Source: Chloroflexota bacterium
GTDB lineage: Bacteria > Chloroflexota > Dehalococcoidia > UBA2247 > RBG-13-53-26
Direction of reading: 5' to 3'
Length of the DNA: 32,709 bases
Assembly: GCA_016876035.1 (NCBI GenBank)
Contig: VGOE01000022.1
Coordinates: 1 to 32,709 of the forward strand
A program made the translations under genes and the position numbers. The notes beneath the pieces are model-generated. The model searched no databases and had not been told where the DNA came from. It was given only the letters and a program-made list of their open reading frames with translations. The number at the start of each line of letters is the position of its first letter. The stretch's first letter is position 1. Positions 1 through 32,709 of the stretch are shown here, piece by piece.

Positions 1-129
1 CGTCTCTAGGGCTGAGTTTTACCCCACCGCCACTCAAGAGAACCCCAGAAATCACCTCCACCATGGGCCTGCCATGGCACTCCCATGACACTAAACCCTC
101 AATCGCTGTTTTTGGGTCAAATCGAGGGC

Positions 130-159
130 TTGACAAAGCAAAAGCGATTGTATTATTAT
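130..159 (+). promoter_or_regulatory. rRNA promoter (-35/-10)
   Basis: TTGACA at 130-135 and TATTAT at 154-159 are separated by 18 bp, a good match to a housekeeping sigma promoter. Transcription would start near 166, about 70 nt before the mature 16S and just upstream of the 5' arm of the processing stem. No other strong promoter is visible in bases 1-235, and no gene is supported in that stretch. Confidence 0.75.
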
Positions 160-202
160 TGAAAAACAGCGACTTTCACGTCGGCAGAGCAGTTTTGTTT
201 CT

Positions 203-232
203 AAGGCACCTTAACAACTGGATAGTGGAAGG
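203..232 (+). repeat. 5' arm of the 16S precursor processing stem
   Basis: The segment just before the mature 16S is complementary to 1811-1843 and also to 2560-2595. The shared cores are GCACCTTAAC and GGATAGTGGAAGG. Such long stems bring the two ends of pre-16S together for RNase III-type cleavage (general knowledge). The inner part (CTGGATAGTGGAAGG) matches the first downstream copy better, while the outer part (AAGGCACCTTAAC) matches the second copy better. Confidence 0.75.
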
Positions 233-234
233 AA

Positions 235-1749
<1,515 letters not shown>

Positions 1750-1810
1750 GGGAGTGTATACTCCTAGGTCGGTCTCTCCACCAAATGGAGAGTGCCTATA
1801 GCAAAATTAA

Positions 1811-1843
1811 CCCTCCCTTCCACTATCCAGGGGTTAAGGTGCT
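1811..1843 (+). repeat. 3' arm of the 16S processing stem, copy 1
   Basis: It begins CCCTCCCTTCCACTATCC, continues to GGTTAAGGTG, and is the reverse complement of 203-232 apart from a few bases. It lies 65 bp after the 16S 3' end. A near-identical copy occurs at 2560-2595. The ATG of the M23 peptidase gene lies only 7 bp beyond this copy. A small hairpin (CTCTCC/GGAGAG, 1774-1792) sits between the 16S and the repeat. Confidence 0.75.
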
Positions 1844-1849
1844 CTTCTT

Positions 1850-2527
1850 ATGGACAACCCGGTCATCGTAGATTTCCCCCTTCGGGGAGAATGGGTCGCT
1901 GTTCATACGCCCGCCAAGCGTATTCCCAGCCACGGCACGGATATGCTGGGACAGAGGTATGCCTACGATTTCATCAGGACTGATAACAGGAAGGGCTTAC
2001 ACTACTGCCCCGTGAGCCATTTCCGATTGCTGGTTTTCGGGATACCGGTAAGCCGATGCTATGGCTGGGGAGAGAACGTTTGCGCACCGTTCGATGGTAA
2101 AGTCGCCAAGATGAAAGATGGGCTGAAAGAAAGACAAAGGCTATTCCCCCTCTTAGACCTGCTCATCGTTATCAAGAATATGCTGACCTTCAGCCGAAAT
2201 GATAAGGCTCTACACAGGGTTATGGGTAATTACATTATGTTGGAAAAAGATGATATTTATGCCGCCTTTGCCCATTTGTTACCAGGCTCTATCGAGGTGC
2301 GTCAGGGTCAGGAAGTGAAAGCCGGACAGAGAATAGCCAAAGTGGGGCATACCGGTAATTCAACTGCCCCCCATCTGCACTTTCAGCTTATGGACAGAGC
2401 CGATATCCTCACAGCCAAAGGGGTACCCTGTGCCTTCAAGGAATATGAAGTATTGAAAGATGGTACTTGGCAGAATACAATTGGTAGCATACCCGAATAC
2501 GGCGAGAGAATTCGCTATATGAAATAA
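1850..2527 (+). CDS. M23-family peptidase (LytM-like), no signal peptide
   Basis: A 225-residue protein of the M23 zinc metallopeptidase family, whose members cut peptide cross-links in peptidoglycan. Visible motifs are H28 and D40 (in an HGTDMLGQRYAYDF segment), the GENVCAPFDGKV strand at 74-85 that normally opens the LytM fold, AHL at 141-143, and the HLH zinc motif at 175-177 followed by FQL. No N-terminal signal peptide or membrane segment is visible, so either it is not exported by Sec or the true start differs. A stretch at about 88-125 (rich in K, L and I) looks like an insertion relative to compact LytM domains. The gene sits between two copies of the 16S stem 3' arm, with ATG 7 bp after copy 1 and the stop 32 bp before copy 2. 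It has no clear promoter or Shine-Dalgarno of its own and may be expressed by read-through from the rRNA promoter. The family call is good; the physiological role is unknown. Confidence 0.8.
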   Translation: MDNPVIVDFPLRGEWVAVHTPAKRIPSHGTDMLGQRYAYDFIRTDNRKGLHYCPVSHFRLLVFGIPVSRCYGWGENVCAPFDGKVAKMKDGLKERQRLFPLLDLLIVIKNMLTFSRNDKALHRVMGNYIMLEKDDIYAAFAHLLPGSIEVRQGQEVKAGQRIAKVGHTGNSTAPHLHFQLMDRADILTAKGVPCAFKEYEVLKDGTWQNTIGSIPEYGERIRYMK

Positions 2528-2559
2528 GCATTTCTCTCAAATGAGACGAGTCCAGTTTG

Positions 2560-2595
2560 CCCTCCCTTCCACTATCCCGAGGGTTAAGGTGCCTT
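2560..2595 (+). repeat. 3' arm of the 16S processing stem, copy 2
   Basis: A second copy of the 1811-1843 repeat, 749 bp downstream and in the same orientation, with one or two differing bases in the middle. Its distal part (GTTAAGGTGCCTT) pairs with 203-215 over more bases than copy 1 does. The two copies bracket the peptidase gene as direct repeats. Confidence 0.75.
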
Positions 2596-2652
2596 CCTTT
2601 ACTGGCCCGCCTGGGGCCCCGTGTTACTTCCGCTTATTCCCCCTTCTGTAGC

Positions 2653-2982
2653 CTAAGCCCGCGCAGCATCATACGCTTGGAGTGCTATTGGCAAGACCTG
2701 TGTGACACCATTCCCGGCTGCGGGCAATCCAATCAATATGGCGCTAATAACTTCTTCACGAGACGCACCCGACTGCTTAGCCAACTGTGTATGGAAGGGC
2801 ACCCCACCTTCCAGCCGCAAAGCCGCCAAGACAGCCAAATACGCCAGGTGTTCAGTCTTCTTGTCCAAAGCACTGGCATCGTCGAGACCCTGAACTGTTG
2901 CCATCCACGCTTCTGCATGCTTTGGAGCCTCTTTCATAAATGTCTGAAATGCCTTGCTGACCGCCGGTTGTTGGTTGCTCAT
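2653..2982 (-). CDS. Carboxymuconolactone decarboxylase / AhpD-like protein without the redox cysteines
   Basis: A 109-residue, mostly helical protein of the CMD/AhpD superfamily. The signature region reads VPFHTQLAKQSGASREEV at about residues 61-78 (helix with His, then the G-A-S-x-E-E turn), followed by a second helical block (AILIGLPAAGNGVTQVLPIAL). Members with a CxxC motif act as alkylhydroperoxidases. Here the protein has no cysteine at all, so a peroxidase role through that motif is excluded and the activity is unknown. A strong Shine-Dalgarno (GGAGGGG, about 10 bp upstream) supports the ATG at 2982. It is encoded opposite to its neighbours, stands alone, and converges with the M23 gene. 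Confidence 0.8.
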   Translation of the reverse strand: MSNQQPAVSKAFQTFMKEAPKHAEAWMATVQGLDDASALDKKTEHLAYLAVLAALRLEGGVPFHTQLAKQSGASREEVISAILIGLPAAGNGVTQVLPIALQAYDAARA

Positions 2983-3606
2983 CTACATCCCCTCCTTTCC
3001 AGTCAATGAGTTCCGCGACGCAAAGAAGTGGGGGAAATTCGACCCTGATTTGTATCCATAACTATACCGTTCCGAACCTGCATCGTCTAGAAGGGTTCCT
3101 TGTGTTATGCCACCTGATTCAGGCAGCTACTATACTCTAAGTGGCGGGCCATTAGCTCATCAGGTTAGAACGCAGTCCTGACAACACTGAGGTCCATGTT
3201 TCGGCACCAGGAAAGCCCCAACACAGTGCACGGCATCAATAGATCCCCAACCGTCTCCCAGAGGGCTCCTTCAGGCGGCACGGGCCACTTGTCGCCAACC
3301 ACGTAGAAAACTCCACGGTGGCAGGTTTTGGTCGAATAGCCAAATGGGGAAAGGGAACATATCCGACTTGAGTCCGCCGACGGCAAGATCATGGCTCGTA
3401 TGCAGAGGCACTGCAAGGAGAGGCCTCCAGACATGACTTGATCGGGCTGTCTTCCCAGGTTTCGCCCTTTTGATGACAACATGTGGTAACATGAAAGTGA
3501 GCCTAAGTGCCACCGTTGCAGAATGCGAGCCGATTCAAGGAAGATCAAGAAGCAAGTCCTGGAAAGGCTGTGCTGGCAGGTCGGTTAGTAAAATATTTGC
3601 CAAATC
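2983..3606. other. Gene-poor stretch between the AhpD-like gene and the tRNA-Ser pair
   Basis: About 620 bp. The only structure I can support is the tRNA-Ile-like fossil at 3146-3219. The open frames here (for example a minus-strand frame at 3165-3548) have no family resemblance, no good ribosome-binding site and cross the tRNA fossil, so I do not call them. I found no recognisable 23S rRNA. Confidence 0.5.
3146..3219 (+). pseudogene. tRNA-Ile-like sequence, decayed
   Basis: The 74 bases fit the tRNA layout exactly in segment lengths: acceptor 7, TA, D-stem GCTC, a 9-nt loop containing GGTTA, anticodon stem CAGTC, loop CTGACAA, variable AGGTC, T-arm with TTCG, acceptor. The sequence most resembles tRNA-Ile(GAT), but the anticodon position reads GAC. 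The acceptor stem keeps 5 of 7 pairs, the T-stem 3 of 5, and the D-stem has a mismatch (GAAC). Such losses make a working tRNA unlikely. tRNA-Ile is the usual tRNA of 16S-23S spacers, so this may be a relic of a former spacer. It lies 1.4 kb after the 16S. Confidence 0.5.
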
Positions 3607-3635
3607 TTGCCTCATGGTAAGCCTTAGGGTAAAAT
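3607..3635 (+). promoter_or_regulatory. Promoter of the tRNA-Ser pair
   Basis: TTGCCT at 3607-3612 and TAAAAT at 3630-3635 with a 17-bp spacer. The predicted start (about 3642) lies only a few bases before the mature 5' end of the first tRNA-Ser. Confidence 0.6.
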
Positions 3636-3644
3636 CTGTGCTTT

Positions 3645-3731
3645 GGAGAGGTGACCGAGAGGCTCATGGTGCCGCTCTCGAAAAGCGGTCTCGTCTTATG
3701 GCGAGCGTGGGTTCGAATCCCACCCTCTCCG
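3645..3731 (+). tRNA. tRNA-Ser (CGA)
   Basis: An 87-nt class II tRNA. The acceptor stem GGAGAGG pairs with CCTCTCC, the anticodon stem CCGCT/AGCGG encloses loop CTCGAAA (anticodon CGA), there is a long variable arm typical of tRNA-Ser, and the T-arm is GTGGG-TTCGAAT-CCCAC. The discriminator base is G, as usual for serine. CCA is not encoded. It is separated by 3 bp from a second tRNA-Ser, so the two are surely co-transcribed. Confidence 0.95.
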
Positions 3732-3734
3732 GGT

Positions 3735-3820
3735 GGAGAGGTGCTGGAGTGGACTATCAGGCGCGCCTGGAGAGCGCGTGTCGCTTATGGCGACCGTGGG
3801 TTCGAATCCCACCCTCTCCG
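3735..3820 (+). tRNA. tRNA-Ser (GGA)
   Basis: An 86-nt class II tRNA. It has the same acceptor and T-arm sequences as the preceding tRNA, the anticodon stem CGCGC/GCGCG encloses loop CTGGAGA (anticodon GGA), and the long variable arm is TGTCGCTTATGGCGAC. The discriminator is G and CCA is not encoded. The near-identity of the ends with the CGA gene suggests tandem duplication followed by divergence of the middle. Confidence 0.95.
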
Positions 3821-3881
3821 CTTGCTCCAACTGCTCGCCCACTCCGGGGGTACTTTGTATCCGATGCAGTTGTATGATAAC

Positions 3882-3893
3882 ATTAGCGCTAAT
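3882..3893. promoter_or_regulatory. Perfect 12-bp palindrome, possible operator
   Basis: ATTAGCGCTAAT lies in an AT-rich patch about 130 bp before the radical SAM gene, between the tRNA pair and that gene. It could be a binding site for a dimeric regulator. I could not fit a convincing -35/-10 pair around it, so the role is a guess. Confidence 0.3.
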
Positions 3894-4021
3894 ATTGACA
3901 TGATATGAACATAAGAAACGCAGAGCATTCCCTTTGGGAAGGACTTCTCCTTTCTCACCAAAGGACGAACAAGTTGATAAACGATCTTGAACAATATGGG
4001 TAAACAGGAGAGTGTTAACAG

Positions 4022-5323
4022 ATGAAGATTTCCTTTGTGGAGCCGCGGGCCCCCTTTTACAACTTCTACACCAGCGTCATCGGGCACATGCCCATGCTCG
4101 GCCCAATCTACCTTGGCACTATACTCCACAGAGACGGTCATGACGTGAGGATGTTCAATGAGAACGCCAAGAATCTCGATTACGGGGTGATCCAAGATTC
4201 AGATGTCTTGGCCATCTCCATCATGACCGCCACTGCGCCCCGGGGTTACGAGATAGCCCAAGCCTTTCGGTCGCTCAACCCCAAAGGGAGAATCATCATG
4301 GGCGGCTGCCACGCCACCTTCATGCCGGAAGAGGCGCTTCAGTATGCAGACCACGTGGTCACCGGTGAGGGGGAATTGGTAATCTCCGACCTTGTCAAGC
4401 ATGGAGGGGAAAAGATTGTACAAGGCAGCCATGTGGAAGACCTCGATAAGTTGCCTTTCCCTGATTTTTCACTGATGTTCGGAGTCGAAAGGCCGCTCAT
4501 CACCTCAGTGTCTACCTCCAGGGGCTGCCCTAATGACTGCAACTTTTGCTCCGTTAGTCCGATGTTCGGGCGAAAATACAGGATTCGAAGCGCCGAGAGT
4601 GTGTTTCAGGAGCTATCACGGTTCAAGCACAGGCACGTCTTTTTCTGTGATGATAATTTCGGCGTCAACAGGCGTGTAACAAAGGAGTTGCTAAACTTGA
4701 TGATCGAAAATGGGGTAACGCCAAAGTGGACGGCCGAGAGCAGCGTGAACATCGCCAAAGACGAGGAGATGCTAGAGCTGATGAGGCGAGCTGGTTGTTC
4801 CCGGTTGTGCATTGGTTTTGAGTCCATGGATGCGGACACGTTGAAGAAGTATGGGAAAAGGCAGACGCCTGAGGATGTCAAGAGCTGCATCAAGGTGCTG
4901 CACAAGCATGGCATCAGGGTTCACGGCATGTTCATTTCAGAGGGATACTCTGACATCTACCACAGGTTAGGGATCGATACCCTTCAATTGACCATACTGA
5001 CGCCCATTATTGGTAGCAGGCTTCATAGGGCTGTGAAAGAAGCCGGCCAGTTTCTAACGCAGATTTATCCCAGGGACTGGAAGCTATTTGATGGTACGCA
5101 CGTGGTTCACTGGCCAGATCGTATGTCACCTCTGGAGATGCAGAAGCAGTCAGTCAGGGCAATGAAGAAATTCTACTCGCGGATCAATATGATGAAGATG
5201 CTGATCAAGGGTAGGTACCAGGACTATTGCATCCGGCGTGAGGGACGTCGACTAATCAATAAGTGGGAGAAACAGAACAAAGAATACCTCTTGTGGCTGA
5301 AAAGGGGTCTTGTTCAGGGCTGA
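4022..5323 (+). CDS. B12-binding-type radical SAM protein (BchE/P-methylase-like)
   Basis: A 433-residue cytosolic protein. The N-terminal half resembles a cobalamin-binding Rossmann domain (LGPIYLGTIL, then GGCHATFMPEEAL at 94-106, and GEGE at 115-118), although the classic DxHxxG cobalamin motif is not evident. The radical SAM core begins at about 160 with SRGCPNDCNFCSV; C169, C173 and C176 would bind the [4Fe-4S] cluster. Later core motifs are FCDDNFGVN (208-216), the IGFES strand (264-268) and QLTILTPIIGS (322-332). Relatives carry out methylation or cyclisation steps on unactivated carbons; the substrate here cannot be told. At about residues 303-316 (GMFISEGYSDIYHRLG) the loop that usually contains a longer helix seems about 12-14 residues short, a possible in-frame deletion. 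The ATG is preceded by AGGAG (4006-4010). The reading frame ends just before dprA. Confidence 0.85.
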   Translation: MKISFVEPRAPFYNFYTSVIGHMPMLGPIYLGTILHRDGHDVRMFNENAKNLDYGVIQDSDVLAISIMTATAPRGYEIAQAFRSLNPKGRIIMGGCHATFMPEEALQYADHVVTGEGELVISDLVKHGGEKIVQGSHVEDLDKLPFPDFSLMFGVERPLITSVSTSRGCPNDCNFCSVSPMFGRKYRIRSAESVFQELSRFKHRHVFFCDDNFGVNRRVTKELLNLMIENGVTPKWTAESSVNIAKDEEMLELMRRAGCSRLCIGFESMDADTLKKYGKRQTPEDVKSCIKVLHKHGIRVHGMFISEGYSDIYHRLGIDTLQLTILTPIIGSRLHRAVKEAGQFLTQIYPRDWKLFDGTHVVHWPDRMSPLEMQKQSVRAMKKFYSRINMMKMLIKGRYQDYCIRREGRRLINKWEKQNKEYLLWLKRGLVQG

Positions 5324-5337
5324 AATCCTTTGGCAAC

Positions 5338-6426
5338 ATGGACTTGAGCGAGGCAAGATATTGGGTGGGGTTCAATCTTATCCCAGGAATTGGCCGGATA
5401 AAGCTTTCGCTCCTTGAGGCCTATTTCGGCGACCTGGAAAGGGCATGGCATGCCCCAGCGGCTGAGTTCAAGGCTGCCGGTCTTGATACTAAATCTACAG
5501 AGGCGATTGTTAGTCTGCGTGGCCAAATATCCCTGGACGATGAGCTAGAGAAGCTGACGCGCTACGGGGTGACAGTGATCACCGGGAACGACTCCACCTA
5601 TCCCCGGCGACTTAAGGAAACCTATGACTGGCCACCCTTGCTTTATGTGAGGGGTACACTTACTCCCGAAGACGAGTGCGCTCTTGCTGTGGTCGGCACA
5701 CGGCGTGCTTCTATCTACGGACGACAGGCAACTGAAGAAATCGTTGCCGATCTAGCCCATAGCGGAATCACTATTGTCAGCGGGTTGGCAAAAGGCATTG
5801 ATGCTATAGCTCATCGAACAGCTCTTCAGTCTGGAGGGCGGACCATTGCTGTGGCTGGCTGCGGACTGGATCTCGTTTATCCCAGTGACCACGTAGCCCT
5901 GGCTCGACAGATTATGGAGCGTGGTGCTCTGATTAGTGAGTTCCCTCTGGGCACCCGACCCAAAGCCGAGCATTTTCCGCAGCGGAATCGTATCATTAGT
6001 GGCATAAGTCTGGGTGTGCTGGTGGTGGAGGCAGGAGAGAAAAGTGGCGCCCTGAATACGGCCCATTGGGCGGCAGAGCAAAATCGGGATGTCTTCGCTG
6101 TTCCTGGCAGTATCTTTTCCCCTGCCAGCAGAGGCACCAACCACCTTATTCAGGAAGGCGCGAAGCTGGTCTGCCACTCCAGCGACATCTTGGAGGAGTT
6201 GAATCTCAGTATGATGGCACAACAGCTAGAGATGAAGGAGATCACCACTCCAGTTACTGATACGGAGGCGCAACTTTTGACGTGCCTTTCCAGGGAGGCA
6301 ACTCATATTGACGACGTCTGCCGTCACACCGGTCTTCCCGTAGCCACAGTGACCAGTACCCTGGCAATGCTGGAATTGAAAGGACTGGCAAAACAGGTAG
6401 GTGGCATGAACTATGTGCTGGCCTGA
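5338..6426 (+). CDS. dprA: DNA-processing protein DprA
   Basis: Single-stranded-DNA-binding protein that loads RecA during uptake of foreign DNA; it is also widely kept in bacteria not known to be transformable. The 362-residue length is normal. An N-terminal helix-hairpin-helix-like segment (LIPGIGRIKL, 14-23) is followed by the Rossmann-type DprA domain with VVGTRRAS (118-125), SGLAKGID (148-155), GCGLDLVYP (174-182), FPQRNRIISG (213-222) and GSGxx-like EKSGALNTA (234-242). A C-terminal winged-helix domain spans about 305-362. I chose the ATG at 5338 because homology starts there (MDLSEARYWVGFN). The longer frame from 5263 would overlap the radical SAM gene by 60 bp with no conserved sequence. 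Spacing to topA is 49 bp, and dprA-topA adjacency is a common bacterial arrangement. Confidence 0.95.
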   Translation: MDLSEARYWVGFNLIPGIGRIKLSLLEAYFGDLERAWHAPAAEFKAAGLDTKSTEAIVSLRGQISLDDELEKLTRYGVTVITGNDSTYPRRLKETYDWPPLLYVRGTLTPEDECALAVVGTRRASIYGRQATEEIVADLAHSGITIVSGLAKGIDAIAHRTALQSGGRTIAVAGCGLDLVYPSDHVALARQIMERGALISEFPLGTRPKAEHFPQRNRIISGISLGVLVVEAGEKSGALNTAHWAAEQNRDVFAVPGSIFSPASRGTNHLIQEGAKLVCHSSDILEELNLSMMAQQLEMKEITTPVTDTEAQLLTCLSREATHIDDVCRHTGLPVATVTSTLAMLELKGLAKQVGGMNYVLA

Positions 6427-6475
6427 AGGGACAGAGTCTAGACTCCCGTTATCCTGGAGATCTGTATCATAGAAA

Positions 6476-8386
6476 ATGGTTGATAAGCTCGTCATAGTAG
6501 AGTCTCCTGCCAAAGCAAAGAGCATCGGCAAGATCTTGGGCAGGAGCTATAGTATCAAGGCATCCGTAGGCCATGTGCGAGACTTACCGCAGTGGGGCCT
6601 CGGCGTGGATGTAAAGAACGGCTTTGCCCCCAGGTACGAGGTTCCCAAGGCAAAGAAAAAGGTAGTCAAGGAGTTGAAGGAGGCAGCCAGAAAAGCCAAG
6701 TCGGTATATTTGGCCACAGACCCAGACCGGGAGGGAGAGGCCATCGCCTGGCACCTGGTGGCCGCAGCCGAACTGGATGGAGTTGAGAAGCATCGCGTGG
6801 TCTTTCACGAGATAACCGAACAGGCCATCAAGAACGCCTTTCGTCATTCGCGCCAGATCGATATGCACTTAGTGGATGCTCAGCAGGCCAGGCGGGTGCT
6901 GGATCGGCTGGTAGGTTACAAGGTAAGCCCCCTCCTGGGGAGCAAGGTTAGAAGAGGTCTTTCGGCTGGCAGGGTGCAATCCGTGGCTTTGCGGATGATT
7001 GTGGAACGAGAGCGCGAAATCCAGAGTTTTGTTCCCCAGGAGTACTGGACTATCGAAGCCGAGCTAAGCAAGTTCACAGACGCCAAACCTCCCAGCTTCA
7101 GAGCCAAGCTTGCTGGAATCAAGGACAAGGGCGAAAAGTTGAAGCTCAACTCTGAAGAAGACGCCAAACCAGTTGTCCAGCAACTCAGGAAGGCAACCTA
7201 CTTGGTCACCCAGGTAAAGAAGAAGAGGCTCAGTCGTCAGCCCGCCCCGCCTTTCATCACCAGCACTCTTCAGCAGGAAGCCTGGCGCAAGCTTCACTTT
7301 ACTGCCGATCGTACCATGTCTGTTGCACAGCAACTCTACGAGGGATTACCCCTTGGGCCAGAGGGGCAGGTGGGACTCATCACCTATATGCGTACCGATT
7401 CGACCAGGGTGGCAGATTCAGCTATGCAAGAGACTCGCCAGTACGTAGCTGAGAAATACGGGGCTGAGTTCCTCCCTTCTAAGCCTCGCCTATTCACCAG
7501 GAAAGCCAAGGGAGCTCAGGAGGCACATGAAGCTATCCGGCCCACAAAGGCAGACCGCGAACCGGACTCTGTCAAACCCTATCTCAGTGCTGAGCAGGCC
7601 AAACTTTATCGGCTTATCTGGGAACGGATGATTGCCAGCCAGATGGCTGCTGCCGTTTTTGATACTACTGCTGTAGACATCGAAGCAAAGCAACCTCAGG
7701 AGAGCAAGGTTTATATCTTGAAAGCGACAGGCTCTATATTGCATTTTCCAGGCTTCCTCGTTCTTTACAGCGAGGGGAAAGATGAAGCAGAAGGAGAAGA
7801 GGAAGCCGGGGCTGGTCTTCCGCCACTGGATGAGGGAGAGCGGCTTCGGCTCCTAGACGTTTTACCGGAGCAACATTTTACCCAGCCTCCGCCCCGCTTC
7901 AACGAGGCCACTTTGGTGAAAGCCCTGGAGGAGAGAGGCATCGGACGGCCCAGCACCTATGCTCCTATTATCTCCACTCTGCGGCGGCGCGATTACGTGG
8001 AGAGAAAGAGAGACGGTCGTTTCTACCCCTTGGAGATGGGCTTCGTAGTCAATGACCTGCTGGTGCAGCATTTCCCCAACATTGTTGACACAGGTTTCAC
8101 CGCCAAACTTGAGGAGCAACTGGACGAGATAGCTCGCGGCGAAAGAGGTTGGGTAGGGGCAATAAGCGAGTTCTACGTCCCTTTTGAAGAAACCCTAAGA
8201 CAGGCCAGCGTCAACATGGTGAAGATGAAGCAACCGGACGAGCCAACAGACGAAGTCTGTCCTGAGTGCGGCCGGCCCATGGTGATCAGGACAGGGCGTT
8301 TCGGAAAGTTCCTGGCCTGCAGCGGTTTCCCCAAGTGCAAGACTACCAAGTCACTTAAGGCCAAAGCCGAGGTAGTTTCAGAATAG
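6476..8386 (+). CDS. topA: DNA topoisomerase I (type IA)
   Basis: Relaxes negatively supercoiled DNA by transient cleavage of one strand. It has 636 residues. The Toprim domain starts at the N-terminus with IVESPAKAK (E9) and has the acidic motif TDPDREGE at 81-88. The catalytic tyrosine is Y304 in GLITYMRTDST. A single C-terminal zinc-ribbon is seen at about 595-621 (C595, C598, C615, C621), whereas many topoisomerases I carry two to four, so this is a short-tailed form. The following basic tail (KSLKAKAE) may help DNA binding. The ATG at 6476 begins a typical MVDKLVIVES start; the Shine-Dalgarno is weak (GGAG about 18 bp upstream). It follows dprA in the same direction. Confidence 0.96.
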   Translation: MVDKLVIVESPAKAKSIGKILGRSYSIKASVGHVRDLPQWGLGVDVKNGFAPRYEVPKAKKKVVKELKEAARKAKSVYLATDPDREGEAIAWHLVAAAELDGVEKHRVVFHEITEQAIKNAFRHSRQIDMHLVDAQQARRVLDRLVGYKVSPLLGSKVRRGLSAGRVQSVALRMIVEREREIQSFVPQEYWTIEAELSKFTDAKPPSFRAKLAGIKDKGEKLKLNSEEDAKPVVQQLRKATYLVTQVKKKRLSRQPAPPFITSTLQQEAWRKLHFTADRTMSVAQQLYEGLPLGPEGQVGLITYMRTDSTRVADSAMQETRQYVAEKYGAEFLPSKPRLFTRKAKGAQEAHEAIRPTKADREPDSVKPYLSAEQAKLYRLIWERMIASQMAAAVFDTTAVDIEAKQPQESKVYILKATGSILHFPGFLVLYSEGKDEAEGEEEAGAGLPPLDEGERLRLLDVLPEQHFTQPPPRFNEATLVKALEERGIGRPSTYAPIISTLRRRDYVERKRDGRFYPLEMGFVVNDLLVQHFPNIVDTGFTAKLEEQLDEIARGERGWVGAISEFYVPFEETLRQASVNMVKMKQPDEPTDEVCPECGRPMVIRTGRFGKFLACSGFPKCKTTKSLKAKAEVVSE

Positions 8387-8445
8387 CGATCAGTGTATCA
8401 TGCTATGGGAGGGTTAACAAAAATATGGGGCGGGAGTAAGGAAGG

Positions 8446-8889
8446 ATGAAGATACTGGTAATTCAGGGGCCAAACCTAAATTTTTTAGGGAAACGAATCA
8501 AGGAGATATACGGTGACAAGACGCTAGAGGAGATCAACCGGCTGCTGCAGCAGGTGGGGGGGGAGCTGGGGGTGGAGGTGGTCACGTTTCAGTCGAACAG
8601 CGAGGGTGCGCTGATTGACTTTATACAGAAGGAATCGGCGGCGGCGAAGGGCATAATCATCAACCCGGGGGCATTGACGCATTACGGCTTCTCGCTTCGA
8701 GACGCGCTGGCGGATAGTGGCCTTCCGGTGGTGGAGGTCCACCTGTCCAATATCTACGCCCGTGAGGAATTCCGCCAGAGGTCGGTGATTGCCCCTATTG
8801 CCAGGGGGCAAATCAGCGGCCTGGGCTGGAGAGGGTATATGGCCGCACTGAGAACCCTGGTTTCGGAGTTGAAGGGAGACGCCGCTTAA
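8446..8889 (+). CDS. aroQ: 3-dehydroquinate dehydratase, type II
   Basis: Third step of the shikimate pathway, converting 3-dehydroquinate to 3-dehydroshikimate; the enzyme is a dodecamer in the cytosol. The 147-residue length is typical. Conserved pieces are IQGPNLNFLG (6-15), R17 and Y22 of the active-site loop (EIYG), NPGALTHYG (73-81, N73 and H79), EVHLSN (97-102) and GQISGLGWRGY (121-131). The usual THTS motif reads THYG here, a mild variation. AAGGA lies directly upstream of the ATG. It heads a run of plus-strand genes (M24 peptidase, efp and others), and aroQ next to pepQ-like and efp genes is a common arrangement in bacteria. Confidence 0.95.
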   Translation: MKILVIQGPNLNFLGKRIKEIYGDKTLEEINRLLQQVGGELGVEVVTFQSNSEGALIDFIQKESAAAKGIIINPGALTHYGFSLRDALADSGLPVVEVHLSNIYAREEFRQRSVIAPIARGQISGLGWRGYMAALRTLVSELKGDAA

Positions 8890-8988
8890 CGGCTGGCAAG
8901 CACAGCCGAGTGCGCCGCATTCAGACCCAGGTAGGCCGCACGCCGCAGGAGTCAGGTCAAGCTGACAATCAGCGTCAAAGGCAAGGGC

Positions 8989-10050
8989 TTGGCAATAGCT
9001 GACCGTCTCAGAAAGCTACGCCAGAAACTCCTGGAAAAGGAGCTAGAAGGCATACTCATTTCCCAGCCGGAGAACTGCCGCTATCTCAGCGGATTCACTG
9101 GCTCGACAGGATTTCTGCTCGTCACTCAGGACACGGCTACGGTGGCAACAGATTTCATTGGCTTTGAGCAGGCCAAGGCAGAGGTAGCTGGCCTGGAAGT
9201 GGTGCGCATAAAGGGCATGGCGGAGGGGCTGGCGGAGTTGATACATGGCCTCGGGATAAGAAGACTGGGGTTTGAAGCCGACAATCTGGTGTTCTCCCAG
9301 CACAGCAAACTGTCTCAGCAGGCGGCAGAGAAGCAGATTCAGCTTATCCCCACGGAGGGGCTGGTGGAATCCCTGCGGGCGGTGAAGGAAGAGGAAGAAC
9401 TGGCTTGCCTGATGAGGGCAGCGGGAATGGCTGACAGCGCTATGGAATACATTGCCCGGGAGATTCGGCCGGGGATGAGCGAGAAGGAAGCGGCCTGGGA
9501 GTTGGAGAAATTCCTGCGGGAAAAGGGCAGTGAGGCCGTGTCTTTTGAAATTATCGTGGCCTCGGGGCCGAAGGGTGCCCTGCCTCATGCCAGGCCCACG
9601 GAGCGGCGTTTGTCTCAGGGTGAGCCTATTGTGGTGGATTTGGGTGCCAGGGTGGGAGGGTACTGTAGCGACCTGAGCCGGACTCTGTGCCTGGGACCCC
9701 GTTCTGGGACATTCGCCGAAGTATATGACCTGGTGCTGCGCGCTCAGCTTTCGGCGCTGGACAATCTGGAGGTGGGGATGGCCGCCGAGCAAGGAGACAA
9801 CCTGGCGCGAAAGGTTATTCAGGAAGGTGGCTACGGAGAGGCTTTCGGTCACGGCTTGGGACACGGCGTGGGGCTGGCTGTCCACGAGCGGCCCAGGCTT
9901 GGCCCCAAATCTACGGATGTTCTTCAGGAGGGGATGGTGTTTACTGTTGAGCCAGGCATCTATGTGGCGGGCTGGGGAGGGGTGAGGACTGAGGATACGG
10001 TGATGATGAAGGACGGCAGGGCAAAGGCGCTCACCAGGGTGGGCAAATAG
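8989..10050 (+). CDS. M24-family aminopeptidase (Xaa-Pro type)
   Basis: A 353-residue cytosolic metallopeptidase that removes N-terminal residues ahead of proline or acts on dipeptides (family inference). An N-terminal creatinase-like domain (about 1-130, with QPENCRYLSGFTGS) precedes the pita-bread catalytic domain. The metal ligands can be placed: D217 and D228 (VVDLGARVGGYCSD), H292 (GHGLGHGVG), E321 (TVEPGIY) and E335 (RTEDTV). The start is a TTG at 8989 preceded by AAGG; the sequence MAIADRLRKLRQKL fits the family start and no better in-frame ATG exists upstream. The stop is 12 bp before efp. The 99-bp gap after aroQ holds nothing I recognise. Confidence 0.92.
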   Translation: MAIADRLRKLRQKLLEKELEGILISQPENCRYLSGFTGSTGFLLVTQDTATVATDFIGFEQAKAEVAGLEVVRIKGMAEGLAELIHGLGIRRLGFEADNLVFSQHSKLSQQAAEKQIQLIPTEGLVESLRAVKEEEELACLMRAAGMADSAMEYIAREIRPGMSEKEAAWELEKFLREKGSEAVSFEIIVASGPKGALPHARPTERRLSQGEPIVVDLGARVGGYCSDLSRTLCLGPRSGTFAEVYDLVLRAQLSALDNLEVGMAAEQGDNLARKVIQEGGYGEAFGHGLGHGVGLAVHERPRLGPKSTDVLQEGMVFTVEPGIYVAGWGGVRTEDTVMMKDGRAKALTRVGK

Positions 10051-10062
10051 GGGGGTGGCGGT

Positions 10063-10629
10063 ATGACCATGATGAGCGCCGGGGATCTGAAAAAAGGCAG
10101 CACCATAGAGCTGGAAGGACAGCTATACCGGATTGTTGACTTCAGCCACATCAAGATGGGAAGAGGGAGCGCCCAGATCAGGCTCAAGCTGCGCGATATC
10201 CGGGCCGGTTACACCATTGAGCGCACCTTCCAGTCCAGCGAGAAGTTCCTCCGGGCACGCCTGGAGCATCACAAGGTGCAGTACCTGTATCATGATGGGG
10301 AGTTGTACTACTTCATGGACAATGAGACCTTTGAGCAGACTTCTCTCGACGCTGGACTCTTAGGTGATGCCACCAAGTACCTGCGGGAGGGAATGAACCT
10401 GGATATGCTCACCTACAGGGATGAGCCGGTGGGTGTGGAGTTGGGGGCGGCGGTGGAGCTTAAGGTGGTGGAAACAGGCTCTGGTTTCAAAGGAAACACG
10501 GCCACGCCGGGGACGAAGCCAGCCACGCTGGAGACAGGACTGAAGGTCCAGGTGCCGATGTTTATCAGCAAGGGTGACGTGGTCAAGGTTGATACGCGCA
10601 GCGGCGAGTACCTGGAAAGGGTGGGGTGA
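10063..10629 (+). CDS. efp: Translation elongation factor P, with Arg at position 34
   Basis: EF-P binds ribosomes stalled at consecutive prolines and restores peptide bond formation. The 188-residue length is standard, with three beta-barrel domains: KOW-like N-domain (about 1-66), OB domain (67-128) and C-terminal domain (129-188, ending DTRSGEYLERVG). The tip of the N-domain loop reads HIKMGRGSA, so the residue equivalent to E. coli Lys34 is Arg34. Lysine there is beta-lysylated by EpmA in some bacteria, while arginine is rhamnosylated by EarP in others (known biology); neither enzyme is in this window. The ATG follows GGGGGTGG. The stop TGA overlaps a GTG in the pattern GTGA; that overlap is duplicated 910 bp downstream, where the PHP gene actually starts. 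Confidence 0.96.
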   Translation: MTMMSAGDLKKGSTIELEGQLYRIVDFSHIKMGRGSAQIRLKLRDIRAGYTIERTFQSSEKFLRARLEHHKVQYLYHDGELYYFMDNETFEQTSLDAGLLGDATKYLREGMNLDMLTYRDEPVGVELGAAVELKVVETGSGFKGNTATPGTKPATLETGLKVQVPMFISKGDVVKVDTRSGEYLERVG

Positions 10630-10641
10630 CGTTGCTGAAGG
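10586..10641 (+). repeat. efp/PHP junction repeat, copy A
   Basis: The final 44 bp of efp plus 12 bp beyond the stop are repeated at 11496-11551. Bases 10600-10641 match without a mismatch; one base differs at 10599 and another at about 10590. The copies are exactly 910 bp apart in the same direction and bracket the DUF433/DUF5615 pair. Confidence 0.9.
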
Positions 10642-10654
10642 GGGTACCTGCCTC

Positions 10655-10683
10655 TTGCCTTTTTCCTTCCCGCATGGTACAAC
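10655..10683 (+). promoter_or_regulatory. Possible promoter of the toxin-antitoxin-like pair
   Basis: TTGCCT at 10655-10660 and TACAAC at 10678-10683 with a 17-bp spacer. The -35 equals that of the tRNA-Ser promoter, but the -10 is only a fair match. It lies just upstream of an inverted repeat that could be its operator. Confidence 0.4.
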
Positions 10684-10697
10684 AGTCAATCATAGGG

Positions 10698-10723
10698 ATG
10701 TGATCCTGGATTTGGGATCATAT
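10698..10723. promoter_or_regulatory. Inverted repeat, possible autoregulatory operator
   Basis: ATGTGATCC and GGATCATAT form 9-bp arms (one mismatch) separated by 8 bp, 37 bp before the antitoxin-like gene and downstream of the candidate -10. Toxin-antitoxin pairs commonly repress themselves through such sites, but binding here is inferred only. Confidence 0.4.
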
Positions 10724-10759
10724 CGATAGGAAGGCAGGGTTGAAGGGAGGCGAAAGGAA

Positions 10760-10999
10760 ATGAAATACCAGCACCGGATCATCATAGACCCTAAGATCAT
10801 GCATGGCAAGCCAGTCATTAAAGGCACCCGAATTCCCGTGTATATTGTACTTAACCTCCTGGCCGGCGGGTCCAAGGCAGAAGACGTGCTAGAAGAGTAT
10901 CCGGACCTGGCCAATGAGGACATCCTTGCTTGCCTGGAGTACGCGGCTGAGCTGGCGCAGGAAGAGGTGGGAGTCCTTGAGACAGAAGGGATCAGGTGA
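10760..10999 (+). CDS. DUF433 protein, likely antitoxin
   Basis: A 79-residue protein of the DUF433 family. The motif is clear: IIIDPKIMHGKPVIKGTRIPV (split here as residues 8-28), then a helix-turn-helix-like part (VLNLLAGGSKAEDVLEEYPDL and EDILACLEYA). DUF433 proteins are small DNA-binding antitoxin-like proteins usually encoded just before a PIN-like partner, as here. AAAGGA precedes the ATG. The last 4 bp (GTGA) overlap the start of the next gene, which indicates coupled translation. The pair sits inside a duplicated efp/PHP junction, so it is probably a recent insertion. Confidence 0.85.
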   Translation: MKYQHRIIIDPKIMHGKPVIKGTRIPVYIVLNLLAGGSKAEDVLEEYPDLANEDILACLEYAAELAQEEVGVLETEGIR

Positions 11000-11373
11000 G
11001 CCTTAAGCTCCTTCTCGATGAAAATGTGCCTCCCCAAGTTGCCACAGAATTGCGCCAATCAGGTTACGATGTGGTGCACGCCAGGGACGTCGGTCTGAAG
11101 GGGTGCAAAGATTCAGAGCTTGTGGCTTTCGCCCATGAGAAGGGACGATGCCTGGTAACCTTAGATGCTGATTTTGCTGACCTTCGCTACCACTCATTGG
11201 GCAGCCACGCTGGTATTATTCGGCTAAAGCTGAGGTTTGCGCCTTCTAGCATCGTTGTTAATGTACTTCGTTCTTTGCTACCAGAACTGGCGCGTATCCC
11301 TATAGAGCGGGGTGCCCTGGTGGTGAGCGATGGGAAGCGGTATCGGGTCAAACTGCCTCCAGAGAGATCATAG
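10996..11373 (+). CDS. DUF5615 PIN-like protein, likely toxin
   Basis: A 125-residue PIN-like protein of the DUF5615 family. The conserved start LKLLLDENVPP carries the first acidic residues (D8, E9), followed by G-Y-D-V-V-H-A-R-D-V-G (24-34), and LVTLDADFADL with further acidic residues (about 54-64). PIN-domain toxins (VapC and relatives) cut RNA with metal ions held by such acids; activity for this family is inferred. It starts with GTG within the stop of the DUF433 gene. No further cargo follows: 122 bp later the second copy of the efp tail begins. Confidence 0.82.
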   Translation: MSLKLLLDENVPPQVATELRQSGYDVVHARDVGLKGCKDSELVAFAHEKGRCLVTLDADFADLRYHSLGSHAGIIRLKLRFAPSSIVVNVLRSLLPELARIPIERGALVVSDGKRYRVKLPPERS

Positions 11374-11495
11374 GGCATGAAGGGACGGGCTTTGTATCTA
11401 TATTGAGGATAGAAGGCCACAAAATGATTAACGAAAACAACGAACCGGGTCAGGTCAGTTTTTCCCAGGGGGAAGGTCGACACCCACAGAGGCAG

Positions 11496-11551
11496 AGGTG
11501 GATACGCGGAGCGGCGAGTACCTGGAAAGGGTGGGGTGACGTTGCTGAAGG
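11496..11551 (+). repeat. efp/PHP junction repeat, copy B (includes an efp 3' relic)
   Basis: This copy is in frame for the last residues of EF-P (VDTRSGEYLERVG and stop TGA at 11537-11539) but has no upstream efp. The GTG overlapping that stop is the working start of the PHP gene. This is the fossil of the original efp-PHP overlap before the toxin-antitoxin-like pair arrived. The preceding 11374-11495 shows no gene. Confidence 0.88.
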
Positions 11552-12216
11552 CTGACCTGCATATTCATACCGAGTACTCCTTTGATTGCACGACGCCCCT
11601 GGAAGACATCATCGATCGGTGCGTCGAGCTAGGGATCAACTGCGTTGCTGTAGCAGACCACGGCACTATCGCTGGCGCTCTGAAGATGAAGGAAAGGGCG
11701 CCCTTCAAGGTGATTGTGGCGGAGGAAGTGCTTACGCCCATCGGGGAGATAATGGGGATGTTCCTGAGTGAGGAGGTGCCCACCAAGATTTCGGCTGAAG
11801 AGGCCATCAGGCGGATCAAGGGCCAAAACGGGCTGGTATGCCTCCCCCACCCCTTCGACCGTATGAGGGGAATAAAGGAGAAATGCCGCTCGCTGGAGAG
11901 CCTTATTCCGGACATCGATATCATCGAAGTGTTCAATGCCAGAACCCTGCCGCTGCTCTTCTCTGATAGCAAGGCGCGGCGCTTTGCCGAAAAGCATGGC
12001 CTTCTTTGCAGCGCCGGCAGCGATGCCCATACGCTGCACGAGGTGGGACACACCTGGGTAGAGATGCCGGAATTCAATGGCAGCCAGGAATTTCGCTCTG
12101 CCCTGGCACAGGGCACGATCCACGGTCACCGCAGTTCCCCTGTGGTCCACGTGGCGACCACCTACAGGAACATCCTCAGAGGCCTGAAACTGGCCGGAAG
12201 GAGGCCTTCGGGTTGA
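11536..12216 (+). CDS. PHP-domain metal-dependent phosphoesterase
   Basis: A 226-residue PHP-domain protein, likely a metal-dependent phosphatase or nuclease of the TrpH/YciV kind. Metal-binding motifs are DLHIHTEYS (H9, H11), ADHGT (D41, H42), E63/E64, LPHP (H105) and GSDAH (D163, H165). The start is the GTG at 11536 within the duplicated efp tail; its original Shine-Dalgarno would lie in the efp 3' end (GGAAAGGGTGGGG). The last base pairs overlap the TTG of the formyltransferase gene (TTGA), so the two are translationally coupled. The substrate is unknown; RNA oligomers or nucleoside 3',5'-bisphosphates are known for relatives. Confidence 0.88.
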   Translation: MTLLKADLHIHTEYSFDCTTPLEDIIDRCVELGINCVAVADHGTIAGALKMKERAPFKVIVAEEVLTPIGEIMGMFLSEEVPTKISAEEAIRRIKGQNGLVCLPHPFDRMRGIKEKCRSLESLIPDIDIIEVFNARTLPLLFSDSKARRFAEKHGLLCSAGSDAHTLHEVGHTWVEMPEFNGSQEFRSALAQGTIHGHRSSPVVHVATTYRNILRGLKLAGRRPSG

Positions 12217-13025
12217 GCTCGTACCACCTGGGCTGGTTTTCCACCGGCCGGGACAAGGCAGCCCGCGACCTGTTGACCGTGGTGTGGCAGGAAATCCGAC
12301 AGGGAAGGATAAAGGCGGATATCGCTTTTGTCTTTAGCAATCGCGAGCGCGGCGAAGCGGTGGAGAGCGATCTCTTTTTCGACCTGGTGGAGGGCTACGG
12401 TATCCCTCTGGTGTGCGTTTCTTCAGGGAAATTTCAGCCTGAGAAGAGAAGCGCGGCGCTGGAGGAGTGGCGACTGTCATACGACAGAGAGGTGATGAAA
12501 CGACTCGAGGGGTTCAACCCAGACCTGTGCGTGCTGGCGGGCTATATGCTCATTGTGGGGAAGGAGATGTGCCAGAGGTACAAGATGATCAATCTCCACC
12601 CCGCAGCCCCCGGCGGCCCGACCGGCACCTGGCAGGAAGTGATCTGGAAATTGATAGAGACCAGGGCGGGGAGCACGGGGGTCATGATGCACCTGGTGAC
12701 TCCAGAGCTGGACAAAGGGCCGGCGGTCACCTTCTGCACCTTCTCCATTAGAGGTGAGCCTTTTGAGCGGCACTGGAGGGGGGTGGAGGGGCTCTCTGTG
12801 GAACAGTTGAAAAAGGGGCAGGGAGAGAAGAAGCCTCTTTTCAGGCTTATCCGGGAGCAGGGGCTGGCCAGGGAGTTCCCTTTGATTACGGCCACGGTCA
12901 GGGCTTTCGGCGAGGGGAGGGTGCGGATAGAACAGGGGAGAGTGGTGGACGCGGGCGGGAAGCACGTTGATGGTTATGATTTGACGGCGGAGATAGACAG
13001 GATTGTGCAAGAGAAGGGTGGATAA
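12213..13025 (+). CDS. Formyltransferase-family protein (PurN-like)
   Basis: A 270-residue protein with a PurN/Fmt-type formyltransferase fold. The Rossmann part has ADIAFVFSNRERGE (35-48). The catalytic region contains INLHPA (N127, H129) and ELDKGPAV (D167), the Asn-His-Asp triad of 10-formyl-THF transferases. The segment PGGPTGTWQEVIW differs from classic PurN (which has LLPxFxG), so the acceptor substrate may not be GAR. The start is a TTG at 12213: AGGAGG at 12199-12204 is ideally spaced, and TTGA overlaps the stop of the PHP gene. An ORF extended back to 12006 would lie wholly inside the PHP gene and is rejected. The C-terminal 100 residues are basic and helical, with no domain I recognise. 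Confidence 0.82.
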   Translation: MSSYHLGWFSTGRDKAARDLLTVVWQEIRQGRIKADIAFVFSNRERGEAVESDLFFDLVEGYGIPLVCVSSGKFQPEKRSAALEEWRLSYDREVMKRLEGFNPDLCVLAGYMLIVGKEMCQRYKMINLHPAAPGGPTGTWQEVIWKLIETRAGSTGVMMHLVTPELDKGPAVTFCTFSIRGEPFERHWRGVEGLSVEQLKKGQGEKKPLFRLIREQGLAREFPLITATVRAFGEGRVRIEQGRVVDAGGKHVDGYDLTAEIDRIVQEKGG

Positions 13026-13064
13026 GCGGAATTGGTGGGCCGAGCCCACCCTACGGGCTATAAT
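13026..13064. repeat. Dispersed palindromic repeat (type B), copy 1
   Basis: GCGGAATTGGTGGGC, then CGA, then GCCCACCCTAC forms a GGTGGGC/GCCCACC hairpin. Related copies occur at 14181-14209 and 15704-15733. This copy is followed by GGGC and TATAAT at 13059-13064, 58 bp before the HAD gene. No matching -35 is visible. Confidence 0.75.
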
Positions 13065-13122
13065 GGGGGTGGTTGAGTGGTGAATGAGGGCAGTTGGAGT
13101 CGGTGATGCAAGAGGTTCGCGT

Positions 13123-14136
13123 ATGAGGAAGCTGGTCTGTTTTGACCTGGAGGGGCCTCTGTCCCCGCAGGACAATGCCTACGAGGTAATGAGACTCATC
13201 CCAGAGGGAGGGAGGGTCTTTGAGGTTATCAGCCGCTACGACGACCTGCTGGCGCTGGAGGGCAGAGAAGGATACGAGCCGGGCGATACGCTGGCCTTGA
13301 TAGTCCCTTTTCTTATCCGCCATGGGATCAGTGAGGAAGATATCAAAGAGGTCTCCAGGCGGGCCAGCCTGGTGGATGGGGCCGCTGAGCTGATAGCCAG
13401 CCTCAGAGCTAAGGGCTGGGAGCAGTATATTGTGTCCACCAGCTACGAGCAGCACGCCTATCAGGTAGCAGGCCGCCTGGGAATGGCCAGCGACAGGGTG
13501 ATATGCACGCGCTTTCCCCTGGACAGGCTGCAGGGCGAGGTGGGTAAAGAAGAACTGGGGCTGGTGTCCGGGGCGGAGCGGCACATCCTGGATAGGTTGT
13601 ATGACGAAAGGCTGGGGGACGGGGTAAAGGACAAGGCTATAAAGCCTTACCTGGACCGCTTCTACTGGCAAGACCTGCCCCTGACCAGCATCGGCGTCCC
13701 CAACAAGACCATCGAGGTTGTCGGCGGGCGGCGCAAGGCCTGGGCCATGGAGAGGATAGCACGGGAGCACCAAGTCCGCCTGGAGGAGGTGGCCTTTGTG
13801 GGGGACAGCATCACCGACGCGCAGGGCGCCCGAGTAATCGAGGCGGCGGGCGGCCTGGCCATCGCCTTCAATGGCAACGCCTTTGTCATCCCGCAGGCGA
13901 CGGTGGGGGTGGCCAGCACCAGCCTGCTGGACGTGGCGCCGATCCTTGAGGCCTGGCGCGAGGGGGGCAGGGAAGGGGTCAAGAGTGCGGTGGAGGCCAT
14001 GCCGCGACCTCAGGCCGACACCGGCCCCTTTTATGACTGGCTGGTGGGCAAAAAAGGGAAGGCGCTGGCCAGGGTGCTGGCGGCGCATGGGAGGGCGAGG
14101 GGTCTGGTGCGGGGGGAGGCGGCCAGATTGGGGTGA
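13123..14136 (+). CDS. HAD-superfamily hydrolase with a DxE catalytic motif
   Basis: A 337-residue HAD-fold protein. Motif I is VCFDLEGPLS with D8 (nucleophile) and E10, where most HAD phosphatases have a second Asp; phosphoserine phosphatase ThrH also has DLEG. Motif II is S105/T106 (IVSTSYE), motif III a Lys around K205 (GGRRKAW), and motif IV FVGDSITD with D228 and D232. A large cap-like insertion occupies about 110-200. The opening FDLEGPLSPQDNA resembles, from memory, archaeal EhaR-type HAD proteins; I cannot confirm that. I prefer the ATG at 13123 (AGAGG upstream, homology begins at MRKLVCFD) over 13084. Substrate unknown; a small phosphomonoester is plausible. Confidence 0.8.
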   Translation: MRKLVCFDLEGPLSPQDNAYEVMRLIPEGGRVFEVISRYDDLLALEGREGYEPGDTLALIVPFLIRHGISEEDIKEVSRRASLVDGAAELIASLRAKGWEQYIVSTSYEQHAYQVAGRLGMASDRVICTRFPLDRLQGEVGKEELGLVSGAERHILDRLYDERLGDGVKDKAIKPYLDRFYWQDLPLTSIGVPNKTIEVVGGRRKAWAMERIAREHQVRLEEVAFVGDSITDAQGARVIEAAGGLAIAFNGNAFVIPQATVGVASTSLLDVAPILEAWREGGREGVKSAVEAMPRPQADTGPFYDWLVGKKGKALARVLAAHGRARGLVRGEAARLG

Positions 14137-14391
14137 GGGGAGCGGACAGACCTGAAGGTCTGTCCCTACTTGCTGGATAGGCGGAATTGGTGGGCGGAGC
14201 CCACCCTACCGGCTGGCCAGGGGGGTGGAGGGGCTCTGGATTCCCGCTTCCGCGGGAATGACAGTCAGGAGAGTAGCCCCTGCTACCGGTATTTTCGAAG
14301 TGATGGCAAGGGGTGACTTCCACCCCACCCCGGGATTGCCGCTCTTCCTTTTGGGGAAAGATCGCATGATGTGACGATAAGGTGGCATTGT
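14137..14391. other. Repeat-bearing intergenic region
   Basis: Besides the hairpin at 14144-14165 it contains type B repeat copy 2 (14181-14209) and a type C repeat (14238-14264, GGATTCCCGC-TTCC-GCGGGAAT plus GACAG). The rest (14265-14391) has no gene I can support; a minus-strand frame at 14206-14595 is only repeat sequence read through. Confidence 0.6.
14144..14165. terminator. Hairpin after the HAD gene
   Basis: GGACAGACC, TGAA, GGTCTGTCC forms a perfect 9-bp stem 7 bp after the stop codon. There is no T-run, so it may be Rho-dependent, a 3' stabilising hairpin, or part of the dispersed repeat family. Confidence 0.4.
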
Positions 14392-14420
14392 TTGACCCCC
14401 CGACACCCCTGCCCTATAAT
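14392..14420 (+). promoter_or_regulatory. Promoter of the PfkB kinase gene
   Basis: TTGACC at 14392-14397 and TATAAT at 14415-14420 with a 17-bp spacer, predicting a start near 14427 and an 89-nt leader before the ATG at 14516. Confidence 0.65.
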
Positions 14421-14515
14421 CACGGGTGCAGGCCTGGCGCTGGATGCCGGCCTCAGACCGAAAGCCTGAACGTCTTACCGCCCGAAGGCAAGAAAGAGCA
14501 GGACGAGAAGAAGCC

Positions 14516-15508
14516 ATGCCCCCCCCCAAGACTCCCCTGGAAATCGTCGGGATGGGCGCCATGAACCTGGACCAGCTATACCTGGTGGAGCGCATCCTGA
14601 CCGACGGCGAGGCCGCCGTGGCCGGCTTCGCCTCTCAGGCGGGGGGGTCGGCGGCCAACACCCTCTGCGGGCTGGCCAAGCTCGGCGTCAGGGCGGGCTT
14701 CGTGGGGGTGGTGGGGGACGACGAAGCAGGCCGCAGGCTAATGGACGACCTTGCAAGGCACGGCGTAGACGCGAGCCAGGTGAAAGTCAAGAAAGGCGAC
14801 ACAGGCTCGACCCTGTGCCTCAGCGACAGTCGGAGCAGGCGCGCCATTTACGTCATGCCCGGGGCCAACAGCCTCCTGGCCCCGGAAGACCTGGACCTGG
14901 AATACATCAGCCAGGCGAAGATATTTCATCTGTCGTCCTTTGTCCACGAGGCGCAGTTGGAATTGCAAAAGCGGCTGGCAGCCCAACTGCCGGCCAGCGT
15001 CAAGATCAGCTTCGCCCCGGGTTCGCTTTACGCCGCCAAGGGGATAGAGCAGCTAGCGCCACTGCTGGAGCGGGCGCACCTCCTGTTCGTCAACCGCACT
15101 GAAATGGTGCAACTCACCGGTCAGGACTTCGCCGCCGGCGCCCGAAAATGCCTGGAACTGGGCTGCCACACGGTGGTGACCACCCTGGGGAACATCACCA
15201 CGAAGCTGCCGGGAAAGGCGCATCAGGTGACGGTAGCCGCCCACGTCCTGTCCCGGGATGGCGGGGAGCACTGCATCGAATCCAGGGCCAAGCAGGGCCA
15301 GCCCGTGGCGGACACTACCGGCGCGGGCGACGCCTTCGCCGCCGGCTTTCTCTACGGCATTATAAAAGGAAAGCCCCTGACACAGTGCGGGCTGCTGGCG
15401 GAAATCATGGCCCGCTTCTGCGTGGGGCGGGTGGGGGCGAGGGCGGGGCTGCCCACGCTGGTGGAGGTGGCAGAGGAATACCAGGCCATTTCGGCGGAGC
15501 GGTTGTGA
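14516..15508 (+). CDS. PfkB-family (ribokinase-like) sugar kinase
   Basis: A 330-residue kinase that phosphorylates a sugar, nucleoside or similar alcohol using ATP. N-terminal features are GMGAMNLD (12-19) and the GGSAANTLCGLAKLG segment (about 43-57) typical of the family's substrate-binding start. The C-terminal PfkB signature is DTTGAGDAFAAGF at 266-278, with catalytic base D272 and the GAGD anion hole. A 10-15-residue acidic region precedes it. The substrate cannot be told from sequence; adenosine or ribose-like sugars are possibilities. The start at 14516 is chosen since homology begins a few residues later and the longer frame from 14426 is unconserved. It has its own promoter and is separate from the HAD gene. 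Confidence 0.88.
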   Translation: MPPPKTPLEIVGMGAMNLDQLYLVERILTDGEAAVAGFASQAGGSAANTLCGLAKLGVRAGFVGVVGDDEAGRRLMDDLARHGVDASQVKVKKGDTGSTLCLSDSRSRRAIYVMPGANSLLAPEDLDLEYISQAKIFHLSSFVHEAQLELQKRLAAQLPASVKISFAPGSLYAAKGIEQLAPLLERAHLLFVNRTEMVQLTGQDFAAGARKCLELGCHTVVTTLGNITTKLPGKAHQVTVAAHVLSRDGGEHCIESRAKQGQPVADTTGAGDAFAAGFLYGIIKGKPLTQCGLLAEIMARFCVGRVGARAGLPTLVEVAEEYQAISAERL

Positions 15509-15796
15509 GAGGGCCAGCGTATTGCGGTGGGTTACGCCCGCCCAGGGCGGACTTCACCCACCCTACCTGTCATTGCGAGGTCGCCCCAGGCGACCGCGGC
15601 AATCCCAGGGCGGTGGGGCACCACCCCCCGTGGGCAGAGCGCGCTCTGCCCCTACATTCCCCCCTTACACGCCACGTGGATTCCCGCTTCCGCGGGAATG
15701 ACAGCGGAATTGGTGGGCCGAGCCCACCCTGCGAGGCGGACATTACAAATTTCTTACAAAAAAGGTGAAAGGGCAGCAAGACGCCTGAAAAACCCC
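15509..15796. other. Repeat-rich intergenic region
   Basis: No coding sequence is supported. 15569-15733 is a chain of dispersed repeats: a type A segment in reverse orientation (15569-15629, GTCATTGCGAGG to CACCACC), a perfect 20-bp palindrome GGGCAGAGCG/CGCTCTGCCC (15632-15651), a type C copy (15678-15705) and a type B copy (15704-15733). Open frames across this stretch are repeat translations. Confidence 0.65.
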
Positions 15797-15825
15797 TTGA
15801 CAAAAGCCCCCGGCTGTGTTAGTCT
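15797..15825 (+). promoter_or_regulatory. Promoter with a long leader
   Basis: TTGACA at 15797-15802 and TAGTCT at 15820-15825 with a 17-bp spacer. The next gene on this strand starts at 16333, so the transcript would carry a leader of about 500 nt that contains the structured element at 16036-16112. No ORF in the leader has a good start or family. Confidence 0.6.
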
Positions 15826-16035
15826 GCGTTTGCGCAGCGGTCGCAGGGGGGATCGGTCTGAAGCCACCCCAGTTTTCAGAGAAAAGCCTTTTGGTCTTAA
15901 GACACTTCTAGTATAGGCCCATTGAGGTGGGGGCGGTTTCCGGACTGAGGCGACGGCGCAATGTTCGTCGGTCGGGGTTCGGAGGGCTGACGCAGGAGGT
16001 GGTCGCAGTCAACTAGAGAGCGATAACTTACGGTT

Positions 16036-16112
16036 AGCGGGGGCCTGCGGATCTGGCAAATCAGCGTTTGAGGGCAACGAAAAGGGTCTTTCTGTTGCTT
16101 TTTGCCCCCGCT
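16036..16112 (+). promoter_or_regulatory. Structured leader element with a terminator-like hairpin
   Basis: An outer stem AGCGGGGGC (16036-16044) / GCCCCCGCT (16104-16112) encloses an inner hairpin GCAAC...GTTGC (16074-16098, about 11 of 12 pairs), which is directly followed by TTTTT (16099-16103). The inner hairpin plus T-run looks like a Rho-independent terminator; the outer stem would compete with or stabilise it. This is what an attenuator or riboswitch expression platform looks like. It matches no riboswitch consensus I can recall. The segment GGATCTGGCAAATCAGCG has only a passing likeness to the TPP element. Confidence 0.4.
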
Positions 16113-16332
16113 GCCTGCCATTATACAGCCTCAGCTACGGATTTTCAATAGCCATTCGTATCAATTTTGGAGGCTGGTTTCTATGTCCTTCCCACAGGGA
16201 AGGGCTGCCAGAAAGGAGGAGATAAGCCGGAGCACCGTTGAGCCTTGACGAGTCTCAAAGCATCCGAAGCATGGGGGAGGGGAAACAAGACCGAGGAAAA
16301 ACAAACAAGGAAGGAAGGAGGATTTCATTCAG

Positions 16333-16800
16333 ATGATGAAAAAGAAATTTCTTGGCATACCAGTATTGGCTATCATTTGTGTCCTGGTGCTGGCGCTGAC
16401 TGCGGGGATAGCCTATGCCGCGATCGGCCTGGTTCCCGGTGGTGGGAGTGCGTACATCACCGTTACCGAAGCCATCGAGTGTGCGGGAGCGGCGAGCGCA
16501 GGAAGCTGGGATGACGATCTTGGGATATGGGTCTTCGAGGCAGACGAGCTTTTCCCGAATCAAGTGGAGACCTTGTGGCTGGAGCTGACCAATAACGGAC
16601 CAATGGATGTCAAGGTCACCGTTGCCGTGGGTTCAGCCCTGGATTACTCCGGTTGTGATCTTTCGATGACGGTTGGCGGTGGCCCCAGTCAGACCATTGT
16701 GGTGCCAGCGGGGGACGTGGCCACGGCCACTGTGCACCTTTGCACCGGCAACAGCGTTGTTCCCGGCCTGTACATGTACTTCATAAGCGTGACCCGCTAA
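16333..16800 (+). CDS. Small secreted protein of unknown function
   Basis: A 155-residue exported protein. A signal peptide is clear: K3-K5, hydrophobic core 6-26, cleavage after A29 (AYA). The mature part (about 126 residues) is beta-rich and Thr/Val-rich, with phrases such as TLWLELTNNGPMDV and VTVAVGSALD that suggest a beta-sandwich (Ig-like) fold. It has three cysteines in the mature protein. GGAGG precedes the ATG by 12 bp. A second ATG directly follows the first. I do not recognise a family. It is the first of a set of exported proteins reaching to 27241 and has an unusually long leader. Confidence 0.72.
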   Translation: MMKKKFLGIPVLAIICVLVLALTAGIAYAAIGLVPGGGSAYITVTEAIECAGAASAGSWDDDLGIWVFEADELFPNQVETLWLELTNNGPMDVKVTVAVGSALDYSGCDLSMTVGGGPSQTIVVPAGDVATATVHLCTGNSVVPGLYMYFISVTR

Positions 16801-16880
16801 AAGAAAAGGCCGTTCTCCCATGCTCGCCTTTGGAGCACCCTTCACGGGAAGGGTGACAGCGATAGAGAGGACAGGGAAAA

Positions 16881-16909
16881 GCCAGGGCCCGCCTGAGGCG
16901 GACCCTGGC
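16881..16909 (+). terminator. GC-rich hairpin after the secreted-protein gene
   Basis: GCCAGGG and CCCTGGC enclose CGCC/GGCG around a TGA loop, giving a strong stem about 80 bp after the stop. There is no T-run, so its role as a terminator is uncertain. Confidence 0.4.
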
Positions 16910-16988
16910 GCAGTCCCCGAACAAAGTTGAGGCTCGCTTCGGACTTTCAGGGAGGCTCCCGGTGAGGCGAAAACAATTGTGAGAGGCG

Positions 16989-17198
16989 ATGAAGATCCTG
17001 TCAGCAGTGGCCCGGGCCCTGGGCCTGCTAGTGGGGTCCGGGGCCATCGGATTCGGCAGCGTCCTGGTGTACCGGGGAATACACCACCACACCGCCGGGT
17101 CGCACACCAGTCTGGAAAGCAAGGTGGTGGGGGCCCTGCTGGTGACGGGTGGCATGATCCTGCTGGCGTTTCTGGTGTGGTACAGAAGTGAAAAGTGA
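16989..17198 (+). CDS. Small membrane protein, two transmembrane helices
   Basis: A 69-residue hydrophobic protein. The first helix is at about residues 9-29 (ALGLLVGSGAIGFGSVLVYR), a His-rich loop follows (GIHHHTAGSH, 30-39), and the second helix is at about 45-65 (VVGALLVTGGMILLAFLVWY), ending in charged RSEK. GAGAGG lies just before the ATG. No family is recognised. It lies between two exported-protein genes on the same strand and might assist them, but nothing in the sequence proves that. Confidence 0.6.
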   Translation: MKILSAVARALGLLVGSGAIGFGSVLVYRGIHHHTAGSHTSLESKVVGALLVTGGMILLAFLVWYRSEK

Positions 17199-17312
17199 AT
17201 ATGGTGGATCCCCCCGGGTTTCCGGCGAAATGCCGGAAAGAGAGTAAGGAGATAGTTTGCTAATGTCATTACTCCGAGAGTACTGCCTGACTCAAGCGAG
17301 TAGAGCTACTCT

Positions 17313-17352
17313 GTCATTGCTTCTCCTTCCTTACGGAAGGAAAAGCAATGAC
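17313..17352. repeat. Long hairpin related to the type A repeat ends
   Basis: Two 18-bp arms (17313-17330 and 17335-17352, one mismatch, 4-base loop) begin and end with GTCATTGC/GCAATGAC, the same termini as the type A repeats at 19416 and after 21866. It looks like a miniature form of that family. The remaining 17199-17483 contains a Shine-Dalgarno-like AAAGGAGGTGG (about 17397-17407) with a 22-codon ORF from 17394, which I do not call. Confidence 0.6.
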
Positions 17353-17483
17353 AACGCCAGCGGAAGGATGAAGACGTTGATGAACGGTCCCTAATGAAAG
17401 GAGGTGGTAATTATAGAAGAAGCTATAGCGTTTTCGGTAATTCATGGTTGGAACTACTTTAGACGTATAGGAGGTAAAGCAAA

Positions 17484-19298
17484 GTGAGAAAAAGAAGTCT
17501 TTTTGCAGTAATGGTGCTGCTGCTGGTGCTGTCTATCTGCCTGGTAGCGGCGCCGGTGCAGGCCGCCACCTATGCCGTGACGGTCCAGGTGCCAGCCACC
17601 GGCGGCGGCATGGTCTCGGCCAATGAGTGCAACATGGCGGTGAAAGTCTCGGTGAAGAACCTCGAGGGGACTAACACCGTCACCATCTCGGCCATCACCC
17701 GCAATGCCGACTGCACCTTCACCGGGTGGACGACCACTGCGGGGACCATCGCTGACGCCACGAACCCCACCACTACAATAGAGGTGACCGACAAGGCCAC
17801 GGTGACGGCGGGCTTCACCCCACCGGCGAACTCCACTCTGACCGTGAAAGCGAAGGCGGTGGGCAACGCCACCGTGGGGACGGTCAAGATCGTGGAAAAT
17901 GGATTGACCACCATAACCAGGCCCACGGGGACAAAGGTGACCATCGAGGCCACCCCGTTCAACAGCGACAACGTCTTCTTCGGCTGGAGCTACAACATGG
18001 GCCTGGCCGCTCCCAGGAAGGCAGTGAGCAAGGTCACCATGTGCGGCACGGCGGAGGAAATAGTAGCCTACTTCGTCCCGCTGACCACCAGCCAGTTGAA
18101 GCTGGCCTGCTTCTGGCAGTATGAGGTTTGCACAGGGCGGCAGGTGGACATCCGCACCCACACCAAGGTGGCGGAGTCAGGCGGCGTGTTCACCAGCATC
18201 CTGACCATGGACAAACCGGAGATCAGCTACTCCAACGACGGCACTTCGACGCTGGGATTCCCGGTAGGGGCGTCCAGGCTGGTGCTGGAGAGCGGCAGTC
18301 TACAGACCAGGTTCTGGAAGGCCACCAACATGTACAACGGCAGGGATGTCAGGTGTGACCTGTGGTACTGGGACAGCACCACTAGTCCCTACTACTACGG
18401 CGGCCCAGCAGCACCCACCCAACCCCCGGTCATGATTGGCATGCCGGTGACGGTCTACACCGACGGCTTCTCGGGGGGGACACCCATCGCACTGACGGCG
18501 GACGCCAATAATGGCCAGAGGGACGTCGAGGTGGCCACTGTCAGCGGCTTCTTCCCCGGTGAGACCGTGACCATCAGCGACAACACACCCCTGTCAGAAA
18601 CCTGTGTCATCGCTGCGGTGGGCGCCAGCAGGCTGGTGGTTGCTAACGTCGCCCCTGGTGTCCTGTCACCCGTCACGGTGTTGCAGGGGGGCGGGTATGC
18701 TATAAATGACGACGTCACCCTGGCCGATTTGACGGGCACTTCGGAGGTATGCAACATTTTTAGCATAATCCCCAACTCCGGACCGGGGGTTGACACCCTG
18801 ATCATGTCTGACGTGGCCAACTCATACTTCGCAGCGGCTTACCCCTCGGTTACCCTGAACCGCTTGACCATGGACATGAACCTGACCAACAACTACACGG
18901 TAGCCAAAAGCGCTCAGGTCGCCAAACCGGGTGCCGCCGGCCTGCCGTACACCCTGGGGAAGACCTTTAACTATGTGGAGCACCAGGGCATCTTCTACAA
19001 GATCCCGCTACAGGTCACCGTGATGGACAAAGAAATGGTGCGCGTACCGGCCGGCCTGTTCGAATGCTGGAAGGTGGTCACCAAGACCATGGACATGACG
19101 GGAGCGTTCACGGTGCTGTACCGCATAGACTGGTACTCCGAGAAGGTGAAGATGTCGGTGAAGTCCGAGTACTACATCTACGCCCAGCACATGGATAGCG
19201 CCAATCCCACCACGCTTGCCCTGCAGCGCGTCCAGACCGAGGTACTGAAGAAGTACAAGATCAACCCGACATCGGTAGCAGGACAAGGAGGCTGGTAG
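17484..19298 (+). CDS. Secreted protein with two B-repeat-like domains and a beta-rich C-terminal region
   Basis: A 604-residue exported protein. The signal peptide (residues 1-27, cleavage after VQA) is followed by two divergent InlB-type B-repeats (about 29-112 and 118-194), recognised by FTGW near the middle and DKATVTAGF / EEIVAYF at the ends. About 195-330 is a region rich in Tyr and Trp. Residues 335-450 contain two related modules (VTISDNTPLSETCVI and VTLADLTGTSEVCNI), apparently an internal duplication. The C-terminal part has VRVPAGLFECWKV (about 518-530), a phrase shared with the protein at 22743 (ITVPAGTFNCHKV). It starts at a GTG with GGAGG 10 bp upstream. Likely a surface or extracellular protein; ligand unknown. 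Confidence 0.8.
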   Translation: MRKRSLFAVMVLLLVLSICLVAAPVQAATYAVTVQVPATGGGMVSANECNMAVKVSVKNLEGTNTVTISAITRNADCTFTGWTTTAGTIADATNPTTTIEVTDKATVTAGFTPPANSTLTVKAKAVGNATVGTVKIVENGLTTITRPTGTKVTIEATPFNSDNVFFGWSYNMGLAAPRKAVSKVTMCGTAEEIVAYFVPLTTSQLKLACFWQYEVCTGRQVDIRTHTKVAESGGVFTSILTMDKPEISYSNDGTSTLGFPVGASRLVLESGSLQTRFWKATNMYNGRDVRCDLWYWDSTTSPYYYGGPAAPTQPPVMIGMPVTVYTDGFSGGTPIALTADANNGQRDVEVATVSGFFPGETVTISDNTPLSETCVIAAVGASRLVVANVAPGVLSPVTVLQGGGYAINDDVTLADLTGTSEVCNIFSIIPNSGPGVDTLIMSDVANSYFAAAYPSVTLNRLTMDMNLTNNYTVAKSAQVAKPGAAGLPYTLGKTFNYVEHQGIFYKIPLQVTVMDKEMVRVPAGLFECWKVVTKTMDMTGAFTVLYRIDWYSEKVKMSVKSEYYIYAQHMDSANPTTLALQRVQTEVLKKYKINPTSVAGQGGW

Positions 19299-19415
19299 GA
19301 ACCTGAGTCGTAGTCCTTCACAGCGGTGAAGGAGGGCATGCGGAGAGAATTGGTTTTGCCATAGGGAAGAAAGGGATGGATTGATGGAGGGACGGGGGCA
19401 GGTGAACCCTTTTCC

Positions 19416-19504
19416 GTCATTGCGAGCGGAGCGAAGCAATCTCGTGGGGTGGTGCCCCACCGCCCTGGGATTGCCGCGGTCGCCTAGGGCGACCTCGCAA
19501 TGAC
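19416..19504. repeat. Type A dispersed repeat, full copy
   Basis: An 89-bp element from GTCATTGCGAGCGGAGCGAA to CTCGCAATGAC, with complementary ends and two inner palindromes (GGTGGTGCCCCACC-like and GGTCGCC/GGCGACC). It is followed by a smaller hairpin (ATTCCGTA/TACGGAAT, about 19518-19538). REP-like elements of this sort occur in many environmental bacteria, from memory. No gene is found in 19299-19692. Confidence 0.75.
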
Positions 19505-19558
19505 GTGGTAAGACGTCATTCCGTACTTGATACGGAATCCAGGGGGGTGGAGGGAGGG

Positions 19559-19652
19559 GATTCCGGCTTTCGCCGGAATGGGGGAATGATGGTGGGGCGA
19601 TGCCCCACCGCCCTGGGATTGCCGCGGTCGCCTGGGGCGACCTCGCAATGAC
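19559..19652. repeat. Type C-like hairpin and partial type A repeat
   Basis: GATTCCGGCTTTCGCCGGAAT forms a hairpin (about 19559-19579). From 19591 to 19652 comes the right half of a type A element (GGTGGGGCGATGCCCCACC to CTCGCAATGAC), missing its left end. It stands 41 bp before the next B-repeat gene. Confidence 0.7.
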
Positions 19653-19692
19653 ATTGGGATGTTGATATGATGGGGCCAGCCAGGAGAAGCAA

Positions 19693-21813
19693 GTGAGAAA
19701 ATGGCTACTTTTGCTCGGAGCCCTGATCGTCCTTCTGTGCATCATCCTCGCCGTCCACGGGTGCGGCGGCGGAGGTAAGAAGGAGTACGACCTCACTATT
19801 GCGGCCAGCCCCACGGCCGGGGGCACCATCTCCCCCGCCCCTGGCGTTTATACCTTTGATAGGGGCACAGTGATAACTATTGTGGCCACCCCGGCCCCCG
19901 GCTGGGAGTTCACTGGCTGGAGCGGCAGCGCCTCTGGCACGAGGCCCAGCATCACGGTCACTATGGACAGCGACAAGCTGGTGACCGCCAACTTTGCCAA
20001 AATAGTACCCACCTATACCCTGACCACAGAAAAGGTGGGCAAGGGCACCGTCCGCCCTCTGATAAGCCGGCGTGAATACGATGAGGGAACGGCGGTCACC
20101 CTGACCGCCACCCCCAGGGCCGGCTGGAAGTTCGTCAACTGGACGGGAGATGTGGCCAGCCCCACCTCCTCCTCCACCACCGTCACCATGGACGCCGACA
20201 AGAGGGTGACGGCCAACTTTGTCGAGATACCGACCTATACCCTCACCATAGCCAAGACTGGTAAGGGGGCCATCCGTCCGCTAATGAGCCGGCGCAAGTT
20301 CGACGCCGGAACGGTGGTCACCTTGACTGCTATTCCCAGGACCAACTGGAAGTTCGTCAACTGGACGGGAGATGTGGCTAGCCCCTCGTCCGCCAGCACC
20401 ACCGTCACCATGGATGGCGACAAGACGGTGATCGCCAACTTCGTGGAGAGACCGATCTACACCCTGACCATAGCCAAGGTGGGCAAGGGCACCACCACGC
20501 CGTCAGTGAAAACCCACATCTCTAGGGAGGGTCACGTGATGACCATCACCGCCCTGCCCACTGCGGGCTGGAGGTTCGGTGGCTGGAGCGGCGACGTCTC
20601 GGGCACCACCGCTAGCATCGAAGTTACCATGGACGCCGACAAGAGAATAGTAGCTAACTTCGTGGAGCTACCGGTGTATACCCTGACCATAGCCAGCGAG
20701 GGCAAAGGCAGCACCAAGCCGTCAGCCAAGACACGCATCTACAGGCAGGGCGAGGTGGTGACCGTCACCGCCCTGCCGGCTACGGGCTATAAGTTGCACA
20801 ACTGGAGCGGCGATGTCTCCGGCACCACGGCCAGCATCCAGGTCACCATGAATGCCGACAAGAGGGTGACGGCCAACTTTGTCTCGCTGGTGACCTATAC
20901 GCTGACTATGGCGGCCAGTCCAGAAGACGGCGGCGCCATCACCCCCGCCGCCGGAGTATCCGCCAGGAGCGGGGGAGAGAAGGTCAAGATCACCGCTATC
21001 CCCGCCCCAGGCTGGAAGTTCGATGGCTGGAGCGGCGACGTGGCCAAGCCCACCTCGGCCGGCACCACCGTCACCATGGACGCCGACAAGACGGTGACGG
21101 CCAACTTTTCTCCGCTGGTGCGCTACACCCTGACCATGGCGGTAGATGATCCCTCTCATGGCACCACCACCCCACCGCCGGGACCATCCAGCCGGTATGG
21201 GGGGGAGAAGGTCAAGATCACCGCTGTTGCCGCCCCTGGCTGGGCCTTTGTCAACTGGAGCGGCGACGTGGACGACCCCACCAAGGCCAGCACCACCGTT
21301 ACCGTGAGCAGCGACAAGACGGTGACCGCCAACTTCGCTAAGACCTACACGCTGACCCTGGACATTGATCCGGAGGAGGGCGGCAACACCACCCCGAAGG
21401 AGGGTGAGTATGCCTACGTGGGAGGGACGGTAGTCACTATCACCGCCAAACCGAAAGCTGGCTGGAAGTTCGTGGAGTGGACAGGGGAGATATACACGGT
21501 AGATGATCCCGAGGCGGCCACTACCACCGTCGTGGTGGATGGCGATTACTACATCACCGCCAACTTCCGGGAGATAGAGAAGTACACCCTGCTCATATAT
21601 GTTGATGGCGAAGGCACCACCACCCCGCCAGCGGAAAGAGAGCAGACCTACGTGGAAGGGACGGTGGTCAATATCATCGCCAAACCGAAGAGTGGCTGGA
21701 AGTTCGTGGAATGGATAGGTGACGTGGACACGGTGGAGGATGTGGAGGCCGCCAATACCACCATCACCATGGACAGCGATTGCCTTATCCTGGCCATCTT
21801 CGAGCCGATATAG
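19693..21813 (+). CDS. Exported lipoprotein-like protein made of nine B-repeats
   Basis: A 706-residue protein. The N-terminus is MRKW, then a hydrophobic core, then VHGC with C24 as a possible lipid-modified cysteine (His at -2 makes the lipobox imperfect), followed by GGGG. From residue 32 to the end it is nothing but divergent InlB-type B-repeats: I count nine of about 73-79 residues. Each runs YTLTI...GT...P, then GxVVTITAxPxxGWxFxxWxGD, then TTVTMDxDKxVTANF. Repeats 1-7 have short or no inserts; 8 and 9 carry a 4-6-residue insertion (YTVDDPEAATT). The GTG start has AGGAG upstream. No C-terminal anchor or enzymatic domain is visible, so a structural stalk or adhesive role at the cell surface is the likeliest reading. 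Confidence 0.82.
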   Translation: MRKWLLLLGALIVLLCIILAVHGCGGGGKKEYDLTIAASPTAGGTISPAPGVYTFDRGTVITIVATPAPGWEFTGWSGSASGTRPSITVTMDSDKLVTANFAKIVPTYTLTTEKVGKGTVRPLISRREYDEGTAVTLTATPRAGWKFVNWTGDVASPTSSSTTVTMDADKRVTANFVEIPTYTLTIAKTGKGAIRPLMSRRKFDAGTVVTLTAIPRTNWKFVNWTGDVASPSSASTTVTMDGDKTVIANFVERPIYTLTIAKVGKGTTTPSVKTHISREGHVMTITALPTAGWRFGGWSGDVSGTTASIEVTMDADKRIVANFVELPVYTLTIASEGKGSTKPSAKTRIYRQGEVVTVTALPATGYKLHNWSGDVSGTTASIQVTMNADKRVTANFVSLVTYTLTMAASPEDGGAITPAAGVSARSGGEKVKITAIPAPGWKFDGWSGDVAKPTSAGTTVTMDADKTVTANFSPLVRYTLTMAVDDPSHGTTTPPPGPSSRYGGEKVKITAVAAPGWAFVNWSGDVDDPTKASTTVTVSSDKTVTANFAKTYTLTLDIDPEEGGNTTPKEGEYAYVGGTVVTITAKPKAGWKFVEWTGEIYTVDDPEAATTTVVVDGDYYITANFREIEKYTLLIYVDGEGTTTPPAEREQTYVEGTVVNIIAKPKSGWKFVEWIGDVDTVEDVEAANTTITMDSDCLILAIFEPI

Positions 21814-21865
21814 AGACAGGGGGGGAGGGCGTGGGTGGGTGGGGTGAGGGCGTGGGGAAGGGGGT

Positions 21866-22101
21866 GGATTCCTGACTTTAGACGGGCAGGTTGGGAAACC
21901 TGCCCTACAGGGTATAATGCAGACAATAGATCTTTTTTCCGTCATTGCGAGCGGAGCGAAGCAATCCCGTGGGGTGGTGCCCCACCACCCTGGGATTGCC
22001 ACGGTCGCCTGTGGCGAACTCGCCATGACACGGAGAACGAAATGTAGGGGTGGGCTGCGCCCACCCTGGTGGGGGGAGGTGGAGGGAGGGGTGGAGGAAG
22101 T
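21866..22101. repeat. Composite repeat unit 1 (236 bp)
   Basis: Order of parts: GGATTCCTGACTTTAG, a GGGCAGGTT/AACCTGCCC hairpin (type D), TATAAT (21913-21918), a type A element (about 21942-22028), then a GTAGGGGTGGGCTGCGCCCACC hairpin. It is the first of three near-identical units in tandem. The type D hairpin places TTGGGA 16 bp before TATAAT. Confidence 0.8.
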
Positions 22102-22317
22102 GGATTCCTGACTTTAGGCGGGCAGGTTGGGAAACCTGCCCTACAGGGTGTAATGCAGACAATAGATTCTTTTTCCGTCATTGCGAGCGGAGCGAAGCAA
22201 TCCCCGCGGGGTGGTGCCCCACCACCCTGGGATTGCCACGGTCGCCTGTGGCGAACTCGCCATGACGCGGAGAACGAAATGTAGGGGTGGGCTGCGCCCA
22301 CCCTGGTGGGGGGAGGC
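22102..22317. repeat. Composite repeat unit 2 (about 216 bp)
   Basis: Same order of parts as unit 1 with few base differences (AGGCGGGC for AGACGGGC; TCCCCGCGGGG for TCCCGTGGGG), but with a shorter GGTGGGGGG tail. Open frames in these units on both strands are repeat translations, not genes. Confidence 0.8.
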
Positions 22318-22482
22318 GATTCCTGACTTTAGGCGGGCAGGTTGGGAAACCTGCCCTACAGGGTATAATGCAGACAATAGATCTTTTTTCCGTCATTGCG
22401 AGCGGAGCGAAGCAATCCCCGCGGGGTGGTGCCCCACCACCCCGGGATTGCCGATCCTTCCCGCGGGGCGGATCGCAATGAC
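22318..22482. repeat. Composite repeat unit 3 (truncated, 165 bp)
   Basis: Starts as the others, but its type A element (22392-22482) has a different right end (GATCCTTCCCGCGGGGCGGATC for the GGTCGCC palindrome) and the terminal GTGGGCTGCGCCCACC module is missing. The rest of the spacer, 22483-22678, shows no gene. Confidence 0.75.
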
Positions 22483-22678
22483 AAATCAAGGCGGGGGCGG
22501 GGGGCTAACCTTTTGGGTGGTTTTTCGTTTATAATAGGGACATCAGCACAAGGCCAGGCCTGGTGGCGCTGGGACTACGAAGGGGGGTGAACAAGGTTAT
22601 GACATAGGGAACTTAGAGGCAGCAGGTATCCCGTGGCAGTTTTTTCAATCTTAATTCAACTCAGTCATGGGACCCCTC

Positions 22679-22707
22679 TTGCGCAAAGGGCCAAGTGCTG
22701 GTATAAT
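22679..22707 (+). promoter_or_regulatory. Promoter of the seven-B-repeat lipoprotein gene
   Basis: TTGCGC at 22679-22684 and TATAAT at 22702-22707 with a 17-bp spacer. Predicted start near 22714, giving a short leader with AAAGGAGG (22722-22729) before the ATG at 22743. Confidence 0.65.
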
Positions 22708-22742
22708 GTGGCCAAATTTCAGAAAAGGAGGTGCACAGGACA

Positions 22743-25223
22743 ATGAGGAAATGGGTATTTCTCCTGGTAGCTCTCTTGCTTCTTCTGACGCCGCTCATGG
22801 GCGCTTGCGCCGAGAAGAAGTACGAGCTGACCATCTCGGTCAGCCCCGGAGGGACGACCAGTCCCGCGGCTGGGACCCACAAGTACAAGAAGGACGCCAC
22901 GGTGACTATCGCCGCCACTGCGAATACCGGTTACGTGTTCGACAAGTGGAGCGGCGACGCCTCCGGCACCGCCACCACGGTGACGGTGACCATGACCAAG
23001 GACAAGAGCGTCAGGGCCGAATTCAAGAAAATCCAGTATACCCTGACCATAGCGGTTAGTCCCACCGGCGGCGGCACTGTCACCGCCAACCCGACGGGAC
23101 CCACCTACGATGCCGGAACGGCTGTCACCCTCACCGCTACGCCAGCCAGTGGTTACCAATTCGTTAACTGGACTGGCGACGCCACGGGCACCAGTGCTAC
23201 GGTGAGCGTCACCATGAGCGCCAACAAGACGGTGACGGCCAACTTCGCCACTACCACCTACACCCTGACCATGGCCAAGGTGGGCAGCGGCACCGTTGAC
23301 CCGGCGGTGGGCGCCCATACCAAGAATCCAGGAGAGGTGGTCAACCTCACCGCCACCCCCGATACCGGCTGGCGGTTCGACAAATGGACCGGCGATGTGA
23401 CTACGGTGGCTGATGTCAACGACCCCACCACTACAGTCACCATGAATGGCAACTACACCATCACCGCCAACTTCATCCAGCAGTTCACCCTGACCATAGC
23501 GGTCAATCCGGCGGGCGGCGGCACCACCAACCCGGCAGTGGGGACGTACACCAAGGATGCGGGAACAGTGGTCAGCATCACTGCCACCAAGGCCACCGGC
23601 TACGACTTCGTGAACTGGACGGGTGACGTCACGAGCACAAATGTCACCATTAGCGTGACCATGAACGCCAACAAGTCGGTGACGGCCAACTTCCAGGCGC
23701 TGGTGATGTACGACCTGACCATGGCGGTGGATCCCGCAGGCGGCGGCACCACCACCCCTGCCGGCACCACCAGCCATCTCGGCGGTGCGGTGGTCACCAT
23801 CACCGCTAACCCGGCTTCTGGCTGGTACTTCGTCCAGTGGACCGGTGATGCGGCTGACCCCAATTCCCCCACCACCACGGTGACCATGAACGCCAACAAG
23901 ACCGCCACGGCCCAATTCACCCAGACGAAGTCTACCCTGAACATATACGTTGATGGCCAGGGCAGCACCACCCCGGTCGCGGACACCGACCATGACTTCG
24001 GTAATGGGAGGCTGGTGGCTATCACTGCCACCCCGGCCAGTGGCTGGAAGTTCGTGGAGTGGACAGGTGACATATTCACGGTAGAGGATTCCGAGGCCGC
24101 CAGCACCACCATCCTCATGGACGGCGATTACGCCATTACCGCCGTCTTCGCCGAGCTGGAGACATTCACCCTGACCCTGGACGTTGATCCCGAAGACGCC
24201 GGCACCACCACCCCAGCAGTGGGCCAGGAATACCCCTACCTGGAAGGAACGGTAGTCACTGTCACCGCCACCCCCAAGACCGGCTGGCAGTTCGTGGAGT
24301 GGCTGGGTGACATAGACACCATGGCCAATCCCGACGCCGCCACCACCACCATCACCATGCTGGGCGAATACTTCATCATCGCCAGCTTCGAGGAGTATGT
24401 GGGCCCGACCTATCCGGGCGTGGGCAGCCAGTGGAAGTACAAGGTCACCTACGGAACCGAGACTACCAACTGGACATTGGACGTGACCGCAGCGGAGAAG
24501 GTGGCTGAAGTGACCGGCGAAAGCCTGGGCACGGGCGACGGCAGTAAGAAGGTGTTCGGCCCCGTGGCCAACATACCCATCCTGGCCAAGACGGAGATTG
24601 TGCGTGTGGCGGGCACCATCAGGGGCGCAACGGCCTACACCATGGACTACGGCGCTGGCACGGTAACCTTCGTTACTGCCCCAGCAGCAGGTCAAGCAGT
24701 GACCATAGACTACTGCACGTCAGCCGCCGGTGTGACGGGTGTGGACTGCTTCAAGGCAGTGACCTCCTACAGCGCTCCTCCAGCGCGTGTTGCCTCCGGC
24801 TACAGTGTAACCATCTCCGGCTCTGACACCTGGAAGAGCCAGCAGAACTTTGCCCAGATGAAGGCGGTAGCGGCCATCACCATGTTTGGATCGTCTACCA
24901 GAACCAACATGACCGACACTTATACCGGCACGCCCAACTTCTTCACTGTGAATGCCCAGTGGTCCATGGTTGAACTTGGGGTGCTGGCTCCGCCCGCGGC
25001 GCCGCCATATACTTCCAGCTACGACGTCAAGGTAGTGGGACAGGAAAGCATCACCGTGCCTGCGGGAACCTTCAACTGCCACAAGGTCGAGTACAGTCTA
25101 TTAGGCGTTGTGCAGAAGGTAGAGTGGTGGGCTCCCGAGGTGATGGGCTTTGTGAAGCAGGAAGACTTGAAGACTTACGCACAGGTGCAGACCATGGAGC
25201 TCACTTCCGTCACACTGGTGTAG
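22743..25223 (+). CDS. Lipoprotein with seven B-repeats and a C-terminal beta domain
   Basis: An 826-residue exported protein. The signal sequence MRKWVFLLVALLLLL ends in LMGAC, with C22 as the likely lipidated residue. Residues about 26-555 hold seven divergent InlB-type B-repeats (YTLTI...GWxFxxWTGD...TVTMxxxKxVTANF), repeats 3, 6 and 7 with the 4-6-residue insertion. Then comes a module starting VGSQWKYKVTY, followed by ESLGTGDGSKKVF...GTVTFVTAPAAGQAVTIDY, a phrase I recall from phage and surface proteins. The C-terminus has ITVPAGTFNCHKVEY and WWAPEVMGFVKQE, close to that of the protein at 17484. I start at ATG 22743, since AAAGGAGG and the MRKW match with the 19693 protein support it over GTG 22731. 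Likely an anchored surface protein; ligand unknown. Confidence 0.84.
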   Translation: MRKWVFLLVALLLLLTPLMGACAEKKYELTISVSPGGTTSPAAGTHKYKKDATVTIAATANTGYVFDKWSGDASGTATTVTVTMTKDKSVRAEFKKIQYTLTIAVSPTGGGTVTANPTGPTYDAGTAVTLTATPASGYQFVNWTGDATGTSATVSVTMSANKTVTANFATTTYTLTMAKVGSGTVDPAVGAHTKNPGEVVNLTATPDTGWRFDKWTGDVTTVADVNDPTTTVTMNGNYTITANFIQQFTLTIAVNPAGGGTTNPAVGTYTKDAGTVVSITATKATGYDFVNWTGDVTSTNVTISVTMNANKSVTANFQALVMYDLTMAVDPAGGGTTTPAGTTSHLGGAVVTITANPASGWYFVQWTGDAADPNSPTTTVTMNANKTATAQFTQTKSTLNIYVDGQGSTTPVADTDHDFGNGRLVAITATPASGWKFVEWTGDIFTVEDSEAASTTILMDGDYAITAVFAELETFTLTLDVDPEDAGTTTPAVGQEYPYLEGTVVTVTATPKTGWQFVEWLGDIDTMANPDAATTTITMLGEYFIIASFEEYVGPTYPGVGSQWKYKVTYGTETTNWTLDVTAAEKVAEVTGESLGTGDGSKKVFGPVANIPILAKTEIVRVAGTIRGATAYTMDYGAGTVTFVTAPAAGQAVTIDYCTSAAGVTGVDCFKAVTSYSAPPARVASGYSVTISGSDTWKSQQNFAQMKAVAAITMFGSSTRTNMTDTYTGTPNFFTVNAQWSMVELGVLAPPAAPPYTSSYDVKVVGQESITVPAGTFNCHKVEYSLLGVVQKVEWWAPEVMGFVKQEDLKTYAQVQTMELTSVTLV

Positions 25224-25293
25224 CGGAAGGTAAGGATTCGGAGATTCGGCAAGAGCGGGGCGGAAGGGCAGAAGAGGGGAAAACAGCGAGAGC

Positions 25294-25324
25294 GGGGGCA
25301 GGTGAGCCTGGCTCACCTGCCCCC
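25294..25324. terminator. Near-perfect 31-bp palindrome after the lipoprotein gene
   Basis: Fifteen-base arms (GGGGGCAGGTGAGCC / GGCTCACCTGCCCCC) with a 1-base centre, 70 bp after the stop. It might act as a transcription terminator or mRNA 3' stabiliser, but there is no T-run. Its composition is like the other GC-rich palindromes in this region. Confidence 0.45.
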
Positions 25325-25403
25325 CTAAGGGAATCAATGTATTAGTGCTTGTCCTTCATGGAGGAAGGACTAACATATAGACCAGCGATTGCCTCTGGCG
25401 GGC

Positions 25404-25432
25404 TTGACATTTGATGGCCAATGAGATATTGT
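25404..25432 (+). promoter_or_regulatory. Promoter 1 of three upstream of the 25790 gene
   Basis: TTGACA at 25404-25409 and TATTGT at 25427-25432 with a 17-bp spacer. It is preceded by GGGC. The predicted start near 25439 is about 350 nt before the gene. Confidence 0.6.
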
Positions 25433-25447
25433 GTGGGCAGCCGGGAC

Positions 25448-25476
25448 TTGACATCGGGGCGCAGATTCAGTACTGT
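25448..25476 (+). promoter_or_regulatory. Promoter 2 of three upstream of the 25790 gene
   Basis: TTGACA at 25448-25453 and TACTGT at 25471-25476 with a 17-bp spacer, 44 bp after promoter 1. The same GGG(A/C)CTTGACAT sequence leads the -35. Confidence 0.55.
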
Positions 25477-25598
25477 AATCATCATATCCGGTAGGGGGCC
25501 GATTTCCTAACGAGAACATAGATCTGGTAGGGGAGAGGGATCGTAGCGGACGGCGAAGAATGACAGGAAGGTGTTGATAAAGTATCTTGGATAAGGGC

Positions 25599-25627
25599 TT
25601 GACATTGTCGTCCGAATATAGTATGGT
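25599..25627 (+). promoter_or_regulatory. Promoter 3 of three upstream of the 25790 gene
   Basis: TTGACA at 25599-25604 and TATGGT at 25622-25627 with a 17-bp spacer, again led by GGGCTTGACAT. The predicted start is about 156 nt before the GTG at 25790. Between the promoters, 25224-25789 contains no gene I can support. Confidence 0.6.
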
Positions 25628-25789
25628 AGCGTTCAGCTACAGGTCGGCGTGTAGTGGCCCCCATAAGGGCACGCCAGGCCAACCGAAAAGGGGGTGGGAG
25701 ACATAAAACCACCACACTAATAAGTGAGTCCAACGTCGAGCGCCCCAAACAGCGGCGCGGGCAGTATCAAATCTTGAAGGAGGTGAAAA

Positions 25790-27241
25790 GTGAATAAACG
25801 TATGCGACTGGTACTGGTAGTTGTCTTGAGCCTGATTGTGTTAGCAGCGGGCGTCGTGGTGGGGTGCGGCGACGACAAAGAGAAGGACCTGGTCAAGTGC
25901 ACCTTCAAACTGTCTCAGTATTTGAGGGGCGCTACAGGCGACTTCGATCATGCCACCGTAAACCAGGCGGCCGAGGGCGCGGGCGATGGTGGCGTCAACA
26001 CCATGTTCATGGCGATGACGCTTACTAATCTGCCCAAGGGCACGAGATACGACAACCTGACGGCTGCGCAGAAGGATGCTGTGCAGGCAGCAGCAGCGGC
26101 CTTCTTCGACTCGGTGCAGGCGGCCATAGATGCAGATGACGGTCCGACCACCACCAATCCGGCCTATGTGACGCTGGCTGGGCTTCAGGGTATGACCTGG
26201 TTCGGACTGTGGGCCGATCCCTTTTCACCGTTTCACAACCGCCCTGTGCAGGCTTTCTTCAAGGTCTTGCCTGACCCGGCGGGCAGAGGAAGCAAGGTAG
26301 AATACCTGGATAAGAAGGCCAAGGCAGCCTACGGAGGCAAGGAATACGCCCAGATCACAGCGGAGCAGAGAGCTACTCTTGATGCCGAGCTGACAGCCTT
26401 CCTGGCCGAGATGGAGAAGGATGTAGCCGCAGCCAATGCTGCAGCAGTGGCCGCAGGCACGGCAGAGATCAGTAAGCCAGAGCATGCCGCTGCCTTCGCG
26501 GCGGCGATGGCCGCGTACTTTGCAGTCCTGGGAGGCGGTGGGACGTCAGCAGAAGCAGAGGCAGCTTTCACAGCAGAGCTAGTGGCTAACTGGCCGGCCG
26601 ATTACGCCGCCATGGCCGGAGCGGGCCAAGCGGCAATGATGGCAGAAGTTATGGCCAGTGAGGCCTTTGCAGTCCTCAAGGGGCCGGCCGTAGCGCCCAA
26701 CGGGACTTATGCCGCCGAGGCCTGGAAGACCGACGTGAGCGCCCCCAATAACGTGCACCCGGTGCAGGCCTTCAAGAGATGGATGGTCAAGCCAGCGCTG
26801 ATAGGGTTGATGGGCATGGGCCTCCTGATCCAGGTGAGCACGGCTGAGTTCAGCTTCACCATCACCAACCCCAATGACTACCTGGTCGGCATTGAGAGCA
26901 TTGACCTGAACGTCTCCTGCAACGCCAACGGCTTTGGCTACTACCCCGCTCGCGATGTGGACGCCGCCAAGATGGCACTGCACGACACGGTCTGGGTGCC
27001 CGCTAAGAGCAGCGTCGAGCTGCACCTGACAGTGCCGATAAAGACCCTGGACATGCTCACTTGGCTGATCGTGGGGGCGGGCTTCGACTCCACCACCGCC
27101 GGCACCTATGCCTCCGATGTGTGGAGCAGAATGAAGGCCGGGACAGCCGTATGGGACGTGACCCTTGTCACTTCGCAGTCCAGTCCGGAAGGGCAGAATA
27201 TCCCGGACGCCACCTACACGCTGAAGTGGACTCCGAGCTGA
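25790..27241 (+). CDS. Lipoprotein with an Ala-rich helical region and a LEA-like C-terminal domain
   Basis: A 483-residue exported protein. The signal peptide has a lipobox VVVGC (C26) followed by GDDKEKD, typical of a lipoprotein linker. Residues about 30-170 include FHNRPVQAFFKV; 180-310 form an Ala/Glu-rich helical stretch (AAANAAAVAAGTAEI, AAMAAYFAVL) likely coiled or helical-bundle. The C-terminal 140 residues (FSFTITNPNDYLVGIESIDLNV..., then VWVPAKSSVELHLTVPI) recall the LEA14/WHy beta-sandwich. HNRPVQAF (about 146-153) and VHPVQAF (about 323-329) suggest an internal repeat of the PVQAFxK motif. The GTG start has AAGGAGG 6 bp upstream. Three promoters precede it, so strong or multiply controlled expression is likely. 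Function unknown. Confidence 0.78.
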   Translation: MNKRMRLVLVVVLSLIVLAAGVVVGCGDDKEKDLVKCTFKLSQYLRGATGDFDHATVNQAAEGAGDGGVNTMFMAMTLTNLPKGTRYDNLTAAQKDAVQAAAAAFFDSVQAAIDADDGPTTTNPAYVTLAGLQGMTWFGLWADPFSPFHNRPVQAFFKVLPDPAGRGSKVEYLDKKAKAAYGGKEYAQITAEQRATLDAELTAFLAEMEKDVAAANAAAVAAGTAEISKPEHAAAFAAAMAAYFAVLGGGGTSAEAEAAFTAELVANWPADYAAMAGAGQAAMMAEVMASEAFAVLKGPAVAPNGTYAAEAWKTDVSAPNNVHPVQAFKRWMVKPALIGLMGMGLLIQVSTAEFSFTITNPNDYLVGIESIDLNVSCNANGFGYYPARDVDAAKMALHDTVWVPAKSSVELHLTVPIKTLDMLTWLIVGAGFDSTTAGTYASDVWSRMKAGTAVWDVTLVTSQSSPEGQNIPDATYTLKWTPS

Positions 27242-27292
27242 CGCAGGCTCTAGCGGCAATCTAAGCGCATAACAGCGAATAACGAGGAATAA

Positions 27293-27333
27293 TGAAGGAG
27301 AACCCCGGAGGGGTTCTCCTTCATTTGCTTTTC
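27293..27333 (+). terminator. Rho-independent terminator after the 25790 lipoprotein gene
   Basis: Perfect 14-bp arms (TGAAGGAGAACCCC at 27293-27306 and its complement at 27310-27323), a 3-base loop, then TTTGCTTTTC. It is a textbook terminator 52 bp after the stop codon. Confidence 0.8.
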
Positions 27334-27368
27334 ATTAGAAGCTTACGTACAAGCAGGTAGGGTGCCTT

Positions 27369-27402
27369 GGGGTAGGTGGCCTGACGTCAGGCCACCTACC
27401 CC
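27369..27402. terminator. Perfect 34-bp palindrome between convergent genes
   Basis: Two 17-bp arms with no loop, centred on GAC|GTC: GGGGTAGGTGGCCTGAC followed by its exact complement. It lies 14 bp beyond the stop of dnaE (minus strand) and after the terminator of the plus-strand gene, so it may terminate or insulate dnaE. There is no T-run on the minus strand. Confidence 0.55.
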
Positions 27403-27415
27403 AGATAGCTAGTAA

Positions 27416-30400
27416 TCACTCAACTACCGCCAGCCCCCCCTCGCCCAGCAGCCCCAGTAGCTCCCGCTGAAGCCCCGGGCAACATCCGGTAGTGACATTG
27501 GGCATCTCCAGACTGACCAACCCCTCAGCCGTGGCAATGGTCAGCACCACCTCATCCCGACCGGGATAGCGCTTGAAGACGTCCATCAGGCAGCGAAAAC
27601 GCTCCAGGTCTTCCGATTCGTTTTCCGTCTGGGCTATTCTGACCCGCAGCTTGCTCTTCTGCGGCGGGGCAAAATCCATCACCGATCTTTCCTTCTCAAG
27701 CCTTTCGCGCCCCTCTTCTTGCTCCGGCTCCGCCTCTTCAGGGCGGTACTGCCGTACCTGGTCGCACACCACCTGTACCTCCTCCTGCCTCACCCTGACC
27801 TTCCCCTGGACGAGAAGCATATTGCCCTCTACCCAAAGCTCCTTCGTCTGCTCATAGACCACAGCCCAGCAAGTAACCTGAATACTGCCCACCAGGTCTT
27901 CCAGAACGGCCGTAACAAAGGATCGCCCGTTCTTGGTAGCAGCGTGTCTCACCGAAGTGACCACTCCGGCCACAGTGACCGACTGGCCCGCCATTTCAGG
28001 CTCGATTTCTCCGCAAAAAGCGCTGGTAGTGGAGGCCAGGCGATGCGCCACCTGAGCAAAGGGGTGGTCAGAAAGGTAGACCCCCAAGAGGTCCTTTTCC
28101 CAGGTTAATCTCTCCTTCTGAGGAAGATCAAACTTCTCTAGCTCTATCTCTGGCAGCGGCGCATTCACGCTTCCGCCAAACAGATCAAACATGGTAGACT
28201 GACCAGTTTCCTTAAGCTTCTGCTCCCGCTGCGACAGCCACAGGATGCGGTCAACGCGGTTGAGCAGCGCACCGCGATCGCCCAGGGAGTCCATGGCTCC
28301 GGCCTTGATCAAGCTCTCCAGCACCCTCTTGTTCATACCCCGCAGGTTCACCCGGCGGCAAAAGTCCTCCACAGACTTGAAGGGGCCGCCTGCCTGACGA
28401 CCCGCCAGGATAGGACTGATAGCATGGTGGCCCACGTTCTTGATGTCGGCCAGGCCAAAGCGGATGGCGCGCCCGTGTTGCCCGTTTCTTTCAATGCTGA
28501 AGGTGGCTTCGCTCCTATTAACGTCAGGTGAAAGGACTTTAACCCCCAGCCGCTGACACTCCGCCACTGCCATGGCTATCTTATCCTGCTGGCCGCTGTT
28601 GACCGCCAGGAAAGCAGCCATATACTCCACAGGGTAGTTTGCCTTGAGGTAGGCGGTCTGGTAGGCAATCATGGCATAGCTGACGCTGTGCGCTTTGTTG
28701 AAAGCATAGCCAGCGAAAGGCTCGATGAGATCGAAGACCTTCTCCGCAATCTCGTGTGAGAAGCCTTTCTGTTTGGCACCGTGGATGAAGCGGGTCCGCT
28801 CCCGGCGCATTATCTCGGGAACCTTCTTCCCCATGGCTTTACGCACTATGTCGGCTTCCCCCAGGGAGTAACCGGCGAAGGCCTGCACGATAAACAGCAC
28901 CTGATCCTGATAGACGATGACGCCATGAGTCTCCGCCAGGATATCAGCTAAGGCAGGGTGAGGATAGTGGATGGGCTGCAACCCTTCCTTGGCCCCGATG
29001 AAGGTAGGGATATGTTCCTTGGGCCCGGGGCGATAAAGTGCCACCATAGCGGCTAGATCACTGAAGCTGGCTGGCTTCAACTCCTTCAGATAGCGCCTCA
29101 TGCCCCCACCTTCGAGCTGGAAGACGCCGGCGGTCTCACCAGCCGAAAGCATCTTAAAGGTCCTGGCATCATTAAGAGGGATATTGGATAGATCGAACTC
29201 TGTCCCTCGATTTTGAGCGATTATTTCCTGGGCTCTGGCCAGGATAGTTAGATTAGCCAGACCCAGAAGGTCGAGCTTGAGCAGTCCCACCCGAGCAATG
29301 TCATCCATGCTGAACTGTGTCATTACCCCCTTGGAGTCAGCCCTACTAGCCTGCTGCAAGGGGACATAGTTCACCAGAGGCTCTTTGGAGATGACCACGC
29401 CAGCCGCATGAGTGCTGGCATGACGAGAAACCCCTTCGAGTTTCATCGCCGCCTCAACCAGATTGCGTATTATAGAATCCTCCTGGCACAGGCGGCTCAG
29501 ATCCGGAGTCTCGTCCAGCGCCTTCTGTAGGGTTATGCCTGGCCCGAAGGGTACCAGCCGGGCCACCTGGTCAACCTGGCTATAGGGCAAGCCCAGAGCC
29601 CTCCCCACGTCCCGCAGGGCTGCCCTGGCCCCCAGAGTACCAAAGGTGATGATCTGTGCCACATGGTCGTGGCCATACTTCTGAGCCACGTAGGAGATAA
29701 CCTCCTCACGACGATCATCCTGAAAGTCGAGGTCGATATCCGGCATCTCCTTGCGCTCAATGTTAAGGAAGCGCTCGAAAACCAGCCTGTGGGCCAGCGG
29801 GTCAACATCGGTCACGCCCAGGCAATAGAGAATAACGCTGGCAGCAGCGCTGCCTCGCACCCCACACAGGATGTTCTGCCGCCGGGCAAAGGAAACGATG
29901 TCCCATACCACCAGAAAGTAATGGGCGAAGCGCGTCTGCCGCACCACCCGCAACTCATAGTCCAGGCGATCCTTCACCGCAGGCGTGGGCTGGGGGTAGC
30001 GCTGCGTCAAGCCCTGCCAGCAAAGCTCAGCCAGGTATTCGTCAGCCGTCTCGCCTTCGGGCAGGTCAACCTCGGGCAGGTGAAGATGGCCAAACTCTAG
30101 CTCAAGATCGCATGACTGGGCAATGCGCTCAGCGTTTCTCAGGGCCTCAGGAAGATCGGAGAACAGCTTCTCCATTTCCTGAGGGCTCTTGAGATAGAAG
30201 AAATCGCCCGACATCTTCAGCCGCCGCTCATCCTGAACAAAGGTATTAGTCTGTATGCAAAGGAGGAGATCGTGCCACGGCGCATCCTGCTGCTCCACAT
30301 AGTGAACGTCGTTGGTAGCTACCACGGGTATGTCCAGGTCGGCGGAAAGAGAAAGAAGCCCCGTATTGATTTGCTCCAGCTCAGGGGTAGGATGTCTCTG

Positions 30401-30910
30401 AATCTCCAGGTAGAAATCGTGGAAAAGCTCCTTGTACCATAGCGCACTTTTTCTGGCTTCTTGAACATTGCCCTCCAGGATCAGGCGGGGTATCTCACCG
30501 TGAGCACAGGCGGAAAGGGCAATCAGACCGTCATGGTATTGAGCCAGCAATTCCCTGTCTACCCGTGGTTTATAGTAGAAGCCTTCCAGGTGAGCCTTGG
30601 TGACTAGCTGTAGCAGGTTGCGGTAACCTTCCGTGTTCTTGGCCAGAAGGACGAGATGGTAAGAGTTTTTGTCCCCAGAGGTACGGCTGTATCGGCTGGA
30701 CGGAGCAACGTAGAACTCGCAACCGATGATCGGCTTTATACCTGCTTCTCTTGCCGCCACATAGAACTGGACAACGCCGTACATTGCGCCGTGGTCGGTA
30801 ATTGCCAGGCTGTCAAAGCCGAGCTTCTTGGCCATGGAGACCAACTGAAGAATACGGCAGAAGCCATCAAGGAGGCTGTATTCGGTGTGGACATGAAGAT
30901 GGGTGAACAT
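27416..30910 (-). CDS. dnaE: DNA polymerase III alpha subunit
   Basis: The catalytic subunit of the replicative polymerase. 1164 residues from the ATG at 30910; a GTG two codons earlier at 30916 is possible, but an AGG Shine-Dalgarno fits the ATG better. Domains in order: PHP domain (THLHVHTEYS at 3-12; DHGAMYG about 39-45; GCEFYV about 63-68; TNDVHY about 199-204), palm with GVRGSAAAS (about 350-358) and the catalytic PDIDLDF (about 390-396), fingers (VFDLIEPFAGYAFNKAHSVSYA near 720), helix-hairpin-helix part, and a C-terminal OB fold (VTVAGVVTSVRHAATKNGRSF). The final 80 residues are rich in E, Q and R. The PHP His/Asp residues are kept, so a metal-bound proofreading activity is possible. 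It is the standard DnaE1 type, alone on the minus strand with its own promoter. Confidence 0.97.
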   Translation of the reverse strand: MFTHLHVHTEYSLLDGFCRILQLVSMAKKLGFDSLAITDHGAMYGVVQFYVAAREAGIKPIIGCEFYVAPSSRYSRTSGDKNSYHLVLLAKNTEGYRNLLQLVTKAHLEGFYYKPRVDRELLAQYHDGLIALSACAHGEIPRLILEGNVQEARKSALWYKELFHDFYLEIQRHPTPELEQINTGLLSLSADLDIPVVATNDVHYVEQQDAPWHDLLLCIQTNTFVQDERRLKMSGDFFYLKSPQEMEKLFSDLPEALRNAERIAQSCDLELEFGHLHLPEVDLPEGETADEYLAELCWQGLTQRYPQPTPAVKDRLDYELRVVRQTRFAHYFLVVWDIVSFARRQNILCGVRGSAAASVILYCLGVTDVDPLAHRLVFERFLNIERKEMPDIDLDFQDDRREEVISYVAQKYGHDHVAQIITFGTLGARAALRDVGRALGLPYSQVDQVARLVPFGPGITLQKALDETPDLSRLCQEDSIIRNLVEAAMKLEGVSRHASTHAAGVVISKEPLVNYVPLQQASRADSKGVMTQFSMDDIARVGLLKLDLLGLANLTILARAQEIIAQNRGTEFDLSNIPLNDARTFKMLSAGETAGVFQLEGGGMRRYLKELKPASFSDLAAMVALYRPGPKEHIPTFIGAKEGLQPIHYPHPALADILAETHGVIVYQDQVLFIVQAFAGYSLGEADIVRKAMGKKVPEIMRRERTRFIHGAKQKGFSHEIAEKVFDLIEPFAGYAFNKAHSVSYAMIAYQTAYLKANYPVEYMAAFLAVNSGQQDKIAMAVAECQRLGVKVLSPDVNRSEATFSIERNGQHGRAIRFGLADIKNVGHHAISPILAGRQAGGPFKSVEDFCRRVNLRGMNKRVLESLIKAGAMDSLGDRGALLNRVDRILWLSQREQKLKETGQSTMFDLFGGSVNAPLPEIELEKFDLPQKERLTWEKDLLGVYLSDHPFAQVAHRLASTTSAFCGEIEPEMAGQSVTVAGVVTSVRHAATKNGRSFVTAVLEDLVGSIQVTCWAVVYEQTKELWVEGNMLLVQGKVRVRQEEVQVVCDQVRQYRPEEAEPEQEEGRERLEKERSVMDFAPPQKSKLRVRIAQTENESEDLERFRCLMDVFKRYPGRDEVVLTIATAEGLVSLEMPNVTTGCCPGLQRELLGLLGEGGLAVVE

Positions 30911-30939
30911 GGGCACCTGTGCTGACGAAATCTGCGACC

Positions 30940-30968
30940 ATTATACCAATTGAGCCAGCATGAAACAA
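30940..30968 (-). promoter_or_regulatory. Promoter of dnaE
   Basis: Read on the minus strand, TTGTTT (30963-30968) and a perfect TATAAT (30940-30945) are separated by 17 bp. The predicted start near 30933 gives a leader of about 23 nt. Confidence 0.7.
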
Positions 30969-31338
30969 AGGATGCCTGTGAGGTGTCCAGGAGAAGGTTG
31001 AAACCGCAGCTAATACACAACATTATAAGGCGGGACCAGGCAGTTGGTTCAACGCAGGATTGTCAGCTCTGCCAAGGCCTCATGCCTAACCGGCCTGGGG
31101 CGAAAGCCCTGAATCTCTGCCTAAGAGCCCTGGTTGGAGTACCGGCGTTATGCTCGCAGGGCCCTTTTCCGTGCCTGTACCGACAAAACTGGTACTGTTG
31201 CCCAAGTCTTAGAGAACATGCCAGTCAGATTTCGATGATGCGGCAAGAGTGCATTCGATTCGACTCGATTAGCTTTGCAAGTACGGTTCGGCAACATCCC
31301 CAACGCTGACAGTTGCGACGAAACAGAAACTCCCAGCG
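30969..31338. other. Intergenic region between the dnaE and tRNA-Ala promoters
   Basis: About 370 bp in which I see no gene. A plus-strand frame (30950-31309) lacks a plausible ribosome-binding site and overlaps the dnaE promoter. No repeat of the A-D families is found here. Confidence 0.5.
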
Positions 31339-31367
31339 TTGACCACCTCTGTTGATAATGCTAAAAT
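31339..31367 (+). promoter_or_regulatory. Promoter of tRNA-Ala
   Basis: TTGACC at 31339-31344 and TAAAAT at 31362-31367 with a 17-bp spacer. Predicted start near 31374, about 68 nt before the tRNA. Confidence 0.6.
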
Positions 31368-31441
31368 CCACAAAGCGGGACTGCCCAGAAGGAGCAGTGC
31401 CAGTTCCCATCCTCGTGAGTCATTGATTTCGGGTTACTAAT

Positions 31442-31514
31442 GGGGCTGTAGCTCAATTGGGAGAGCGCCTCCCTTGCACGGAGGAGGTCAGGGGTTCGAA
31501 TCCCCTCAGCTCCA
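31442..31514 (+). tRNA. tRNA-Ala (TGC)
   Basis: A 73-nt tRNA. The acceptor stem GGGGCTG pairs with CAGCTCC (one G-T pair), anticodon stem CCTCC/GGAGG with loop CTTGCAC (anticodon TGC), T-arm GGGG-TTCGAAT-CCCC. The G3-T70 pair is the classic alanine identity element. Discriminator A; CCA is not encoded. It stands alone, not in a 16S-23S spacer where this tRNA is often found. The next 219 bp (31515-31733) hold nothing I can identify. Confidence 0.95.
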
Positions 31515-31733
31515 TAAACTTGGTCCAGTGCGAAGGCGGACCGACCTGATCAAACATTCCAACAGCTTGTGTTGAGGTAAGCCATCCCACTAATGCGAAC
31601 TAGCGATCCAGCATAGCTGCATAATGTCGACATTTGTTCAAGCTCGTTGCACTCAACAGAAGAATGAGATGTGTCGTCCAGATTCGCCGTTCCCTGGTGA
31701 TCTCAGTGATCCCTCTTCTCGATCCCAGGACTT

Positions 31734-32150
31734 CTAGGTCAAAGGTATAGTAGTGCCCGAAGCTTTGGCTATCAACTTCCCAGTCCGGTTGTTCACTGTA
31801 ATCTCGGCGATGTCCACCCGTCTCCCTTTACGAATGACGCGACACTCAGCAGTAAGCTCGTCTTCTTGGTCAGAGCCGGCAATGAAATGGATATTGAATT
31901 GAGTGGCAACGCTCGCCCGGCCCATGGAATTGGTAGCACAAGCAAAGGCTTGATCAGCTACGCACATCACTATGCCGCCGAAGGTGAATCCATTGAACGT
32001 GCGGTATTCTGGCCTTGTTTTCATAGTCACCTTAGCGTAACCGGTGGCTAATTCCACCAGCTTGATGTCGAGGAAGCGGCTGATGGGTTCCTTTTCCACT
32101 TTGGCTCTCAGTTCGGCCAGTGTTTGAGCTTCATTATCAGATGCTGACAT
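31734..32150 (-). CDS. PaaI-type hotdog-fold thioesterase
   Basis: A 138-residue hotdog-fold protein, likely an acyl-CoA thioesterase active in the cytosol. The core region FNGFTFGGIVMCVADQAFACAT (start at 52) holds N53, the GG of the hotdog helix (58-59) and D66, matching the Asn/Asp positions of PaaI. The usual His before GG (HGG) is Phe57 here, so activity or substrate may be altered. A second hallmark is TQFNIHFI followed by a charged loop (about 83-96). AGAGAGGG precedes the ATG at 32150. It has its own promoter and lies on the same strand as the ferredoxin subunit. Confidence 0.85.
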   Translation of the reverse strand: MSASDNEAQTLAELRAKVEKEPISRFLDIKLVELATGYAKVTMKTRPEYRTFNGFTFGGIVMCVADQAFACATNSMGRASVATQFNIHFIAGSDQEDELTAECRVIRKGRRVDIAEITVNNRTGKLIAKASGTTIPLT

Positions 32151-32193
32151 CCTAGCCCTCTCTAATCCTTATTCTTCATGACCACGACTTCTG

Positions 32194-32222
32194 ATTCTAG
32201 CACCTTGGTCACAAAGAGACAA
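32194..32222 (-). promoter_or_regulatory. Promoter of the thioesterase gene
   Basis: On the minus strand, TTGTCT (32217-32222) and TAGAAT (32194-32199) with a 17-bp spacer, about 45 nt before the start codon. Confidence 0.55.
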
Positions 32223-32277
32223 CGGTGAGCGAGCAGAGGAGTCTAGGCCTAGACGATATCCATGCAATAGAGGACAG

Positions 32278-32709
32278 TTACTCGGTGCTTAGCCGCTTCA
32301 TGGCCTTTAGCCTGGCCTCTTGCCCTGTGACCTCGAATGAGGTAATCTTGAGAGCCTCTTTAGGACAAACCTCTACGCAACGGGGTTCCTCTCGGCCAAC
32401 ACACAAATCGCATATGAGAGCCGACTTAGTGTGGGGATCTATCGTTATTGCTCCGAAGTCGCAAGCCTCCAGGCACCAGCCACAACCAGTGCACCGCACC
32501 TTGTTCAGTATGATAATGCCTTGCTCCTCGTCCCAACTTAGAGCCTGTCTGGGGCAGGCTGCTATGCAGGGGGCGTCTTCACAGAAGCGGCAGGTCAGAC
32601 TCATCATGAGGTCTGACTTAAGCCGAACCAACTTGATGCGTGAAAGCTCTATGTTGAACTCGCCTGTCTTCACAGCAGAGCAGGCAAACTCACACAGTTG
32701 ACAACCCGT
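32278..32709 (-). CDS. Polyferredoxin-type electron-transfer subunit (partial, 5' end off the window)
   Basis: The frame is open to the end of the window, so the N-terminus is missing; the apparent GTG start at 32673 is internal, because the codons before it read TGCQLCEFACSA, part of the first cluster motif. Four cysteine sets are seen: CxxCxxxC at the edge, CRFCEDAPCIAACP, CTGCGWCLEAC, and CDLCVGREEPRCVEVCP. This 16-cysteine pattern is that of HycB/CooF/DmsB-like subunits with four [4Fe-4S] clusters, which shuttle electrons for a larger oxidoreductase (for example a hydrogenase, formate dehydrogenase or aldehyde oxidoreductase). The partner should lie beyond the window. It points to an anaerobic metabolism. 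It ends 128 bp from the thioesterase gene, each apparently transcribed leftwards. Confidence 0.88.
   Translation of the reverse strand, partial: TGCQLCEFACSAVKTGEFNIELSRIKLVRLKSDLMMSLTCRFCEDAPCIAACPRQALSWDEEQGIIILNKVRCTGCGWCLEACDFGAITIDPHTKSALICDLCVGREEPRCVEVCPKEALKITSFEVTGQEARLKAMKRLSTE

Follow-up and report, generated by a model that had tools for sequence, protein, structure and literature searches.

Three adjacent genes for exported proteins with tandem divergent InlB B-repeats in a Chloroflexota genome, and a probable spacer role for the repeat arrays

The window analysed in this study is the whole of contig C22 (32,709 bases), taken from a draft genome of 2.53 Mb in 159 contigs that is 97.7% complete, and it carries three adjacent forward-strand genes, here called p1, p2 and p3, whose predicted exported products contain tandem B-repeats. 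The p1 gene (17484..19298) starts with a GTG codon, has aggaggt upstream, and encodes 604 residues, comprising a Sec signal that ends in VQA and lacks a lipobox, two degenerate B-repeats (17568-18077; PF18998 E 4e-5) and a C-terminal region (18078..19295) with a DUF3108-like end, matched at 19017-19178 (PF21347 E 8e-8) and containing VPAGLFECWKV. The p2 gene (19693..21813; 706 residues) encodes a probable lipoprotein consisting of nine B-repeats and nothing else (19786-21810, boundaries set by hand; PF18998 E 8e-135), and a tblastn search of 21701-22740 returned no remnant of a head domain 3' of it. The p3 gene (22743..25223; 826 residues from the ATG) encodes a putative lipoprotein with seven B-repeats (22821-24389, boundaries likewise by hand; PF18998 E 4e-100) and a C-terminal head (24390..25220), a DUF3108-like or YmcC-like beta domain (PF21347 E 2e-8) that contains VPAGTFNCHKV and is interrupted by an inserted DUF2460-like beta module of about 79 residues (24501..24737). 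The start of p3 is most likely the ATG at 22743 and not the GTG at 22731, because the latter overlaps the Shine-Dalgarno-like aaaaggaggtg.

On one side p1-p3 are flanked by a gene for an exported 155-residue protein with an N-terminal signal (16333-16800), and on the other by a gene for a 483-residue lipoprotein (25790-27241), which brings the number of genes for exported proteins between pfkB and dnaE to five. In genome G004, dnaE adjoins a relative of the 483-residue lipoprotein. No orthologous p1-p3 cluster was found in nine genomes of the same family; in G003, pfkB is followed by apparent clpP, tig and aspS genes, with no exported cluster.

With reference to the curated cut-off of PF18998 (divergent InlB B-repeat, Flg_new_2; 23.6 bits), the repeats of all three proteins are members of this family, as p1 scores 23.9, p2 439.5 and p3 328.4 bits. 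The Pfam scan delimits two weak stretches in p1, nine in p2 and seven in p3, and these agree with the boundaries set by hand (2, 9 and 7 repeats of 72-88 residues each), so the counts given in the initial annotation for three adjacent exported genes hold. In p2 and p3 the repeats recur every 72-79 residues (about 216-240 nt). Nearly all of the 73-position model is covered by each of the 16 p2 and p3 repeats and, weakly, by the two of p1, and departures from it amount only to ordinary sequence divergence; the leucine-rich repeat domain of the internalins is not attached. The p1 repeats are degenerate, being 24% identical to each other and 18-36% identical to all the other repeats. Of the 19 PF18998 matches in the genome, 16 lie in p2 and p3, far more than chance would give; a 664-residue lipoprotein on contig C6 accounts for two of the remaining three and a 104-residue lipoprotein on contig C49 for the third. 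The earlier description of one all-repeat gene and two genes with C-terminal beta domains was also confirmed, since p2 ends at its ninth repeat, p1 and p3 carry DUF3108-like ends, and the VPAGxFxCxKV phrase common to p1 and p3 falls within the PF21347 match of both. The loop insertion described as mixed between proteins does exist, but it measures 3-4 residues rather than 4-6, and its five carriers cluster, with four in one clade and the fifth, p3_r3, beside them in the DNA tree.

Judging from the sequences, p2 and p3 have leaders of the lipoprotein type and p1 appears to be secreted without a lipid anchor. The putative lipobox of p3 (PLMGAC) is ordinary; that of p2 (AVHGC) is unusual in having His at position -2. 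The putative lipidation site of p2, Cys 24, lies 8 residues ahead of repeat 1, and the p3 array begins 5 residues past its putative lipidated cysteine, so that in both proteins the array would start almost at the membrane. The MRKW start common to both lipoproteins proved to be real and specific: across the 2.53-Mb genome the leader pattern RTGARRAARTGGNTNYTN was detected at three sites (control, 0), which are the starts of the B-repeat proteins p2, p3 and the C6 lipoprotein. This restriction to B-repeat genes points to common descent of the leader together with the first repeat.

Structure prediction had been proposed as a check. In the AlphaFold2 model of three p2 repeats, three compact beta domains were obtained (mean pLDDT 96.3), with a pTM of 0.69 that says little about the mutual orientation of the repeats. 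A fold search with the repeat model returned stalk domains from adhesins and pilins of Gram-positive bacteria as well as tandem SHIRT domains, and the model aligned with the InlB B-repeat (2y5p) over 63 residues at Z 5.4, 2.9 A and 21% identity, a score that other beta domains equal; all the fold matches have Z under 8, a range in which chance resemblance is possible and for which the tool warns that perhaps only a common arrangement is indicated. A comparison of the repeat profile with PDB sequences gave zero matches. Flg_new repeats have already been treated as stalk domains (PMC9210967). The Pfam scan found no known adhesive domain beside the stalk repeats and the leaders of lipoprotein type.

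The heads of p1 and p3 score 32.9 and 35.1 bits against PF21347 (DUF3108_like; cut-off 27), in matches that cover only positions 131-190 or thereabouts of 199. According to their depositions, the solved relatives of this end domain are 3fzx, described as exported and YmcC-like in fold, and 4fvs, a putative lipoprotein; the fold of E. coli YmcC (GfcB) is LolA-like (PMC8592465). For the p3 head, AlphaFold2 gave a model with a mean pLDDT of 63.8 that is poor except in the inserted module and the last hairpins, and its match to YmcC-like structures (Z about 6) is no more than suggestive. In comparison with YmcC/GfcB-like lipoproteins (3fzx, 4fvs, 2in5), the p1 and p3 heads agree in their C-terminal third and in the VPAGxFxCxKV motif, and the p3 head also in its suggested fold, whereas the p3 head differs from them by the DUF2460-like insertion and the B-repeat stalk. 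The insertion, which resembles modules of phage distal tail proteins, is absent from the homologous head in G039. Across the class, DUF2460-like modules of about 70 residues are inserted in-frame into unrelated exported proteins, namely propellers and this DUF3108-like head (24501-24737; also L065, L066, L067, L069, L070, L072).

The relatives of these heads supply the strongest argument on the role of the arrays, which is comparative. In G039, a homologue of the p3 head (159 residues at 47% identity) is preceded by a lipoprotein leader and then by a (TP)n stretch of about 90 residues, with no B-repeat, and in G149, another member of the class, five copies of the head sit on Pro/Thr/Glu linkers, including (EPT)n (L113, L115-L118), with some fused to an esterase (carboxylesterase) or to a propeller-like domain. 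As the same heads are carried either by a B-repeat array or by a Pro/Thr linker, the array is most readily understood as a spacer, and we consider it probable (roughly 0.7) that the B-repeat arrays are stiff spacers that hold other domains off the membrane; surface exposure, rod shape and spacer function are all inferred here. The initial annotation had spoken of surface stalks or adhesins, and it is the stalk part that these relatives make probable, with the adhesin reading as a rival. The C6 lipoprotein (L046, 4050-6044, reverse strand) combines an MRKW-type leader and its two B-repeats with a propeller-like domain homologous to the one in G149 (E 1e-11), and the C49 protein (L047, 5081-5395, forward strand) consists of a leader and a single repeat. 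More tentatively, and with the odds rather against it, the leader and first B-repeat may form a transferable anchor-and-spacer cassette joined to unrelated heads (DUF3108-like, propeller-like or none), in which arrays and Pro/Thr linkers would be interchangeable, a modular surface-protein kit where only spacer length and head matter.

The origin of the arrays was investigated with trees built from the 16 p2 and p3 repeats, at the protein and the DNA (codon) level, and with AU tests. Strict grouping by gene was rejected (AU p 0.0045 for protein, 0.00017 for DNA). The repeats p2_r8 and p2_r9 form a clade with p3_r6 and p3_r7 (support 97/95 in protein, 100/98 in DNA), and p2_r1 joins p3_r1 in the DNA tree (89/88), so that the cross-gene clades consist of the array ends, the first and the last repeats; within p2, the neighbours r2/r3, r4/r5 and r6/r7 are sister pairs. 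For the last two repeats the tree joins p2_r8 to p3_r7 and p2_r9 to p3_r6, a crosswise arrangement, and collinear pairing was not rejected (p 0.13-0.22). Adjacent repeats are 43-73% identical in protein; in DNA, most pairs of repeats are 50-65% identical and the maximum is 79%, so the repeats have not been homogenised. A PHI-type test on all nucleotides gave low p values at short windows, probably through intra-codon correlation, and was rerun on third positions and amino acids, where neither the full set of 16 repeats nor p3 by itself gave a signal and p2 gave a borderline one (one of nine third-position tests, p 0.002). After correction for 120 pairs, the stretches over which synonymous codons are identical did not exceed chance length. 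The shared array ends and the adjacent sister pairs of p2 are accounted for by duplication of a multi-repeat gene followed by local tandem duplication, and exchange is not needed. The single-repeat phylogeny suggested as a check thus went against strict grouping by gene, as foreseen, but in a pattern that fits gene and tandem duplication, not exchange.

The sequences therefore favour arrays that arose by old duplications over ongoing repeat exchange, which is not supported, and intergenic conversion has left no clear sign. That p1-p3 belong to a gene family was upheld, given the leader-plus-repeat cassette and the array ends common to p2 and p3; that this family grows by repeat exchange was not, in view of the array-end clades, the identity ceiling and the recombination tests without clear signal. 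The exchange idea would make the cluster a contingency locus, where recombination adds, removes and swaps repeats among the three genes, and array length and composition vary by strain in a Periscope-like manner. The failure of the repeats to group strictly by gene, the crosswise (though collinear-compatible) pairing of the last repeats, the borderline mosaic signal in p2 and the recently duplicated tandem elements between the genes would agree with such a locus, yet DNA identities this low, codon runs within chance, the silence of the tests for all 16 repeats and inside p3, and the sufficiency of gene duplication for the shared array ends leave it very improbable. Hardly more credible is the proposal that each gene took its PF18998 repeats separately from a class-wide pool: such repeats do occur in many unrelated architectures of the family and class, and those of p1 are very divergent, but the leader common to p2, p3 and the C6 lipoprotein is unique to them within the genome, and the array ends of p2 and p3 group together. 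For p1, taken singly, recruitment may have been independent.

The remaining rival concerns function and holds that the arrays are themselves adhesins, each B-repeat binding a glycan or a protein and repetition providing avidity. Its clearest case would be p2, with repeats alone and no head; in InlB, moreover, strand beta2 and the adjacent loop of the B-repeat form a proposed protein-interaction groove in which inactivating mutations lie (PMC8900821), and work on methanogen genomes lists Listeria-Bacteroides repeats as adhesion factors (PMC7883539). By analogy with that groove, the repeats could bind ligands rather than only act as spacers. The replacement of the array by (TP)n or (EPT)n linkers under the same head in relatives speaks against the adhesin reading, as does the Pfam scan, in which no carbohydrate-binding family was detected in p1-p3, and we regard it as unlikely, though less so than the two proposals on origin. 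The spacer role thus stays the preferred interpretation.

Among known systems, the internalins of Listeria, InlB included, share the repeat family, the probable fold (2y5p) and the exported context, whereas p1-p3 lack leucine-rich repeats, have long arrays and possess a leader of lipoprotein type instead of a C-terminal surface anchor. An identity as internalins was rejected, as the Pfam scan showed no LRR family up to E 1. Fibrillar adhesins and fibrillar adhesin-like proteins with Flg_new stalks (PMC8286594, PMC9210967) likewise use tandem beta domains as a stalk that separates an anchor from a terminal domain, but no recognised adhesive domain is found here, and the anchor is N-terminal, hence the head C-terminal. 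The Periscope Proteins (SasG, Rib, Sgo_0707; PMC8201768) also have a stalk of tandem folded domains; they are characterised by highly identical tandem DNA repeats, in contrast with the repeats of this study, which are not near-identical in protein (adjacent pairs) or in DNA, and whose best pair reaches 79% in nucleotides. In ordinary multidomain proteins, adjacent domains usually have less than 50% identity (PMC8201768).

On the preferred reading, p1-p3 form a small family of exported proteins whose tandem PF18998 repeats would provide a stiff spacer. In p3, the anchor would sit at the membrane, followed by the array, with the DUF3108-like/YmcC-like head at the far end and so held off the membrane; in p2, with anchor and spacer and no separate head, the repeats, or the outermost repeat alone, would do any binding; and p1 would be secreted without a lipid anchor, its two repeats decayed and its head related to that of p3. 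The family itself probably originated by duplication of a leader-plus-repeats gene, with local tandem duplication within the arrays and with different heads attached or lost. The cluster adds a multi-repeat B-repeat case from a poorly known lineage, and it sets up a natural comparison: the genome studied here has on a folded array a head domain that other genomes carry on a Pro/Thr linker. The comparison supports B-repeat arrays as spacers.

Other features were also observed in the window. A complete 16S rRNA gene lies at the start of the contig (235-1746); among plasmid records it matched Thermomicrobium roseum best, at 78.6%, which points only weakly to Chloroflexota. Long antisense open frames run opposite the repeat arrays on the reverse strand at 20722-22026 (434 residues) and 22719-24695 (658 residues) and probably result from repetitive codon use. 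An interspersed element with the core GCGAGCGGAGCGAAGCAATC, on which no relevant paper was found, is present as three tandem copies between p2 and p3 (21854..22452; 237-bp unit, 96% matches) and as two copies between p1 and p2 (19410..19653), with a further one at 15568-15630. The element occurs in at least 20 places in this genome, and shorter matches to its core are found in several relatives.
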